Assembly: GCA_012837335.1 (NCBI GenBank)
Contig: DURM01000055.1
Location: 1-64,000 of the forward strand
DNA: 64,000 nucleotides
Direction of reading: 5' to 3'
From: Bacillota bacterium
Lineage (GTDB): Bacteria > Bacillota > Limnochordia > Darwinibacteriales > DTU012
Of this stretch, positions 1 to 64,000 are shown piece after piece; the first letter of the stretch is position 1; the number at the start of each line of letters is the position of its first letter. A program made the translations under genes and the position numbers. Below the pieces are notes generated by a model. That model ran no database searches, was not told the origin of the DNA, and was given only the letters and a program-made list of their open reading frames with translations.

Positions 1-103
1 GTGCGGCGCTCCCTTAGTTTTTTTACGCGGAAAAAACTACAAGCCTCCGAACCTGCATTCCTGGGCAAAATGTTAACAGGAGCAGAAGGAGGCTTAAGAT
101 ATC

Positions 104-595
104 ATGAAATCAAGGCAGTATATTCCCATTATTGTTCTGGCAGTTCTCGCTCTGCTAGTTGGGGCGAACAGCTTCTTTGCCAAACCCCCGGACAGCGATG
201 CACCTAGGTTCTTCCAGTCTCAGGCAGGCGGCGCCGGCAGCTCTCCTGCAGATGTGGTCAAATTCGAGCTGGACATAGAGCTGATGGATGGCGATGAAAT
301 TGAAATGGACTATTCCAAAGACCGAGACGGCAGACCCCGAGCTGAAATTGTACGGCGGAATGGCGAGAAATTAAGTGGTGATGAAGCTGCAGCCGAAATT
401 GAAACTTTAATCAGCTCCCTACCTCCCCTCACCTCCCGTGAGCCCCTAACTTTGGTTCAGGGTGTGTTGGACCAGCTGCAAATCGCCCAGGACGATCTCG
501 AGGAATTTGAGCTGAAATATCGCATGACTGCAGGATTTTCCAACAAAATCGAGTTGGAAATAGACGACTTTGATGATACGATGAATGATGATTAA
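104..595 (+). CDS. Uncharacterised membrane-anchored or secreted acidic protein
   Basis: I do not recognise a confident family. The 163-residue product starts with a short basic stretch and a hydrophobic segment (about residues 7-26) that looks like an uncleaved anchor or signal peptide. The rest is very acidic and ends in a Asp-rich tail (DDFDDTMNDD). The middle part (residues 50-95) alternates polar and hydrophobic residues and loosely resembles small PepSY/YusW-like extracellular domains, but this is only an impression. An AAGGAGG-like ribosome binding site lies about 11 bases before the ATG. The gene stands alone, ahead of a terminator and a convergent membrane-protein gene. That it is a real gene is likely; its function is unknown. 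Confidence 0.7.
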   Translation: MKSRQYIPIIVLAVLALLVGANSFFAKPPDSDAPRFFQSQAGGAGSSPADVVKFELDIELMDGDEIEMDYSKDRDGRPRAEIVRRNGEKLSGDEAAAEIETLISSLPPLTSREPLTLVQGVLDQLQIAQDDLEEFELKYRMTAGFSNKIELEIDDFDDTMNDD

Positions 596-600
596 TGCAG

Positions 601-640
601 AAATGCTGCGCCTCGATGATACTCTGCGCAGCATTTTTAT
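601..640 (+). terminator. Intrinsic terminator of the gene at 104-595
   Basis: An 11-bp perfect stem pairs 601-611 with 626-636 (AAATGCTGCGC / GCGCAGCATTT) around a 14-base loop and runs into T bases. It sits five bases after the stop codon and just before the end of the convergent gene at 645-1319. Confidence 0.8.
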
Positions 641-644
641 ATTC

Positions 645-1319
645 CTAAAAAAAGATTGATAAAATGACGGCGACTGCTAGAGACGGCAGCAGATTGCCCA
701 CCGCGATTCTACTGACACCGAGGATATTAAGACCAATACCGACAATCAGCAATCCCCCAGTTGCCCCCATCGCCTGCAGGGCAGCTGCGTGAAACAGGGG
801 TTCTAAAAGTCCGGCAAATACGGTGATTAGACTCTGGTAAATAAACACCGGAACGGCAGAAAACAAGACCCCGATGCCGAATGAGGATGCGAAAAAGACC
901 GCGCTCACACCGTCAAGCATCGCTTTAGCCAGAAGTGTTTCATGAGTTTTGTGCAGCCCGCTTTCGAGTGCTCCGATTACCGCCATCGCTCCCACGCAGT
1001 ATACGAGCGATGCAGTCACAAAGCCTTGAGTAATCCGGCTGGCTTCACCGACTGACTTACCCTTCCCCAACCGGTCCCCAATCTTCTCCAGTCTGGCTTC
1101 GATCTTGAGGATTTCACCGATAAATCCACCCGCCACAATACTGGCCAAGGGGATGAGGATATTGTCATGATCCAGCCCCATTTTTATACCTATAATCATA
1201 ACAACTAGTCCTAAACCATGCATAATCGTGCGCTGAGTAGCTTCCCGGAGATGAAGCACCATTCCAATTACAGATCCGAGCGCAATCGCCAGCGCATTGA
1301 TAATCGTTCCCCAAAACAT
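645..1319 (-). CDS. DUF554 family integral membrane protein
   Basis: The 224-residue product is almost entirely hydrophobic, with about six or seven membrane segments and glycine-rich stretches. It begins MFWGTIINALAIALGSVIG, the characteristic start of the DUF554 (YdfK/YqgA-like) membrane family, and its length is typical. The family is thought to be a transporter-like membrane protein, but substrate and role are not established. It sits about 70 bases downstream of rex on the same strand and may be co-transcribed with it, which would place it under redox control; that is inference. The stop lies next to a shared bidirectional terminator. Confidence 0.85.
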   Translation of the reverse strand: MFWGTIINALAIALGSVIGMVLHLREATQRTIMHGLGLVVMIIGIKMGLDHDNILIPLASIVAGGFIGEILKIEARLEKIGDRLGKGKSVGEASRITQGFVTASLVYCVGAMAVIGALESGLHKTHETLLAKAMLDGVSAVFFASSFGIGVLFSAVPVFIYQSLITVFAGLLEPLFHAAALQAMGATGGLLIVGIGLNILGVSRIAVGNLLPSLAVAVILSIFF

Positions 1320-1387
1320 CCCGAACCAATCCCCCTGCTGTCTCTAAACAAGATATTATTACTATCATATCGGGAATGGAGAAAATG

Positions 1388-2035
1388 TCAATCCCTCTCT
1401 TGGCTTAATTGAAACGAAAGCTGCAGCAGGCTGTCGGTTAGGTGGATGTGCTCCACAATTACATCATCGGGAACGCGCAGGTGAATTGGAGAGAAGTTCC
1501 AGATTGCTTTCACACCGAGCTTTACCAGCCGATCGCAGATGGCCTGGCTGACATCTTTAGGGGTAGTCATGACAGCGATGTCGCACTGGTTTTTGCTGAT
1601 ATAATCTTCAAGTGTATCGATGGATTGAATTTGCATGCCCGCAGCTTCCCCACCGATCACCTCAGGATCCGCATCAAAGATAGCTTTAATGAAAAACCCT
1701 CTCCGGCGAAAATTGGCATAGCTTACCAGCGCCCGGCCTAGGTTCCCCGCGCCGATCAACACCAGATGGTATTCCCGATCTAATCCCAAAATGCTCTCAA
1801 TATGTTCCTTCAGCTCATCCACTCGATAGCCATAGCCGTGCAGGCCGAATGAACCAAAATAACTTAAATCGGAGCGGATCTGCGCTGCTGTCATATTTAG
1901 AGCTTTCCCAAGCTCAGCGGATGAGATTTTCTCCACTTCCTGGGACAACTCCGATAAATAGCGGTGATAGTTTGGCAGTCTGCTGATTACACCTCGAGGG
2001 ATGCCTTCCTTTCTTCTCTGGTTGCGAATGCTCAT
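1388..2035 (-). CDS. rex: Redox-sensing transcriptional repressor Rex
   Basis: Rex is a homodimeric repressor that senses the NADH/NAD+ ratio and represses fermentative and respiratory genes when NADH is low. The N-terminal winged helix (residues 10-75, with the family signature for recognition helix AAQIRSDLSYFG) is followed by a Rossmann fold beginning LIGAGNLGRAL and a C-terminal domain-swap helix. Length (215 residues) is usual. The ATG at 2035 is chosen because GGGAGGAG lies five bases upstream; the in-frame TTG at 2050 overlaps that ribosome binding site. The gene follows a secreted-protein gene by 26 bases. Rnf, flavodiiron and other redox genes elsewhere in the window are plausible targets, though no clear Rex palindrome was found in front of them. 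Confidence 0.95.
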   Translation of the reverse strand: MSIRNQRRKEGIPRGVISRLPNYHRYLSELSQEVEKISSAELGKALNMTAAQIRSDLSYFGSFGLHGYGYRVDELKEHIESILGLDREYHLVLIGAGNLGRALVSYANFRRRGFFIKAIFDADPEVIGGEAAGMQIQSIDTLEDYISKNQCDIAVMTTPKDVSQAICDRLVKLGVKAIWNFSPIHLRVPDDVIVEHIHLTDSLLQLSFQLSQERD

Positions 2036-2061
2036 CCAATCTCCTCCCAAAGTATTAAATT

Positions 2062-2556
2062 TTAACGCACTCTCAGTTTTTCAGCGTGGATAACCTCCTG
2101 ACTGCTCACCCGATCTCTCACCACTACCTCTGCGATATAAGTTCCGGGCGGTGCCCACCAGGGTATATCCACCCATAAGTAAAACCAAATATACTCCTCC
2201 GGTTGATCGGAGGGATCATTAAACTCAATCACGTCAAGCTGTCTAAACAGCCGCAGCCCGAACCCTGTCTTTAAATAGACATCTACGGCAAGGTCATTGT
2301 AATAATATCCATCCTCGAAATAGCTTTCAAATCCGGTTACTTCTAAAAAAGCCCAAACCCTTGTGCCCCGTTCAAATACTCCCTCATTGGGCACATATTC
2401 AAAAAAGTCATCTTCATCGCTGGACCAGCCCATATCGGAAAACCGCAGGCCGGTTTCAATTTCCTCTAAAGCTGTTTCCGCCAGTTCGACCGCTGCAGCC
2501 GATACCGGTGCAAATATCAGCGAACTTAACAGCATTCCAATCAGGATTAAAATCAT
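2062..2556 (-). CDS. Uncharacterised secreted protein
   Basis: The product has about 164 residues with an N-terminal hydrophobic signal peptide (MILILIGMLLSSLIFAPVSA, cleavage near VSA-AA) and a mature part rich in aromatic and acidic residues. The region 40-160 looks like a beta-sandwich with repeated Trp/Tyr/Asp motifs such as YIWFYLWVDIPWW. I cannot name the family. The start at 2556 is preferred because AGGAGG lies ten bases upstream; the longer frame from 2601 reads through the ribosome binding site. It is the first gene of a likely two- or three-gene unit with rex downstream, an odd partner for a regulator. Confidence 0.65.
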   Translation of the reverse strand: MILILIGMLLSSLIFAPVSAAAVELAETALEEIETGLRFSDMGWSSDEDDFFEYVPNEGVFERGTRVWAFLEVTGFESYFEDGYYYNDLAVDVYLKTGFGLRLFRQLDVIEFNDPSDQPEEYIWFYLWVDIPWWAPPGTYIAEVVVRDRVSSQEVIHAEKLRVR

Positions 2557-2589
2557 GTCCGCCATTCCTCCTAGGATTTTCGAACTCAA

Positions 2590-2596
2590 TGTCGAA
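2590..2596 (+). promoter_or_regulatory. Candidate Spo0A box
   Basis: TGTCGAA, the exact consensus of the Spo0A-binding 0A box, lies in the 91-bp divergent gap between the genes starting at 2556 (minus) and 2648 (plus). A second half-site, TTTCGAA-like, lies about ten bases before it. Seven-base matches arise by chance, so this is weak on its own. Confidence 0.35.
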
Positions 2597-2647
2597 TACA
2601 ATCAACAACAGCGTTATTAATCAGAAAAGCATGAAAGGAAGAAAGCC

Positions 2648-2974
2648 TTGATCAAAGGATTAAATAAGGGCAGATGGACCCGGCCTACTGACAAATCAGC
2701 AGTTTATTACGAGTTTGAGTCCGGTAAACGATGGGGACTCCGCGTCACCCTCTATGAAAAACACGCTAAAGTGGAAGCCTGCCAAGGTGAAAAAGCGGTT
2801 TGGTACAATGCCCCCAAACGCTACAGCACCATCGTCTCTCCTCCTACTATCTTCGAGAAACTGAGGGGAATTTCCTTCGAAGATAAAGTATTAGCAGAAG
2901 TTGAGAATAAAAGAAAAGTAGTTGCCGAAGAAAATGGTGCTCCGACTTATTTTACAGATAACATGGAAGAATGA
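2648..2974 (+). CDS. Uncharacterised small protein, TTG start
   Basis: A 108-residue basic/acidic soluble protein without signal peptide or membrane segment. Family not recognised. The first half contains aromatic-rich beta-like strands (VYYEFESGKRWGLRVTLYE), and the second half is charged and probably helical. The only good start is TTG at 2648, with AAAGGAAG about eight bases upstream; no in-frame ATG exists nearby. It lies divergent from the secreted protein at 2062-2556 and about 80 bases upstream of the metallophosphoesterase. Codon use and a proper ribosome binding site support a real gene. Confidence 0.6.
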   Translation: MIKGLNKGRWTRPTDKSAVYYEFESGKRWGLRVTLYEKHAKVEACQGEKAVWYNAPKRYSTIVSPPTIFEKLRGISFEDKVLAEVENKRKVVAEENGAPTYFTDNMEE

Positions 2975-3054
2975 CCGCAATTTCACTAAAGCTTTACAGG
3001 GAGAGTCTTGCTAATCCAGCTCATCTATCCCTATACTAAATGGGAGGCGAGGAT

Positions 3055-3660
3055 ATGAAAATACTTGTTGTAGCCGATACCGTCGATCCACTGCTCTATG
3101 ATCATTTTCGACGGGAGCGATTCCCCGATAATATCGAATTGATTCTTTCCGCCGGCGACTTGCCAGCGTGGTATCTATCATATTTAATGTCTGTCTTTAA
3201 CGCTCCACTTTACTATGTTCGCGGCAATCATGACTATGATTACGACCGAGAACCGCCGGAAGGCGGAGAGGATATTGATGGCAGAATAATAAAAGTGAAA
3301 GATATCACGATCATGGGTTTTGAAGGCTCCATGTTTTACCACTCTCCCCGAGCGGTGCAGCGAACCGAGCGGGAAATGTGGTGGCTGTGGCAGAAAATGC
3401 GGTTTAAAATCATGCTTAATCAGAAAATCGATATCATACTCACCCATGCTCCCCCATTTGGCATTCATGATGCGGAAGATCAATGTCACAAGGGCTTCCT
3501 TACTTTTTCCAAAATGATCCACAAATACCAGCCGAAATACTTTATTCATGGTCACACCCACTTAAATTACGGTCTCAAACAAAAACGAATCGATGTTGTC
3601 AACAACACTAAGGTGATTAACGGATACGGCTATTATATATTAGACACTGACGAAGATTAG
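3055..3660 (+). CDS. Calcineurin-like metallophosphoesterase
   Basis: A soluble two-metal phosphoesterase of about 201 residues. Visible metal motifs in order are the first-strand Asp (VVADT, about residue 8), GD (AGDLP), GNHD (RGNHDYDYD), a single His (THAPP) and GHTH near residue 170. The first motif, normally DxH, reads DTV, so one canonical ligand is absent. This variant start (ADTVDPLLYDHF) seems typical of a subfamily of stand-alone phosphoesterases rather than damage. The ATG at 3055 is preceded by GGGAGG; the ORF can be extended five codons but only into the ribosome binding site. Substrate unknown. It is 24 bases upstream of the ParB-like gene and probably cotranscribed with it. Confidence 0.85.
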   Translation: MKILVVADTVDPLLYDHFRRERFPDNIELILSAGDLPAWYLSYLMSVFNAPLYYVRGNHDYDYDREPPEGGEDIDGRIIKVKDITIMGFEGSMFYHSPRAVQRTEREMWWLWQKMRFKIMLNQKIDIILTHAPPFGIHDAEDQCHKGFLTFSKMIHKYQPKYFIHGHTHLNYGLKQKRIDVVNNTKVINGYGYYILDTDED

Positions 3661-3684
3661 TCCGCGCCTAAAGGAGGTGGCCAG

Positions 3685-4632
3685 ATGTTCCTGCGAGGAA
3701 CGGTCGAATCGTTCGATCGCCAAATGTCGGAGCAGAACCTTACTGAATCAATTGAGCTGGGACTGCGCACTGTCGAGGTAAAACGAATTGTCGGTTCAGT
3801 CAACCGCTGGCAGGATTTTGATTCTCAGTTTCGCTTTCGCTTAACCTCCCGCAATGCCATGGAGCGCTATGCCGGAATTAAAAAGGCATTAGAGGAAGGC
3901 GTGATCCTGCCCCCTGTAGATTTATACAAAATCAAAGACAAATACTATGTTGTAGATGGAAACCACCGGGTAGCTGCTGCCAAAGAAATCGGACAGATCT
4001 ATATCGATGCCTATGTTACTGAGTTTCTGCCCACCGGTGATACACCGCAGCATCTGTTGTGGCGGGAGCGGGCCAACTTTGAGTACCGCACCGGATTATC
4101 GGATATCCAGTTTACTGAGCTGGGTATGTATCAGGAGCTGCTGAAGCAGATTGAGCGCTTCGAACACGAAGAATACAAAAGATATTATATCAACGACAGT
4201 TTTCTCCACGTCGCCAAGCAGTGGTATGAAGATATTTACAAACCGGTAGTTGAAGAAATCCGCCGGGAAAGACTTCTGGATGAATTTCCCAACCGGACCG
4301 AAGCAGATCTGTTTCTCTACGCTACTTACCACCGCATTGCTAAATCCAGGCTGACTCAGGAGCAGGTTACTTACCGAGAAGCGCTGGCAGACCTGCGTCC
4401 AACCGAGAAGAAGACGCTTAAGGATAAGATTTTTGATGTGATCAACAGTTTATTGAAGTTGAATGAAAACGTCCATGACTGTCCTCATGGACTGATTATA
4501 GATGAAGATGGATTGGTAAAGGTCACTAAAAACTGTGAAGGCTGCACCAAATGCGACCATAGTGCAGCGGCTCACCAACCTGAGCCGAAGATTCTCAGTG
4601 AAGATGATGTTCAAGGTGTGCATAACGTGTGA
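3685..4632 (+). CDS. ParB/sulfiredoxin-fold N-terminal domain protein with C-terminal cysteine cluster
   Basis: The 315-residue product has a ParB-like nuclease fold in its N-terminal half: a strand/helix pattern followed by YYVVDGNHRVAAAKEIG (about residues 88-106), matching the DGxHR motif of ParB N-terminal and sulfiredoxin-like domains. It has no helix-turn-helix KorB domain, so it is not a partition ParB. The middle is helical. The C-terminus carries five cysteines (DCPHG, NCEGCTKC) plus histidines, suggesting metal or Fe-S binding. AAAGGAGG precedes the ATG. Pairing with the upstream phosphoesterase suggests a shared nucleotide- or phosphate-related function; this is inference. Confidence 0.7.
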   Translation: MFLRGTVESFDRQMSEQNLTESIELGLRTVEVKRIVGSVNRWQDFDSQFRFRLTSRNAMERYAGIKKALEEGVILPPVDLYKIKDKYYVVDGNHRVAAAKEIGQIYIDAYVTEFLPTGDTPQHLLWRERANFEYRTGLSDIQFTELGMYQELLKQIERFEHEEYKRYYINDSFLHVAKQWYEDIYKPVVEEIRRERLLDEFPNRTEADLFLYATYHRIAKSRLTQEQVTYREALADLRPTEKKTLKDKIFDVINSLLKLNENVHDCPHGLIIDEDGLVKVTKNCEGCTKCDHSAAAHQPEPKILSEDDVQGVHNV

Positions 4633-4664
4633 AAGAGCGCTTCCGTAAATCAAAGCGCTCTTTT
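4632..4664 (+). terminator. Intrinsic terminator after the ParB-like gene
   Basis: An 11-bp perfect stem (4632-4642 with 4653-4663, AAAGAGCGCTT / AAGCGCTCTTT) has a 10-base loop and ends in four T bases. It begins on the last base of the stop codon and separates this unit from nth. Confidence 0.75.
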
Positions 4665-4686
4665 GGTACCAAAAGGAGCGTAAACT

Positions 4687-5322
4687 ATGCTGGAACAAGC
4701 TGCAGTAGATGAAATTTTAGAGATTTTAGCTCAACTCTATCCGAATCCTACAACTGAACTGGAGCACGAAACTCCCTTTCAGCTCTTGATTGCCACGATT
4801 CTTTCAGCCCAGTGCACTGATCAGCGGGTTAATATCATCACCCGGAAGCTTTTTGCGGATCATCCCACGGTGGAATCTCTGGAGCAGCTGTCGATTCAAG
4901 AAATTGAATCCTATATTCGCACCGCAGGGTTGTGGCAGACCAAGGCCAAAAATATCAAAAGAACCTGCGAGATTCTGATTGATAACTACAACGGCGAAGT
5001 GCCCCGAACCCGGGAAGAGCTGATGAAACTTCCCGGTGTGGGCCGGAAAACTGCCAATGTGGTGCTGGCTAATGCCTTTAATGTACCAGCTTTTCCCGTC
5101 GATACTCATGTTCACCGGGTGGCCAATCGGCTCGGTCTGGCAGCAAGTTCCAATCCAAACCAAACTGAAGAGCAGCTGACTGCTCTGATCCCGGAAGAAT
5201 ACTGGAAGGACGCCCATCACTGGCTGATCCTCCACGGTAGAAGGGTGTGCAGCGCCCGTAAGCCTAACTGCGAAGAGTGCCCTCTCGCCCACCTCTGCCA
5301 AACTGCTTTCACACACCAATAG
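4687..5322 (+). CDS. nth: Endonuclease III (DNA glycosylase/AP lyase)
   Basis: Base-excision repair enzyme that removes oxidised pyrimidines and nicks the abasic site. The 211-residue protein has the helix-hairpin-helix LPGVGRKTANVVL with catalytic Lys121, the catalytic Asp139 in VDTHVHRVANRLGL, and the C-terminal 4Fe-4S ligands C188-x6-C195-x2-C198-x5-C204. All key residues are present and length is standard. AAAGGAG precedes the ATG. Its 3' end overlaps the convergent transpeptidase gene by 14 bases. Confidence 0.97.
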   Translation: MLEQAAVDEILEILAQLYPNPTTELEHETPFQLLIATILSAQCTDQRVNIITRKLFADHPTVESLEQLSIQEIESYIRTAGLWQTKAKNIKRTCEILIDNYNGEVPRTREELMKLPGVGRKTANVVLANAFNVPAFPVDTHVHRVANRLGLAASSNPNQTEEQLTALIPEEYWKDAHHWLILHGRRVCSARKPNCEECPLAHLCQTAFTHQ

Positions 5323-7237
5323 GGTCGGGAAGATCGCTGTATGTGGGCTGATAATCCAAATCAGTGTAGATAATAACCGTCGTCTGAGGTGGAACTTGCG
5401 CGTTCGGCGCTGGAATCTGGTCGATGATGCGAGTGCCTCCGCCAGCCACTTCAACTCTAAAACCCTGCTCAGTCAGGGTTTTTTGCGCTTCATGAACAGC
5501 TTTGCCGAGCACATCAGGTACTTTTACCGCGCTGCGCCCATCAATCTCTTCAACTGCTCTGGTCTTAACACCTAAATAAGGCATGATCTGCTCTACCAAT
5601 CGCGCAAACACGGGGCTGGCAATAATGCCGCCGTAAAACGCGCCTTGGGGTTCCCACAGCACGATTAAACCCACCATTTGGGGATCATCCTCAGGAGCAT
5701 AGCCCGCAAACGAAGTAACGGTTTTAGAATGGGAGTAGCGTCCGTTTTCTACCAGCTGTGCAGTGCCGGTTTTCCCTGCCACATTATATCCTTTTACATC
5801 CGCTCTTTTCCCTGAACCGTTGGCAATCACTGACCGGAGCACACTGCTGACAGTGGCAGCAGTTTCCTGATCGATAACTCGCTCCGGCGGCGGAATATTC
5901 GGCGGCTGCTCACCCTCGGGAGTAACAATTGCCTTTACATAGTGGGGAACATTAAAGATGCCGTCATTGGCAATCGCAGCAAAGGCAGCTAAAAGCTGAA
6001 TTGGTGTGGTTGTCAAGCCCTGGCCGAAACCAATATTGGCCCAAGTTACCAGGGGAACTTTTTCTGATGGCGGCCGCACTGTCCCAGGGGCTTCTCCCGG
6101 AAAATCCACCCCTAATCGATCACCAAGTTTAAACGCTTTCAGATAATCATAAAACCGTTCGCCGCCCAGATCAATTCCCAGCTTAGCGTAAAAGGGATTG
6201 CAGGAGTTCTCGAGAGTTTGAGTAAAGGACTGAGGTCCATGACCGCCCCGATTCCAGCAGCGGATTCTCCAACCCGAAACCATGATATACCCTGGATCAA
6301 AGAAGTGGGTGTGCAGACTAGCAATACCGGAATCCAGGGCGGCCGCCGCAGTAACCGCTTTAAAAGTTGAACCCGGCTCATATGTGTCTGTAACCACGAT
6401 GTTTCTGCGGTTTTCAATTGGATAATCATTGTAATTGAGAAGATCATAGCTGGGATAGATTGCATTGGCCAAAATCTCACCGGTTTTCGGATCCGCAATC
6501 ACGATTAAAGCCAGCCGTGATCCAGTTTCTAATGCAGCTCGCCTGACTTCCCTTTCCGCAATCTGCTGAATGTAGAAATCTATGGTAAGGATGATATCAG
6601 CTCCGTCTATCCCTGCGGTATATCCCTTGATTCCGTCATCAATAATGCGCCCCACCGCGTCTCTTTCAAAGACTGCCTCACCTTTGATGCCCCTCAGATA
6701 CTGATCGTAATAAAGCTCAATTCCTTCCAACCCCTGATTATCAATGCCGACAATTCCCAAAACCTGAGGTGCAATCGAACCATAGGGATAAAACCGAGTT
6801 GGGTTATCAACTACACCCACACCGGGCAGATCAGCCCGGTGAATCTCAAGCACTTCATCAGTTGTCACTCGTTTCTTGATCCATTCGCTCGCCGTGGATT
6901 TTTTGAGCCTGTTAAGTACAAATTCATAATCAAGGTCAAGAATATCAGCGAGCGTGCGGGCAGTGGCTTCTTTGTCTTTGATCTCCATCGGTATAGCGTA
7001 AACCGCGCTGGCGCTCACTGTCACTGCAAGGGGAATACCGTTGCGGTCATAAATCGCCCCCCGTTTCGGATCAACGGGAATCTTCTGCAGCCGCTGCTCC
7101 ATTGCCTTGCTGACATAGAATGGATTCTGGAAAAACTGGATATATACTAAACGTCCTCCTAAAAATGAGACTACTGCGATGAGGACTGCAAACATGATCA
7201 AGATGCGCCTAGCCACCATCGAACTGGAAACTCGCAC
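5309..7237 (-). CDS. Class B penicillin-binding transpeptidase with PASTA domain (SpoVD/FtsI type)
   Basis: Peptidoglycan D,D-transpeptidase anchored by one N-terminal membrane helix (residues 11-30). A dimerisation domain (about 50-205) is followed by the transpeptidase domain with S290-x-x-K293 (EPGSTFK), S345-C-N347 and K489-T-G491, then one PASTA domain (about 570-630) and a short tail. A single PASTA domain fits sporulation-specific SpoVD better than division PBP2B, which usually has two, but the division enzyme cannot be excluded. GTG at 7237 follows GGGAGGGTGG. It lies 15 bases after the D,D-carboxypeptidase gene, forming a wall-synthesis pair. Confidence 0.92.
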   Translation of the reverse strand: MRVSSSMVARRILIMFAVLIAVVSFLGGRLVYIQFFQNPFYVSKAMEQRLQKIPVDPKRGAIYDRNGIPLAVTVSASAVYAIPMEIKDKEATARTLADILDLDYEFVLNRLKKSTASEWIKKRVTTDEVLEIHRADLPGVGVVDNPTRFYPYGSIAPQVLGIVGIDNQGLEGIELYYDQYLRGIKGEAVFERDAVGRIIDDGIKGYTAGIDGADIILTIDFYIQQIAEREVRRAALETGSRLALIVIADPKTGEILANAIYPSYDLLNYNDYPIENRRNIVVTDTYEPGSTFKAVTAAAALDSGIASLHTHFFDPGYIMVSGWRIRCWNRGGHGPQSFTQTLENSCNPFYAKLGIDLGGERFYDYLKAFKLGDRLGVDFPGEAPGTVRPPSEKVPLVTWANIGFGQGLTTTPIQLLAAFAAIANDGIFNVPHYVKAIVTPEGEQPPNIPPPERVIDQETAATVSSVLRSVIANGSGKRADVKGYNVAGKTGTAQLVENGRYSHSKTVTSFAGYAPEDDPQMVGLIVLWEPQGAFYGGIIASPVFARLVEQIMPYLGVKTRAVEEIDGRSAVKVPDVLGKAVHEAQKTLTEQGFRVEVAGGGTRIIDQIPAPNAQVPPQTTVIIYTDLDYQPTYSDLPDPIGV

Positions 7238-7252
7238 AAGCCACCCTCCCCC

Positions 7253-8389
7253 TTAAAACAGTCGGCTGAAAAACTCCACAATGCGATTCCACAGCCGCCG
7301 CAGCACCGATGCCAAACCAGTGTTCTGGTTGGATACCAAATCTATTCGCCCATATTCCTCCCCATTGCGGATAATCACCAGCTCACCAACTTTATCGCCT
7401 TTATCAACCGGAGCCCGGTTGTCCTTTAGCTCGATCTTGGTATCAATCTCAGCATCTTTAGGCTCGAAGGCAAACATGGACAGATCCCGCTCCAAAACAG
7501 CATCGACGAGATGGGTAACACCATCGGTCACTTTTACCTGGGTGACAGCCTGCCCCGCAGGTATGATAGTTTTGAGTTTGGAATAGGCATACTCAACGAG
7601 CGCTTCTGACTGCTCATTGCGGGACTCGCGGCTGGGTGCCCCCAGCACAACAATAATTAAACTACGCCCATTCCGCTCCACGCTAGTTATCAAAGTGTGT
7701 CCCGCGGGTGTGGTTGCTCCGGTTTTAATTCCATTTACCCCTTCTACTTCATGAAGGAGCACATTGGAGTTGCGGATCGTGCGGTTCTGAGGCTTCAGTT
7801 CATACTCTTTGGTGGAAACCAGGCGTTTAAACAGCTCGTTTTCCATAGCAATCCGGGACAGCACTGCCATCTCGTAGGCGGTTGAATAATTTCCGCTGTA
7901 AATTGATAAAAGCCCCGTGCAGTCCACAAAATTAGTATCGGTTAATCCCATTTCTCTGGCCCGCTTGGTCATCAACTTAGCAAACTCTGCTTCTGACCCG
8001 GCGGTATACTCTGCCAGCGCTACCGCCGCATCGTTAGCCGAGGCCAACGCAGATGCGTACAAAAGCTCCTCTACGGTGAATTTGTCCCCTGCCTTAAGTT
8101 TGATCTCGGTTCCGTCCCGACTGGCCGCATTAGAACTCGCTGTTACCACATCATCGAGGGCAATTTTGCCCTGTTCCACCAGCTCGCAAACATAGAGCAT
8201 GGTCATGATCTTAGTAAGGCTGGCAATGGATCGCTGATCATGCGGGTTTTTGCCGTAAATCATTTGATCGAAATCTGCGTCGTAAATGACGACTGCGACG
8301 GCGTTAATTTCGGGAAAATCCTGTGGTTGGGCAAATGCAAGATTTCCCAGGAAAACTACCAGCAGCAGAACACTGATCCATTTTCTCAT
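7253..8389 (-). CDS. dacA: D-alanyl-D-alanine carboxypeptidase (S11, PBP5 type)
   Basis: Secreted enzyme that trims the terminal D-Ala from peptidoglycan pentapeptides. The 378-residue product has a signal peptide (cleavage near AFA-QP, residue 20), the serine motif S57-L-T-K60, S117-A-N119 (usually SGN) and K222-T-G224, then a C-terminal beta domain. The last 20 residues (LRRLWNRIVEFFSRLF) form the amphipathic anchor helix typical of PBP5 enzymes. ATG at 8389 is preferred over the upstream TTG because GAGGG precedes it properly. The transpeptidase gene follows directly, so the two wall enzymes are co-expressed. It could be a DacF-type sporulation paralogue. Confidence 0.93.
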   Translation of the reverse strand: MRKWISVLLLVVFLGNLAFAQPQDFPEINAVAVVIYDADFDQMIYGKNPHDQRSIASLTKIMTMLYVCELVEQGKIALDDVVTASSNAASRDGTEIKLKAGDKFTVEELLYASALASANDAAVALAEYTAGSEAEFAKLMTKRAREMGLTDTNFVDCTGLLSIYSGNYSTAYEMAVLSRIAMENELFKRLVSTKEYELKPQNRTIRNSNVLLHEVEGVNGIKTGATTPAGHTLITSVERNGRSLIIVVLGAPSRESRNEQSEALVEYAYSKLKTIIPAGQAVTQVKVTDGVTHLVDAVLERDLSMFAFEPKDAEIDTKIELKDNRAPVDKGDKVGELVIIRNGEEYGRIDLVSNQNTGLASVLRRLWNRIVEFFSRLF

Positions 8390-8447
8390 CTCAACCCTCA
8401 ACCCCCTTAGACGCTTACATAATCATACGCATGCAGATTGTATCTTA

Positions 8448-8464
8448 GTACGAGAATCTCGTAC
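8448..8464. promoter_or_regulatory. Perfect palindrome in the dacA/femX divergent region
   Basis: GTACGAG-AAT-CTCGTAC, two perfect 7-bp arms with a 3-bp spacer, lies in the 170-bp gap between the divergently transcribed dacA and FemX-like genes. No T tract follows on either strand, so it looks more like a dimer-binding operator than a terminator. The cognate regulator is unknown. Confidence 0.4.
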
Positions 8465-8559
8465 CAAGCTGCAATATTCTTGTAGTCTCTAAATCACATA
8501 TTTAGCTTAGGCGGCATATAATGGTAATAGTTTTCTTTTTCCGGAGGAGTGACCCAGCC

Positions 8560-9597
8560 ATGGAAGCCAAGCTGTTTGACAGCCATCCTGAATTGTTTAA
8601 TCACTACATCGCCTCCCATCCCGCCGGCGATCTACTGCAGACTACCTACTGGGGAGAACTCAAAGCCCATACAGGCTGGGAAGCTCTCCCGCTGGCAGTA
8701 TCCGCTAACGGCCAGATCCAGGCGAGTGCACTGATTCTCAAACGCAGACTGCCCTTACCCGGCAAATGCATTTTTTACTCTCCCAGGGGACCCCTGTTCT
8801 CCAGTCCGGAAGCATTGGATTTCCTGCTGGAAGCTGGACGCGAACTGGGTAAAGCTCACGGCGCCCTGCTGTGGAAAATGGATCCGGCGCTCAAAAAGGA
8901 CGACCCAGTGTGGGCTGACACTGCTAGAAGACTTAAGCAAATTGATACCGGTCTTGATTTTAACAACGTGCAGCCAAAATTCATTATGGAGCTTGATATC
9001 CGCCCTTCTCTTGATACAATCCTGAAAAACATGAAAAGTAAAACCCGCTACAATATCGGCTACGCCGAGCGCCGCGGGGTTACTGTCCACTTGAGCCGAG
9101 TTAAATCTGATTTGGAGCTATTCTATCCTCTGCTTCAGGAGACTGCTGTCAGGGATAACTTTAAAATCCGCTCGTTCGAGTATTTTGAAAATCTCTGGGA
9201 TGCCCTGGTTGTTCCCAGGACTGCTCAGCTGTTCCTTGCTTTCCATGACAACCAACCGCTGGGAGGAGCGATTGCCTTTTGCTTAGGAAGACGGGCCTGG
9301 TATGTATACGGCGCTTCCAGCAATACCAAACGCAATCTGCAGGCCAGCTATGCCCTGCAGTGGGCGATGATCCGCTGGGCTAAAGGTTTAGGGTGCACCA
9401 CCTATGATTTCCGCGGTGTCTCGGGCGACCTCAATCCCGACAATCCCCTCTACGGCCTATACCGGTTTAAAGAAGGTTTCGGGGCTCAACTCGTTGAGTA
9501 TGTTGGCGAGTTTGACCTGCCTCTTTCTCCTCTCTACACTTTGTGGAATCCTGCTGTTCGCATTTACAATCAGCTGACAGGTAAAAATAATAGTTAG
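8560..9597 (+). CDS. FemA/FemB/FemX-type peptidoglycan bridge aminoacyltransferase
   Basis: Tandem GNAT-fold enzyme that adds amino acids from aminoacyl-tRNA to the lipid II stem peptide. The 345-residue protein shows family motifs: LLQTTYWGELKAHTGW near the N-terminus, YSPRGPLF, KMDP, KTRYNIGYAERRGV in the centre and YDFRGVSGD...LYRFKEGFG near the end. ATG at 8560 follows GGAGGAG. A TATAAT at 8517-8522 could be its -10 box, but no convincing -35 box is visible. It is followed after 13 bases by the alanine racemase gene and then sppA, a plausible cell-wall operon. Confidence 0.9.
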   Translation: MEAKLFDSHPELFNHYIASHPAGDLLQTTYWGELKAHTGWEALPLAVSANGQIQASALILKRRLPLPGKCIFYSPRGPLFSSPEALDFLLEAGRELGKAHGALLWKMDPALKKDDPVWADTARRLKQIDTGLDFNNVQPKFIMELDIRPSLDTILKNMKSKTRYNIGYAERRGVTVHLSRVKSDLELFYPLLQETAVRDNFKIRSFEYFENLWDALVVPRTAQLFLAFHDNQPLGGAIAFCLGRRAWYVYGASSNTKRNLQASYALQWAMIRWAKGLGCTTYDFRGVSGDLNPDNPLYGLYRFKEGFGAQLVEYVGEFDLPLSPLYTLWNPAVRIYNQLTGKNNS

Positions 9598-9610
9598 GAA
9601 TGAGTAGTTG

Positions 9611-10846
9611 ATGAAATGGTTAGGGCCGACCTGGCTCGCTGTTGATTTAAGCGCAATTGGGGCTAACCTGCAGACAGTTCAGCATTTCACCAGTGCGCAA
9701 GTATGTCCAGTCATTAAAGCAGATGCGTATGGACATGGGATCAAGGCTGTGTCCATGTTTCTAGAGCTTAAGGGCGTTACGGGTTTGGCAGTCAGTGATG
9801 TTCAGGAGGCAGTTGAAATTCGCGAAGCCGGGGTTCAAACTCCGATATTAGTGTTAACACCCGTGCTGCCGGAACAAGCTTCCACCGCAATTGAGCACAA
9901 TCTCACAGTAACCGTAAGCGATCCCCGCATCATCATTCCCCTTGCTGAGCAGGCTTTAACGCGGCAGAAACAGCTTCAGGTTCATTTAAAGATCAATACA
10001 GGCCTGAACCGGATTGGCGCTGCACCAGAACTCGCTGTTGACTGCGCCCGCCAGATTTTGGAGCAAAAATTTCTCCAGCTCGCAGGTGTTTATACTCATT
10101 TTGCCGAAGCTGATAGTAATTATGCATACACCAAACTCCAGCTTAAGCGGCTGTTAGAAGTGAAGCAGGCGTTTTTTGATGCAGGTCTACCGGAGCTGAT
10201 TTGGCACGCCGCCAACAGCTCTGCTCTCTTCACCCTGCCGGAAAGCCACTTGGATTTAGTGCGGATCGGCACAGCCCTGTTCGGCCAGTCGCGAGTAAAG
10301 CTGCCCCCCGATATTAAGCTGAGCAATACCTGGCAGCTGTACACGCGAATCATCCAGGTGCACCGCGCTGCTAAAGGAGAGCCAATCGGTTACAATCGCA
10401 CCTATATCACCAAGCGGGATTCGATCATCGGTGTGATTCCCATCGGATACAGCGATGGTCTGGGTTTGGTACCAAATAACGGCGGCCTGCGCCGCCATCT
10501 CCACAGCACCATCGTCCAACTGATTAACAAGCCGATGCAGGTCTCGATTGATGGCGTCAGCTGTCCGATTGTAGGTAAAATCGCCATGGGCATGAGCTGC
10601 GTTGACTTAACTGATCACCCCCACGCCCTGGATCTTTACGGTGCAGTTGTCAGCATCAGAGCCCGCCGCACCGCAATCAATCGGCGCATACCCAAAACTT
10701 ACTTTCTCAACGGAAAAATGGTTTTAATCCACTGGCACGAACGCTTTTGGCAGCCGCTGTCCAAAGACGGAACAGTCTATGTTAAGGAAATCAGTGTCAA
10801 GGCTGCTCATGAAATCCTGAAAGGGAGGAATCGGTATGGTTCTTAA
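9611..10846 (+). CDS. alr: Alanine racemase-family PLP enzyme, atypical C-terminal part
   Basis: Fold-III PLP enzyme interconverting L- and D-alanine for peptidoglycan. The PLP lysine is K36 (VIKADAYGHG) and the opposing catalytic tyrosine is Y261 (GYNRTY), followed by IPIGYSDG. The C-terminal part is unusual. The conserved GRxxMD entry-channel motif reads GKIAMGM, the segment before the family RVPR motif is about 20 residues shorter, and INRRIP replaces the usual ISYRVP, so the channel tyrosine is missing. An extra tail of about 40 residues follows. Catalytic residues are intact, so it is probably active, perhaps with altered specificity. ATG at 9611 (TTG just before) has a weak AGGA site. 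Confidence 0.88.
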   Translation: MKWLGPTWLAVDLSAIGANLQTVQHFTSAQVCPVIKADAYGHGIKAVSMFLELKGVTGLAVSDVQEAVEIREAGVQTPILVLTPVLPEQASTAIEHNLTVTVSDPRIIIPLAEQALTRQKQLQVHLKINTGLNRIGAAPELAVDCARQILEQKFLQLAGVYTHFAEADSNYAYTKLQLKRLLEVKQAFFDAGLPELIWHAANSSALFTLPESHLDLVRIGTALFGQSRVKLPPDIKLSNTWQLYTRIIQVHRAAKGEPIGYNRTYITKRDSIIGVIPIGYSDGLGLVPNNGGLRRHLHSTIVQLINKPMQVSIDGVSCPIVGKIAMGMSCVDLTDHPHALDLYGAVVSIRARRTAINRRIPKTYFLNGKMVLIHWHERFWQPLSKDGTVYVKEISVKAAHEILKGRNRYGS

Positions 10847-11714
10847 TGGCAGAAAGTTTTTTAAAATATTCTTAGTGCTGATAATCGCTGCTGTGATCAT
10901 CAGAATCGGGCTGATCCGCTTTAACCGCATGCAGTTTGGCGACGGGGTTGCCTTGATCTACATCGATGGTGTGATTGGTGAAAGCAGCGGTGCTTCGCTG
11001 GTGAAGACCGGCGGTTCTTATCTCGACCAGCTGCACGCTGCCGCTGAGGATGCAAGGATTAAGGCAGTCATTTTAAGAATTAACAGTCCCGGCGGTTCAG
11101 CAGCTGCGTCGCAGGAGCTGTATCGGGCTGTCCTAGATTTAAGGCAGCAGGGCAAACCGGTGGTCGCCTCCCTGGGAGATACTGCCGCATCGGGTGGGTA
11201 CTATACCGCGGCTGCTGCTGATTACATTTATGCCAATGGCTCCACTATCACCGGATCAATCGGTGTGATCATGCAGTCTGCTAACTTAGCTGAGCTTTAT
11301 GAGATGTTAGGCATTGATGTTGAAGTAGTTAAATCGGGAGAGTTTAAGGACATGGGCTCTGCTTCGCGACCCTTAAGCGACGCAGAACGAGAGCTGCTGA
11401 CCGAGCTGATCATGGATGCGTGGGATCAATTTGTGGAAGATGTGTCCACTGCTCGCAATCTTCCGCGAGACCAGGTTGAACAGGTAGCCGATGGCCGGAT
11501 CATGACAGGCAGGCAGGCCTTGGAAGCTGGATTAGTCGATGAACTCGGCACACTTAAGGATGCGGAGCAGAAAGCGCTGGAATTGGCGGGTATCACCGGT
11601 ACATATTACATTCAAACCTACTATGAGAAACCCGGGCTGTTGGGGAGATTGCTGAGCATTATCGATGGTATTATTCCCAAAGCTGGCACCAACCTCCGCT
11701 ATCAGTGGATTTGA
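10836..11714 (+). CDS. sppA: Signal peptide peptidase SppA (S49 family)
   Basis: Membrane-anchored serine protease with a Ser-Lys dyad that degrades signal peptide remnants and membrane peptides. It has one N-terminal membrane helix (residues 8-27), the INSPGG oxyanion loop, catalytic S119 in TAASGGYY and K171 in SGEFKDMGS. At 292 residues it is the short single-domain Gram-positive type. The start overlaps the end of alr by 11 bases with GGGAGG in front, so translation is probably coupled. The csoR promoter overlaps its stop codon. Confidence 0.94.
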   Translation: MVLNGRKFFKIFLVLIIAAVIIRIGLIRFNRMQFGDGVALIYIDGVIGESSGASLVKTGGSYLDQLHAAAEDARIKAVILRINSPGGSAAASQELYRAVLDLRQQGKPVVASLGDTAASGGYYTAAAADYIYANGSTITGSIGVIMQSANLAELYEMLGIDVEVVKSGEFKDMGSASRPLSDAERELLTELIMDAWDQFVEDVSTARNLPRDQVEQVADGRIMTGRQALEAGLVDELGTLKDAEQKALELAGITGTYYIQTYYEKPGLLGRLLSIIDGIIPKAGTNLRYQWI

Positions 11715-11739
11715 CAAATATGCCCCTACCCGGTATCAT
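11711..11739 (+). promoter_or_regulatory. csoR promoter with embedded putative CsoR operator
   Basis: TTGACA (11711-11716) and TATCAT (11734-11739) are separated by exactly 17 bp and lie 23 bp before the csoR start. The spacer is C-rich and ends in TACC-C-GGTA (11727-11735), a perfect small inverted repeat of the type reported for CsoR-family operators. Repressor bound there would block RNA polymerase, consistent with autoregulation. Confidence 0.65.
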
Positions 11740-11761
11740 ATTAATATCGAGGTGATTGTGC

Positions 11762-12028
11762 ATGGATGATAACGAATCAAAAAAGAAGATTATCCAGCGC
11801 TTAAAACGCATCGAAGGACAGATCCGGGGCATTCAAAAAATGATTGAGGATGAAAAGTACTGCATCGATGTGCTCACCCAAGTTTCGGCAGCCCGCGCTG
11901 CGCTTGATCGAGTAGGTATGATTATCTTCGAAGAGCACAGCCACAGCTGTCTGCTGCGGGCAATTGAAGACGGACAGGTTGATGCCATCGATGAACTGAT
12001 GGGCGCATTAAAACGATTGTTGAACTAA
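11762..12028 (+). CDS. csoR: CsoR/FrmR-family metal-sensing repressor
   Basis: An 88-residue all-helical repressor of the DUF156 family. The ligand spacing C34-x24-H59-x3-C63 (YCID ... EEHSHSC) is the Cu(I) pattern of CsoR, rather than the cysteine/histidine set of nickel (RcnR) or formaldehyde (FrmR) sensors. ATG at 11762 is chosen over the upstream TTG because GAGGTG lies seven bases before it. It has its own promoter and terminator and no adjacent copper exporter, so its targets must lie elsewhere. Confidence 0.9.
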   Translation: MDDNESKKKIIQRLKRIEGQIRGIQKMIEDEKYCIDVLTQVSAARAALDRVGMIIFEEHSHSCLLRAIEDGQVDAIDELMGALKRLLN

Positions 12029-12031
12029 AAG

Positions 12032-12062
12032 ACCGAGCAGTGGCGATGACTGCTCGGTTTTT
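12032..12062. terminator. Bidirectional terminator between csoR and the M23 peptidase gene
   Basis: A 9-bp stem (12032-12040 with 12050-12058, ACCGAGCAG / CTGCTCGGT) is followed by five T on the plus strand. The bases before it give a shorter T run on the minus strand. It serves csoR and probably also the convergent gene ending at 12063. Confidence 0.8.
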
Positions 12063-13085
12063 CTATGGCAGCAGTTTGAGTGGGTCCACAGTTTGGTTAT
12101 TGTACTTAATGCGGAAATCAAGATGGGGTCCGGTTGAAACACCGGTGGAGCCGACTCGAGCAATAGCTTGATTGGCGGCAACCACATCTCCCTTTTTCAC
12201 CAAGAGCTGGGAATTATGCCCGTACCAGGTCGTGTATCCCCCGCCGTGGTCGATTACTATCCCGTATCCGTAATCACCCATCCATTCCGCCCTGATTACC
12301 CGACCGGCAGCGGCTGCCCGCACCACAGTTCCCTGAGCAGCTGCGATATCAATGCCACCGTGAAAATGGCGCACATTGGTAATCGGATGATTGCGCCAGC
12401 CATATGGTGATGATATCTTTCCGGAAACAGGCCAGTTGAATTGAGGCGGCCGATTGCTGGTTACCGCAGCAGCTGGTTTCACTGCTCCGGCAGGAATAGT
12501 TAAAAGCTGCCCTGCTTGGATGCGGTTGGGATCGTTGATTTCATTGAAATCTGCCAAGTCTGCGGCTGAAAGACCGAATTTTTGAGCTATCACTGATAAA
12601 TTCTCTCCGGAGCGAACCACATATTCCTGCGTTTCCATGGCGGCAGCTGCGGCTGGAATCACCAAAGTCTGGCCGGGGTAAATGACGGTTGAGGCTAAGT
12701 CGTTCGCTTGGATCAGCTCATCTAAAGAAACGCTGTAAGCTTTGGCAATATGGGACAGGGTATCCCCTTTCTTCACGATATAAACCTGATTCGCTAGAGC
12801 GTCCGCTTGCAGTGCTGCCAGCGTCTGGGGTCCGACGATGCCATCTACCGCTAGGCCGCGGTCCCGCTGAAACTGCCGCACCACGGCATCTGTTTCTGCT
12901 CCGAAGATGCCGTCCACCGCCAGCTGATAGCCTAGATGATAAAGATATTCCTGGAGCTGCTCAACATCGGGACCCCGCGTTCCCTTTTTTAAATAGCGCG
13001 AGCCCAAACCATCAGCGATGCTGAGCGGCGAAATCAGAGTCAGCAGTAATAGCAAAATAAATAAGACGACAAACCTGACTTTCAT
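12063..13085 (-). CDS. Secreted LysM/peptidoglycan-binding M23 metallopeptidase-like protein
   Basis: A 340-residue cell-wall protein: signal peptide (1-24), peptidoglycan-binding helix domain PG_binding_1 (35-92), two LysM domains (101-144 and 155-197), then an M23 LytM-like domain (215-336). M23 motifs present are H242-x3-D246 (HGGID) and H290 (WYGH). The last motif, usually HLHF, reads H321-L-D323-F, so one zinc-ligand histidine is replaced by aspartate. The domain may still bind metal through Asp or may be a non-catalytic regulator. GGGAGG precedes the ATG. A role in wall remodelling or spore-coat/cortex work is inferred. Confidence 0.9.
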   Translation of the reverse strand: MKVRFVVLFILLLLLTLISPLSIADGLGSRYLKKGTRGPDVEQLQEYLYHLGYQLAVDGIFGAETDAVVRQFQRDRGLAVDGIVGPQTLAALQADALANQVYIVKKGDTLSHIAKAYSVSLDELIQANDLASTVIYPGQTLVIPAAAAAMETQEYVVRSGENLSVIAQKFGLSAADLADFNEINDPNRIQAGQLLTIPAGAVKPAAAVTSNRPPQFNWPVSGKISSPYGWRNHPITNVRHFHGGIDIAAAQGTVVRAAAAGRVIRAEWMGDYGYGIVIDHGGGYTTWYGHNSQLLVKKGDVVAANQAIARVGSTGVSTGPHLDFRIKYNNQTVDPLKLLP

Positions 13086-13167
13086 ATTTCCCTCCCGTTA
13101 GAACCTGCGCATTATTTTCCTATATATGAAAGTATTGGTTTAATCGTCTTATTTTATGCATCTCTGC

Positions 13168-14079
13168 CTAGAGTGTTTCTAGGTAATGGTAGGCGCTCAT
13201 CGCAGCCAGCGCTCCATCACCAGCGGCTGTCACAATCTGCCGCAGATATGTTTCTCTAACATCGCCAATTGCGAAGACCCCAGGTATTTTGGTGGCCATT
13301 TTCTCATCGGTGTCAATAAAGCCATTGTCATTGAGAACTCCAGAGTTCTTTAAATAGCCAGTGTTAGGCAGATAGCCGATATAAATAAAGACTCCATCGG
13401 CGTCTAATTCCGATGCCTCACCGGTTTTGACATTCTTCAGCTTCACTTGAGTTACGCGGTTTTCACCGACAATCTCCTCAACCACGGTATCCCAAATGAA
13501 ATTAATTTTATCATTGGCAAAAGCTCTTTTTTGGAGAATGGGGGCTGCCCGCAGCTGGTCGCGGCGGTGAATGATGGTTACCTGGGCTGCAAAGCGAGTT
13601 AAAAAAATACCTTCTTCCACAGCCGAATCGCCTCCGCCGACTACCACAACCTGCTTATTGCGGAAAAACGCGCCATCGCAGGTAGCGCAGTAGCTGACAC
13701 CTCGACCAGCTAACAGTGTCTCACCGGGGACATTGAGCCTGCGAGGTTGAGTTCCAGTGGCAATAATAACTGCTTTTGCCGAGATTGTCTCTCCACCCGC
13801 TAGGACTATTTGCTTCTCACTGCCCTCAAAATTAACATCAACAATTTCTGCTTGCTTCCACTCAGCACCAAATTCCAGCATGTGCTCATACAAAAGCTCC
13901 GAGAGCTGGGCCCCAGTGATGTTCTTAAAACCCGGGTAGTTTTCAATCTCGAGAGTGTTCTGCATCTGTCCGCCGGGTAAACCTTTGTCAATCACGATCG
14001 TCTTCAGATTTGCCCTCCCGGCGTACATGCCCGCGGTCAAACCACCCGGTCCGCCTCCCAGTATTGCTAAATCATACAT
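13168..14079 (-). CDS. trxB: Thioredoxin-disulfide reductase
   Basis: FAD enzyme that uses NADPH to reduce thioredoxin. The roughly 303-residue protein has the FAD dinucleotide motif GGGPGG at the N-terminus, the redox-active CATC (in SYCATCDGAFF, about residues 134-137), the second nucleotide-binding motif GGGDSA and the closing FAD motif FAIGDVR. Length is standard. ATG at 14079 is used because AGGAG lies eight bases upstream, while the GTG three codons earlier overlaps the site. No thioredoxin gene is adjacent. Confidence 0.96.
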   Translation of the reverse strand: MYDLAILGGGPGGLTAGMYAGRANLKTIVIDKGLPGGQMQNTLEIENYPGFKNITGAQLSELLYEHMLEFGAEWKQAEIVDVNFEGSEKQIVLAGGETISAKAVIIATGTQPRRLNVPGETLLAGRGVSYCATCDGAFFRNKQVVVVGGGDSAVEEGIFLTRFAAQVTIIHRRDQLRAAPILQKRAFANDKINFIWDTVVEEIVGENRVTQVKLKNVKTGEASELDADGVFIYIGYLPNTGYLKNSGVLNDNGFIDTDEKMATKIPGVFAIGDVRETYLRQIVTAAGDGALAAMSAYHYLETL

Positions 14080-14151
14080 CCAAATCACTCCTATTCAACT
14101 AGTATCTGCTGAGAAGACTGATAAGTATTCAGCTTGATAGTAATCATTACC

Positions 14152-14188
14152 AAAAACAGACTAACTGTATTATAACAGTTAGTCTGTT
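14152..14188 (-). terminator. Intrinsic terminator of the trmL-rnf-apbE operon
   Basis: On the minus strand a 14-bp perfect stem (14188-14175 with 14168-14155, AACAGACTAACTGT and complement) with a 6-base loop is followed by TTTTT. It lies 16 bases after the apbE stop codon. Confidence 0.88.
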
Positions 14189-14203
14189 TCTCTGCAACCA
14201 GGT

Positions 14204-15223
14204 CTATAGAAGCTGGATTTTGTCCTTCAAACCTGAAGATACCCAAACATTTCCTGATGAATCCATCATCACAGCCTCGTAACCGGGTAGATTCTCAATC
14301 AAATCCTGACCCCGCTCCCAGCCTAAAACAAAAATGGCAGTCGACAGAGCGTCAGCATCGGCAGCATTCGAACCGTAGATAGTGACACTGATCAGACCCT
14401 GTGCGGGATATCCGGTGTGGGGATTAAGAATATGATGATAGCGCACACCATCTGCTGTAAAATAGCGCTCATAATCACCGGATGTTACAATTGAGCTGTC
14501 TGCCATCTCTAAAATGCCAATCAGCTGAGTCGATATCCGGGGATGCTGCACTCCCACCCGCCATGGGCTGCCATCACTCTTGGCTCCGATGGTAGTGATA
14601 TCTCCTCCAGCGTAAATCATGCCGGAGATAACGCCTGTCTGCTTCAGGACAGCAGAAGCCCGATCAACCGCATATCCTTTGGCGATACCACCCAGATCCA
14701 ATACCATTCCTTTGGGAATTCGCACTTGGCTTGTGTTGGAATCAATCTCTAGGACGGTGTAATCAATTAAGGCTAATGCCTGATTAATTTCAGCTGGTGC
14801 CGGCACTCTATTATTACCGCCGCCGAAGTTCCATAAATCCAGCAGGGCGCCAATGGTAATATCAAAAGTGCCGCCGCTGAGGTTGCTGTAGTGGATGGCT
14901 TTCTCCAAAAGAGAGATTACTTCAGGTGCAACCTCAACCCAAATACCATCAGCATTATTGATCCGGGCAATATCACTGGTTTCAATATGCCGCGAGAAAA
15001 GCTGCTCCACGCGCGCCATTTCAGCAAAAGCTGCCGAAACAGCCGCTTCCGCATCGGGACCGGAAGCTCGAATCTCCACCGAGGTATCCATTAAAAAACG
15101 AGTTTGTTGAGCTGAAGTAATTGGCTGTGCCTGCAGCTGGCGGTTCTTAAGCCAAAATGCACCGATCATTCCACCGACTACTGCCAGCACCAGCACCGCA
15201 ATAACTATCTTTTTATTCTTCAT
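14204..15223 (-). CDS. apbE: FAD:protein FMN transferase ApbE
   Basis: Membrane-anchored extracytoplasmic enzyme that attaches FMN by a phosphodiester bond to Thr/Ser of target flavoproteins, using FAD and Mg2+. The 339-residue protein has an N-terminal membrane helix (5-24) and family motifs MDTSVEI, FDITIGALLDLW, LDLGGIAKGYAVD, YAGGDI, SSIVTSGDYERYF, HHILNP and ADALSTAIF. It is the last gene of the rnf operon, 16 bases after rnfB. The obvious substrates are RnfD and RnfG, which carry covalent FMN. The lack of a lipobox cysteine differs from many lipoprotein ApbEs. Confidence 0.96.
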   Translation of the reverse strand: MKNKKIVIAVLVLAVVGGMIGAFWLKNRQLQAQPITSAQQTRFLMDTSVEIRASGPDAEAAVSAAFAEMARVEQLFSRHIETSDIARINNADGIWVEVAPEVISLLEKAIHYSNLSGGTFDITIGALLDLWNFGGGNNRVPAPAEINQALALIDYTVLEIDSNTSQVRIPKGMVLDLGGIAKGYAVDRASAVLKQTGVISGMIYAGGDITTIGAKSDGSPWRVGVQHPRISTQLIGILEMADSSIVTSGDYERYFTADGVRYHHILNPHTGYPAQGLISVTIYGSNAADADALSTAIFVLGWERGQDLIENLPGYEAVMMDSSGNVWVSSGLKDKIQLL

Positions 15224-15239
15224 ATAATCATCCTTCTGC

Positions 15240-16070
15240 TTAACTGGCCTTCTTCCGCTTAATAATCGGTTTGCCCTCCTGATACTCGATCGTGTTCACC
15301 GGACAGACCGCTACGCATTTGCGGCAGTTAATGCAGATTTCATAATCGATTTCAGCTAAATTGTCGGTAACAGTGATCGCATCCACCGGACATTCTTTTT
15401 CGCAGCGGCGGCAGGCAATGCAGCCAACCTGACACACTTTGCGAACTTCCTTGCCTAAGGCTAGAGAACGGCAGCGGATGTGAACACCCATTTCTTCACC
15501 GGCTAATACAATGATATCCCGGGGACAAGCTTTAACGCACTCGCCGCAGCCGGTGCATTTATCTTCGATGACAACCGGAAGGCCGTTTTCATTCATATAC
15601 ATCGCATCAAAAGGACAAGCTTTAACACAGGTTCCTCCACCGAGACACCCATAGGTGCAGCCCTTATCGCCGCCTTGGATCAGATTCATAACGCGGCAGT
15701 CCATAGGACCGCTGTATTCAGCTCTCTGCACTGCTTCTGCATGGCCGCCTTTGCAGAGTACCTGAGCTACTTTCCGCTGCGGAGCAAGGCCTGCTTCAGC
15801 CCCCATAATCTCAGCAACTTTTTCGGCAACATCGATACCGCCGACCGGACATCCGTTAACAGGAGCTTTGCCATCGGCAATTGCTTCCGCCAGGCTCCGG
15901 CAGCCAGCATAGCCGCAAGCGCCGCAGTTAATTCCAGGCAGGGCGATCTCAAGCTCTTCAACCTTCGGATCCACTTCTACCGCAAACTTCTTGGAAGCAA
16001 CCGCAAGGCCGATGGATAAGAGCACCCCTAATCCACCCATACTCAACAAAGCCATCAGGCTGTTACTCAA
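15240..16070 (-). CDS. rnfB: Rnf complex electron-transfer subunit RnfB
   Basis: Ferredoxin-like subunit that accepts electrons from reduced ferredoxin for the ion-pumping Rnf complex. One N-terminal membrane helix is followed by the 4Fe-4S ligands of the Fe-S domain (CGACGYAGC, then CPVGG) and several CxxCxxC-CP clusters in the C-terminal two thirds (CVKACP, CTGCGECVKACP, CIACRRCEKECP, CINCRKCVAVCP). The start is TTG at 16070, nine bases after AAGGAG. Length (276) fits clostridial RnfB. Confidence 0.96.
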   Translation of the reverse strand: MSNSLMALLSMGGLGVLLSIGLAVASKKFAVEVDPKVEELEIALPGINCGACGYAGCRSLAEAIADGKAPVNGCPVGGIDVAEKVAEIMGAEAGLAPQRKVAQVLCKGGHAEAVQRAEYSGPMDCRVMNLIQGGDKGCTYGCLGGGTCVKACPFDAMYMNENGLPVVIEDKCTGCGECVKACPRDIIVLAGEEMGVHIRCRSLALGKEVRKVCQVGCIACRRCEKECPVDAITVTDNLAEIDYEICINCRKCVAVCPVNTIEYQEGKPIIKRKKAS

Positions 16071-16093
16071 ATTGATTCACTCCTTCGTTATAC

Positions 16094-16666
16094 CTAAATC
16101 ATTCCGGCAAAGCCGCTGAAGGCAAGGGAGAGCAGGCCAGCAGTAATAAACGCAATAGCAGCACCCTTAAGCGGTTTAGGAATGTCGGCAAATTCCAACT
16201 CCTCGCGAATTCCTGCCATGAGCACCAGAGCAAGGGTAAAGCCTACCCCGGCACCAAGACCGTAGACTAAAGATTCTCCTAAGCTATAGCTGCGGAGCAC
16301 AGCGTTAATTGCTAAACCAAGAACCGCGCAGTTAGTAGTAATTAACGGCAGGAAAATCCCCATCGCTTGATAGAGACCCGGGCTGGATTTGTGCAGGAAC
16401 ATTTCTACCAGCTGCACCATCGATGCAATAACCAAAATAAAGGACACAGTCTGGAGATATTCTAATCCGTAAGGAATCAAGATAAAATGCTGAATCAACC
16501 AGGAGGCAAGAGCAGCCATGACCATAACAAATGTAGTTGCTGCTCCCATTCCAACTGAGGTTGAAACCTGCCTGGAAACACCGATAAACGGACAGAGTCC
16601 TAAAAACTGCACCAGAACAAAGTTATTAACAACTACCGTACCGATAAACAGCAGTAAATATTCCAC
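16094..16666 (-). CDS. rnfA: Rnf complex membrane subunit RnfA
   Basis: Integral membrane subunit (190 residues, six predicted helices) of the Rnf ferredoxin:NAD+ oxidoreductase, homologous to NqrE. Signature stretches are [18 protein letters not shown] near the start and ITTNCAVLG in the middle, each with the cysteine that helps bind the intramembrane Fe-S cluster shared with RnfE. GTG start with AGGAGGGGAG upstream. Lies 11 bases downstream of rnfE and 23 upstream of rnfB. Confidence 0.96.
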
Positions 16667-16677
16667 GTTCTCCCCTC

Positions 16678-17310
16678 CTAATTAGCAGTCTCTGCGCTGC
16701 GGGATTTGGTTCGCTCTGAAATCTTTGCACCGATAAAGTTCATCAGAGCCAGCAGACTGCCAACAGTAATAAACGCTCCCGGCGGTGATGTTAACAGGGC
16801 AATCGGTGTAAAGCCATCAGGAAGCACATTCATGCCGAAAACTGTGCCGGAACCCAAAAGCTCTCTAATGGAGCCGATTAAGGTTAAGCCCCAGGTAAAA
16901 CCCAAGCCCATTCCCAACGCGTCAAATCCGGACCAAAGCACCGGCATCTTGGAAGCGTAAGCTTCAGCGCGGCCGAGAATAATGCAGTTAACTACAATCA
17001 AGGGAATAAATACGCCTAAAGAGGCGTGGAGATCGGGAGTAAAAGCCTCCATTAAATACTCAATTGTAGTTGAAAATGTAGCAATGATAATAATGTATGC
17101 CGGAATCCGCACCTCTCCGGGGATGAACCGCTTGAGCATACTTACCAGCAGACTGGAGCATACCAAAACGAATGTGGTTGCTAGGGCCATGCCTAAGCCA
17201 TTCACTGCACTTGTAGTAACGGCTAAGGTGGGACACAGACCGATGGTTAACCGAAAGGTTGGATGTTCATCCCACAGTCCGCGGAGAAAATCTTTAACCA
17301 TTTTATTCAT
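16678..17310 (-). CDS. rnfE: Rnf complex membrane subunit RnfE
   Basis: Integral membrane subunit homologous to NqrD; pairs with RnfA around a 2Fe-2S centre in the membrane. Motifs are [18 protein letters not shown] and [19 protein letters not shown] at 17310 (210 residues) follows AAGGAGG; the longer frame reading back to 17397 lies inside rnfG and is not used. The start overlaps the rnfG stop by 8 bases, indicating translational coupling. Confidence 0.95.
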
Positions 17311-17911
17311 TCTTAACCGCCTCCTTATAGGCTTCAAGAGCAAGAGCGTATTGCCCCTTAATTGCTGCAGTGACAGCATTGGAAGATACGGTCGCACCGG
17401 AAACCTTATCTATATCTTGTCCAACGGTTAGCGGATCATTAAGCCCTTTGCCGATAAACTGATTGCGGAAACTGGCATCTTCGATTTTACTGCCAAGATT
17501 AGGTGTTTCAGCGTGCTCTAAAACCTCAAGCCCGGAAATCAGCTCGGTGTTGTGATCAACCCCAACCATAATCTTTACGATGCCGCCGTATCCGGCTCCT
17601 TCACCCACAAAAGCAAAGCCCACAGCCTTACCGCTCTCATCCAATCCCTGGTAGAGCATGAGCGGTCCGCTGTCACTGCTTGGCGTGCTTCTTACAGTTG
17701 AACGGTCATCATCGATCCTTTCCGTGAGCTCTGCTTCAATCACATTAAAATCAACTGCCCCCGGCAGCACTGCCAGAATACTGCCCTCAAGGGCAGCGGC
17801 CCTATTGCGCTGAATCGGATCATAGGTAAAGTTATAAACCATCGACAGCACCAGCGCAGATGCCACTGCAATAATTGTCAGTACGATTACCTGCCTCATT
17901 GATGCCTTCAT
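17303..17911 (-). CDS. rnfG: Rnf complex flavoprotein subunit RnfG
   Basis: Membrane-anchored subunit carrying covalent FMN on the outer face. One N-terminal helix (residues 5-24) precedes an FMN-binding domain. The flavinylation motif DKVSGATVSS near residue 178 carries Ser where most family members have Thr at the acceptor position; ApbE is described as using Thr or Ser. ATG at 17911 follows GAGGGGTG and overlaps the rnfD stop as ATGA. The 202-residue length fits the family. Confidence 0.94.
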   Translation of the reverse strand: MKASMRQVIVLTIIAVASALVLSMVYNFTYDPIQRNRAAALEGSILAVLPGAVDFNVIEAELTERIDDDRSTVRSTPSSDSGPLMLYQGLDESGKAVGFAFVGEGAGYGGIVKIMVGVDHNTELISGLEVLEHAETPNLGSKIEDASFRNQFIGKGLNDPLTVGQDIDKVSGATVSSNAVTAAIKGQYALALEAYKEAVKNE

Positions 17912-18822
17912 GCGTTTTTCACCCCTCGGCCATAAATCCGCGGACGTGTCCACCGATTTAATAATGGTGTCAGTGCATTCATCAGCAGAATGCTGTAAGT
18001 TAATCCTTCGGGTAAATTACCCCAGAACCTGATGATAACTAGAACCAATCCGCATCCAATCCCAAACAGCCAGCGTCCAACTGGTGTGATTGGCGATGTG
18101 ACCATATCTGTTGCCATAAAAATAGCACCGTACAGCAGGCTGCCGCTTAAGAGCTGATAAATCACATCCTGACCAAACAGCAGCGAGAACACTGCAACTG
18201 TACCAATAAACCCAACCGGAATGCGGTAATCCAGCACACCACGGTAAAAGAGAATAATTCCGCCTAACAGAATTGCTAAAGCTGAAGTCTCACCCAGTGA
18301 TCCGGGTACGGCTCCAAAAAACAGCTCAGAATATGAAGCGGCGTTACTCACCAGGGGTGTCGCATTTGTCACAGCATCGGTAAATGGCGCGGTCCAGGTT
18401 GTCATCTGGGTTGCAAAAGATGCTACCAATACAGCCCGACCAACCAGAGCCGGGTTAAAAGGATTGTAGCCTAAACCGCCAAAAACTTGTTTGCCGACTA
18501 CAATCGCGATAAAACTACCAAACACAGCCATCCAGGTAGGCAGTGTCGGCGGCAGACTCAAGCCCAACAGCAGTCCAGTTACCAATGCGCTGCCATCAGA
18601 AACAGTAATGGGTTTGCGCCTTAAAGCCAAGAACAATGCCTCAGACCCAATCGCAGCGATTACACTGGCCAGCACCAGGCGAATACTGTTGAATCCATAA
18701 AAATATGTTGCTGCAGCCCACACCGGAATTAGAGCAGCTGCAACTGTCAGCATTATTTTCTGTGTCGTATCCTCATCACGCACATGAGGTGATGGAGACA
18801 GCACTAAACGTGTTCCTTCCAC
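17908..18822 (-). CDS. rnfD: Rnf complex membrane flavoprotein subunit RnfD
   Basis: Multi-helix membrane subunit with covalent FMN, homologous to NqrB. The protein starts with the usual short soluble end (SPSPHVRDEDTTQKIM), then about nine hydrophobic helices. The FMN-attachment region is TNATPLVS (near residue 157), with GYNPFNPALVGRA upstream and ATDMVTSPITPVG near the end. GTG at 18822 is chosen because AGGAGG lies seven bases upstream; the frame can be opened further only into rnfC. Confidence 0.95.
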   Translation of the reverse strand: MEGTRLVLSPSPHVRDEDTTQKIMLTVAAALIPVWAAATYFYGFNSIRLVLASVIAAIGSEALFLALRRKPITVSDGSALVTGLLLGLSLPPTLPTWMAVFGSFIAIVVGKQVFGGLGYNPFNPALVGRAVLVASFATQMTTWTAPFTDAVTNATPLVSNAASYSELFFGAVPGSLGETSALAILLGGIILFYRGVLDYRIPVGFIGTVAVFSLLFGQDVIYQLLSGSLLYGAIFMATDMVTSPITPVGRWLFGIGCGLVLVIIRFWGNLPEGLTYSILLMNALTPLLNRWTRPRIYGRGVKNA

Positions 18823-18841
18823 CGCATATCCTCCTAATCTA

Positions 18842-20167
18842 TTAGCTAGTTTGGCGCCGCTTTGCTTCAACGATTTCCGTTTTTGCTACCCTAATCCAAT
18901 CCAAAAGCTCCCGCTTCGAAGGACAGATATAGGTGCAGCATCCGCACTCGATGCAGTCCATCGCACCATAATCCTCAGCCTCATCCCACATACCGTTCAT
19001 TGCAAACAGCTCAATCCGAACCGGCATGAGGTAAACAGGACAAACATCTACGCAGCGAGCACACTTGATGCATGGTATCGGCTCATACTGCTTGACCATT
19101 TTTTGGGAAAACACAAGAATACCGGAAACGCCTTTTACCATCGGCACATCCAGGTCAAATTGGGCTAACCCCATCATGGGTCCACCGGCGATTACTTTAC
19201 CCGGTTCGCCTGTAAAACCTCCGGCAGCCTCGATAATCTCTCTAAACGGGGTTCCGATTCTCACCAAGAAGTTGTTCGGTTCTTTGATTCCATCCCCCGA
19301 AACTGTTACCACCCGCTCAATGAGGGGCTGTCCGGTTTTGCAGGCTTTAGCTGTTGCCCAGGCGGTTTCTACATTCTGCACTAAAACCCCGCACATTGAA
19401 GGCAGACCGTGCTCCGGCACTTCTCTACCGAGCACTGCTTTAATCAGCTGTTTCTCCCCACCTGCAGGATATTTCACCGCAAGGGCGACTACCTCGATCT
19501 GATTTGACCCGGCAAGCGCCTGCATTTTTCGGATCGCTTCCGGTTTATTAGCTTCAATCGCGATGATAATTTTCTCAGCGCCGCTGGCTTTCGCTATCAG
19601 TTTTGCGCCTAAAATCACATCTTCGGTATATTCTTCCATTACCCGCTGGTCAGCGGTTAGGTAAGGCTCGCACTCACTGCCGTTGATCAGGAGATAATCA
19701 ATTTTGCAGTCAGCCGGCGTGTTCAACTTAACACTGGTTGGAAAAGCTGCACCGCCCAAACCGACGATACCGGCACTTTCTACTCTTTTTCGGATTTCTT
19801 CAGCTGAAAGCTGAATCGGATCATCGTGCCCGCTCATGGGAGCTCTGGCATCGCGGCCGTTGTTATCAATCACTACCGAGAGAACAGAGCGCCCATTGAT
19901 TGTTGGCCTTGGTTCTACCGCTACTACTGTTCCGGAAACTGATGCGTGCACAGATGCAGATACAGCATGGCTGGCTCTGCCAATTTCCTGGCCCAGCAGC
20001 ACTTCATCGCCTTTTTTCACAGTTGGCTCGGCGGGTGCGCCGGTGTGCTGCGTGAGAGGAATCACTACCTGCTGTGGGGCCGGCAAAACCTTGATCGGTT
20101 TATCGCTGGTGATATCTTTATTGTAATCAGGGTGTACCCCACCTCTAAAATTGAAAATTTTCACCAT
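18842..20167 (-). CDS. rnfC: Rnf complex NADH-binding subunit RnfC
   Basis: Peripheral subunit that binds FMN and NADH, homologous to NuoF, with two 4Fe-4S clusters. The 441-residue protein opens with FRGGVHP, carries GLGGAAFPTSVKL and ECEPYLTADQRVM (nucleotide/flavin binding) and ends with two cluster motifs CIKCARCVDVCPV and CIECGCCTYICPSKRELLDWIR. A GAGGTGAG site precedes the ATG. First rnf gene, 22 bases after trmL. The order C-D-G-E-A-B is that of acetogens and other clostridia. Confidence 0.97.
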   Translation of the reverse strand: MVKIFNFRGGVHPDYNKDITSDKPIKVLPAPQQVVIPLTQHTGAPAEPTVKKGDEVLLGQEIGRASHAVSASVHASVSGTVVAVEPRPTINGRSVLSVVIDNNGRDARAPMSGHDDPIQLSAEEIRKRVESAGIVGLGGAAFPTSVKLNTPADCKIDYLLINGSECEPYLTADQRVMEEYTEDVILGAKLIAKASGAEKIIIAIEANKPEAIRKMQALAGSNQIEVVALAVKYPAGGEKQLIKAVLGREVPEHGLPSMCGVLVQNVETAWATAKACKTGQPLIERVVTVSGDGIKEPNNFLVRIGTPFREIIEAAGGFTGEPGKVIAGGPMMGLAQFDLDVPMVKGVSGILVFSQKMVKQYEPIPCIKCARCVDVCPVYLMPVRIELFAMNGMWDEAEDYGAMDCIECGCCTYICPSKRELLDWIRVAKTEIVEAKRRQTS

Positions 20168-20189
20168 TACTCACCTCAAACGAGTTACT

Positions 20190-20651
20190 TTATTCACTTA
20201 AGACGTCTTGAAAACCCAACTGCCGCCACGCTTCATAAACAACAATTGCGACAGTATTGGCGAGATTGAGCGAGCGGGGATTAATCATCGGCAGGGATAT
20301 GTGATAGTCAGGACAATCTCGAAAGAGCGCAGAGTCTATCCCCTTAGATTCACTTCCGAAAACCAAGCAGTCATCGGGCTGGAACTTGACATCTGTGTAC
20401 AGCTTTTTGCCGCCCGTTTCCACAAAAAAAATCCGCTGGTGGGAATGATTCTGATAAAAAGCTTCCCAGTTGTCATGGATCTGCCAATCCAGCTTGTCCC
20501 AATAATCGAGTCCGGCCCGCTTTAAGTGCCGATCATCAAGAAAAAAGCCCAAAGGCCTAATCAGGTGCAGCCGGCAGTTAACAACCGCGCACAGCCGGGC
20601 GATGTTACCGGTATTTGCCGGAATTTCTGGTTCGAATAAAACAATATCCAC
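20190..20651 (-). CDS. trmL: tRNA (cytidine/uridine-2'-O-)-methyltransferase TrmL
   Basis: SPOUT-fold methyltransferase that 2'-O-methylates the wobble base C34/U34 of tRNA-Leu. The 153-residue protein has the three knot motifs: EPEIPANTGNIARLC, FGSESKGI and ISLPMINPRSLNLANTVAIVVYEAWRQ. GTG start, with AAGGGG about 12 bases upstream. It is the first gene of the transcript leading into rnfCDGEAB-apbE. The pairing is probably positional rather than functional. Confidence 0.94.
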   Translation of the reverse strand: MDIVLFEPEIPANTGNIARLCAVVNCRLHLIRPLGFFLDDRHLKRAGLDYWDKLDWQIHDNWEAFYQNHSHQRIFFVETGGKKLYTDVKFQPDDCLVFGSESKGIDSALFRDCPDYHISLPMINPRSLNLANTVAIVVYEAWRQLGFQDVLSE

Positions 20652-20712
20652 TGAATCTAAATCCCCTTTGTATCCGCTATATTAAATTAAATCAATGTAA
20701 TCGCCATGCTTA

Positions 20713-20741
20713 ATTATAACGCAAGCTTTACATCTTCGCAA
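20713..20741 (-). promoter_or_regulatory. Sigma-A-type promoter of the trmL-rnf operon
   Basis: On the minus strand TTGCGA (20741-20736), a 17-bp spacer and a perfect TATAAT (20718-20713) lie about 60 bases before the trmL start. No Rex-type palindrome (TTGTnAAnnnnTTnACAA) is visible around it. Confidence 0.7.
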
Positions 20742-20752
20742 TAGAATTCGGG

Positions 20753-21508
20753 TTATAATTTCACCGCGTAGCTGACATGCCACTGAAACTGTTTATTTTT
20801 CCAGACAATACCAACCTTAAAGGGATAGTCGACACCATCCCAGGATAAACTGAGACTTGGGTTGTTTTCAGTGCTCAGCGTCTGCCTGATACTGAGCGTG
20901 TCAGCAAATGTAAAGCTAATCCCGTAATCAAAGCGTTCGCCAATATGGTAGGTGCCAAACAGGCTGGTTTTGATCTGCGGATCAGAGCTGAACCCATAAG
21001 TAAGATTGAGAAATACCGGATGGGTGCCGAGCCCAACTTGGGCTTTGAGAATACCATCCTGCCGCAGCTCTATGTAAGGTTTAACGCTTAATGATGGTGA
21101 GCCCAAAATATTGGCTTCTGCTTCTACCCCGTATGCTCTGCTGCCGCTTAACCGCAGTAATTCACCCCGAACACCGAGCTTACCACTAGCCTGAGCATCA
21201 GTATATAGATCCGGACTGCCGCCATGAGCGCTCACAGCGTATTTAAGATTGCCGAGAAAAGCTTCCCTGCCAATCTCGGCATAGCCCAAGATAGTGGGGG
21301 TCTCGTTAGTTACAGCAATCATACCGGACGCATAATCCCGCTCGTAACCGACAAAACCAATCAACCGCCGCGCTTCAGCCTGCGCTTCAACGCCTGTATA
21401 CCACTCGGAACCGGTATACCCCACAACCAACCCTGCTTGAGCACCAACTGTACCGGACCAAACCAGAACCGATATCAGAATTAACAGCAGACTGATCTTC
21501 TTATTCAC
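20753..21508 (-). CDS. Secreted beta-strand-rich protein, possible outer-membrane barrel
   Basis: Family not recognised. A Sec signal peptide (residues 1-23, cleavage at VGA-QA) is followed by about 225 residues of alternating hydrophobic/polar strands separated by short turns (GLVVGYTG, RLIGFVGYERDY, KLGVRGELLRLSG, VGLGTHPVFLNLTYGF, FDYGISFTFAD). It ends in an amphipathic strand WHVSYAVKL with a hydrophobic C-terminal residue. This pattern resembles an outer-membrane beta-barrel of about 10-14 strands. GTG start with AGGAGGG upstream; 11 bases after the LolA-like gene. If truly a barrel, the cell must have an outer membrane. Confidence 0.6.
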   Translation of the reverse strand: MNKKISLLLILISVLVWSGTVGAQAGLVVGYTGSEWYTGVEAQAEARRLIGFVGYERDYASGMIAVTNETPTILGYAEIGREAFLGNLKYAVSAHGGSPDLYTDAQASGKLGVRGELLRLSGSRAYGVEAEANILGSPSLSVKPYIELRQDGILKAQVGLGTHPVFLNLTYGFSSDPQIKTSLFGTYHIGERFDYGISFTFADTLSIRQTLSTENNPSLSLSWDGVDYPFKVGIVWKNKQFQWHVSYAVKL

Positions 21509-21519
21509 CAGTATCCCTC

Positions 21520-22227
21520 CTAAAACTGCAACAGCGGAACATCGGGCATTTCTCGCAGTTCATCAGTTTCCATGCCCACATTAATCTCATATTCGGACAG
21601 GACTAAGCTGCCTAGGGATGTGCCATCCTGGAAGCTTTCCAGTTTGTAGGGGATGAATTGAGCATCGATCCAGATATGCTGCACCAAATCTTTAGGATCA
21701 ACTTCGATGCCCTGCATCACAAGCACCGGCACCTGCTCATCTGTAACCGCAACAGCTACTACATACTCTAATCCGGCCTCGGTTTCCACAACTTCAATAA
21801 TCTCACCAGCTAATCCTTCAAGGCTGAGGCTTTGCGTTAAGTCGTCAAGGTCAATGTTGATACCATACCCGGCTGCAGAAGCGGCCAGTGACTGCACAAT
21901 AATCTGATTAAGAGCCGGCATGTACATCCTCATCTCGCTGTTTTCCATGTCGAGAAGCATAATCTGACCAGCAGCAATATCAGGAGCTAAAATCTCGATG
22001 CGGGTCAATTTATGCTCTTTACTGCCTTTGATACCCATCACAGTCCGGGTTTTCTGCCCCATCTGCACCATATCGAATTCAAGCACAAGGCGTGCATCCT
22101 CAATGCTCTTCAGCTTCTCCTCCACTTTGTCAGCTAATTCCTGGAAACTCAGCTCCTGGGCACCGGCCACAGCGCAGATACCCACTACCAGACTGCAAAC
22201 TAAAATCAATACAGCAACTTTTTTCAT
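21520..22227 (-). CDS. LolA-like outer-membrane lipoprotein-sorting family protein
   Basis: A secreted protein of about 235 residues with a signal peptide (cleavage near AGA-QE). The mature part fits the LolA/LolB-like half-barrel family annotated as outer membrane lipoprotein-sorting protein: an N-terminal helix, then strand pairs with typical phrases for the family (TRIEILAPDIAAGQIMLLD, MRMYMPALNQIIVQ) and an IWIDAQFIPYKLESFQDG strand near the end. Such proteins bind acyl chains. ATG at 22227 is used (AAGGAAGG eight bases upstream). Flanked by an M48 protease gene and the barrel-like gene in one operon. Confidence 0.75.
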   Translation of the reverse strand: MKKVAVLILVCSLVVGICAVAGAQELSFQELADKVEEKLKSIEDARLVLEFDMVQMGQKTRTVMGIKGSKEHKLTRIEILAPDIAAGQIMLLDMENSEMRMYMPALNQIIVQSLAASAAGYGINIDLDDLTQSLSLEGLAGEIIEVVETEAGLEYVVAVAVTDEQVPVLVMQGIEVDPKDLVQHIWIDAQFIPYKLESFQDGTSLGSLVLSEYEINVGMETDELREMPDVPLLQF

Positions 22228-22249
22228 AAAGGTCACCTTCCTTTATTTT

Positions 22250-23587
22250 TTATAGTTCTATTGAACTTGGCCGGGTCAACCTGATCGAATCATCCTGGCC
22301 TTGTTCGATTTCCGGATTTACCCGGGGTTTGCGCTCAATTACAAGCGGAATCGGGTCTTCCGTCTCCACAGCTTCCACGTGAGGCGGCACCAGCTGATAA
22401 TACTTATCTGCTTCAGCCTTTAAAATTATTCCGGATGCCTGCCATGATATGACTTCTCCTCCGAGCGAATTCTCTAATGCATACCTAGTTATTTCTCCTA
22501 CATAGCCTACCCACAGCTCAATCCCTTCGGGGCGGACCAGGTTGTAGGCAATTTTTCGGCTGTCCGGCGAAAACACAAGGTTTTGAATCGGAACCGGAGA
22601 ATCGAGCTTCCACCGCTCGACCACCACACCGTGGCGGTTCCACAACCAAATATCCCAAATTTCCTGATCACAAACGGCAGCAGCGATCAGGGAACCATCG
22701 GGAGCAAAGGCCAACTCTGATACCGAGATTGACTCAAACCAGCTGACGTAACTGTTGTTCTGGCGGTCAAACAACGATTGACCATTTATCTGGAACCTGC
22801 CCAAAGGATCTGCGGAAACCGCAGGCAGTACCAGTTCGCACTCATTGATCAGCTTAGGCTCAGACCAAAACGAGCCTAAAGAGCTGAGGATCTGCTCGAT
22901 TCTTGTATTGATATAGGGATGAGATCGATAAACATCGCCGCTGGGATGCTCCCCCTCGAAGACTATCAGATCAGAAAGAACGTGAACCAATCCCGCCGGA
23001 TCGAAACCCGCTTCAACCAGATAGCGCAGAGCCCGCTGATCCGCCTCCAGCTCCGCTTCGCGGCTGTAGCCGGACTGAACAACCTCAATTAAGGCCTGGC
23101 TGGCAATATACACAGCAGCATTTTTGGGCACTTCCAGCACAGCTTTGCCCAGCTCCACAATGACACTCAAGCCCAACTGCCGCATTAACGCGTTAATGCC
23201 ATGTTTCTGCTTCACATGAGCCATTTCATGGGCCAGCACTCCGGCAATCCGCTGTTCATCACTGCCTATGAGCTTTAACAGACCTCGGCTGACAAAGATA
23301 AAACCGCCGGGAAGTGAAAAGGCATTGGCATCATTGGAATTAAGCACAGTCAGTGAATAGTCATGGTCTAGATCATCCACTGCTTCGCTGACACGCTCAA
23401 ATATTGTCTGCAGCCGCAGATGATCATGGAGGCGAACTTGAAACTCACCGCCATATGCCGCCGTTAACTGCTCCTTTGCCGATCTGCCCACAGCTCTCTC
23501 GATGTGGGCCATCAAACTCGGCTCAGCTGCGCAAGCCAGTGTTGAACACACCAAAAACATCATCACGCAGAAAACGACAGTTTTCAC
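22250..23587 (-). CDS. Secreted M48 metalloprotease with C-terminal beta-propeller-like part
   Basis: The 445-residue product has a signal peptide (1-20), an M48 zinc protease domain with H120-E-M-A-H124 and the third ligand E181 in AELEADQRA, then from about residue 270 strand repeats with WD40/TolB-like phrases (LAFAPDGSLIAAAV, LVFSPDSRKIAYNL). M48 proteins with periplasmic C-terminal repeats include BepA, which checks outer-membrane protein assembly in proteobacteria. GTG at 23587 overlaps the upstream stop codon as GTGA with GGGAGGTGG ahead, so the genes are translationally coupled. Its neighbours support an envelope quality-control role, by inference. Confidence 0.85.
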   Translation of the reverse strand: MKTVVFCVMMFLVCSTLACAAEPSLMAHIERAVGRSAKEQLTAAYGGEFQVRLHDHLRLQTIFERVSEAVDDLDHDYSLTVLNSNDANAFSLPGGFIFVSRGLLKLIGSDEQRIAGVLAHEMAHVKQKHGINALMRQLGLSVIVELGKAVLEVPKNAAVYIASQALIEVVQSGYSREAELEADQRALRYLVEAGFDPAGLVHVLSDLIVFEGEHPSGDVYRSHPYINTRIEQILSSLGSFWSEPKLINECELVLPAVSADPLGRFQINGQSLFDRQNNSYVSWFESISVSELAFAPDGSLIAAAVCDQEIWDIWLWNRHGVVVERWKLDSPVPIQNLVFSPDSRKIAYNLVRPEGIELWVGYVGEITRYALENSLGGEVISWQASGIILKAEADKYYQLVPPHVEAVETEDPIPLVIERKPRVNPEIEQGQDDSIRLTRPSSIEL

Positions 23588-24102
23588 TGATCCACCTCCC
23601 AACGCCAGCTGTTGAGAATTAGGTCAAACTCTTCTCGGCTGTGATCAAAACTCGCTTCAGCATCGCTGAAACTTATGTTTAAGCCCACCTGCTCGATTAC
23701 CACAAAAAAACGCTGTTCGCGGCGGGTCTTGCTGCCTCTATACTTGTATTCTATTACTGCAGCCTCAATTCCGTTGAGGTTCCAAAGTTCAGGATCTGCA
23801 ATCAGCTCAAAATCCCGCAGTCCATACTCGGCACTGAAATGCTTCAGCACTCGCCTGCCGAATTCCCAGGGATCATCTAAACTTAAATCTGCAAAATATT
23901 CTATGTACAGGAGCTGATCATCTTCAGGGCCATAAAATACCAGCAGGCGTTCACTGCTTTCACCCGCCTGAAAAATCCATCCATTAGGAATTGTAAACAT
24001 AAAACTCCCGTGCGGATCGATAAAATTAACATCGGCTTTAACCGCGCCAGATGTCAATAATAAAAGCAATAAGACCAAAAGCATTGTCCGCGCCTTATCC
24101 AC
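23584..24102 (-). CDS. Uncharacterised secreted protein (PsbP/Mog1-fold-like)
   Basis: A 172-residue protein with a strong signal peptide (1-24, cleavage near VKA-DV). The mature region carries the pattern of small PsbP/DUF1795-type domains: FTIPNGWIFQ near the start, YIEYFADLS, an alternating beta core and a final NSWRW. I cannot assign a function. GTG start with AGGAGG eight bases upstream; it leads the operon that continues with the M48 protease, the LolA-like protein and the barrel-like protein. Confidence 0.7.
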   Translation of the reverse strand: MDKARTMLLVLLLLLLTSGAVKADVNFIDPHGSFMFTIPNGWIFQAGESSERLLVFYGPEDDQLLYIEYFADLSLDDPWEFGRRVLKHFSAEYGLRDFELIADPELWNLNGIEAAVIEYKYRGSKTRREQRFFVVIEQVGLNISFSDAEASFDHSREEFDLILNSWRWEVDQ

Positions 24103-24222
24103 TCGTACAGCCTCCTAACAGGCAAAACTTGGCTAATATTGATCCATTCTGCAATCTAGAATTCAAATCCTGCCCGCTTAAACAATTCGCAAATGGACAT
24201 CATATGCTTGAGGTGGATCTGA

Positions 24223-25626
24223 ATGGACAAAAAATTAAAATGGATCTTGGCGGGGGTTTCCGGCGCAGCCGGATTGTTTTTCGGTTCGCGCATGCTCGCC
24301 CACCAGCTGGTCAAAAGTATGGGACAGATCTTTACAACTGATCCTTACCATGAGAATATCGCTGAAGCATTTTCCGCTGCGTACCGGGTTGGCATGCAGA
24401 ATATCTGGGAGGCCAATCTGCGGGCAGAATCGGGTGCGATCATCAGCCGCCCCCTCGGTTCGCCCCGCAAGTTCCTCAACTTCAACGGGCTCGCGTTCAG
24501 CCCGGTCTTCTTATCCAAACTGCCGACACCTTTAAACACTAAAATTGAGACCAAAACAATTATCGGCAAAAACTGCCGCAAGCCGCTGATTCTGGCGACC
24601 CCAATCATAATTTCCGGAATGGCTTATGGAATCGCCCTCTCCAAAGAGGCTAAAATGGCTTTAGCCCAGGGTTCTGCCTTTGCCGGAACCGCCACTAACA
24701 CCGGTGAAGGTTTGTGGCTGCAGGAAGAGCGGGATTTAGCTGCCAACCTGATTATCCAGTACAACCGCGGCAGCTGGAGTAAGGATCCTAATATTCTCAA
24801 GCAGGGTGATATGATTGAGATCCAGCTTGGTCAGGGAGCAATCGCCGGAGTCAGCCAATACTCTCCCGCCAGCAGTCTGCCGAAGAACCTCAGAAAACAG
24901 CTGAAATTGCCTAAACATAACGACCTGATCATCGGGCCTTCGCACCAAGAACTGGCGGAGAAAGACGGACTGAAAAAGCTAGTAAACCGCCTCCGTGAGA
25001 TCACCGGCGGCGTGCCTATTGGTGTTAAGCTCGCGTTCCATAATAGTATTGAGCGGGATATCGACATTGCTGTTGATGCCGGAGTTGATGTGCTGGCGCT
25101 GGAAGGCACGCAGGCCGCTACCAAGGGAGCCGCACCAATTCTGGAAGATGATTTCGGCCTGCCGACAATCATTGGACTGTGCCGAGCAGTTGAACATCTT
25201 GAGCAAATCGGAGCGAAAGATCAAGTCAGTCTCATCGCATCGGGCGGCTTTTTTACACCGGGTGACATGCTCAAAGCACTGGCCTTAGGGGCGGATGCAA
25301 TCTACATAGGTTCGATGGCCTTGTTTGCCATGACCCACACCCAATCATTTAAAGCGCTTCCGTTTGAACCACCGACCCAGGTCGCCTGGGCGAGAGGTAA
25401 ATACGCTAACCGCCTCAACTGGAAAGAAGGCGCCAAGTCAGTAGCGAAGTACATCACTTCCTGCACATTAGAGCTGGCAGAAGGTGTGCGGGCATTAGGC
25501 AAAACATCTATTCATGAAGTTAACCGCTCCGATCTGGTCTCGCTAGATGAAACCACCGCTGCTGTTACAGGCATTCCTACCGCTTGGAGCAAGGAACTTG
25601 TCAGCCAGAAACAATATGGATTTTAA
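24223..25626 (+). CDS. FMN-binding glutamate synthase-family protein (GltB2 domain)
   Basis: A stand-alone protein with the FMN-binding TIM-barrel domain of glutamate synthase (467 residues). After an N-terminal hydrophobic anchor (residues 6-25) the domain shows PIIISGMAYGIALSKEAKMALAQG, NTGEGL, QLGQGA, GVPIGVKLAFHN, ALEGTQAATKGAAP and LIASGGFFTPGDMLKALALGADA. The 3Fe-4S cysteines and the amidotransferase domain of true glutamate synthase are not apparent, so its oxidoreductase substrate is unknown. GAGGTGG precedes the ATG. Its end overlaps the convergent radical SAM gene by 26 bases. Confidence 0.88.
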   Translation: MDKKLKWILAGVSGAAGLFFGSRMLAHQLVKSMGQIFTTDPYHENIAEAFSAAYRVGMQNIWEANLRAESGAIISRPLGSPRKFLNFNGLAFSPVFLSKLPTPLNTKIETKTIIGKNCRKPLILATPIIISGMAYGIALSKEAKMALAQGSAFAGTATNTGEGLWLQEERDLAANLIIQYNRGSWSKDPNILKQGDMIEIQLGQGAIAGVSQYSPASSLPKNLRKQLKLPKHNDLIIGPSHQELAEKDGLKKLVNRLREITGGVPIGVKLAFHNSIERDIDIAVDAGVDVLALEGTQAATKGAAPILEDDFGLPTIIGLCRAVEHLEQIGAKDQVSLIASGGFFTPGDMLKALALGADAIYIGSMALFAMTHTQSFKALPFEPPTQVAWARGKYANRLNWKEGAKSVAKYITSCTLELAEGVRALGKTSIHEVNRSDLVSLDETTAAVTGIPTAWSKELVSQKQYGF

Positions 25627-27319
25627 CCTTCGGGTAGCAGGAGTAGTCAAAGAGCAGAAGCTGCTCCTCTGCTTCCGGAACTGGGTTCCACGGATAGATC
25701 CGGTAAGCAAACCGCTCTAAAGCAAAACGTTTGTTTAACTCCCTTGGGGAGAGTCCCAAGGGTTCAAGCTGGGGCAGGTAGCGGTAAATTTCACCACTTC
25801 TGATTAACTCGCGACCGACTTCGGTTGTACTTTCGCCCTTTAGCCAATCAGGCACTGCTCGCTTCTGCTCATGGGCGCAGAAATCAAACCGGAGATAATC
25901 CCGGAGCACCGGATCGCTGTCGCCCATCAGGTCCCACAGCAGCCGATACAAATTAAACAGGCTGTGGGAAACTAGGTGGTAGCCCTTTGCTTTCCATTTC
26001 TCAGCTAGTTCAGAAAAGAATTCAAACGGACGCACCTGATTTCTGGCGATCAGGTAATCCAGACTGCTTGAAAAGCGGCCGGAGTTATACAAGGTTTCCA
26101 CCAAACTCTCAATGATTTTGAGAAAAGCTAATTCCTGATAGCTGATGCTGTCCGTCTTAAGCACTTCATAAGGAGCTTTTTCGGTATAAAGGCAGCCAAA
26201 CTCCCTGGTTCTCTGCCGCAGATGGGAACCTTTTAAAAGCTTTAAGAAGCCGAGCTGAATTTTCGTGGGCTTAAGCTGAAAGACATAATCAAAAGAATGT
26301 CCGAAGCGCTCAAATGATTCCTCGGGCAGACCCGCGATTAAATCTAGCAGGAAACGGACTTTAGTGCGTTTTCTCAGCTTCCGGCAGTTTTCTGCCAGCT
26401 TGTCCAAATCAGTGGTTCTGCCGATCCCCCGTAGGGTGGCAGGATTAGTTGACTGGACACCGATCTCAAACTGCAGTCGGTTGTACGGAGCTCGCTCCAG
26501 CAGCTGAATCATTTCTTCAGTAAGCAGATCGCCGCCGATCTCCAGCTGAAAGCGGGTGGTTGTATCAAGTTCAATCATAAATTTTATCAGTTCATAAGCC
26601 CGCTTTGGATCGCAGTTAAAGGTGCGGTCCACAAAGCGGATCTGCTCAATTCCCAGCTGAGACAAGCGGGTCAGTTCTTCTTTTACTTGTTCCATGGGAA
26701 AATAGCGCACCTTTCCGGTACGGGATGATAGGCAGAACTCGCACCGGAATGGACAGCCGCGGCTGGCTTCGTAGTATACGATTTTATGCTCTACTTCATT
26801 TAGGTGATCCTGGTAAGCTCCCGGTACTTTCTTCAAGTCCATAACCATGGTGGGATTGCTGATGACCGCATTCTGACTCCTGTACACCAAACCAGGAATA
26901 GAGCTTAACTGCTCTAACGATGGCTCGTTCGTTTTCTCCAAGATCTTTAACAGCTGGCAAAAGGGTTCTTCCCCCTCTCCTGCCACGATATAGTCAATTT
27001 GGGGATAGGCTTCCATCAGCGGCTCATAATCAAAGGAAACTTCCGGTCCACCTAACAGAATCACTACATCGGGCAGCACCTTCTTAATATCAACAATTAA
27101 TTCCAGTGTCTGCTCAATGTTCCAGATGTAACAAGAAAACCCCAAAACATCGGGGTTTTGGTCCACTAATTCTGAAAAAATCAGGGACAACTGCTGATTG
27201 ATATTATACTCGACAGCAGTCAGCTGGGGAAAGTCCTGTTCGCAGTAGGCCCTAAGATACCGCAGGGCCAGGTTATGATGGGTATATTTAGCATTTAAGG
27301 TTGTCAGTAAAACCTTCAT
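25601..27319 (-). CDS. B12-binding-domain radical SAM protein
   Basis: The 572-residue protein has a cobalamin-binding-like Rossmann domain at the N-terminus (residues 1-115, ILLGGPEVSFD), then the radical SAM core with C189-x3-C193-x2-C196 (GCPFRCEFC), and a C-terminal DUF4080 domain. Members are widespread in anaerobes and usually of unknown substrate; many act on lipids or tetrapyrroles. ATG at 27319 has AAGGAAG upstream; the extended frame to 27361 lies within the upstream kinase gene. It is 26 bases after that gene, so the two are probably co-transcribed. Confidence 0.9.
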   Translation of the reverse strand: MKVLLTTLNAKYTHHNLALRYLRAYCEQDFPQLTAVEYNINQQLSLIFSELVDQNPDVLGFSCYIWNIEQTLELIVDIKKVLPDVVILLGGPEVSFDYEPLMEAYPQIDYIVAGEGEEPFCQLLKILEKTNEPSLEQLSSIPGLVYRSQNAVISNPTMVMDLKKVPGAYQDHLNEVEHKIVYYEASRGCPFRCEFCLSSRTGKVRYFPMEQVKEELTRLSQLGIEQIRFVDRTFNCDPKRAYELIKFMIELDTTTRFQLEIGGDLLTEEMIQLLERAPYNRLQFEIGVQSTNPATLRGIGRTTDLDKLAENCRKLRKRTKVRFLLDLIAGLPEESFERFGHSFDYVFQLKPTKIQLGFLKLLKGSHLRQRTREFGCLYTEKAPYEVLKTDSISYQELAFLKIIESLVETLYNSGRFSSSLDYLIARNQVRPFEFFSELAEKWKAKGYHLVSHSLFNLYRLLWDLMGDSDPVLRDYLRFDFCAHEQKRAVPDWLKGESTTEVGRELIRSGEIYRYLPQLEPLGLSPRELNKRFALERFAYRIYPWNPVPEAEEQLLLFDYSCYPKVKIHIVSG

Positions 27320-27345
27320 TGAACTACTTCCTTTACTTTCTGTAC

Positions 27346-29001
27346 TCACACGTCGAAGCACGAGCCTCCCAGAAACTCCTTTAAAATTGAGTTGCAGGGA
27401 ATGCCATCTTCGCTGGGCATGGGTTTAAAATAGCTTAATAATCGGAGCAGGCGCTGCGCAGTCGGGCAAGCCGCTTCATCAGTGCCGATCGCTGTTAGGA
27501 GAGGCTCTGCGTACTTTTTCAAAACCGCCAGCTCATAATCCATGGCTGAATTAAACATCACATCCGCATCTTCCTGGAATGGGAAGATGTGTTTTTCTTC
27601 ACCCCTTCTCACTGACGGCCAGCGATAAATCGTATCCAGCGCGGGTTGGGATCGAAACTGATGATCCCTGATAATGCGGCGGATTAAGCGGGCATCTGTG
27701 GTGGGAATCCGGGTGTGGTCATCGATGTTGATCTGGGTAATGGCGCTGATATAAATCTTGAATTTGCGCCCTTTGGGAATCGCCTCAGTTAATTTATCAT
27801 TTAAGCCGTGAATTCCTTCAATAATAATTGGCTGATCCGGTCCAATCTGCAGCACCCGGTTGTTCCACTCCCGCTCACCTTTGTGGAAATTATAAATAGG
27901 AATGTTAACCGCCTCACCTTGAATCAGTTTGGACAGATGCTCATTAAACAGCTCAATATCAATCGCTTCTAAAGCTTCGAAATCGTAATCGCCGTTTTCA
28001 TCCCGCGGTGTTTGATCGCGATTGACGAAGTAATCGTCTAAGCCAATCACAACCGGCTGGAGGCGGTTGATGCGCAGCTGAATGAGCAATCTTTGGGCAA
28101 AGGTGGTCTTACCGGACGATGATGGGCCGGCAATCAGAACTATCCGCAGGCGGTCCCGATCTGCAGCAATCTGATCCGCAATACCGGCAATCTGCTTCTC
28201 ATGATACGCTTCGCAGATGCGAATTAAATCGCCGTACTCTTGGGCGGCAATCAGATCATTTAGTTCTGCCACATTGCTGATGCTGACGCTTTTGCCCCAC
28301 TTTTCGGTTTCGTAGTAAACATTGGCCAGCTTGCCGTGCTCCACATACTCTGGAATCACCACCGGATTTGACTGCTTAGGAAACTCTAGGATAAATCCAG
28401 GCAGATAAAACCTCAGCTTAAACAAGAGCAGCAGACCGGTGGTAGGCACAAACACATCAGCAATCGTATCATAGTAATCGTCGATGCTGTGAACTACCAC
28501 ATTTTCATCAGGAAGCTGGCTTAACAGCTTAACTTTGTCCTTGAGACCCTGCTTTTTGAAGATCTCGATCGCTTTATGGCGCGGCAGAACATGCTTAACA
28601 AAAGGCTTGTCAGCCATGATGATCTCCATCATCCGCTGCTCGATTTTGATCACATCAGATTCGACTAAGGGCTGCTCAGCGGTGATCTCACCGTACAACC
28701 CATTGCTTAATGCGTGCTCAATATGGACGCGACAGCCGGGCAGTACTTCCTTGGCAGCTTGGCACAAAACAAAAACTAGACTGTTGCGGTAAACACGCAT
28801 TCCATCATCGGTTGTTAAATCAAGCAGCTCCACATCGCAGTTTTGTTCCAACTGCCAGTCTAAGCTGCGGAGCTGATTGTCCACATAGGCTGCTGTTACT
28901 TTGCCATAAACATTCTGCAGTTTAACTAGTTCCGATAAGGAGGTTCCTCGTGGCACAGTTACTTCACCGTTTGGCAGTCTGATACTAACCGTTCTATCCA
29001 C
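27346..29001 (-). CDS. Uridine kinase-like nucleoside kinase with N-terminal TGS domain
   Basis: A 551-residue protein composed of a TGS domain (residues 4-62, RLPNGEVTVPRGTSLSELV), a ThrRS-like editing/SAD-like region with HxxxH-type segments (about 80-190), and a C-terminal P-loop uridine kinase domain with AGPSSSGKTTFAQRL near residue 290 and DDYFVNRD. This architecture is common in Firmicutes as nucleoside kinase of unassigned specificity. GTG start with GAGGG upstream. It precedes the radical SAM gene. Confidence 0.9.
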   Translation of the reverse strand: MDRTVSIRLPNGEVTVPRGTSLSELVKLQNVYGKVTAAYVDNQLRSLDWQLEQNCDVELLDLTTDDGMRVYRNSLVFVLCQAAKEVLPGCRVHIEHALSNGLYGEITAEQPLVESDVIKIEQRMMEIIMADKPFVKHVLPRHKAIEIFKKQGLKDKVKLLSQLPDENVVVHSIDDYYDTIADVFVPTTGLLLLFKLRFYLPGFILEFPKQSNPVVIPEYVEHGKLANVYYETEKWGKSVSISNVAELNDLIAAQEYGDLIRICEAYHEKQIAGIADQIAADRDRLRIVLIAGPSSSGKTTFAQRLLIQLRINRLQPVVIGLDDYFVNRDQTPRDENGDYDFEALEAIDIELFNEHLSKLIQGEAVNIPIYNFHKGEREWNNRVLQIGPDQPIIIEGIHGLNDKLTEAIPKGRKFKIYISAITQINIDDHTRIPTTDARLIRRIIRDHQFRSQPALDTIYRWPSVRRGEEKHIFPFQEDADVMFNSAMDYELAVLKKYAEPLLTAIGTDEAACPTAQRLLRLLSYFKPMPSEDGIPCNSILKEFLGGSCFDV

Positions 29002-29142
29002 TTACCTCACCCTCACTTAAAAAATGATACCAGTTCTTACCTATTATTTCTCCATTGTGGAGATAATACCCTTTACAGCCAGCCGCAGCAGGACATTAAA
29101 GGCAAACAGAGAATAGGATAGTATTTCCAAGGAGGTATTGTC

Positions 29143-30255
29143 ATGCAGATTAATCAAGAAAGACTCGTGAATGAATTTCTTACCTTAGTGCAGATCGACA
29201 GCTTTGCCGGTGAGGAGCGGGAAATCGCTGACTATCTCATCAAGCAGCTGAAAGATCTGGGTTTGGAAGTAACTGAAGATAACGCTGGTGAAACTATCAA
29301 CGGCAATGCTGGCAACCTGATTGCAAGGCTTCCCGGCGATGAGCAAAAGCCAACGATTATGTTCTGCGCTCACATGGACCGGGTTGCGCCGGGGAAAGGC
29401 ATAAAACCAATAATTGATAACGGGATTATCAGAAGCGATGGCACCACCATTCTGGCAGCCGATGACGCAGCCGGGATTGCAGCAATCTTAGAAGCAGTCC
29501 GCGTTATTAAGGAAGCGGGGATTAATCACGGCAGCCTGGAAGTGGTCTTCACGATTGCGGAAGAAGGCGGATTGTTCGGCGCCAAGGCTCTAGACCGCTC
29601 CCAGCTTAAAGCGGAGTTTGCCTATTTCCTCGACAGCAATGATCAAGTTGGTACAATTATCAACCAGGCTCCTTCCCATCAAAACCTCGACCTGACTTTC
29701 TACGGCAAAGCAGCCCATGCCGGCGTCAGCCCCGAAAAAGGTGTCAGCGCCATCAAGATTGCGGCCGAGGCGATCGCTGCCATGAAGCTGGGTCGAATCG
29801 ATCACGAAACAACTGCCAATGTGGGCATCATTAAGGGCGGCGCGGCTACCAATATTGTTCCGGAACTGTGCACCGCCAACTGCGAAATTAGATCTTTGGA
29901 TCCAGAGAAACTGAAAAACCAGGTAGATTCCATGATTGCAGCAGCTCGTAACGCGGCAGCTAAATACGGCATGAAAGTCGACATCCACCTGGAAGACTCT
30001 TATCCGGCGTTCAAGATTCCCGAGGCCAGTCCGGTAATCCAACTGGCGATGAAAGCTGCGGAAGCCATCGGCGTAACACCGCAGATCAGAGGCACAGGCG
30101 GCGGCAGCGATGCCAGTGTTTTAAACGGCAAGGACCTGCCTTCTGTAGTCTTGGGACTCAACTACAAGGATGTGCACAGCACCAATGAGTCCATCGCGAT
30201 TGCGGACTTGGTTAAAGCCACTGAACTAGTAATAGCGATTATCGAGCATGCTTAA
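29143..30255 (+). CDS. M20-family aminopeptidase, peptidase T-like
   Basis: Zinc exopeptidase of 370 residues. Metal-site motifs are CAHMD (first His/Asp), AADDAAG (bridging Asp), AEEGG (catalytic Glu and ligand), LDSND and a C-terminal VHSTNES. The M20 dimerisation domain occupies about residues 185-285 (GKAAHAGVSPEKG). It fits the PepT-like subgroup that trims tri- or dipeptides, though specificity cannot be read from sequence. AAGGAGG precedes the ATG. It is a single-gene unit closed by its own terminator. Confidence 0.93.
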   Translation: MQINQERLVNEFLTLVQIDSFAGEEREIADYLIKQLKDLGLEVTEDNAGETINGNAGNLIARLPGDEQKPTIMFCAHMDRVAPGKGIKPIIDNGIIRSDGTTILAADDAAGIAAILEAVRVIKEAGINHGSLEVVFTIAEEGGLFGAKALDRSQLKAEFAYFLDSNDQVGTIINQAPSHQNLDLTFYGKAAHAGVSPEKGVSAIKIAAEAIAAMKLGRIDHETTANVGIIKGGAATNIVPELCTANCEIRSLDPEKLKNQVDSMIAAARNAAAKYGMKVDIHLEDSYPAFKIPEASPVIQLAMKAAEAIGVTPQIRGTGGGSDASVLNGKDLPSVVLGLNYKDVHSTNESIAIADLVKATELVIAIIEHA

Positions 30256-30274
30256 TCAGCATGCTCATATTTTT
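30244..30274 (+). terminator. Intrinsic terminator of the M20 peptidase gene
   Basis: A 9-bp stem (30244-30252 with 30258-30266, GAGCATGCT / AGCATGCTC) with a 5-base loop spans the stop codon and is followed by a T-rich run (ATATTTTT). It overlaps the end of the convergent MATE gene. Confidence 0.75.
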
Positions 30275-31614
30275 AATGTTTTCCAGCTGCCGCGGCGGAA
30301 GCGGCTCCACATCAGAATGGAGCGGTAGTAAAGATCCACACCCATGGCGATCCAAGCTCCGATGAGACCAAGATCAAGCCACAGGGATAATATCAGTGTC
30401 AAACCTACCCTCACCACCATAAACCCGGTAAGGGTAATCCAGAGAATGCCGCGGGTATCGCCTGCTCCTCTCAGTCCTCCCGCAAAGACCATCTGAGCAG
30501 CCAGAGCGGGCTGGCTCACCGCCACAATCCGCAAGCAGACGCTGGCCAGAGCAATTACCTCCTGGTCAGGCGTAAACAAGTAGACAATCTGCTCGGCAAA
30601 TAGAAAGAAGACTACACCCATAATTGACATAAACACTACTGCCATTTTACTCGCTCGATAGCCGAATTGTTCCGCTAATTCCGGTTTATCTGCGCCGAGA
30701 TACTGCCCGACTAGGGTAGTCGCCGCCAGAGCGAAGCCGAAACCGGGATTAAATGAAATCGACTCTGCGTTTAGGGCTACTTGGTGGGCAGCGTAAGCCA
30801 CGGTGCCTAATGAAGCAATAATCATGGTATAAAACAGCTGGCCGATCCGCATTGAGCCCTGCTCAACTGCTGCCGGCACACCGATCTTGAGAATACGCTT
30901 CACTATTTCTCGGTCAATTCTAATGGGCAGGCTGAAGCTGACCTTGATATTGGGATTCCTGTATAAACTAATCAATGCCAGCACTCCGCCAACTGTCTGG
31001 GCCGCAGCTGTTGCGATCGCTGCTCCCTGCACTCCTAATACCGGGAAAGGACCGATGCCGTAGATCAGGAAGAAGTTCCCGATAATATTAATGATATTCA
31101 CAATGGCTGTTATCTGCATCGGCGTTTTGGTATCACCCGCTCCCCGCAGAGCGGAGTTGATTAGGATCAAGCAGTAATTAAAAGCGAGGGCTAAGCTGAC
31201 AATGGCAACATAATCGCTGGCTAAACCAATAACCTCCGGTTCAGTGCTGCGGAACAAAAAGCCGAGCACAGCATCTCCAAAACTAAGCACTACCGCACCG
31301 GAAACAACAGCAATAATCACAGCTAGGATTACTGCCTGCTTTGCAATTCTACCAGCGATTTCAAACTCACCAGCTCCTACATGCCGAGCTACTAGCGCAG
31401 TGTTTCCGGTACCGATTGCGCTGAGAATTGTGGACAGCAGCATCAACAGCTGATTAGCTAACCCGACTGCCGCTAAGGCTTGAGCTCCCAGTCTGCCTAC
31501 CATCGCGGTATCAGCAAGGCCGACCGTGAGCTGTAGGAGCATTTCCACAATTGCCGGCAGAGCTAGAGCCAAGACAACTTTATTGTGACTGCTGGGTTTG
31601 ATCTGCGCTTCCAT
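30265..31614 (-). CDS. MATE-family multidrug/Na+ (or H+) efflux transporter
   Basis: A 449-residue membrane protein with twelve predicted helices in two repeats. Family hallmarks are PAIVEMLLQLTVGLADTAMVGRLG at the start, GAGDTKTPM in the first half and GGLRGAGDTRGILW in the second half. MATE proteins export cationic drugs and metabolites using an ion gradient. AGAGGTG precedes the ATG. It is divergent from the alkyltransferase gene. Substrate cannot be inferred. Confidence 0.95.
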   Translation of the reverse strand: MEAQIKPSSHNKVVLALALPAIVEMLLQLTVGLADTAMVGRLGAQALAAVGLANQLLMLLSTILSAIGTGNTALVARHVGAGEFEIAGRIAKQAVILAVIIAVVSGAVVLSFGDAVLGFLFRSTEPEVIGLASDYVAIVSLALAFNYCLILINSALRGAGDTKTPMQITAIVNIINIIGNFFLIYGIGPFPVLGVQGAAIATAAAQTVGGVLALISLYRNPNIKVSFSLPIRIDREIVKRILKIGVPAAVEQGSMRIGQLFYTMIIASLGTVAYAAHQVALNAESISFNPGFGFALAATTLVGQYLGADKPELAEQFGYRASKMAVVFMSIMGVVFFLFAEQIVYLFTPDQEVIALASVCLRIVAVSQPALAAQMVFAGGLRGAGDTRGILWITLTGFMVVRVGLTLILSLWLDLGLIGAWIAMGVDLYYRSILMWSRFRRGSWKTLKI

Positions 31615-31646
31615 TGCTTCACCTCTAAATCTGACGCAAATAATAA

Positions 31647-31675
31647 CTAGTCCGACACCAATGGGATCGGACTAG
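31647..31675. repeat. Perfect inverted repeat between the MATE and alkyltransferase genes
   Basis: CTAGTCCGA (31647-31655) and TCGGACTAG (31667-31675) form perfect 9-bp arms around an 11-base loop. On the plus strand the hairpin abuts the GGGGAGG ribosome binding site of the alkyltransferase. On the minus strand it is followed by TTATTATTTG and could stop antisense read-through from 32138-33313. Operator, RNA hairpin and weak terminator are all possible. Confidence 0.5.
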
Positions 31676-31690
31676 CGGGGAGGGATATTT

Positions 31691-32161
31691 ATGCGTGTTT
31701 ATAAGCATTATACACCATTAGGACTGATTTTGCTAGCAGAGGAAGAACAGCGTTTTGTTAAAATCTGGCTCGCAGATTCTGATGAAGAGCAGGCTCATCG
31801 CCGAAGCCCCCTTCTGCCTCAGCCCTACGCATCTGATCTGGACTTATATTTTCGAGGTGAAACGGTAGAATTTAACTGGCCTCTGAAATTAGTCGGAACT
31901 CCATTTCAAAAACGGGTTTGGCAGGAACTTTTACAGATTCCCTATGGAAAAACTACTACTTATAAACAGCTTGGTGAAAAGATCGGAACCAAGGGCTACC
32001 GCGCTGTAGGACAAGCGGTAGGGGCCAATCCTCTGATCATTGTCGTACCCTGCCACCGGGTTCTGGCAGCAAGGGGTTTAGGCGGCTACAGCTGCGGACT
32101 TGAGATGAAACAGTCACTCTTAAGGTTAGAAAAGATATTACGTGAGGAGAGAGCTCGCTAA
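31691..32161 (+). CDS. ogt: Methylated-DNA-[protein]-cysteine S-methyltransferase
   Basis: Suicide DNA repair protein that transfers alkyl groups from O6-alkylguanine (and O4-alkylthymine) to its own cysteine. The 156-residue protein ends in the standard domain: GTPFQKRVWQELLQIPYGKTT, then the helix-turn-helix with YRAVGQAVGANP, and the active site P-C121-H-R-V. GGGGAGGG precedes the ATG. The 3' end overlaps the flavodiiron gene by 24 bases. The whole product is the compact Ogt/AdaB-type without an Ada N-terminal domain. Confidence 0.95.
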   Translation: MRVYKHYTPLGLILLAEEEQRFVKIWLADSDEEQAHRRSPLLPQPYASDLDLYFRGETVEFNWPLKLVGTPFQKRVWQELLQIPYGKTTTYKQLGEKIGTKGYRAVGQAVGANPLIIVVPCHRVLAARGLGGYSCGLEMKQSLLRLEKILREERAR

Positions 32162-33313
32162 ACTGCGGGCTTCTGCAAGCTCCTCATCAGTCGGTACCCA
32201 CTGCACGGTATAGGCCGGAGCCGCCAATTCGATGCCAGCAGCCTGCAGCTTACCCTCAATGGTTTTGGCTGCGCCACCTGACCATCCCTGGGAGCCGAAC
32301 GCAAAGCCAAATTTGCCGCCTACCTTTAAGCCAACCAGCTCATCGAGAAGCGGCGAGACTGTTGTCAGGGTATTGTTGTAGTAGGTTGGCGAGCCGATAA
32401 ATACTCCTTCTGCATCATGGATCTTGGTCACGATCTCATTATGATCCGATTTGGAGATCTCGAAGATAATGCCCCGCCAACCTGCGTCCGTCACTCCTTC
32501 CAGCAGAGCGTGGGCAAGCTTAGCGGTGCTTTCCCACATCGTATCGTAGGCAATCACGATCCTCCGCTCCGCTGTCCCCTGCGCCCATCTTTGATAAGCC
32601 TCAATGATTACTTCCGGATTCCGCCAAATAAACCCATGGCTGGGGGCAATCATATCGATTTCCAAACCCAGCTCTCCAATTTCCTCCAGCTTCTTCAGTA
32701 CCAACTTAGAAAAAGGGTTGAGGATATTGGCGTAGTATTTCTGCGCTTCCATCAGCACCAAACCCAGATCTGCCTGATCAGCAAAGCGGACATTAGCAGC
32801 GTAGTGCTGTCCGAAAGCGTCATTTGGCAGTAGAAGTTTCAGCTCAGGAATGTATGTAAACATGCTGTCGGGCCAGTGAAGCATCGGAGCTTCGATAAAG
32901 CTGAACGTGTATTTACCGGTGCTGATCGTATCTCCAGTTTTGACAACCGTAATATCATAATCCCGGAAAAACAGCTTTTTAATACCCCGAACCGCATTAG
33001 CCGTCGCATACACATTGGCATTAGGGGCAAGCCGCATGATCTCGGGAAACGCACCGATGTGGTCTGACTCGATGTGGTTAATAATGATATTATCAATTTT
33101 AGCGGGATCGACAATCTCTGCAATATGGCGGATCAATTCCTGGGCAAAAGGTCCGTAGACTGTATCAACCAGGGTAATCTGCTCATCCACAATTAAATAG
33201 GCGTTGTAAGTAGTACCGCGGGGAGTGGAATAGGCCGGTCCGTGAAAAGTGCGGATGTTCCAATCTACGGCGCCTACCCAATAAACATCTGGTTTAATTA
33301 CCACACTAGACAT
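32138..33313 (-). CDS. fprA: A-type flavoprotein (flavodiiron protein, FprA family)
   Basis: Oxygen or NO reductase protecting anaerobes. The 391-residue protein has a metallo-beta-lactamase-like diiron domain with H80-x-E82-x-D84-H85 (NHIESDH), further ligands HW (about 148), ND (about 165) and SH (about 228), then a flavodoxin domain from about residue 252 (VIAYDTMWESTAKLA, GSPTYYNN, FGSQGWSGGAAK). No rubredoxin domain is fused. It is transcribed alone; regulation by Rex or oxygen sensors is possible but no site was identified. Confidence 0.95.
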   Translation of the reverse strand: MSSVVIKPDVYWVGAVDWNIRTFHGPAYSTPRGTTYNAYLIVDEQITLVDTVYGPFAQELIRHIAEIVDPAKIDNIIINHIESDHIGAFPEIMRLAPNANVYATANAVRGIKKLFFRDYDITVVKTGDTISTGKYTFSFIEAPMLHWPDSMFTYIPELKLLLPNDAFGQHYAANVRFADQADLGLVLMEAQKYYANILNPFSKLVLKKLEEIGELGLEIDMIAPSHGFIWRNPEVIIEAYQRWAQGTAERRIVIAYDTMWESTAKLAHALLEGVTDAGWRGIIFEISKSDHNEIVTKIHDAEGVFIGSPTYYNNTLTTVSPLLDELVGLKVGGKFGFAFGSQGWSGGAAKTIEGKLQAAGIELAAPAYTVQWVPTDEELAEARSLASSLLT

Positions 33314-33396
33314 ATTTACTCACCTTTCTGTTCTTAGTCCTAGTATCCGGTATAGTGTTGGTAATTAAAACCGTTTTTATGAATTAAGCCAGAAGC

Positions 33397-33425
33397 AAAA
33401 AAAGACAGCGGGAGAAGTCCCGCTG
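33397..33425 (-). terminator. Intrinsic terminator of the HEAT/pectate-lyase gene
   Basis: On the minus strand an 8-bp GC-rich stem (33425-33418 with 33413-33406, CAGCGGGA / TCCCGCTG) with a 4-base loop is followed by TTTTTTT. It lies 16 bases after the stop codon. Confidence 0.88.
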
Positions 33426-33441
33426 CCGTAAGTTTTTGCTT

Positions 33442-36033
33442 TTATTGACCTAAAAGAGGATGCCCTTCTACAAAAGCGTTGAGGTATTCTTCCAGATTGG
33501 TGTAGCCATCTCCGGTCCGGTCGTAGTTCCGGTCGGCTGGATCAAAGGGATCTAAACCGTGGTAGATCTCCCACATATCCGGCATACCGTCTTGGTCAGT
33601 ATCGACCGCGGGAAGCACCGAATTCATGATGGGGAATCCGCCTACTTCGCTCTGACGGAGAATCACTTTACCGGTTCCGTTGATCACATCATTAATGATC
33701 CGCTCATCAACTGCATCGCGGCGTGGGAGCGATGCACCAGCGTGAGCCAAAACTTTAGCGTATGCTTCCTCGGCGGTATCGATAGTCATGGGAGCAGATG
33801 GATAGGGAGCATCCACTCGCATTGCCGATTTGATTACACCGCGCCAGTTATCCTGAGTTACTGTTTCGCTGCCTTCCATGACGTTACCAGTAATGTAAAC
33901 ACGTACATCATCTCCATCCGGATCAAGCAGCTGAGCTCTGACGTTGGAACGGGTTTCCGGTCCTGGTTTAAAATAGTTGCCGATAAAGTTAATGCGGCCT
34001 TGCGAACCGGTGTAAACGCTCCGCTCTCTCCAGTTGTAAATCACGTTATTGTTAAAGTCCACGATGTCTCCTAGATAAGCCAGTTTCGGATGACGGGTTT
34101 TGTTGCTGTAAATCAGGTTGTGGTGGTAAGTTGCCCGGGGACCCCATAAACCAACTGCTGAGTGGTTCACCCAGTTCAAGCCCTCTCCGAACATGCAGTA
34201 CTGGACAGTGATGTCGGTGTTATCATAACTGGAGAACACCTCATCTGTTCCCCAGCTGACCGACAAGTGATCAAGGATCACGTTAGAGATATTGCGGTCA
34301 ACGTTAAGGGCATCAGAACCAGTTAAGTCGCGCCTGTCGCCCAGCCTGAAGCGCAGGTAGCGAACAATTGAGTTGCTGCCGCCAATTAACGACGGATAAT
34401 CCGCAACAGTAATTCCATCCCCCGGCGCTGTCTGCCCAGCGATCGTAATGTTCGCTGCGGTTCGCAGCTGGGAGTTAAGCCTGATCGTTCCCGATACCGC
34501 AAACACCACAGTGCGGTTTGGCTTGCTGACTGCATCCCTGAGAGAACCGGGACCGCTGTCCCTGAGATTTGTAACGATATATACTTCGCCGCCCCGACCG
34601 CCTGTGGCCGATGCGCCGCGTCCTTCTGCTCCCGGGAACGCGGGTACAGACTGGGTCGGCTTCACCGGTGTCGGAGCCGCTAGACTTAAAGCTTTAGTCT
34701 GCTCGCTGTTAGGAGCAATCCTGACCAAGGCCTCGCCTGCTGCCTGTTTCAGATCAGAATCGGCAGTTTGGTATACCTGCACCAGTGCCGGAACAGCTGC
34801 TTCGGCATCAGAACCTACTGCCTGCAGTACGCGCACAGCGTAAAGCTGAACTTCAGGATCGCTGCTGTCCAACAGCGCTGCGATCATTGTGATCAGCTCG
34901 CTGTCCGCTTTAGCACCGTTGGCCAGCGCTCCCGCGAGTCTCCAGCGAAGAGCCGGTTCTAATTCCGCCAGTCTATCGAAATTAGCTTTCAAATGAGCGA
35001 GCGCGGATGTTCCCGCTGTTTCGACAACTCTTACCGCCACTAGACGCAGTTCTGCGTCAGTATCAGTGGCAAATAACAGCTCGGCAAAAGCAGCAACAGC
35101 TTCCGGACTGTGGGGTACAATCTGCTCTAAAGCCCGGGCAGCCAAGAGGCGGTTGTTAGTTTCTGTTTCGGCATTAACCAGTACCGCTACCAGTCCCGGA
35201 ACAAACCCTTCCAGATTATGCTCGCTGCCAAGTTCCAGACCTCTGACTAAATCCGCTAAGCGGCCGACCGACCGCAGTGCCAGAGCTTGGACGCTGCCTT
35301 GTGATTCGCTAATTTTCGCCTCGAGCAATTTAAAGATTTCAGCGTTAATATCGATCGGTTCTTTCTCCTCCTGCGGCTCTTCTTTAGCCTGCTGCTGCGC
35401 TAACAGCGCCTGGAGAATCATCTCCCGAGTCACCTTTTGGGCAGGTACTACTACTTTTTTATCTTCAATAATAAAGTGAGCAATTAAATCGGCTGTTTTA
35501 TCGACAACTGCCGGTTCGAAGCTGTCCGCTGCCAAAAGCGCAAACGTCTCATCAAGAATTGCGATTAGATCATGGTCCTGATCAAAAAGTTTGCGCAGCA
35601 TTTCCAGCTGACCAACTTGGTAGTCCACTTGATCGTTTAACAATTCCACAAACAGCTCTGGGATTGACAGATCAGGCAGTTCTAAAATTGCATCGATCGC
35701 TTCGATGCGGATTGACTGCTCGAATGTAAGAGAAGTCTTTAAAATCGGCAGGGTGTCAAGATGATTGATCTCCCGCATCACTTTAACGACATTCAACCGC
35801 TGGGGTATGTAAGCGTGAAACATCCAGCGGTTAGCGATTGCATCGGCTAACACCGGCACCGCATCCGGACCCATTGCAACAAAGTACTCAAATGCCTGCT
35901 CGTTCTCTGTTCCCAATAAATTCACCCATTGGTCAACAGTTAAGTCTTGACCGCTGACCACAGCTGCAGCGCTTAGGATGCACAGCGCCACAACCAGCAC
36001 AGTTAAGTGCTGTCTTCTTAGTTGTTCAAACAC
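33442..36033 (-). CDS. Secreted HEAT-repeat / pectate lyase-like fusion protein
   Basis: An 863-residue exported protein. After a signal peptide (1-28), about 420 residues (30-450) of HEAT-like helical repeats follow, with phrases such as ALRSVGRLADLV, LRLVAVRVVETAG and VQLYAVRVLQAVGSDA. A Pro/Thr linker then leads into a right-handed parallel beta-helix of the pectate lyase type (465-745: FPGAEGRGASATGGRGGEVYIV, IAGQTAPGDGI, LDHLSVSWGTDEVF, YHHNLIYSNKTRHP). The C-terminus carries a DTDQDGMPDMWE calcium-type motif and TGDGYTNLEEYLNAF. Likely binds and cleaves pectic polymers outside the cell. The helical half is an unusual partner. GAGGGAC-type site upstream of the ATG. Confidence 0.85.
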   Translation of the reverse strand: MFEQLRRQHLTVLVVALCILSAAAVVSGQDLTVDQWVNLLGTENEQAFEYFVAMGPDAVPVLADAIANRWMFHAYIPQRLNVVKVMREINHLDTLPILKTSLTFEQSIRIEAIDAILELPDLSIPELFVELLNDQVDYQVGQLEMLRKLFDQDHDLIAILDETFALLAADSFEPAVVDKTADLIAHFIIEDKKVVVPAQKVTREMILQALLAQQQAKEEPQEEKEPIDINAEIFKLLEAKISESQGSVQALALRSVGRLADLVRGLELGSEHNLEGFVPGLVAVLVNAETETNNRLLAARALEQIVPHSPEAVAAFAELLFATDTDAELRLVAVRVVETAGTSALAHLKANFDRLAELEPALRWRLAGALANGAKADSELITMIAALLDSSDPEVQLYAVRVLQAVGSDAEAAVPALVQVYQTADSDLKQAAGEALVRIAPNSEQTKALSLAAPTPVKPTQSVPAFPGAEGRGASATGGRGGEVYIVTNLRDSGPGSLRDAVSKPNRTVVFAVSGTIRLNSQLRTAANITIAGQTAPGDGITVADYPSLIGGSNSIVRYLRFRLGDRRDLTGSDALNVDRNISNVILDHLSVSWGTDEVFSSYDNTDITVQYCMFGEGLNWVNHSAVGLWGPRATYHHNLIYSNKTRHPKLAYLGDIVDFNNNVIYNWRERSVYTGSQGRINFIGNYFKPGPETRSNVRAQLLDPDGDDVRVYITGNVMEGSETVTQDNWRGVIKSAMRVDAPYPSAPMTIDTAEEAYAKVLAHAGASLPRRDAVDERIINDVINGTGKVILRQSEVGGFPIMNSVLPAVDTDQDGMPDMWEIYHGLDPFDPADRNYDRTGDGYTNLEEYLNAFVEGHPLLGQ

Positions 36034-36118
36034 TGCAGAGTCCCTCCTTAGTTTTTTAACTTATTAATTATTCCAGCTCAGCTGATCAAACCCTGCAGAA
36101 AATAACAGTTTATTAACT

Positions 36119-36156
36119 AAAAAAAGATCATGTGCAGATTGTCGATCCACACATGA
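36119..36156 (-). terminator. Intrinsic terminator of glnS
   Basis: On the minus strand TCATGTG (36156-36150) pairs with CACATGA (36134-36128) around a 15-base loop that can itself pair partly, then TTTTTTT follows. It lies about 20 bases after the glnS stop codon. Confidence 0.75.
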
Positions 36157-36176
36157 CCTCTAAACTCGGTGATTGT

Positions 36177-37823
36177 TTATGGACGATAGGAGCTCTTTAG
36201 ATGCACAATGCGGTTGAAAACTAGATTTTCTTTCGATCCTAATCTGCTGTCGAGCACATAGAATCCGTTCCGCAAGAACTGATAATGGGTAACGCCCTGA
36301 TCAATAAAGTCAAGAAGTGACGGTTCAATTACCGAGGTAAAATCCTGCCGCGAGTTAGGATTGATGGACTCCAGCAGACGATCCTCTTCCGGCGGATTTA
36401 AGAACAGCGGCTCGTAGTGGCGAATGGTGCAGTTGAGCCCTTCCTTAGCGCTAACCCAATGGATTGTCCCCTTAACTTTGCGGCCTGTAAAGCCAGATCC
36501 ACTCAGCGTTTCTGGATCGTAGGTGCAGTGCAGCTCCACAATCTCGCCGTTTTCATCTTTGATTACTTCATCGCACTTCAGGTAATAAGCGTGTTTTAAC
36601 CGCACTTCCCTTCCCACGGCTAAGCGATTGTACTTCTTCGGAGGATCTTCCATAAAGTCTTCCCGCTCGATATACAGCTCGCGGGTGAAGGGCACTTTCC
36701 GGGTTCCCATATCGGTTTTGTAGTTATTGTCAGCTTCCAACCACTCCACTTTGTTCGGATCCATATTGGTGATCACAACTTTAATCGGATCCACCACTGC
36801 CATCAAGCATGGACTTTTTTCTAGTAAATCCTGGCGCACGAAGTATTCCAGCATTTCTACATCAACGGTGCTTTCAGTCTTGGGAACACCGATCTCATTT
36901 AAGAAGGTAAAAATCGCGTCCTGGGTGTAGCCCCTGCGGCGCATACCTTGAATTGTGGGCAGCCGCGGATCATCCCAGCCCTCGAGATAGCCGCTGTCAA
37001 CCAGCTGCTTTAGATACCGCTTGCTGGTTACCACACCGCTGATATTCAATCTGCCAAACTCAATCTGCTGCGGCAGGCGGTTGGGCAGATCTAGATTATC
37101 CAGAACCCAGTTGTACAGCTCCCGATTGTTAACAAACTCATTGGAGCACAGCGAGTGGGTAATGCCTTCAATATAGTCTTGAATCGGGTGGGCAAAGTCA
37201 TACATCGGATAAATGCACCACTTATTTCCGGTCCGATAGTGCTCGGCATGAATGATGCGGTAAATTACCGGATCCCGCATAACGATATTTGGGCTGGCCA
37301 TATCAATTTTTGCCCGCAGAACTTTTTCGCCTTCTGCGAATTTACCAGCCCGCATCTGCTCAAACAGCTCTAGATTCTCTTCAACTGAACGATCCCGATA
37401 GGGACTGTTTTTCCCCGGCTCAGTCAGGGTACCCCGGTATTCCCTAATCTCGTCTGGGGACAGATCACAGACAAAGGCTTTACCCTTTTTGATTAAGTAA
37501 ACAGCGTATTCATACATCTGGTCGAAATAATCGGAGCCATATAGAACTTGGTCCCCATAGTCGATGCCCAGCCATTTAAAATCATCGATAATTGCATTAA
37601 CATAAGAAACATCTTCTTTCAGCGGGTTAGTATCATCCATCCGCAGATTAAAGCGGCCTTGATACTTTTGGGCAATCGAGTAGCTGATGTTGATCGCATA
37701 GGCGCTGCCGATATGCAGAAAACCGTTCGGTTCTGGCGGGAAGCGGGTTGCAACCTCCTCCAATCCATTTGCCACATCATCGGCAACGATTTTGTCAATA
37801 AAATTGCTCGGCTTTAGATTCAT
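36177..37823 (-). CDS. glnS: Glutamine--tRNA ligase
   Basis: Class I synthetase charging tRNA-Gln (548 residues). The catalytic N-half shows [12 protein letters not shown] (residues 29-40), the RMDDTNP motif, and the KMSKS-loop equivalent VVTSKR near residue 272; the C-half has the anticodon-binding beta-barrels ending near [12 protein letters not shown]. The first signature is HIGS instead of HIGH. The last His of HIGH is normally conserved, but I recall similar HIGSAYAI sequences in clostridial-type GlnRS, so this is likely a clade feature. Presence of glnS means the cell need not rely solely on Gln-tRNA amidation. Single-gene unit with own promoter and terminator. Confidence 0.95.
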
Positions 37824-37889
37824 CTATCCTCATCCTCTCACTGCTGACATCTATCTATGCTGGTTAGCTTTGGAATGGTTAATACCTTT

Positions 37890-37919
37890 ATTTTATCACT
37901 ATCAGAACTATAAATACAA
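37890..37919 (-). promoter_or_regulatory. Putative glnS promoter
   Basis: On the minus strand TTGTAT (37919-37914), an 18-bp spacer and TAAAAT (37895-37890) precede glnS by about 65 bases. No T-box leader sequence was recognised. Confidence 0.5.
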
Positions 37920-37999
37920 GCCGTTCCCACCGCTTACTACCAATAAAATACACTTATTAACAGATAATGTCAAATTTCCTGCAGGAACATGTAGGATTT

Positions 38000-38006
38000 T
38001 GTCGAA
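38000..38006 (+). promoter_or_regulatory. Candidate Spo0A box before the lipoprotein gene
   Basis: TGTCGAA, an exact 0A-box match, lies 50 bp before the lipoprotein ATG. A perfect 12-bp palindrome TTCCTGCAGGAA lies at 37976-37987, just upstream. The gap 37824-38055 otherwise holds only the glnS promoter. Confidence 0.35.
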
Positions 38007-38055
38007 TGGTTGGGTATTAAATTTGTTTGTATCCCGCAAAGGAGGAATAGCCGTA

Positions 38056-38496
38056 ATGAAAACCCGCATTCTGCTCATCGCAGCCCTCGCTGTACTGCTC
38101 ACCGGATGTTTCGGCGCGCTGCAGCCTTCCCTGGATGTCTCAATCTCGCCAAATCCACTCAAGTTTAAGTATGGTGAAACGTCCAAGGAAGTTACTCTGA
38201 CGCTGACCACTAAAGGGGTTGGCAAGCTGACGGTTGACAAAGCTGTACTGCTGATTGTTGACCCAGATGGGGAAACTGTTTGGGACGCCGAGTTCGAAAT
38301 TGATCAGTCAAGCTTGGTTATTCCCGGAGTTAAAGTGCCCCACACTGAGAAAATCGATCTTCCGGAAGAGCTGACTTATCCCAGTGAAGACCTATATAAC
38401 CAAGAGTTGAAAGGTAAAACCTATAAACTGATTATCACGATCACCGGCAGCATGGACGACCCGATCGTAAAGGAATTTGAAGTGGTTTTTGAATAA
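38056..38496 (+). CDS. Uncharacterised lipoprotein
   Basis: A 146-residue protein with a clear type II signal peptide: MKTRILLIAALAVLLTGC, lipobox LLTGC with C18. The mature part looks like a beta-sandwich of about seven strands (SISPNPLKFKYGETSKEVTLTL, LIITITGSM) resembling an Ig-like or Big-type domain, beginning with a typical boundary SPNP. No catalytic motif is visible. GGAGG precedes the ATG at 38056; the open frame continues upstream to 37792 but without a start signal. Single-gene unit with terminator. Function unknown. Confidence 0.78.
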   Translation: MKTRILLIAALAVLLTGCFGALQPSLDVSISPNPLKFKYGETSKEVTLTLTTKGVGKLTVDKAVLLIVDPDGETVWDAEFEIDQSSLVIPGVKVPHTEKIDLPEELTYPSEDLYNQELKGKTYKLIITITGSMDDPIVKEFEVVFE

Positions 38497-38507
38497 AGAT
38501 AAATGTA

Positions 38508-38538
38508 AAAGAGCTATCGCTGCGATAGCTCTTTTTTT
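38508..38538 (+). terminator. Intrinsic terminator of the lipoprotein gene
   Basis: A 12-bp stem (38508-38519 with 38523-38534, AAAGAGCTATCG / CGATAGCTCTTT) with a 3-base loop is followed by T bases. On the minus strand the leading A run is short, so it mainly serves the plus strand. Confidence 0.85.
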
Positions 38539-38547
38539 AATGTTTAC

Positions 38548-39837
38548 TTAAAACTCAACTAGATCCTTAATTTTAACAGGCATTCCGGTAGCAATGGACT
38601 TGTTGCCGGCAATACCTACCAGAATTGACATAGCACCATCTACATGAGATGCGGCGCGGTTGAACGGATCGGGCTCCGGATTACCGAAGATATCGTCGAG
38701 AAGACGGGGATCACCGCCACCGTGGCCGCCGGGCGCTTCTTCCACCGGTACTTCGTAGCGTTCACCGTGCATCGGATAAACAACAATCCGCTTCATGCGT
38801 ACAGAACCTTCATCGGCTGCATCTCCGCCAGCGTTAATGTAAGATCTCTCGCCTACATCAACTTGGATGCGGCCTTTAGTGCCGTTAATGGCCACTCGGT
38901 AGCCTTCCCATGGCAGATAGGCGTTGAGCGAATAGGTAAGAATTGCTTTGTTCTTATAGCGAACCATCACACCCATGGTGTCTTCAATGCTGATGCCGTC
39001 GCCAAATACGCTCTGGTCTCTTAGGTAGCCGTCGTATTTTTCAGCGTTGAGATAGAGGTTTCTGAGCTGATCATTGCGATCTAAGTCGAGGGCGAATGGA
39101 TCATCTTTCGCATTTTCTGAACCGGTGCCGCGGTAATAGAACTTGGTTACGCCGCGGTTTTCAGCGTTCTCACGGCCGTAGAACAGCAGGTCGCCCATGG
39201 CAAATACTGTGTCCGGTTCGCTGCCAAGCCAAAAGTTAACTAAGTCAAAGTGGTGAGTAGATTTGTGGACCAACAATCCACCGCTGTTGCGCTTATCGCG
39301 GTGCCAGCGTCTGAAGTAGTCAGCTCCGTGTCTGGTGTTCAGCAGCCACTCGAAGTGGACTGAAGTTACCTCACCGATCGCGTCGTTCATGATCAACTCG
39401 CGAATTTTGGTGTTGTAAGGCGAGTAGCGGTAGTTAAAGGTAACCCGCAGATTGCGGCCGGTTTTCTTAATGGTATCGATGATCTGCTGGCATTTTTCTG
39501 CGTCAACAGTCATGGGTTTCTCGGTAATCGCATCGCAGCCAAGCTCCATTGCCCGGCAGATGTACCGATGGTGAGTGCGGTCAATAGTGGTAACGATAAC
39601 TGTATCCGGCTTTTCCTTTTCGATCATTTCATCGAACTGGTCCGCTAAATATGTCCGAATCTCTGGATAGTCCGGATACTTTTCTTTAAGAGTATTTACA
39701 GCATACTCTAGTCTGGCTGGGTTGATATCGCAAAAAGCCACGAGTTCGCTGGTTTCCCGATATTGAGATACTAAAGCTTCATAAAAGAAACGGGCTCTTC
39801 CGCCTGTACCCACTAATACATATCTGTGCTTTTTCAT
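38548..39837 (-). CDS. Gfo/Idh/MocA-family oxidoreductase
   Basis: NAD(P)-dependent sugar or inositol-type dehydrogenase of 429 residues. The N-terminal Rossmann fold has VGTGGRARFF, then the family signature EKPMTVDAEKC (about residues 108-118, with the conserved Lys) and the C-terminal alpha/beta dimerisation and substrate domain (STHHFDLVNFWLG). Substrate unknown; neighbouring glycosidase and pectate-lyase genes suggest a plant-derived sugar. Divergent from an AraC-type regulator 150 bp away that probably controls it. AGGAGG lies 13 bases upstream of the ATG, a rather long spacing. Confidence 0.9.
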   Translation of the reverse strand: MKKHRYVLVGTGGRARFFYEALVSQYRETSELVAFCDINPARLEYAVNTLKEKYPDYPEIRTYLADQFDEMIEKEKPDTVIVTTIDRTHHRYICRAMELGCDAITEKPMTVDAEKCQQIIDTIKKTGRNLRVTFNYRYSPYNTKIRELIMNDAIGEVTSVHFEWLLNTRHGADYFRRWHRDKRNSGGLLVHKSTHHFDLVNFWLGSEPDTVFAMGDLLFYGRENAENRGVTKFYYRGTGSENAKDDPFALDLDRNDQLRNLYLNAEKYDGYLRDQSVFGDGISIEDTMGVMVRYKNKAILTYSLNAYLPWEGYRVAINGTKGRIQVDVGERSYINAGGDAADEGSVRMKRIVVYPMHGERYEVPVEEAPGGHGGGDPRLLDDIFGNPEPDPFNRAASHVDGAMSILVGIAGNKSIATGMPVKIKDLVEF

Positions 39838-39947
39838 CAGCTGTCAGTTTCCTCCTTGTAAATTAGTCTGATTCGAGTATATTCTACCGCAAATTAATCT
39901 CTAAAACTAATATTTATTTGCTCATTTCTCCTTCGACTCGTACAATC

Positions 39948-39975
39948 TTGCGATTAATTCCTGTAGTGGTATAAT
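39948..39975 (+). promoter_or_regulatory. Extended -10 promoter of the AraC-type regulator
   Basis: TTGCGA (39948-39953), a 16-bp spacer and TATAAT (39970-39975) preceded by TGG give an extended -10 promoter. The predicted transcription start falls around 39982, that is, at the ribosome binding site AAAGGAG (39982-39988) itself, so the leader would be extremely short. Confidence 0.65.
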
Positions 39976-39987
39976 CTCTATAAAGGA

Positions 39988-40821
39988 GTGAGAACAATCG
40001 CTGAGCTGAACTATGATTTTCGCATTGAAACAAGAAAACGCGATGCTTTTAACATGAATGACAAGCACCGCCACGAACCTTATGAAATCTATTATCTTAG
40101 AGCTGGGGAACGCTATTATTTCATCGATGATCGCATTTACCACGTTAACCAAGGCGACTTAATTTTTGTGCCCAGCAATGTCCTGCACCGCACCACTGCA
40201 GCCAACAATGAGCAGCACGAGCGCACCGTCCTCTATTTTAAAGATCGGTTCTTAGCTGATCTGGTCCCCCAGTCGGCCCATCTCATGGACTGTTTTTACC
40301 GGGAAACCAAGGTTGTGCGCCCAAAAGTGGCCGAGCAGATGCAGATCGAGAATACCCTGGCCAAGCTGAGCACAGAATATGGGAAGTCCCTTCCCCACTC
40401 TGCGCTCTACCTGAAAGCGCTTTTGATCGAGTTATTAGTCCTTGCCAACCGCATTGAACCGGCAGAACCGAACTTATATGATTCCTTAAGTCCGATTCAC
40501 GAGAAAATCCACAAAATTGTGCGCTATCTCCGCAAAAACTACCAGTCTGCGGTAACGCTGGCACAGCTGGGAGATAAATTTTACATCAGCCAGTACTATC
40601 TTTCCCGCATGTTTAAAGAAGTAACCGGATTAACCCTGATCGAATACCTAAACACAGTCCGGGTTCAGGAAGCCCAGAAGCTGCTCACCAGCTCAGACCT
40701 GTCTATTACCGAGATTTCTGGTCTGGTAGGCTATGAGAACCAAACTTATTTTGGACGCATCTTTAAGCGGATCACCGGACTAACTCCGAGTGAATACCGC
40801 CGTCAGAGCTCAGCAGGATAA
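39988..40821 (+). CDS. AraC-family transcriptional regulator
   Basis: A 277-residue regulator with an N-terminal cupin-like sensor (residues 20-110: HRHEPYEIYYLRAGERYYFI, GDLIFVPSNVLHRT) and a C-terminal double helix-turn-helix (175-275: HKIVRYLRKNY, LSRMFKEVTGLTLIEYLN, YENQTYFGRIFKRITGLTPSEYRR). It probably senses a sugar and activates the divergent dehydrogenase. The start is unclear. AAAGGAG at 39982-39988 overlaps the GTG at 39988, and eight bases after it lies ATC (39997); the first ATG, at 40054, has no ribosome binding site. I list the GTG, but a non-canonical start is possible. Confidence 0.88.
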   Translation: MRTIAELNYDFRIETRKRDAFNMNDKHRHEPYEIYYLRAGERYYFIDDRIYHVNQGDLIFVPSNVLHRTTAANNEQHERTVLYFKDRFLADLVPQSAHLMDCFYRETKVVRPKVAEQMQIENTLAKLSTEYGKSLPHSALYLKALLIELLVLANRIEPAEPNLYDSLSPIHEKIHKIVRYLRKNYQSAVTLAQLGDKFYISQYYLSRMFKEVTGLTLIEYLNTVRVQEAQKLLTSSDLSITEISGLVGYENQTYFGRIFKRITGLTPSEYRRQSSAG

Positions 40822-40832
40822 GCTTGCACACC

Positions 40833-41552
40833 TTACTTTAGATCGAGGGTGTGGTAGATTTTAGGCAGGTCAAACACCGTAATAATCCCCATCAGCCTGC
40901 CCTTCTCGGTACCATCGTCGCTGATCAGCACCGCCTGCAGTCTCTTGCCGCGGTGGCTGTAATCTTCAAAGTAGCGGAGCACATCAAAGAGCGGGCAGTC
41001 AGGAGTCACGAACTGGTAGTTATCCGGATTTTGCAGATACTTAAGGACTGACTGCACAGGTTCTTGATCTAAATCAAGGCAGTTGTCGATATGATCAGCC
41101 AGCCAGTAAGTAACCGCTTCGGCGGTTAAAATCCCCACAAAGCGGTCTCCCTGATAAACCGGCAGTTTGGAAAAAGCATGGGTATGCATCCGGGTAACCG
41201 CTTCTCTAAGAGTATCATCAAGATTGCAGGTGACCACCCTGCCCAAAAACAGCTCGCCTACTGTGGGGGGCGTGCGGAGCAGATCGCGGATCGCCTCCAA
41301 TCGCCGCACCACTTCCTCATGGGGCTCGGCAATGGGCTGATCATCGATTCGTTCATGGACAATGGCATTGCGAAGATCACCATATTCTTTCAGCTCAATC
41401 GCAATATCCCGCACAAAGGGATCCAGCAGCGCCGCTTTATCCACCAGCTGGTAAAAAGGTATATGGCGTTTCGTCTGAGCGATTTTCTCCAACTCGTGCT
41501 CAATATCAATAAAGGCATTGAGATAGCGCCTGGAGTTTTCATAAGCAGTCAT
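40833..41552 (-). CDS. HEPN-like/CBS-domain protein
   Basis: A 239-residue cytoplasmic protein. Residues 1-90 are helical and contain DLRNAIVHER, an R61-x4-H66 motif like the Rx4-6H of HEPN domains. Residues 95-235 hold a pair of CBS domains (VTCNLDDTLREAVTRMHTHAFSKLPVYQGDRFVGILTAEAV and the second ending GIITVFDLP), which usually bind adenine nucleotides. A nucleotide-gated HEPN-type nuclease or a folded adaptor are both possible; HEPN-like folds are not always catalytic. The gene is convergent with the AraC regulator and lies after the glycosidase gene. Confidence 0.75.
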   Translation of the reverse strand: MTAYENSRRYLNAFIDIEHELEKIAQTKRHIPFYQLVDKAALLDPFVRDIAIELKEYGDLRNAIVHERIDDQPIAEPHEEVVRRLEAIRDLLRTPPTVGELFLGRVVTCNLDDTLREAVTRMHTHAFSKLPVYQGDRFVGILTAEAVTYWLADHIDNCLDLDQEPVQSVLKYLQNPDNYQFVTPDCPLFDVLRYFEDYSHRGKRLQAVLISDDGTEKGRLMGIITVFDLPKIYHTLDLK

Positions 41553-41628
41553 AGTCTAAGCCCCTACAATCGCAGTTTTATCTAATCAATTCAATTCCAG
41601 ACTAAATTATTCCTGCGTAAGATGGAGC

Positions 41629-41652
41629 AGGCAGTCCTGCAGCGGACTGCCT
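41629..41652. terminator. Stem-loop between the glycosidase and HEPN/CBS genes
   Basis: A 9-bp perfect stem (41629-41637 with 41644-41652, AGGCAGTCC / GGACTGCCT) with a 6-base loop lies just after the glycosidase stop codon. No T tract follows on the minus strand, so it may be a weak or factor-assisted terminator or an mRNA-stabilising hairpin. Confidence 0.4.
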
Positions 41653-41656
41653 GTGT

Positions 41657-44137
41657 TTATTTATTCAGTTTAACCACAACCGGTCCAAGCAAGCCTGACT
41701 TGATCTTCGCTTCCGTAAACTTGTTGGCCAGAGTGTTAGTAATCTTAACCCGCAGCTGATTAACCCCAGCCTGCGCATACTCTGTTAGATCATACTGATA
41801 CGGCGGCAGCATTCTCACACCTGCATCGCGGCCGTTTATCTCCAGGGTGACCAGCTCACAGACTTCTCCTAAATCAAGGACAACTTGCTTGGCTTGATCC
41901 AGCTGACTCTGCTCTAAGCTGAACTCATGGATATAGGTAAGTGTGCCGGAAAAACGCTCCATACCGGCAAACTCTGTCCAGGAGCGGAGGCTGTCTGCTA
42001 CCCCCATCTCGACGGGAGGATTCTCAATCTCCCAGCCGCGGCTGAGATCGATCACGGCAGTAGTTTCAAAAACTGAAGCTGTTGGTCCCTCAACCGGTTT
42101 TCCATTAGGGTCGACAGCAATGATGGTACTGCCTCTTCCTGGTAAGCTCAGCTCAAACGCGATAGTTTTGGCATCCTCATCAGCACTAACCGCAAGCGGC
42201 ACTGCTGTGCCGTTCCAGGCATCCCACTGCTCAGCACAGCCATATGTGCCAAGGGTAACCTTACCGGCCAGCGCCTGATCACCTTCATTGACCAGCAGAT
42301 AGAAATGAATTCCATTTTTAACCACATGGGTAAAGCGGAGATCTTTTGCCCCAGGTTCAACAGCAAGATCGCGGCAGATTGATTTTTCAACCGCATCTAC
42401 CACCTGACTGAAATCATTAAGTTCTACCGCACCTGCAATGGGAAGCGTCTCTTGATCTGGGTTGTACACAATTAAGATACCACCCTGCTTGATAAATTCC
42501 GGAAGCAGATTTTGGACTTCGGGAGTGATGTGAATGCTGTCCTCCACCAGCAGAACCGGATAACTCTGAGCTGTAATCTTCAGCCTGCCGTTTTCAACTG
42601 CAACGCGGTCAGCAAACAGAGTGTTTTCCAGATAGTTAAACTCAATCTGCTGCTCATATAATGGGCGGACAATCTCCCAAGGCAGATGATCGTGCTCACA
42701 GAGTACCGCTACCTGAGCTTGGTTGACAGAATCCGTATTTAACCACGAGTTCCGCTTCATATAGTCGGAAATCGTCCGGTAGTGGGGCCACCAAATGTTG
42801 TTCGGGCCCACATCCGGTGGACGCTCGTTGTAGCGTCCTTCGCCCTCAATCGAGTAGAAGAACGCGTGGGGATATAACAGATTTACACCCCGGACAAACA
42901 ACCAGTCCATGTACCATTTCATATCCCAAACGCTGAACGCCCAGTCGATCTTATTCGGGCCGCAGCAGGCAAAACACTCGTTAGAATTGCGGCGCAGTCC
43001 CGCGTGGCGGGCAGCGTCAGATGAGCATTTGCCCTGGGTGCTGTGCTCGCCGGAAAGAGCCAGATCATTTTCCGGCGCTACCCAGCGCCACACCACGTCC
43101 TGGCCGGGAATATGGAAATACTTCAAAAGCCCAATATCCGCGCTCCGCTCCGGATGCCCGGTCAGAGCAATCCCGTGCTTGGCGCACCAGTCGGAAATCT
43201 GCTTGTAATAGGTCTCTTCCATCAGCTTATTGATCGCCTGCTTATACAGCCGGCGCGTATCGGCAGCTGCGCTGCCTGTATCGAACCAGAGTGCCGGCAG
43301 ATCGAGCTCACTGCCTCCACATTTTTCATACCAAGCTAAAAATCCTCTCGTCCAGGGGCGCAGCCCTCTTTTGCCTCGCCGCCCAAGGATTGCCGGTTCA
43401 TCGGTAAACATGCCGATGATGGTTGTGCCGAAGTGCTCGGAAAGAACTTCGTAATAGCGCTCGTGGGTGAAGTTAATAAATGCTCTTACTGCTTCAGGGT
43501 TAAGCAGATCCGCAGCCGCAGGCGCTCCTGGCTGGCCATCATCCTCACCGAAGTGAATCCCCCGGATGGTACCGCGGGAGTACGTTTCGACAAACACCAG
43601 CACTGCCCACTCATCTTGATCGGGTGCGGCAAAAACGACTTTATCATCAGTCAATTCCAGCCTGCGGATGCTCTTTGCATCAATCGCTTTCTCATCAAGC
43701 TTTTTGACAGCTAGGATTGAAACCAGCTGCTCATCTTCCTCCAGCTCTGGGGTCAGCTCAAGCTGGCCTGATACCGGATACTCCCGCATCTGCAGTCCAA
43801 TACTGGCAAATTGAGGATTAGATGCTACCACCTTGCCGTGGGCTGATCCGGATGGATACATTGCTTCATCGTATAAAATAACTTTCATGCCAAGCTCTGC
43901 TGCTGTCTCCACAGCGCAGCGCACTAATTCCATAAAGCGATCCGATAAGTATTCAATTTCATGTGGTATCCCAATTCGGGGATGAATAATAAAGCCCATG
44001 ACCCCTTTATCTTTAAAGTCATGAATCTGCCTGGTTATTTCTGACTCGGTTAGATGATCGTTCCAAAACCAAAACGGTAGTGGACTGAATTCATCAGCTG
44101 GTTCGTAAAACTGCGTCCGCAGCTGGTCCAAAGTCAA
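41657..44137 (-). CDS. Large glycoside hydrolase-like protein (GH106-type TIM barrel + GH2-type sugar-binding domain)
   Basis: An 826-residue cytoplasmic protein without signal peptide. The N-terminal half is the TIM barrel of large glycosyl hydrolases related to alpha-L-rhamnosidases: PLPFWFWNDHLTESEITRQI, YDEAMYPSGSAHG, MFTDEPAILGRRG (likely acidic catalytic region). The middle region forms a beta-rich domain, and a galactose-binding-like domain of the GH2 type closes the protein (about 690-826: YQYDLTEYAQAGVNQLRVKI). Acting inside the cell, it would hydrolyse imported oligosaccharides. Start: TTG at 44137 with GGAGGTG six bases upstream; the ATG five codons earlier overlaps that site. Specificity is not readable. 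Confidence 0.82.
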   Translation of the reverse strand: MTLDQLRTQFYEPADEFSPLPFWFWNDHLTESEITRQIHDFKDKGVMGFIIHPRIGIPHEIEYLSDRFMELVRCAVETAAELGMKVILYDEAMYPSGSAHGKVVASNPQFASIGLQMREYPVSGQLELTPELEEDEQLVSILAVKKLDEKAIDAKSIRRLELTDDKVVFAAPDQDEWAVLVFVETYSRGTIRGIHFGEDDGQPGAPAAADLLNPEAVRAFINFTHERYYEVLSEHFGTTIIGMFTDEPAILGRRGKRGLRPWTRGFLAWYEKCGGSELDLPALWFDTGSAAADTRRLYKQAINKLMEETYYKQISDWCAKHGIALTGHPERSADIGLLKYFHIPGQDVVWRWVAPENDLALSGEHSTQGKCSSDAARHAGLRRNSNECFACCGPNKIDWAFSVWDMKWYMDWLFVRGVNLLYPHAFFYSIEGEGRYNERPPDVGPNNIWWPHYRTISDYMKRNSWLNTDSVNQAQVAVLCEHDHLPWEIVRPLYEQQIEFNYLENTLFADRVAVENGRLKITAQSYPVLLVEDSIHITPEVQNLLPEFIKQGGILIVYNPDQETLPIAGAVELNDFSQVVDAVEKSICRDLAVEPGAKDLRFTHVVKNGIHFYLLVNEGDQALAGKVTLGTYGCAEQWDAWNGTAVPLAVSADEDAKTIAFELSLPGRGSTIIAVDPNGKPVEGPTASVFETTAVIDLSRGWEIENPPVEMGVADSLRSWTEFAGMERFSGTLTYIHEFSLEQSQLDQAKQVVLDLGEVCELVTLEINGRDAGVRMLPPYQYDLTEYAQAGVNQLRVKITNTLANKFTEAKIKSGLLGPVVVKLNK

Positions 44138-44192
44138 CCCTAACACCTCCATATAATGCTAAAGATCCGAACATCTCTACTATACCACAAAG

Positions 44193-44223
44193 AAAAACCT
44201 GCTGCCACTAAAGATACAGCAGG
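44193..44223 (-). terminator. Intrinsic terminator of the purine operon
   Basis: On the minus strand CCTGCTG (44223-44217) pairs with CAGCAGG (44204-44198) around a 12-base loop, followed by TTTTT. It starts at the purD stop codon. Confidence 0.85.
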
Positions 44224-45483
44224 CTAAGATCTTATCAGCGCTTTATCGGCTATATCCCGCCGGTAATGCATTCCCTCAAATCTGATTTCAGAAACACCTT
44301 CATAAGCCCGTTTTTTGGCAAGTTCCAATGTATCTCCCTGGCCAACCACGGCAACAACTCGTCCTCCCGCGGTCACCAGCCCGTCTTGACCGCGGCTTGT
44401 TCCCGCGTGAAACACCGCGGTGTGCTGGCGGGCTTCCACCCTATCGATTCCGCTAATCAGCTTACCCTTCTCATAAACACCTGGGTAGCCCCTGCTTGCC
44501 ATTACTACAGCAACTGCTGCTTCATTACTCCAGGAAATCGCATCAATCCCATCCAAACGGTGCTCAGCGCAGGCCAGGATTATCTCCAGAAGATCTGCCT
44601 CTAGCCTGGGGAGAACCACCTGGGTTTCCGGATCGCCAAAGCGGGCATTAAACTCAATTACCTTCAAACCCTGCTCCGTCAGCATCAGCCCCGCATATAA
44701 AACACCTGTAAAACTTCGCCCTTCCTTAACCAGCGCTTCCGCAGCGGGAATTAAGACGCGCTCCACCGCTTCGGCAGTTACTTTTTCACCGAGATGGGGT
44801 ACCGGCGAATAGGCTCCCATCCCTCCGGTATTTGGTCCCTGATCACCTTCAAACACCTGCTTATGGTCCTGGGCAGCTGCCATGGGCAGAACGGTAGTGC
44901 CATCAACAAATGCCATCAGCGACAGCTCTTCGCCAATCAAAAACTCTTCAATAACAACCCGGGGATGGGTTTTAAAGCTTTCCCGCACTGCCGCTTTAGC
45001 TTGGTCCTTGTCGGCGCAGATGACCACTCCTTTGCCGGCAGCCAGCCCATCCGCTTTCACTACCAAGGGCAGAGCTTGGGTTTCGATATATTCAAGAGCG
45101 GCTGCTTCACTGCTGAACGCTTGGTAAGCTGCAGTGGGAATCCCGTACCGCTCCATCAAATCCTTAGCAAAAGCTTTGCTCGCTTCAATCTCGGCGGCAG
45201 CTCGTGTCGGTCCAAAGATTTTCAGCCCCGCAGCTTGAAACCTATCCACAATACCTAAACTTAAAGGCAGTTCCGGACCAACAATCGTCACATCAATCTT
45301 CCTGCTGATGGCAAAATCCAGCAGTTGCTCAATCTCGGCAACCTCAATCGGCATCAACTCCGCCAGCTCAGCAATGCCGCCGTTACCGGGAGCGCAGTAC
45401 AGCTTTAAATCAGGGCGATCCTGTTTTAGCTTCCAGCAGATGGCATGCTCTCTGCCGCCGCTCCCCACTACAAGTACTTGCAT
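44224..45483 (-). CDS. purD: Phosphoribosylamine--glycine ligase (GARS)
   Basis: Second step of de novo purine synthesis: ATP-dependent ligation of glycine to phosphoribosylamine. The roughly 419-residue ATP-grasp enzyme begins VLVVGSGGREHAICWKL and contains VKADGLAAGKGVVI, EEFLIGEELS, GDQGPNTGGMGAYSP and NARFGDPETQ. ATG at 45483 follows AAGGAG with an 8-base spacer. Last gene of the purE-L-F-M-N-D operon, five bases after the purN stop. Confidence 0.97.
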   Translation of the reverse strand: MQVLVVGSGGREHAICWKLKQDRPDLKLYCAPGNGGIAELAELMPIEVAEIEQLLDFAISRKIDVTIVGPELPLSLGIVDRFQAAGLKIFGPTRAAAEIEASKAFAKDLMERYGIPTAAYQAFSSEAAALEYIETQALPLVVKADGLAAGKGVVICADKDQAKAAVRESFKTHPRVVIEEFLIGEELSLMAFVDGTTVLPMAAAQDHKQVFEGDQGPNTGGMGAYSPVPHLGEKVTAEAVERVLIPAAEALVKEGRSFTGVLYAGLMLTEQGLKVIEFNARFGDPETQVVLPRLEADLLEIILACAEHRLDGIDAISWSNEAAVAVVMASRGYPGVYEKGKLISGIDRVEARQHTAVFHAGTSRGQDGLVTAGGRVVAVVGQGDTLELAKKRAYEGVSEIRFEGMHYRRDIADKALIRS

Positions 45484-45488
45484 CCACA

Positions 45489-46115
45489 TCACTCCTTAAA
45501 CCCTTCCTCAGCCTTCCAGCACACCCGCCTGCCATCTAAATAGATCTTGCCCACAGCGCAGGCATGCACAATTTGCGGATAAAGCCGATGTTCAACCTCA
45601 TGAATCCTCGCCGATAAGCTGGCATGGGTATCACCAAGGGCAACCTTTACTGCTTCCTGGGCAATAATTGGTCCGGTATCCATGCCGCGATCCACAAAGT
45701 GCACTGTTACACCGGTAACCCGCACACCCGCCTGCAGCGCCTGTCCCACCGCATCAATTCCGGGAAAGGACGGCAGCAGCGATGGATGAAGATTAATAAT
45801 CCTGCCCGGATACTGATCCAAAAGCGTAGGCCCTAACAGACGCATATAGCCGGCAAGAGCAATAAAATCAATCCGATGCTCTTGCAGCTGAGCTAGTATG
45901 TATTCTTCAAACTGCCTTTTGCCTGCAAATTTTCTCCGCTCAACAATCACAATCGGCGTTCCCCAGCTCTGCGCCCGCTGGATCACGCCTGCTCCCGGCT
46001 GGTCGCATACCACCAAGGCCACTTCCACCCTAGTATCAGGGTTTTCTGCAAAGAACCGCATAATTGCCTCATAGTTCGAACCGGAACCGGAAGCAAAGAC
46101 GGCGATCTTAACCAC
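45489..46115 (-). CDS. purN: Phosphoribosylglycinamide formyltransferase (10-formyl-THF type)
   Basis: Transfers a formyl group from 10-formyltetrahydrofolate to GAR. The 208-residue protein starts with VFASGSGSNYEAIMRF and contains the catalytic NLHPSLLPSFPG (Asn, His) and VTVHFVDRGMDTGPIIAQ with the catalytic Asp. GTG start with GGGAGGGAG upstream, overlapping the purM stop by one base. Confidence 0.97.
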   Translation of the reverse strand: MVKIAVFASGSGSNYEAIMRFFAENPDTRVEVALVVCDQPGAGVIQRAQSWGTPIVIVERRKFAGKRQFEEYILAQLQEHRIDFIALAGYMRLLGPTLLDQYPGRIINLHPSLLPSFPGIDAVGQALQAGVRVTGVTVHFVDRGMDTGPIIAQEAVKVALGDTHASLSARIHEVEHRLYPQIVHACAVGKIYLDGRRVCWKAEEGFKE

Positions 46116-47125
46116 TAGACTCCCTCCCTAAACACCACCTGACCATCACCGGCAGTTACTCTGCCGATCCGGTAGGCCTGCTCTCCCTCACTGTGGAGAG
46201 AATCAATGACTCGCTCTGCATCCTCAGGGTCAACAGCGATCACCATGCCGATCCCCATGTTAAAGACATTGAACATCTCGGTATCAGGTATCTGAGCATA
46301 GCTCTGGAACTCGGTAAAGATGGGCAGGATCGGCCAGCTGCCAAGCTCTACTTCGGCGCTGCATCCTTCAGGCAGAATCCTGGGGATATTCTCGATAAAT
46401 CCGCCGCCGGTGATGTGGGCGATCCCCTTAAGCTCAAACTGTTGCAGCAAATTAAGAATTGGTTTCACATAAATGCGGGTAGGCTTAAGCAGACGCGGAC
46501 CGATTTCGGTTACATCCAGCCCATGTTCAGCCAGGATTTTCCGCACTAACGAAAAGCCGTTGCTGTGGACACCGCTTGATGGCAAACCAATCAAAACATC
46601 TCCCGGAGTGATTTTCTCTCCAGTAATGATCTGGTTCCGATCCACAATTCCCACGCAGAAACCAGCTAGATCATACTCCCCCTCCGGGTAAAAACCGGGC
46701 ATTTCCGCTGTCTCCCCTCCGATGAGGGAGCATCCCGCGTCCTCGCAGCCATCGGCAATGCCTTTGACCACTGCTTCTACCTGCTGGGGATCTACCCTGC
46801 CACAAGCGAAGTAATCCAGGAAAAACAGGGGTTCTGCACCCAAAGCCACCACATCGTTAACGCACATCGCTACTAAATCGATGCCCACCGTATCATGCTT
46901 GTTGAGGGCAAAGGCCAGCTTCAGCTTCGTACCGACACCATCCGTTCCTGAGACCAGCACCGGATCCTTGTATTTATCCAGGGGCAGGGCGAACAAGCCG
47001 CCAAAACCGCCCACAGTGCTTAACACCTCGGGTCGAAAAGTGCGGGCAGCGTGCTTTTTAATGCCCTTTACAGCTGCATAACCTGCAGACAGATCCACTC
47101 CTGCCTGCTTATAAGCCTCACTCAT
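46115..47125 (-). CDS. purM: Phosphoribosylformylglycinamidine cyclo-ligase (AIR synthetase)
   Basis: Closes the imidazole ring, FGAM to AIR, using ATP. The 336-residue protein has [50 protein letters not shown] and [16 protein letters not shown] at 47125 has GGAGGAG six bases upstream and overlaps the purF stop by 8 bases; the longer frame reads back into purF. Length and motifs are standard. Confidence 0.97.
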
Positions 47126-48524
47126 GCCGCTCCTCCTCACTGTGAAAATAAACCTGAGTGGGATAATTCCCATTAAAACACGCCAGACATAATCCATGGC
47201 TTTCGGCGCTCCCGCTGATAGCGCGAGTTAAACCCTCGATGCTGAGAAACTCAAGGGAGTCCGCTCCGATATGGCTGCAGATTTCTTCCACACTTTTATG
47301 GGTTATGATCAGCTCATCATGGGTGGAAATATCAATCCCGTAAAAGCAGGGGTGAGCTACAGGCGGTGAGCTGATCCGCACATGCACCTCTTTTGCTCCC
47401 GCATCCCGCAAAAGTCTCACAATCCGGCGGCTGGTTGTTCCGCGTATGAGGGAATCGTCCACCATGATCACAGATTTGCCTTCCACCACTTTCCGCACCA
47501 CACTTAACTTCAGTTTCACATCCCTGGTGCGCGACTCCTGCCTGCCCTTAATGAATGTCCGTCCCACATAGCGGTTCTTGACCAAACCCATCTCAAACGG
47601 AAGCTGCAGAGTATCGGCATAGCCGATGGCTGCAGAAAAACTGGAATCTGGAACTGCTACAACCAGATCCGCATCAACCGGACTCTCTTTCGCCAGCTCT
47701 CTGCCGAGTTTGGTACGCACCTGGTGCACACTGATCCCGCTGGTAAGATTGGAATCAGGTCTAGCAAAATAGATATACTCAAAGGCGCAGAACGATGGCT
47801 GCGGCTCCGCAATTCTTATTGACTGCACTCCATTTCGATCCACCACCACCATCTCGCCCGGCTCCACATGGCGGATATACTCCGCTTCCACCAGATCGAA
47901 AGCGCAGGTTTCCGAGGCAAAGCAGATGCTTTCGCCCACTTTACCCATGGCCATTGGCCTCAGTCCATGGGGATCGAGGCAGGCTATCAGCTGATCCTCA
48001 GATACCACCAAGAGCGCGTAGGCGCCCTGCACTACATTCAGCGCTTCTCTCAGCGCAGAGACTAAATCATTGTGCAGCGAACGGGCAATTAGGTGGGCAA
48101 TTACTTCCACGTCGCTGTTTGTTTGGAAGATTGAACCCTGGTCTTCTAAAGAAGCGCGGACCTGGCCGGCGTTAACCAGCATGCCGTTATGGGCAAGCGC
48201 AATCGTGCCGGCACGGTACTTAAAAACCAAGGGCTGGGCTTCGGTGATCGTTGGATTGCCGAAGCCGTACATCACGTGACCTGCCGCCACCTCACCGGTT
48301 AGATCAAACTCTTCACCGTTTTCGAACACATGGGTAACCAAGCCCATGCCTTTGTGGACGTTAAATTTCCCCCGATCCACCGCCACAATGCCGGCGCTCT
48401 CCTGGCCGCGGTGTTGGAGGGCATGCAGTCCGTAATACACTAATTCACAGGCATTGGGGTGCCCGTAGATTCCGAACACCCCACAGGCTTCATGCAGACC
48501 TCCTGTCAGTCGGTCATTAAGCAT
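47118..48524 (-). CDS. purF: Amidophosphoribosyltransferase (first purine step)
   Basis: Makes phosphoribosylamine from PRPP and glutamine. The protein starts with a short propeptide (about 13 residues) before the N-terminal nucleophile Cys14 in [10 protein letters not shown]. The PRPP loop is [18 protein letters not shown]. The C-terminal cysteines in [11 protein letters not shown] together with those upstream match the Bacillus-type 4Fe-4S enzyme. ATG at 48524 is chosen because of AGGA nine bases upstream; the ATG six codons earlier has none. It overlaps the purL end by 19 bases. Confidence 0.96.
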
Positions 48525-50740
48525 GCAATCCCATCCTTCCATACTGCTTCGAGTTCCTTCAGCGAGCAGTTGACGAGCTCAGCTTGGTTATAGACGATCC
48601 GCGCTTGATTCTGTCCAGTAACTTTCCCAAGCACCGTATAGTCAAGCTTAAACTCAGAAACTAAAGCAGCGAGCTCGCTGAGCTTTTCTGGATCAACGCT
48701 GACCACAATCCGGGACTGGGATTCACCAAACAGCGCAGCGCTTACCGACAGCTCCTGGGTGAAGTCCAGATCAATGCCCAAGCCTGTCCCAAAGGCAGAC
48801 TCTAATACCGCTACCGCTAAGCCGCCGTCAGAGACATCATGGGCAGAGCTGAGCAGTTTTTTCTGATTAGCCATAAGCACAGCCTGCTGCAGCCGCTTCT
48901 CATAGTCCAGATCCAGCGCAGGAGGCCGGCCGGCCAAAGTACCCTCCACGAGTTTTTGGAGCTGGCTGCCGCCAAGCTCTGCCTGGGAACGGCCCAAGAG
49001 TACAATCACATCATCAGCTTTTTGAAATTTATTTGCCAAAATCTGTTCAATATCTTCAAGCAATCCAACCATACCGATAACCGGCGTCGGATAGATCGGT
49101 CTGCCGTTAGTTTCGTTGTACAAGCTCACATTGCCGGAGACAACTGGGGTGTTCAGCTCCCGGCAGGCCGCGCTGATCCCTTCCACAGCCTGCTCTAACT
49201 GCCAGAACACCTCCGGGTTTTCCGGTGAGCCAAAGTTGAGATTATCGGTTACTGCTAAAGGTTTAGCCCCAACACAGACCAGGTTGCGGGCAGCTTCCGC
49301 AACAGCAATAGCGCCGCCCACCTGCGGATCCAGCTCAACATAGCGGGCGTTACAGTCGCAGGCTGCCGCAACAGCTTTGCTCGTCCCCGGGATCCCTACC
49401 ACAGCCGCGTCGGAACCCGGCGCTGCTACAGCAGTGCCGCCTGCATTGTAATCAAACTGGGAATAGATCCACTCTTTGCTGGCAATCGATGGAGAAGCCA
49501 ACAACCGTTTGAGGGTGTCTGTGACATCGGTAACTGGGATATCTTTAACTTCCACAGTCTGGTTGGCGCGGTAAGTTTCCGGTTCTCTGCCTTTCCGCTG
49601 GTAAACCGGAGCTTTCCCAGTCAGCGCGGCAACCGGCACCTCGGCTGCTGTTTCGCCATTAAACAGGAGGCGAAGCATATGATCATCTGTTACTCGGCCG
49701 ATCACAGCGCACTTTAAGCCGTACTTCTCACAGATCGCCGCAAACTGATCTTCCTGTTCCTTTTCCACCACCAAAAGCATCCGCTCCTGGGACTCAGACA
49801 GCATCATTTCAAAAGGAGTCATACCCGCTTCCCGCTGGGGAACAAGATCTAAGTTCAGTTCAATCCCACTGCCGCCCTTTTCCGCCATCTCAGCGCTCGA
49901 AGATGTTAAGCCAGCGGCCCCCATATCCTGGATCCCGATTAGACCCGGAAGTTCGATCATTTCTAAGCAGGCTTCCATCAGCGCTTTACCGGCCGCAGCA
50001 TCACCGATAGCTACAGCGTGTTCCGGAGTTTCATCTTCCCTTAACTCTGCGGAGGAAAATGTTGCTCCGGCAATTCCATCCCGGCCCGTGTCCGCGCCAA
50101 CATAAAGCACCGGATTGCCTGCCCCTTTAGCTGTACCCCGGCAGACTCGATCATGAGCCACCAGCCCAATGCACATGGCGTTGACCAGCGGATTGGTCCG
50201 ATAGCGCTCATCGAAATATACTTCACCGCCTACACCGGGAACTCCGGTTTCGTTGCCATACCAGGCCATGCCCCTGACAGCCTCTTTAAACAGGTGCCTG
50301 ACTCTGGGATCAGCAAGCTCCCCAAATCTTAAGGAGTTTAGGATCGCAATCGGCCGGGCTCCCATGGAATATACATCGCGGAGGATGCCGCCAACACCGG
50401 TTGCCGCTCCCATAAACGGTTCTACAGCGGACGGGCTGTTGTGGGATTCCATTTTAAAGGCTATCCCTAAACCACCGCCGATATCAACAACACCTGCCCC
50501 CTCACCTGGTCCCATCAGCACCTGCTCCCCGGTTGTGGGGAAGCGCTTCAGCACCTGCTTCGAGTTCTTGTAGCTGCAGTGCTCGGACCACAGGGCACCA
50601 AACATCCCTGTTTCAGTATAGTTGGGCAGCCTTCCCAACAGCTCTACTGCTCGCTCATATTCCGATTCCGTTAAACCAAGTTCTAGATAAAGCCTTTGTT
50701 CTTTAATCTCAACCGGTGTTGGTTCACGATACCGCTCCAC
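48506..50740 (-). CDS. purL: Phosphoribosylformylglycinamidine synthase, small-type PurL subunit
   Basis: ATP-dependent amidation of FGAR. At 744 residues it is the small PurL, which needs separate PurQ (glutaminase) and PurS partners; neither is in this operon. Motifs include [16 protein letters not shown] near the N-terminus, [50 protein letters not shown] and [20 protein letters not shown] at 50740 follows AGGAGG by nine bases, ahead of which a TTG-opened frame simply reads through the ribosome binding site. It is 14 bases downstream of purE. Confidence 0.96.
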
Positions 50741-50754
50741 TGGTGATAACCTCC

Positions 50755-51252
50755 TCAATTAAGTCCTTCAAGATCCGCTGCTTCCAGCACTTTCGTTCTC
50801 ACATCCAATCGGCGGGCAGCCAACTTTTGACGGAACTCCGGATACTTCAAACCCAGTATCTGGGCTGCCAGGATGGCTGCGTTGACAGCCCCTGCTTTAC
50901 CTACAGCCACAGTCGCAACCGGAACTTCCCGCGGCATCTGCACAATTGACAAGAGCGAATCTAAGCCGCCGAAAGCTGCAGTCTGCATCGGCACTCCAAT
51001 TACTGGGACCAGCGTGTGGGCAGCGATCACTCCTGGCAGATGAGCCGCGCCGCCTGCTGCCGCAATAATAACCTCCACTCCCCGCTCCTGGGCTGTTTTG
51101 GCAAAATCTGCCACCTGGTCCGGAGTGCGGTGCGCTGACAAAGCCGTTTTTTCAAACGGAATATCCAATGCCTGCAGAACTTCACAGCATAAACGCATAA
51201 CTTCCCAATCGGAAGTACTTCCCATAATTACACTGACCAATACTTCACTCAA
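50755..51252 (-). CDS. purE: N5-carboxyaminoimidazole ribonucleotide mutase
   Basis: Class I PurE, which moves the carboxyl group from N5-CAIR to give CAIR. The 165-residue protein contains [18 protein letters not shown] and [26 protein letters not shown]. Its partner PurK is not seen nearby. First gene of the purine operon; the start is TTG at 51252 with AAAGGAGGG upstream, and the leader holds a riboswitch and terminator. Confidence 0.97.
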
Positions 51253-51267
51253 GCTGAACCCTCCTTT

Positions 51268-51317
51268 AAAAAATTATGCCCAGGGGGTAGGCTTTTGAGA
51301 AACCTACCCGCCTGGGC
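51268..51317 (-). terminator. Riboswitch-controlled terminator in the purE leader
   Basis: On the minus strand GCCCAGGCGGGTAGG (51317-51303) pairs with CCTACCCCCTGGGC (51291-51278), with one bulged base, then AATAATTTTTT-like T-rich sequence follows at once, immediately before the purE ribosome binding site. Its 5' arm is the conserved 3' segment of the aptamer, so aptamer and terminator exclude each other. Confidence 0.85.
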
Positions 51318-51392
51318 TTTTATCCCTTCGGTGTAATATGCCGGCACCGGCATATCAGGATCGCTTGGACATCACTTGCGCCCTAGATCCTC
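51302..51392 (-). promoter_or_regulatory. Putative PRPP riboswitch (ykkC subtype 2b)
   Basis: The minus-strand leader reads, in order, GATCTAGGGCG (from 51389), GTCCAAGCGATCC (51371-51359), a variable hairpin TATGCCGG-TG-CCGGCATA (51353-51336), ACACCGAAGGGATAAAAG (51334-51317) and CCCAGGCGGGTAGG. These are the conserved blocks of ykkC-type riboswitches (CUAGGG ... GUCC.AGCGA ... ACAC..A.GGGAUAAAAGCCC). The guanidine, ppGpp and PRPP subclasses share this scaffold; location before a purine operon and overlap with a terminator fit the PRPP type, in which ligand binding prevents termination. Subclass is inferred from context. Confidence 0.82.
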
Positions 51393-51433
51393 TTTCTATC
51401 TCTGCTAATAAAAGTCCATATTCAGCTGGCTTT

Positions 51434-51462
51434 AGTATAGCAGAGTTGAAAGGGGCAGTCAA
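51434..51462 (-). promoter_or_regulatory. Promoter of the purine operon
   Basis: On the minus strand TTGACT (51462-51457), a 17-bp spacer and TATACT (51439-51434) lie about 35 bases before the riboswitch and 180 before purE. Confidence 0.8.
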
Positions 51463-51499
51463 TATTTTTCCGGTCGTTTATCTGTTCACTTGAAATATC

Positions 51500-51548
51500 G
51501 TTCGCATAAACTTGTTCGTTCGGAGCAGTTTTTGTTCCAAGCGTTCGG
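51500..51548 (-). promoter_or_regulatory. Possible PurBox-like repeats upstream of the purine promoter
   Basis: Three CGAAC motifs in the same orientation, ACCCGAACG (51543-51548 core), TCCGAAC (51518-51523) and TGCGAAC (51500-51505), lie 40-85 bp upstream of the -35 box. They resemble the CCGAAC core of the PurR PurBox. Matches outside the core are partial. Confidence 0.3.
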
Positions 51549-51559
51549 GTTTTCCGCGC

Positions 51560-52738
51560 TCAGCGATAGGTCACCAGATTTTCTACCGAACTTTGAATGC
51601 GCTTAACAGCATTTAACACAACCGACTGGGGACAGCCGATGTTCATCCGGAAAAAGCCGCTTCCCTCTTTCCCGAAACTGAGTCCGCTTGAAAGAGCAAT
51701 CCGGCCGTGATCAACCAGTGTCTGCAAAATCTTGTGGTGTTCTATGTTTAAACTGCGGAAATCCAACCATAACAGGTAAGTGCCTTCCGGCTGCCTGACC
51801 CTGATCCCGTGAAATCCGTTGAGAGCTGCAACTGCCAAATCAAAGTTAGACTGCAGCAATTCCAACACCTCATCCAGCCACGGACCGCCATACTGATAAG
51901 CTGCAGTAAACGCGGTCAGAGCAAAGATATTTCCTGAGGTTAAAAAACACCGTTTGAGGGCTTGATCAAATTCTCGCTTCAGCTGAGGATTGGGGATAAC
52001 CGCGGCGGCATTGTGCAGTCCGGCAATGTTAAAAGTTTTGCTCGGTGCCAAAAGTGCCACCGTCTGCTCAGCGTATGCGGGCAGAGCAGCCATGGAAACA
52101 AACCGATGAGGAGGCAGCACCAAATCGCCCCAAATCTCATCGCTGACAAGGGTTACACCGTATTCCCGACAGAGATCCCCCAGCCTGGTCAATTCAGGCT
52201 CAGTCCACACTCGGCCAACAGGATTATGGGGACTGCACAGGATCATCAGCTTCACACCTCGCGCAAACTTCTCCTCTAAATCCTCATAATCCATACGGTA
52301 ATAACCATCTTCTTCAACCAGCGAGCTTTCAATAAGGTTCCGACCATTTCTGGTTACCACCTGAAAAAACGGCCGATACACCGGGGTTTGAATTAGAACC
52401 TGATCGCCTGGGTCTGTAAATGTGGTGACACACAGAGCCAAAGCCGGAACCACTCCTGGTGTGTCGCAGACCCATTCCCGCTCAATCTTCCAGCTGTGGC
52501 GGTTATTGAGCCAATCAATAAACGCTTGGTAGTATTGATCTGGCCTAAATGTATAGCCGTAAACCGGATGTTCAGCTCGCTCCCTCACTGCTGCCGTAAC
52601 TTCAGGCGGAGAAGGCAGATCCATGTCGGCAACCCAGAGGGGCAGCAGATCATCCCTGCCGTAAACTTGAGCTAAACCGTCCCATTTTTCGCAGTTTGTA
52701 CCGCGCCGCTCGATTAAAGTTGAGAAATCACTGTTCAA
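51560..52738 (-). CDS. PatB/MalY-type PLP enzyme (cystathionine beta-lyase-like)
   Basis: Fold-I PLP enzyme of the MalY/PatB subgroup, typically a C-S beta-lyase producing pyruvate, ammonia and thiol from cystathionine or cysteine conjugates. Family motifs are FSTLIERRGTNCEKWD near the start, WVADMDLPSPP, the aminotransferase segments CSPHNPVGRVW and SDEIWGDL, and the PLP-lysine segment APSKTFNIAGL. The start is placed at TTG 52738, which gives the usual family N-terminus; AAGGAG lies 12 bases upstream and the ATG at 52765 lies before that site. Overlaps the MscS-type gene by 11 bases. The substrate could be a peptide-derived thiol brought in by the adjacent transporter. Confidence 0.9.
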   Translation of the reverse strand: MNSDFSTLIERRGTNCEKWDGLAQVYGRDDLLPLWVADMDLPSPPEVTAAVRERAEHPVYGYTFRPDQYYQAFIDWLNNRHSWKIEREWVCDTPGVVPALALCVTTFTDPGDQVLIQTPVYRPFFQVVTRNGRNLIESSLVEEDGYYRMDYEDLEEKFARGVKLMILCSPHNPVGRVWTEPELTRLGDLCREYGVTLVSDEIWGDLVLPPHRFVSMAALPAYAEQTVALLAPSKTFNIAGLHNAAAVIPNPQLKREFDQALKRCFLTSGNIFALTAFTAAYQYGGPWLDEVLELLQSNFDLAVAALNGFHGIRVRQPEGTYLLWLDFRSLNIEHHKILQTLVDHGRIALSSGLSFGKEGSGFFRMNIGCPQSVVLNAVKRIQSSVENLVTYR

Positions 52739-53966
52739 GGTGGACTTCAGCTCCTTTACTCTCATCGAATCTGGTCATCAGCTGCTGCAGATCATATCCG
52801 GTAGGATCTTGAGCTACTCTTAGGCCAAACTCCGGAAGCACTGCCAGCACATGATCAAAAACGTCAGCCTGAATACCTTCATAAACTGCCCAGGCCGTGT
52901 TATTCGTAAACACGTAGATTTCGAGAGGGATGCCGTCTCTTGTGGGCTGCAGCTGCCGCACCAAGAACGTCAATTCCTGATGGATTCCGGGATGATTGCG
53001 CAGATATGCTGACACATAAGCGCGAAATGTACCTAAATTAGTCATGCGGCGGCCGTTTACCACCACACTGTCATCAATATTGTGCTCTTTATTGTACTCA
53101 GCGATCTCTTGCTGCTTCTGCTCAATATAATCCCGCAGCACCTGAATCTTCTTAAACTTCTCGATCATCTCATCCGTTAAAAACCTGACGCTGGTCTGGT
53201 CGATTAAGATTGAACGCTTAATGCGGCGCCCGCCCGATTCATACATGCCCCGCCAGTTAACGAACGAGCTGGCAACAAGCTTATGGGTGGGAATTGTCGT
53301 GATGGTTTTATCCCAGTTCTGGACTTTAACATGGTGCAGACCAATTTCGATTACAAATCCATCGGCGTCAAAGTCGGGAGCATCAAGCCAATCCCCGATC
53401 CTCAGCAGATCATTGCTGTTAATCCTTAAACTGGCAACAAAACCAAGGATGGTATCCTGGAAAATCAGCATCAATACTGCAGTGATTGCCCCAAGACCAG
53501 ATAGAAAAATCCACGGTGACTGGCCGATTAAAATACTGATGGCTAAAACACCGGCTGCCAGGAAAATAAAGAGCTTGAAAACCTGAACATAAGTAGTAAT
53601 CGGTCGGCGGCGGGATATTTCATACGAATTATAGATAATAAGTGCACCGGATAACAGCTTGTCAACAAACTTGACTAAAATAAAGATAACCCAAATCGTA
53701 ATAAACCGCTGACCCACTTCAGTAATCGCCGGGATGTAGGTAATACCCTGATACAGAATCACCGCCGGTACCAAAAGCGGCAGATCATCAAATACTCCAT
53801 GCTCAAACAAGCGATCATCCCAATTAAAAGGTGTCTGCTTTGACAGGAACTTAACGAAGCGCATCATATAGCGTTTGGTGAATCGATACAGGATTGTGCT
53901 GACAATCAGCGTAAGACAGATCAGCAGCAGGTCCTTAAGCAGCGGATATTGATCCAGAAAAGCCAT
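52728..53966 (-). CDS. MscS-family mechanosensitive ion channel (YbdG-like)
   Basis: A 412-residue membrane channel that opens on membrane tension. Four or five N-terminal helices (10-195) lead into the MscS core with GAITAVLMLIFQDTILGFVASLRI and NDLLRIGDWLDAP, followed by the soluble alpha/beta domain (YVSAYLRNHPGIHQELTFLVRQLQPTRDGIPLEIYVFT). Insert and domain arrangement suit the YbdG/MscM-like type. ATG at 53966 follows GGGAGGGG. It is 38 bases after the last permease gene and may share the TetR-controlled transcript. Confidence 0.93.
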   Translation of the reverse strand: MAFLDQYPLLKDLLLICLTLIVSTILYRFTKRYMMRFVKFLSKQTPFNWDDRLFEHGVFDDLPLLVPAVILYQGITYIPAITEVGQRFITIWVIFILVKFVDKLLSGALIIYNSYEISRRRPITTYVQVFKLFIFLAAGVLAISILIGQSPWIFLSGLGAITAVLMLIFQDTILGFVASLRINSNDLLRIGDWLDAPDFDADGFVIEIGLHHVKVQNWDKTITTIPTHKLVASSFVNWRGMYESGGRRIKRSILIDQTSVRFLTDEMIEKFKKIQVLRDYIEQKQQEIAEYNKEHNIDDSVVVNGRRMTNLGTFRAYVSAYLRNHPGIHQELTFLVRQLQPTRDGIPLEIYVFTNNTAWAVYEGIQADVFDHVLAVLPEFGLRVAQDPTGYDLQQLMTRFDESKGAEVHLEQ

Positions 53967-54004
53967 GCAAATCCCCTCCCGTTCACACAATTCAACCTCG
54001 ATTA

Positions 54005-54802
54005 TCAATTTCCCTTTGTTTTTAAGCCATCTGCTAAGAGGTTTAACCCCAGCACGATCAGAGCGATTGCTAAACCTGGAAATACGACAGTCCACGGCGC
54101 TAATGAGCCGAAGGACTGAGCCTCCTTCAGCATCCGGCCCCAGCTGGGAAGCGGCGGCTGCACGCCGACCCCTAAGTAACTTAATGATGCTTCTGAAAGC
54201 AGAGCTCCAGCAAAACTGGCGGTAGCCTGCACTAGAATCAGCCGCGAGCAGTTGGGCAGAATGTGCCGAAACATAATCCGAAAATCAGATGCGCCTACAG
54301 CGCGAGCCGCCTGGACATACTCGAATTTGCTCTGCTGCAAAAAGGCAGCCCTGGTGATTTTCATAAATACAGGAATATTGGCAACGGCAATTGCCGCTAA
54401 AACCGTATTCTCTCCCGGACCAAAAACTGCTACTGCAAGCAGAGCCAAGAGAATGCTGGGGAAAGCATAAAACACTTCCGCTAACCGCATCATCAGCTCA
54501 TCAAACCAGCGGCCATAAAACCCAGCAGCCGCTCCCAAAATCACACCGATCACCATCCCGAGTCCCACCGAAAGCAACCCGATAACCAAGGATGTCTGCC
54601 CCCCAGTCATCACTCGGCTTAGGACATCCCTGCCGAACTGATCAGCTCCCAGCCAGTTAGCTCGTGAGGGCGGCTGAAAGCGATTGATAATCTTAATTTC
54701 AGTCGGATCATAGGGAGTATAAAAGAAACTGATAATAGTTGGAATAAGTACGATCACAATAAAAAAACTACCGATGACCAATGGTAGATTGACTTTCCGC
54801 AT
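54005..54802 (-). CDS. ABC transporter permease, DppC/OppC type
   Basis: Membrane subunit of a peptide/nickel-type ABC importer (265 residues, six helices). It opens with a helix, then WLGADQFGRDVLSRVM, the periplasmic loop typical of DppC, and has the EAA cytoplasmic loop QAARAVGASDFRIMFRHILPN. ATG at 54802 follows AGGAGG by six bases. Lies 10 bases after the DppB-type gene. Confidence 0.93.
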   Translation of the reverse strand: MRKVNLPLVIGSFFIVIVLIPTIISFFYTPYDPTEIKIINRFQPPSRANWLGADQFGRDVLSRVMTGGQTSLVIGLLSVGLGMVIGVILGAAAGFYGRWFDELMMRLAEVFYAFPSILLALLAVAVFGPGENTVLAAIAVANIPVFMKITRAAFLQQSKFEYVQAARAVGASDFRIMFRHILPNCSRLILVQATASFAGALLSEASLSYLGVGVQPPLPSWGRMLKEAQSFGSLAPWTVVFPGLAIALIVLGLNLLADGLKTKGN

Positions 54803-54812
54803 AGATATCCTC

Positions 54813-55730
54813 CTAGTCAAACCGCAGGCGGGGATCCAAAACCAAAAGCAGCAGGTCAAAACTGAAGTTAACGATGAGAATCAGAGCCGCGGAGACTAAA
54901 ACCAAACCCTGAACTAAGGGCAGGTCTCGCTGCAGCGCCGCATTAAGCAGCAGCTGACCAAGTCCGGGAAGGCCGAAAACCTGCTCAATCACCAGCGTTC
55001 CCCCTAGAAGCTGGGTCAAATGCACTCCCGCAACGGAGAAGATGCTGATAGCCGCGTTTTTTAACGCGTGTTTGTAGAGAACGACTCGCTGAGATAGACC
55101 TTTTCCATGGGCAGTGCGGATATAGTCCTGGCGCATAGCGTTAATCATGCTGGTTCGCACCACCCGCGTCAAGATCGCTGCCCGGGGAATTGCCAAGGCC
55201 AACGCCGGCAGAACAAGACTGCTGATCGACGTGTAGCCAGCCGGCGGCAGCCAGTTCAGCCTTACAGCAAAGATGTTGATCAGCATAATTCCCAGCCAGA
55301 AAGCGGGCAGAGCCATGCCCAGCTGAGTTAAGATCAAGCTGATGATTTCTAACACCGTTCCCTGCCGCACCGCACAGCCAATTCCTAATGGAATGCTGAT
55401 TACCAGCGAAATACTTACCGCCAGCAGTGCCAGAGTTATGGAGATTGGGAGCGCATCCCTAATTAAACCGGCAATATCAACGCTGTAGCGGATCGACTTG
55501 CCCAGATCTCCGGTAAAGACACCTTTTAACCAATTTATGTAGCGCACTGCCACCGGCTGATTAAGGCCCAGCTCCTCTCTTAGAGATTCGAGCCGGGCCG
55601 GATCGCCTTCAGTGCCGAGAATCAGCACCGCCGGATCGCTGGGGAGGACATTGACGGTGAAGAAAGTGATCACACTGATCAGCACTAGAGTAATTACTAA
55701 ACTGATTAATTTCTGCATCACATACTTCAC
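54813..55730 (-). CDS. ABC transporter permease, DppB/OppB type
   Basis: Membrane subunit partner of the gene below (305 residues, six helices). DppB hallmarks include RLESLREELGLNQPVAVRYINWLKG near residue 50, SITLALLAVSISLVISIPLGI, and the EAA-type loop YIRTAHGKGLSQRVVLYKHALKN. GTG start with GGAGG. Lies 21 bases after the binding-protein gene. No ATPase genes follow. Confidence 0.93.
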   Translation of the reverse strand: MKYVMQKLISLVITLVLISVITFFTVNVLPSDPAVLILGTEGDPARLESLREELGLNQPVAVRYINWLKGVFTGDLGKSIRYSVDIAGLIRDALPISITLALLAVSISLVISIPLGIGCAVRQGTVLEIISLILTQLGMALPAFWLGIMLINIFAVRLNWLPPAGYTSISSLVLPALALAIPRAAILTRVVRTSMINAMRQDYIRTAHGKGLSQRVVLYKHALKNAAISIFSVAGVHLTQLLGGTLVIEQVFGLPGLGQLLLNAALQRDLPLVQGLVLVSAALILIVNFSFDLLLLVLDPRLRFD

Positions 55731-55751
55731 TTAAAGTCCTCCCTGTAGTCT

Positions 55752-57239
55752 TTATCTGTACAGCGCTGCCAGATCTACCACATAAACCGGATAGCTGTGC
55801 CATCCTTTAATATCTGCATCCATGACATTAAGCTGATGCGGATCCATAATAAACACTCCGGCAACCTGCTCAGTCATAATCGCTTGAGCTTGCTGGTAAA
55901 TCTCACTGCGTGTTTCTGCCGCTGCGCTGACGCCCTGGTTAATCAGCTGATCAAACTCAGGGCTGTTAAAGTTGGTGAAGTTTCTGGAGTTGCCGCTTAC
56001 ATAGCGATTTAAGATACTGTGGGGATCCAGCTTCCCGGTTAAGCCCACAATCGAGAGCTCATAGTCCCGCTGGGTGTACACCTGCTCCAGCCAGGTGCCC
56101 CACTCAATAATCTCGATTTTAACATCGATACCCACCCTGCGGAGCTGATCGGCAATAATCTCTCCGGTCTGCACATGGAGCGGATACGCCGACGGCAGCG
56201 TCATCGTTAACTGCAGCTTGCTGTAACCCGCGTCCTTAAGCAGGGCCACCGCCCGATCAGGATCATAGGGCAGAATCTTATTTGAATCAAAGTTGTAAAA
56301 TGCGGGCATTGCCGGACTGAGGCCGGTGTAAATCGGCTCTGCCTGACCCCAAGCTGCGCCAATCACAATTTCGTCACGATTGATGGCCATGGCAATCGCC
56401 TGTCGCACCCGCACATCACCCAACACGGGATGATCATTATTGACCGCCAGCAGCTGTACCAGATTCATCGGGTCAGCGTGAACCTTAATCCCCGGAATGC
56501 CATCTACTAGGTGGAGGAAAGCCGCTTCAAGACGGGGGATCAGATCCACATTACCGGTTCGCAGGCTCGCTACAGCGCTGTTATAATCGGGAATAACCCG
56601 AAAATACACTTCGCTGAAGTATGGAGTTTGGCCTGACCAGTGCTGATCAAAGCGAGACAGCTTGATGTACTGATTCGGCCGCCATTCCACTAACTGATAC
56701 GGGCCAGTGCCGATTGGCTTATTATCCAGGCCTTCTGCATCCTTAGGATAAACAGCGGCAGCGAGCTCGGTAAGTTCATAGATCAGCGGCGAGTATGGCT
56801 CTGACAGTTCAACAATCACACGATCCTCGCCATCAGCGTAAACCGCGCTGATAGCCGTGTAATTACTGGCTCTCTGACTGATTTCCGGATCCCGAGCCCG
56901 GTTAAGGGCGTTAACCACATCGGCAGCAGTCACTTTCTGGCCATTGTGGAAATAAGCCTCTCTTAAATAAAAGGTATAGACCGTTTGAGTAGAGTCAATT
57001 TCCCACTCGCTGGCCAAAGCTCCGGTAATCTGCCCGTCCGGAGTGCTTTTGACCAGTCCCTCGTAAATATTAAAAGCAATTTCTGCGGTAGCAGCGGCAA
57101 CGGAACGAGTCGGATCAAAATTGTCCGGATCCGTCGGCACCGCAATATTTAGTACTTCATCGGCAGCAAACGCCGGTACACTAACACCTATAACAACAAA
57201 CAGCAGCAATCCTGCTGCAATCAATCTAGCTAATTTCAT
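55752..57239 (-). CDS. ABC transporter substrate-binding protein, family 5 (peptide/nickel type), non-lipoprotein
   Basis: A 495-residue periplasmic-type binding protein (SBP family 5: DppA/OppA/NikA). Recognised by DPDNFDPTRSVAAATAEIAFNIYEGLV near the start and NGQKVTAADVVNALNRARDP. The signal peptide (1-25, VPAFA-ADE) has no cysteine, so this is not a lipoprotein. Monoderm Firmicutes normally tether such proteins as lipoproteins; a soluble one suggests a true periplasm. ATG overlaps the TetR stop as ATGA. Likely ligand: oligopeptide or related compound. Confidence 0.92.
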   Translation of the reverse strand: MKLARLIAAGLLLFVVIGVSVPAFAADEVLNIAVPTDPDNFDPTRSVAAATAEIAFNIYEGLVKSTPDGQITGALASEWEIDSTQTVYTFYLREAYFHNGQKVTAADVVNALNRARDPEISQRASNYTAISAVYADGEDRVIVELSEPYSPLIYELTELAAAVYPKDAEGLDNKPIGTGPYQLVEWRPNQYIKLSRFDQHWSGQTPYFSEVYFRVIPDYNSAVASLRTGNVDLIPRLEAAFLHLVDGIPGIKVHADPMNLVQLLAVNNDHPVLGDVRVRQAIAMAINRDEIVIGAAWGQAEPIYTGLSPAMPAFYNFDSNKILPYDPDRAVALLKDAGYSKLQLTMTLPSAYPLHVQTGEIIADQLRRVGIDVKIEIIEWGTWLEQVYTQRDYELSIVGLTGKLDPHSILNRYVSGNSRNFTNFNSPEFDQLINQGVSAAAETRSEIYQQAQAIMTEQVAGVFIMDPHQLNVMDADIKGWHSYPVYVVDLAALYR

Positions 57240-57862
57240 CGCGGCTGCTCCTTTCTTTTCTGCAAACCTAAAGCCAAAACATCCAGGACTGAATCAATGA
57301 AGTTTAAATGCTCTGTTTTATCCGCTTCGGACAGTGCCAAAAAATTATCGATCAGCTCCTTGCCGACAGAGTGATAAACAAAAAACGCGGCTTCCTGATC
57401 AATGTTCGGGTCGACCTGACCCTGATCAATTGCCTGCTTCATCATACTGAGAAAATCGTTAGCCCTCAGCTCACGGCTCGCCCTCACTTCCTCCTCAAAC
57501 TCTGCGCAGTAATCCCAATAGTGGTTGATAATCTTATGGTAAAGAGGATACTCTTGGGCAAAGAGAAATGAGCGGCGGTAGTACCGCTTCAGCGTGGCGA
57601 AGAAATCATCAGCATCAGTAAATACGTCCTTGAGAAACAGTCTTTTCTGCTCATAAGCGAGATTAAGTATGTAAAGATACAGCTCCCGCTTGTTCTCAAA
57701 GTATTGGTACATGCTGCCCTTGGCAATTCCGGCTTTCGCCACAATTTTACTCAAAGACGCCGAATCGTATGGTGATGCGGCAAACTCATCAACAGCTGCG
57801 GCGATAATCGCCTCCTGCTTTGCTTTCGGCAGGTTTAGAAAAGTATCAGTCGGCAGCTTCAA
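57236..57862 (-). CDS. TetR/AcrR-family transcriptional regulator
   Basis: A regulator of about 208 residues with an N-terminal HTH (FLNLPKAKQEAIIAAAVDEFA, then SLSKIVAKAGIAKGSMYQYFENKRELYLYIL) and an all-helical ligand domain. It precedes and overlaps the binding-protein gene, so it presumably controls its own operon. Start uncertain: AGGAGG (57870-57865) is followed by GTG at 57865, TTG at 57862 and, at the ideal 8-base spacing, CTG at 57856. The GTG at 57892 inside the operator lacks a ribosome binding site. I give TTG as a compromise. Confidence 0.88.
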   Translation of the reverse strand: MKLPTDTFLNLPKAKQEAIIAAAVDEFAASPYDSASLSKIVAKAGIAKGSMYQYFENKRELYLYILNLAYEQKRLFLKDVFTDADDFFATLKRYYRRSFLFAQEYPLYHKIINHYWDYCAEFEEEVRASRELRANDFLSMMKQAIDQGQVDPNIDQEAAFFVYHSVGKELIDNFLALSEADKTEHLNFIDSVLDVLALGLQKRKEQPR

Positions 57863-57876
57863 CACCTCCTGACTAT

Positions 57877-57892
57877 GTGACCACCCGGTCAC
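57877..57892. promoter_or_regulatory. Palindromic operator of the TetR-controlled operon
   Basis: GTGACC-ACCC-GGTCAC is a perfect inverted repeat with 6-bp arms and a 4-bp spacer. It lies between the -10 box (57904-57909) and the TetR ribosome binding site, covering the likely transcription start, as expected for TetR-family autorepression. Confidence 0.65.
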
Positions 57893-57903
57893 CTTACAAA
57901 AAT

Positions 57904-57932
57904 AGTATACGCCGGCTGCCAAATAAAAGCAA
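57904..57932 (-). promoter_or_regulatory. Promoter of the TetR-transporter operon
   Basis: On the minus strand TATACT (57909-57904) is preceded, 17 bp upstream, by TTGCTT (57932-57927), which matches the -35 consensus only in TTG. The region between also forms an imperfect GCCGG stem-loop that may terminate the upstream chromate transporter genes. Confidence 0.45.
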
Positions 57933-57952
57933 CCGGCTTCATCATCTTTTAA

Positions 57953-58504
57953 CTAAAATATAACTAAACCAAGAATACCAGCTCCGATAATAATCTTGAT
58001 CGGATCAACTTTGTACTTAGTGATCAGAACAAACACGATCAGCGCTATGATTACACTAGCATAGTCAAACGACGCCAAGGTTAGCTCTTCAATTCCTTGG
58101 GGGAAAATCACGGTGGCCGCTATAAACCAGGCTGCGGACAAAATCAAACCTGCGACTACCGGTCTGATTCCCGCGAAAATACTGCGGGTAAGGGGATGCT
58201 CCCGATGCTTCTCTAAAACCTGCGATAAAGCCAGAATAATCAGCAGCGATGGCAGGATAATTGCGGTAGTGGTAACAATGGAACCGAAAACTCCCGCAAC
58301 TCGGTAGCCAATAAAAGTCGCTGCGTTAATGGAAATCGGCCCGGGAGTCATTTCCGCAATGGCAATAATATCAATAAATTCCTGCTGAGTAATCCACTGA
58401 TTCAATTCGATTTCCTGCTGCATCAAGGGCAGCATCGCATATCCGCCGCCGACAGTGAAAAACCCGATTCGAAAAAATCTCCACAACAGCTCCAAATAGA
58501 TCAC
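57953..58504 (-). CDS. chrA: Chromate transporter, short-chain half (second of pair)
   Basis: CHR-family membrane protein of 183 residues, with six predicted helices. It starts with the family motif FRIGFFTVGGGYAMLPLMQQE and has ISINAATFIGYRVAG and PSLLIIL. Short-chain CHR proteins act in pairs as heterodimers exporting chromate or importing sulfate-like anions; true substrate unknown. GTG start overlapping the partner stop as GTGA, with GGGAGG upstream. Confidence 0.93.
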   Translation of the reverse strand: MIYLELLWRFFRIGFFTVGGGYAMLPLMQQEIELNQWITQQEFIDIIAIAEMTPGPISINAATFIGYRVAGVFGSIVTTTAIILPSLLIILALSQVLEKHREHPLTRSIFAGIRPVVAGLILSAAWFIAATVIFPQGIEELTLASFDYASVIIALIVFVLITKYKVDPIKIIIGAGILGLVIF

Positions 58505-59079
58505 GATTTATCCTCCCCCGCTTCTAATGCACCTTTCTTCCGCGGCAGAAAGTAAAAAATAACAATCCCTGCCAGTGCTCCAACCAAGATTACCCAGGCT
58601 GCGTGAATTTCAGTAAACAAACTAATTCCTAGGGAAACAGCCGCGAATCCAACTGCCGTTAAATTGCGAACGCTCGAGCGGGCAATTCTAACCGCAGCTG
58701 CGGCCACCAACCCTGCAACAGCTGCCCGGATGCCGGCAAATGCCGCCATCACACTCTCGCTGCCCTTCAGTTTAGCAAAGGAAACAGCGATTGCCAAAAT
58801 GACCAGCAGCGATGGAAGCACAACACCAACTGCTGACACAACCGCGCCGCTGACTCCGCCTAAACGATACCCCAAAAAAATAGCTGAATTTATCGCTATC
58901 GCACCCGGCAGCGACTGAGACAATGCAAAAATGTCTAAAATTTCTTCCTGGGTGGACCACTGTCTGCGATCGATCACTTCTTTTTCAATCAGGGGCAGCA
59001 TCGCATATCCACCGCCGAAAGTGAAGAGCCCGATCTTAAACCAGGACGTAAATAGTTCTCTGAATAATTTCCAATTCAC
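58501..59079 (-). CDS. chrA: Chromate transporter, short-chain half (first of pair)
   Basis: Partner of the gene below (192 residues). Motifs are FKIGLFTFGGGYAMLPLIEKE, QSLPGAIAINSAIFLGYRLGG and PSLLVIL. GTG at 59079 is chosen because GAGGTG precedes it; the longer frame up to 59184 has no ribosome binding site. The two halves are similar to each other, as expected from gene duplication, and are coupled by a 4-base overlap. Confidence 0.92.
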   Translation of the reverse strand: MNWKLFRELFTSWFKIGLFTFGGGYAMLPLIEKEVIDRRQWSTQEEILDIFALSQSLPGAIAINSAIFLGYRLGGVSGAVVSAVGVVLPSLLVILAIAVSFAKLKGSESVMAAFAGIRAAVAGLVAAAAVRIARSSVRNLTAVGFAAVSLGISLFTEIHAAWVILVGALAGIVIFYFLPRKKGALEAGEDKS

Positions 59080-59235
59080 ATCATCACCTCGTAAAACATT
59101 TAGTGCCACAGCTAAACATACTTCGCGTCTAGCAGGCCAAATCCTCCCCTTGGATTTAGGTCTTTCCACGGTTTCCCAATTCATGATATACTAAGCACAG
59201 ATCTAGTTTCAAGGTAATAGGGAGGATTTACGAAC

Positions 59236-60426
59236 GTGAGCATGGTTTTTAAAGTAAATCTTTACTCGCTCCTGATCAGCATCACATCAGCAGCTGAATT
59301 AACCGAACTGGCAGTTGCAGATCACAGCCAGCGGGTAGCCTACATCACTCTCAATATTGGACAAGCTATCGGTATGCCGGAAAAAGATTTGCAGAAACTT
59401 GTCATGGGAGCGCTGCTTCATGATATCGGGATTTCCAGCAGCCGCGAAAAGCTGAAGCTGGCTGACTTGAATGTTGATGGCAAAAGTATTGTTGCCCACT
59501 GCCAGCGGGGAGCTGAACTACTAAAGCGCAGCAGATTACTCGCGGAATACGCTCCTATTGTCTATGAACACCACAGCGCTTGGACTGAGCAGCCAGATAT
59601 CTACAGTCCCATTATTCACCTGAGCGACCGAACTGAAATTGTCATTGATAAGAACAAGTATATTCTCTGGCAGCATTACGATATTTTAAGGCGAATTGAA
59701 AGATACAGCGGCCGGATCTTTGATCCTGAGCTGGTGGACGTTTTGCGGCACCTAACCTCAAAACCCAGCTTCTGGCTCGATCTTGCCACCGATCGCTATA
59801 AAAAAGTAATCGCTGAATTTACCAGCGATCAGGTCACCTTTTTAACCTTCGATGAATTAGAAAGCATCGCTTTCATTTACGCAGAAATAATCGACGATAA
59901 AAGTCCATTTACGTTTACCCACTCCCGTGGAGTGTGCGAAATGGCGTTGGCTATCGGCGCTAAAGCAGGTTTCAGTGATGATGAACTCCGGCTCTTAAAG
60001 ATCGCAGCCCTGCTCCATGATTTAGGAAAACTGGCTATTCCCGATGAAATCCTCGACTATCCGGATCAGCTTACCCATGAGCAAATGCTCTATATGCAGC
60101 AGCACACTTACCACACCTACCATCTCTTGGACAGCTTGGGACCGGAAGCCCGGCAGATCCGCAACTGGGCTGCTTTCCACCACGAAAAGCTTGATGGAAG
60201 CGGATATCCATTCGGGCTCAATCACACTCAGCTGGATACCGGAGCGCGGATCATGGCGGTTGCCGATATCTCCCAAGCACTACAGGAAAATCGGCCTTAC
60301 CGCAAAAAACTGCCGCAGGAGACTATCAACCGGATCCTGATGTCGCTGGTCCGCGATGGCAAAATTGATGAAGACTTGACTCATTTAGCAATTGAAATAA
60401 TGACGCAAAAACTCACCATTGAGTAA
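59236..60426 (+). CDS. Tandem HD-domain protein, C-terminal HD-GYP
   Basis: A 396-residue cytoplasmic protein with two HD domains. The first (20-135) has HD (LLHDIGIS) but reads YEHHSAW in place of the HHE-GYP stretch, so its active site is only partly kept. The second (210-390) has HSRGV, LLHDLGKLAIPDEIL, HHEKLDGSGYPFGL and MAVADI, the full HD-GYP set expected of a cyclic-di-GMP phosphodiesterase. There is no receiver or membrane domain. GTG start at 59236, ten bases after GGAGG. Divergent from the chromate transporter genes. Confidence 0.9.
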   Translation: MSMVFKVNLYSLLISITSAAELTELAVADHSQRVAYITLNIGQAIGMPEKDLQKLVMGALLHDIGISSSREKLKLADLNVDGKSIVAHCQRGAELLKRSRLLAEYAPIVYEHHSAWTEQPDIYSPIIHLSDRTEIVIDKNKYILWQHYDILRRIERYSGRIFDPELVDVLRHLTSKPSFWLDLATDRYKKVIAEFTSDQVTFLTFDELESIAFIYAEIIDDKSPFTFTHSRGVCEMALAIGAKAGFSDDELRLLKIAALLHDLGKLAIPDEILDYPDQLTHEQMLYMQQHTYHTYHLLDSLGPEARQIRNWAAFHHEKLDGSGYPFGLNHTQLDTGARIMAVADISQALQENRPYRKKLPQETINRILMSLVRDGKIDEDLTHLAIEIMTQKLTIE

Positions 60427-60438
60427 TCCGAAACTACT

Positions 60439-60477
60439 GCTCTGTGTTCCAAGCTCGAGGAACTCAGAGCTTATTTT
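60439..60477 (+). terminator. Intrinsic terminator of the HD-GYP gene
   Basis: A 12-bp stem with one mismatch (60439-60450 with 60459-60470, GCTCTGtGTTCC / GGAAcTCAGAGC) and an 8-base loop is followed by TTATTTTT. It overlaps the end of the convergent gene at 60464-60874. Confidence 0.8.
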
Positions 60478-60874
60478 TATTAAATCTTACCTTGATCACC
60501 TCTCCCCTCCCAGCGCTGCTTCCAAGCGCATACAGATCACAGGAGATGCAAGTGATACCGGGATCACCGGCAATTACCACAGGATTTTCCCACTTCTGCC
60601 AGAACTTGGTTCCGCTGAGGCGATAGTATAAGCGAATAGGTATCTCTGCAGCATAAACAAGCTCCATCTCCCAAGGCACATTGCTTTTAACCTCGAACTC
60701 TAGGGCATTTTCTACCACTGCAGCAGCGGGAAGCTCCAGCAGTGCGGCGGCAGGATCAATCTCTACAGAGGCCTTTAGCTCATATTCTACCTTCACCACA
60801 GCAGTTTCCGCCCCCGCACCAGCGCTCACCAATCCCAAAGCTAGAGCAGCACCAAAAATCAGCAATCTGCGCAT
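60464..60874 (-). CDS. Uncharacterised secreted small protein
   Basis: A 136-residue exported protein with a signal peptide (cleavage near AGA-ET, residue 22). The mature part is beta-rich with an Ala-rich centre (AAALLELPAAAVVENALEF), two cysteines (TCISCD) close together and a basic C-terminal tail. It looks like a small sandwich domain; family not recognised. AAAGGGTGG precedes the ATG. It lies 60 bases upstream of nothing else on its strand except a terminator-free gap, so its promoter may be shared with the phosphoglycerate mutase gene upstream. Confidence 0.65.
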   Translation of the reverse strand: MRRLLIFGAALALGLVSAGAGAETAVVKVEYELKASVEIDPAAALLELPAAAVVENALEFEVKSNVPWEMELVYAAEIPIRLYYRLSGTKFWQKWENPVVIAGDPGITCISCDLYALGSSAGRGEVIKVRFNKNKL

Positions 60875-60933
60875 CTAACCACCCTTTCTGGTTTATGTAC
60901 AGCTGCTGCAGTTAATAATGCTCCCCTTTGATA

Positions 60934-62517
60934 TTATTCGAACTGTTGTTCTGTTTTCCTGCTCCAGTAGAGCCCTTTTCCATCAACTAGGGCTTCATAA
61001 GCGGCTTTGGTCCGCTGCAAATACCAACCACTGCGATCCAACATAAACTCCCGTCCGCAGATTGTTACCACCTCCCCGATTTCCGCTTGATCAAGGATCT
61101 CCTGTAGTTTTGTCAGGTATTTAACGGCACCAAAGGGGTGGGCGCTGCGGCCATCGGTAATAGCGTGGAGATAAACCCGCTCAACTTCCCATTCTTTTAA
61201 TACCGCCAAGAGCTTTACCGCTTCATCGGTGCTGCCGTGGGAGCTTCCCGGGGAGAGGAGAAAAAGCAGGTGCACCGCTTGATGCGATCCCAGCTGTTTG
61301 ATTGTCTGGTAGAACCTGCGGTTTTTCATCAGCTGTTGAGCATTCAGGTTTTGAGGAATGCGGACTTCATCCTGAACAACCACTCTCCCCGCTCCTAACG
61401 TTAGATGCCCTGTTTCGGAGTTACCGCTTGAGTGCGGTGCCAGGCCGACCTGGGCGCCTGAAGCGTGCAGAGCAGTGTGGGGATACTGAGCCAACAGTCG
61501 ATTTAGATGCGGTGTGCGCGCAGCACAGATGGGATTAATCTTCGCATCTTCTGTTCCGATACCCCATCCATCCAGAATGATGAGAATCACCCCGCGGGCG
61601 GAGCTCACATAGGGCTGAACCAATGGTTTTCCTGTCATCTGCTCAGGCTGCCTTAAACCCATAATCTGCAGCACTGTTGGAGCCACATCCGCAAGTGTAC
61701 CATCCGGTGCAAGGGACAGTGTTCCAGGGACAGTGGGATCAACCAGGATAAACGGCACCATCGCCCGGGTGTGCCCCACGCTGGCTGATCCATCGGAGTT
61801 ATACGCCTGCTCTAAAAGCCCATGGTCAGCGGTGATCAGCAGACAATAGCTGAGCTGCTCCCCATGCGCTGCAATCTGTCCCAAAACTCGATCAACTGCT
61901 TCCGCGCAGCGAACATGGAGCTGAAAAGCAGGAAGATGACCGTAAAGATCGCCAGCCGCAAAGTTGACAAGGGCAAAATCAAAGTCAGCAGCATTCATCC
62001 TGCTGATCAGCATTTTGCCAACCTCGTCTGTGCTGTGCTCGACAAACTTCATTCGTTCAAGCGCAGTGCTCATAATTTTGATCCGCTCTTCTCCGGGAAA
62101 TGATGCTTCCCTGCGCCCATTAAAGAAATAAGTTACATGGGGAAATTTCTCGGACTCAGCAATCCGCAGCTGTTTTAAACTATGTTGAGCCAGCACTTCC
62201 CCGAGCGTTTTCTCCGGCCTGGTGGTAGAAAACAGCGGCGGGTAAGCAGCAAATTTACTGTGATATTCCACCATCGGGAAAAAGGCTAAATTCGGCAGAT
62301 ATGTTCTTTCAAAATGGGGGAAATTCGGATCCACAAAAGCTTCGGTCAGCTGAATTTCCCGCTCACCGCGGCGGCAGGCAAAGACCAAAACATCGCCATC
62401 ACCCACTCGCCCAACCACTCTGCCGTCATGGCTGCGCTTAACTAAAGGCGGCAGAGAATAATCGCTGATTCCCTGATCATAGTGTTTCCGGATCAGATCA
62501 AAAAGTGAATCCAACAT
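60934..62517 (-). CDS. gpmI: Circularly permuted 2,3-bisphosphoglycerate-independent phosphoglycerate mutase
   Basis: Dimanganese glycolytic enzyme converting 3-PG to 2-PG, but with its halves swapped. Residues 1-300 match the normally C-terminal half: DGDVLVFACRRGERE, LKQLRIAESEKFPHVTYFFNG, NFAAGD190LYGH194, ITAD231H232G, GH249T, ADVAPTVLQIMGL and MTGKPLV. After a short linker, residues 309-515 match the normal N-terminal half: LILDGWG (D316), GNS367ETGH, H427, DGRS, CGR489-LDR495 and AYEALVDGKG. Every metal ligand (Asp, Ser, two His pairs) and the K124, R49/R53, R489 and R495 binding residues are in place. Only GRD reads GRS. Total length (527) equals a normal enzyme. GAGGTG precedes the ATG. 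One uninterrupted frame, so not a frameshift. Confidence 0.9.
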   Translation of the reverse strand: MLDSLFDLIRKHYDQGISDYSLPPLVKRSHDGRVVGRVGDGDVLVFACRRGEREIQLTEAFVDPNFPHFERTYLPNLAFFPMVEYHSKFAAYPPLFSTTRPEKTLGEVLAQHSLKQLRIAESEKFPHVTYFFNGRREASFPGEERIKIMSTALERMKFVEHSTDEVGKMLISRMNAADFDFALVNFAAGDLYGHLPAFQLHVRCAEAVDRVLGQIAAHGEQLSYCLLITADHGLLEQAYNSDGSASVGHTRAMVPFILVDPTVPGTLSLAPDGTLADVAPTVLQIMGLRQPEQMTGKPLVQPYVSSARGVILIILDGWGIGTEDAKINPICAARTPHLNRLLAQYPHTALHASGAQVGLAPHSSGNSETGHLTLGAGRVVVQDEVRIPQNLNAQQLMKNRRFYQTIKQLGSHQAVHLLFLLSPGSSHGSTDEAVKLLAVLKEWEVERVYLHAITDGRSAHPFGAVKYLTKLQEILDQAEIGEVVTICGREFMLDRSGWYLQRTKAAYEALVDGKGLYWSRKTEQQFE

Positions 62518-62570
62518 GTGATCACCTCACAATTCATATCTACCTTTATGCCTGCCTAAAAATAGATATG

Positions 62571-62596
62571 AAAAAACCCCAGTCAGCGACTGGGGT
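62571..62596 (-). terminator. Intrinsic terminator of cspA
   Basis: On the minus strand a 9-bp stem (62596-62588 with 62584-62576, ACCCCAGTC / GACTGGGGT) with a 3-base loop is followed by six T. It lies 14 bases after the cspA stop codon. Confidence 0.9.
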
Positions 62597-62609
62597 TAAT
62601 CTCTATTGA

Positions 62610-62810
62610 CTAGAGGCGAACAACATTAGCGGCTTGAGGTCCGCGGTTGCCCTGAACGATTTCGAATTCTACTTTTTGACCTTCTTCTAAAGTGCGGAAT
62701 CCGTCACCTTGAATAGCAGTGAAGTGTACGAATACGTCGTCTCCGTTGTCTTGCTCGATAAAACCGTAACCTTTTTCTGCGTTAAACCATTTAACTGTTC
62801 CTTGTACCAT
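62610..62810 (-). CDS. cspA: Cold shock protein (CspA family)
   Basis: A 66-residue single cold-shock domain binding single-stranded RNA and DNA. RNP1 is KGYGFIE and RNP2 is DVFVHFTAI; the C-terminus [10 protein letters not shown] is typical. ATG at 62810 gives the standard length; AAGGAGG lies 12 bases upstream, slightly far. An 11-codon extension upstream is not conserved in the family. A leader of about 110 nucleotides precedes it, as in thermoregulated csp genes. Confidence 0.96.
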
Positions 62811-62927
62811 AAATCTATATGGCCTCCTTAAAAAATACTTCATTAAAAAGTGGAAGTTTTGATCATCGTTCCAAGCCTAAGAGGCCATACTCCACGTGCA
62901 AACTTCACTGCTTTTTAACGTAAACTC

Positions 62928-62956
62928 AGCATACCACAGATTAATCAGAAATACAA
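62928..62956 (-). promoter_or_regulatory. cspA promoter with long leader
   Basis: On the minus strand TTGTAT (62956-62951), a 17-bp spacer and TATGCT (62933-62928) preceded by TGG form an extended -10 promoter. Transcription would start near 62921, leaving about 110 untranslated bases before cspA. Confidence 0.65.
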
Positions 62957-62975
62957 GTGCAATCTTGGAAAAAAT

Positions 62976-63851
62976 TTATTTTTCCGGCAGATCGCGATGT
63001 CTAACTTGATTATGGAAGCCATCCAGGGTAAGTCTGCGCCCCAACTCACGGCTGATAGCCACCGAACGGTGCTGTCCTCCAGTGCAGCCAATTCCAATCG
63101 TTAAGCGGGCTTTTCCTTCCTTGCTGTACGCCGGGAGCAGTTCAACGATCAAATCATAGAATTTATCGATGAAAGCCTGGGTTTGCGGCCAATCGAGAAC
63201 ATAGTCAGCAACTTCCGGATCTTCTCCAGTAAGCTGCTTCAACTCATCGATGTAGAACGGATTAGGCAGGAATCTGACGTCAAAAATGATATCGGCGTCA
63301 TTAGGCACACCATATTTAAATCCAAATGACAGTAAATCAATCTGCATCAAAACATCGGTTCCATCGCTCCCTAACAGCGCGCTGTTGAGAAGCGCCTTCA
63401 GCTCAGCAGGCTTAATCGCCGAGGTATCTATGATCAAGTGAGCCAACTGGCGAACATCAGCCAACAGTTTTCGCTCATGAGCGATGCTGTCATAGATGCT
63501 GCCCTGATCCGCCAGGGGATGCCGCCTTCTGGTTTCACTGAAGCGGCGGACCAAGATATCGTTTTCACACTCAAGAAATACTACTTTATAGGATACTAGA
63601 CTTTCCTCCAGCCACGTAATCACGCTGGTCAGCTGAGCAAAATGTCCTTTACCCCGCACGTCCATCGCCACAGCCACCGGCCGGGTTTCTTCTGTACTTT
63701 GATGAATCGCAATCAATTGAGGCAGAAGGGATGGAGGCAGGTTGTCAATGCAGAAAAAATCCAAGTCTTCCAACGCTTTCATTGCCTGGGTCTTACCTGC
63801 GCCTGACAAGCCAGTTACAATAACTATTTTGATTTTTTCACTGATGGTCAT
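62976..63851 (-). CDS. rapZ: RNase adapter/nucleotide-binding protein RapZ (YvcJ)
   Basis: P-loop GTP/ATP-binding protein; in enterobacteria it directs RNase E to a glucosamine-phosphate synthase regulatory RNA, in Bacillus YvcJ influences competence. The 291-residue protein shows TGLSGAGKTQAMKALEDLDFFCIDNLPP at the N-terminus, MDVRGKGHF, FLECENDILVRRFSETRRRHPL, and the C-terminal GIGCTGGQHRSVAISRELGRRL. ATG at 63851 follows AAAGGGG. It normally sits with yvcK and whiA; here cspA follows. Confidence 0.96.
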   Translation of the reverse strand: MTISEKIKIVIVTGLSGAGKTQAMKALEDLDFFCIDNLPPSLLPQLIAIHQSTEETRPVAVAMDVRGKGHFAQLTSVITWLEESLVSYKVVFLECENDILVRRFSETRRRHPLADQGSIYDSIAHERKLLADVRQLAHLIIDTSAIKPAELKALLNSALLGSDGTDVLMQIDLLSFGFKYGVPNDADIIFDVRFLPNPFYIDELKQLTGEDPEVADYVLDWPQTQAFIDKFYDLIVELLPAYSKEGKARLTIGIGCTGGQHRSVAISRELGRRLTLDGFHNQVRHRDLPEK

Positions 63852-63917
63852 GGCTTTCACCCCTTTCCAGGTTCATAGTGTAATTCTAGTTTACAGCATC
63901 GCATCCTTTTTTTAAAC

Positions 63918-63946
63918 AAAAAAACCCTTACCTAATTTGGTAAGGG
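63918..63946 (-). terminator. Intrinsic terminator of the gene entering from the right edge
   Basis: On the minus strand CCCTTACC (63946-63939) pairs with GGTAAGGG (63932-63925) around a 6-base loop and is followed by TTTTTTT. It lies nine bases after the stop codon of the partial gene at 63955. Confidence 0.88.
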
Positions 63947-63954
63947 CTGTAATA

Positions 63955-63999
63955 CTACCTGATGATTTCATCATCTAGGTATTGATTCCACACATTTTC
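63955..63999 (-). CDS. 3' end of a gene cut by the window edge
   Basis: Fourteen codons (ENVWNQYLDDEIIR) and a TAG stop are open to the right edge on the minus strand, followed by a strong terminator. The C-terminal sequence alone does not identify the protein. Support comes mainly from the terminator placement. Confidence 0.45.
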   Translation of the reverse strand, partial: ENVWNQYLDDEIIR

Positions 64000-64000
64000 A

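Follow-up and report, generated by a model that had tools for sequence, protein, structure and literature searches.

On the minus strand of the window, the whole 64,000-nucleotide stretch that was analysed, an open reading frame at 60934-62517 begins with ATG and encodes a protein of 527 amino acids, designated P0001, which resembles iPGM (GpmI) with its parts in permuted order; the plus strand over the same positions is interrupted by stops throughout. The permuted gene is preceded by rapZ (62976-63860), and between the two lies a cold-shock gene (62610-62810, minus strand, 66 aa) with a strong terminator, which is missing from the ORF lists because it is short. Since the cold-shock gene ends in a terminator, the permuted gene probably has a transcript of its own. 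In congeners of the window genome, a phosphohexomutase gene directly follows the permuted gene. The features of the locus are collected in Table 1.

Table 1. Coordinates of the permuted gene, its parts and its upstream signals (window positions; residue numbers are those of P0001 unless normal iPGM is named)
Feature	Position	Strand	Remarks or basis
CDS of P0001	60934..62517	-	stop included; 527 aa; purifying dN/dS among homologous genes
Residues 1-301, GpmI C-terminal part (about 215-511): second part of transferase domain and most of phosphatase domain; key residues D190, H194, D231, H232, H249, R50, R53, K124	61615..62517	-	profile and structure alignment
Residues 302-306, short linker between natural C and N ends	61600..61614	-	junction sequence
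Residues 307-518, GpmI N-terminal part (about 5-215); key residues metal ligand D316, phospho-acceptor S367, H427, R457, R489, R495	60964..61599	-	profile and structure alignment
Ser367 codon, equivalent of catalytic Ser62 (GNSETGH)	61417..61419	-	alignment
Ser458 codon, at the position of Asp154 in normal iPGM	61144..61146	-	alignment
Arg49 codon (normal iPGM: Phe260), new invariant Arg beside substrate-binding Arg261	62371..62373	-	
Arg135 codon (normal iPGM: Gly347), new invariant Arg	62113..62115	-	alignment
Likely ribosome-binding site GAGGTGAT, 3 nt ahead of ATG	62521..62528	-	read from sequence
Intrinsic terminator of upstream cold-shock gene	62575..62597	-	

A natural circular permutant of iPGM

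When P0001 was compared with Pfam, the Metalloenzyme (PF01676) and iPGM_N (PF06415) domains were each split into two stretches, and TIGR01307 matched in two swapped pieces with 413 bits, against a curated cut-off of 330.65; the first piece paired residues 7-300 with model positions 215-504, and a second stretch followed. Because TIGR01307 is passed in two pieces, annotation pipelines would label the permuted gene an ordinary phosphoglycerate mutase. Alignment with the B. stearothermophilus iPGM (1EJJ) paired residues 7-300 with 218-509, and 307-517 with 3-212. A profile made from 50 ordinary GpmI proteins also matched the natural-order protein in two pieces, 220-511 and then 5-215 (241 and 189 bits), whereas exchanging the halves in silico yielded one full-length match of 436 bits, which excludes chance. 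Fourteen other full-length homologues showed the same profile behaviour, with the cut always at model position 212-221, and the GpmI segment order (N-terminal part of the phosphatase domain, inserted transferase domain, C-terminal part of the phosphatase domain) is reversed in all 15. The swapped match is broken only in the G148 homologue (L116:7083-8828), in which roughly 60 extra residues are inserted into the part that belongs to the phosphatase domain.

The gene encodes a naturally occurring circular permutation of the iPGM fold, in which the chain runs from the loop at about 215 to the natural C-terminus, through a linker of roughly 5 residues to the natural N-terminus, and on to about 215 again. 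Both halves are full length and about 35-40% identical to GpmI/iPGM (TIGR01307; PF01676 and PF06415; 1EJJ, 1O98), from which P0001 differs in the reversal of the halves and in its new ends at about 215. The earlier note had read this arrangement from the letters, with a C-terminal GpmI half continuing in frame into an N-terminal half, the natural ends joined through a short linker and the new ends inside the transferase domain, and the two-piece profile match, the 1EJJ alignment and the swap test bear it out. The motifs on which it drew (K124, D190xxxH194, D231-H232, H249 and MTGKPLV at 294-300, then the LDGWGIG stretch, GNS367ETGH, H427, DGRS at 455-458, R489 and R495) all lie where it placed them. 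It knew of no described naturally permuted iPGM, and none was found in the literature searched. Natural circular permutation is unexpected in a large two-domain glycolytic enzyme, here with the transferase domain split and the composite active site retained.

Structure prediction, a search for homologues with the same permutation and a check for a normal gpmI in the rest of the genome had been proposed in the earlier note. An AlphaFold2 model of P0001, built with a 14-row family alignment, had a pLDDT of 88 and a pTM of 0.86, and the joined natural ends were modelled at about 90 or better. Foldseek returned 22 matches with E <0.001, all of them iPGM structures. The best, 1O99, superposed with an rmsd of 2.2 Å over 275 columns, which compares one half only, since the aligner is sequential; for a permuted protein, a TM of about 0.5 is the ceiling that such an aligner can reach. 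Fusion of two loci by misassembly or misannotation could also produce a reversed order, and metagenome assemblies can be chimeric, but no specific support for this was found, and the homologues are single ORFs with the same cut site in independent genomes. As separately assembled genomes from several families and classes have an identical junction, and have it in different neighbourhoods, misassembly was rejected, and we regard the chance of an artefact as negligible.

Distribution, ancestry and resident gpmI genes

The permuted gene was found in 17 genomes, in two of which (G026 and G337) it is interrupted by contig ends. All five genomes of the window genus carry it as one ORF, with 59-64% identity to P0001. 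Within the same order it is also present in G011, G014 and G021, and in G026, where it is divided between two contig ends. The remaining eight genomes (G107, G120, G148, G193, G291, G314, G337 and G444) belong to other classes of the phylum sample, and in G337 the gene runs off the contig end. In a class survey of 73 genomes, the permuted gene was confined to members of the window's order, and in the phylum sample it occurred in 12 of 399 genomes; searches of further classes gave nothing new. It is absent from G272, G158 and G248, near-complete congeners of G120, G193 and G444.

With halves swapped in silico, the 15 full-length permuted proteins formed one clade (SH-aLRT 100) on a stem of 1.12 substitutions per site, and this clade fell outside the resident gpmI lineages. 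Pairwise dN/dS was about 0.11-0.18 in the two comparisons with unsaturated dS. The permuted genes thus make up a single subfamily, old and conserved, on which selection is purifying. Descent from the resident gpmI was rejected, as the permuted clade does not branch from within the sampled normal enzymes. A mobile origin was likewise rejected: plasmid and phage matches were ordinary gpmI matched in two pieces, none above 60% identity, and matches on viral contigs were 34-37% identical and, where full ORFs were read, in normal order. That most of the genomes have a second, ordinary gpmI might suggest that the permuted protein has lost catalysis and serves in binding or regulation, but the complete metal site and nucleophile are invariant among proteins with 41-64% identity to P0001 and dN/dS is low, and we consider a dead protein very improbable; on the same residue conservation and low dN/dS, a relic was rejected.

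In the window genome, an ordinary gpmI lies on contig C8 within a glycolytic operon, cggR-gap-pgk-tpi-gpmI-eno (profile match, with gene calls from sequence). A full-length ordinary gpmI accompanies the permuted gene in 14 of the 17 genomes, and none was found in the other three, G120, G193 and G444. As their congeners G272, G158 and G248 lack the permuted gene, this genus presumably has another phosphoglycerate mutase. The resident canonical gpmI (L056:6968-8509) has GDSNVGH around the catalytic Ser, where GNSEVGH is usual. In G011, a third iPGM gene of normal order (L067:12545-14119), highly divergent, was seen in addition to the ordinary gpmI and the permuted gene.

The active site

The active sites of 15 permuted and 50 normal enzymes were compared in the numbering of Fervidibacillus GpmI, in which the residues of 1EJJ have identical numbers. 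His123, Arg153, Arg185, Arg191, Arg261, Arg264 and Lys336, which we take to be the substrate ligands of iPGM, are conserved in all 15 permuted proteins. The seven metal positions are retained as well, as the earlier note had held: D12, S62, D403, H407, D444, H445 and H462 correspond to D316, S367, D190, H194, D231, H232 and H249 of P0001, and the set matches the list given for C. elegans iPGM (PMC5382265). The likeness to GpmI covers the seven metal ligands, the phospho-acceptor Ser, nearly all substrate-binding basic residues and the predicted fold. P0001 likely adopts the iPGM fold and, using two metal ions, would move a substrate phosphoryl group onto Ser367, a route suggested by the established chemistry of iPGM and of the alkaline-phosphatase superfamily.

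Asp154, presumably the residue of iPGM that contacts the substrate hydroxyl and the proposed catalytic base, is present in 50 of 50 normal enzymes, but all 15 permuted proteins have Ser in its place (S458). Further fixed differences include F260 to R49, N259 to C48, G347 to R135, V122 to S426, N68 to T373, W195 to Y499, E231 to Y20 and N447 to L234, and the loop at 121-124 is remodelled from GVHS to SSHG. The permuted family and the normal enzymes are each fixed for a different residue at 15 or more positions, whereas the earlier note had seen the change of GRD to GRS as the only notable one. A substrate with more negative charge would be in keeping with the loss of one acid and the gain of two Arg, at 260 and 347, in or next to the substrate site.

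Because the segment order is reversed and Asp154 is replaced, we class the proteins as a sister subfamily of iPGM with permuted order and not as phosphoglycerate mutase. A divergent, permuted isozyme still able to convert 3PG and 2PG into each other, some other group having taken over from Asp154, would fit the retention of the metal ligands, Ser62 and the seven basic residues, the TIGR01307 score above cut-off and the lack of another GpmI in G120, G193 and G444. Such an isozyme seems rather unlikely to us, as Asp154 is lost throughout the family and kept in every normal enzyme, new Arg residues are invariant, an ordinary gpmI is present in 14 of 17 genomes, and the operon described below joins the permuted gene, in relatives, to a cyclic 2,3-diphosphoglycerate (cDPG) synthetase homologue and an importer, not to genes of glycolysis. 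It is moderately likely that the permuted protein is no longer a glycolytic mutase. The picture of a simply rearranged phosphoglycerate mutase is not supported by these comparisons: the loss of Asp154, the two new Arg, the SSHG loop, the separate deep clade and gene neighbours other than those of GpmI together argue that the substrate or the reaction has changed.

Linkage to cDPG synthetase and proposed function

In the f51, f64 and f76 genomes, the permuted gene closes an operon of the order GntR regulator, cDPG synthetase homologue (cDPGS), solute-binding protein, permease and ATPase. The operon of G107, G120, G148, G193 and G314 consists of a GntR-UTRA regulator (not seen in the stretch from G148), a 446-aa protein, a solute-binding protein, a fused permease and an ATPase; the same order holds within the stretches covered in G444 and G337, and across a contig break in G026. 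The 446-aa protein matched the cDPG synthetase structures PDB 9sxb and 8ork with an E of 1e-127 over 432 residues (cDPGS loci L114:2916-4253, L110:1067-2398, L111:2864-4207, L112:3143-4522, L066:3352-4692 and L149:325-1656). The synthetase gene is linked to the permuted gene in G026, G107, G120, G148, G193, G314, G337 and G444, and is absent from the other 9 of the 17 permuted-gene genomes, namely the whole window genus, G011, G014, G021 and G291. In the phylum sample, 8 of 399 genomes carry cDPGS and 7 of these 8 have the permuted gene, whose frequency in the whole sample is 12 of 399 (Fisher p 2e-11, uncorrected for relatedness); the eighth genome is 72% complete, and its contig ends inside the operon, ahead of the place of the permuted gene.

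No 2-phosphoglycerate kinase (2PGK; we take NF003259/PRK04220 to be its model) was found in the cDPGS genomes, where the lone weak match lay in a cytidylate-kinase-like ORF; in a control search, 1 of 14 named genomes scored above cut-off. Synthesis of cDPG by the methanogen 2PGK route is disfavoured in the operon-bearing genomes because 2PGK is missing. The cDPGS homologue in the operon of the bacterial relatives recalls methanogen cDPG metabolism, which relies on 2PGK and cDPGS (PMC10690619, PMC1224877), whereas the bacteria lack 2PGK, their operon has an importer and a GntR regulator, and the window genus has no cDPGS. So far, cDPG has been reported only from hyperthermophilic methanogens (PMC10690619, PMC1224877). 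The cDPGS of M. fervidus works in both directions and is able to produce ATP; a hydrolytic return of cDPG to 3PG has also been proposed (PMC1224877).

The operon transporter, of the ABC type, resembles phosphonate and organophosphate importers. As in AfuABC/P5PA organophosphate and PhnSTUV (2-aminoethylphosphonate) importers, a solute-binding protein, a fused permease and an ATPase are encoded together, here adjoining the permuted gene in relatives, but the transporter scores under the curated cut-offs of the named transporters, and well below those of the 2-aminoethylphosphonate families. Solved relatives of the solute-binding protein bind hexose phosphates (PMC4546632) or pyridoxal phosphate (PMC8427247).

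Taken as a whole, the data seem best explained by a new permuted iPGM subfamily of metal-dependent phosphatases or phosphotransferases for 2,3-bisphosphoglycerate-type substrates, a reading to which we give an even chance. With Ser at 154 and two extra Arg, the enzyme would act on a more phosphorylated glycerate, such as 2,3-bisphosphoglycerate (2,3-BPG), and would remove or transfer one phosphate to leave 2- or 3-phosphoglycerate. In relatives with the operon, the importer would bring in cDPG, cDPG synthetase running in reverse would convert cDPG, ADP and Pi to 2,3-DPG and ATP, and the permuted enzyme would then supply phosphoglycerate to lower glycolysis, completing a route of cDPG uptake and breakdown. 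That the permuted iPGM is a 2,3-bisphosphoglycerate (or cDPG) phosphohydrolase, and the last step of an undescribed bacterial pathway of cDPG uptake and burning that gains ATP through reversed cDPG synthetase, is offered tentatively, as a possible rather than a probable account. The choice of 2,3-BPG or a similar compound follows the pocket changes and the linkage in relatives, and to give all members of the subfamily a single substrate is to extrapolate, least securely for the window genus, which has no cDPGS and whose neighbouring genes (RapZ, and phosphohexomutase in congeners) give no pointer to cDPG. There, the substrate may be 2,3-BPG or a similar bisphosphate of other source. The operon with the bacterial cDPG synthetase homologue suggests bacterial metabolism of cDPG, which would be a cross-feeding link, and, if the burning pathway holds, its fuel would be a phosphate- and energy-rich solute that methanogens accumulate. 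A second enzyme that is permuted, altered in the same manner throughout and, in relatives, close to cDPG genes may be a new enzyme with another role.

The variety of neighbourhoods would also suit a phosphatase or phosphomutase whose substrate differs from lineage to lineage and is some other small organophosphate, be it a phosphonate, a sugar phosphate or the product of a glycerophosphodiester. The RapZ and phosphohexomutase context in f1 and f4, the phosphonate-type importer in f51, f64, f76 and G026, and, near the permuted gene of G014 and G021, a dipeptide-type importer with glycerophosphodiesterase and sulfatase-type hydrolases are in line with this idea, as is an enolase-like protein of G014 without typical catalytic motifs. 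However, none of the glycerate-binding basic residues is lost, and the altered pocket does not vary from one of these contexts to the next, which favours one substrate class near phosphoglycerate and makes a lineage-dependent substrate rather unlikely. In G291, a similar transporter lies on the opposite strand, and cDPGS is absent. The enolase-like gene of G014 (L063:3560-4840) adjoins the permuted gene and has lost GDEGGF, SHRSGET and NGGAH relative to the canonical enolase of G000 while keeping the IED, GDD and K-V-x-Q motifs, which suggests that a second enzyme of glycolysis has changed its function.
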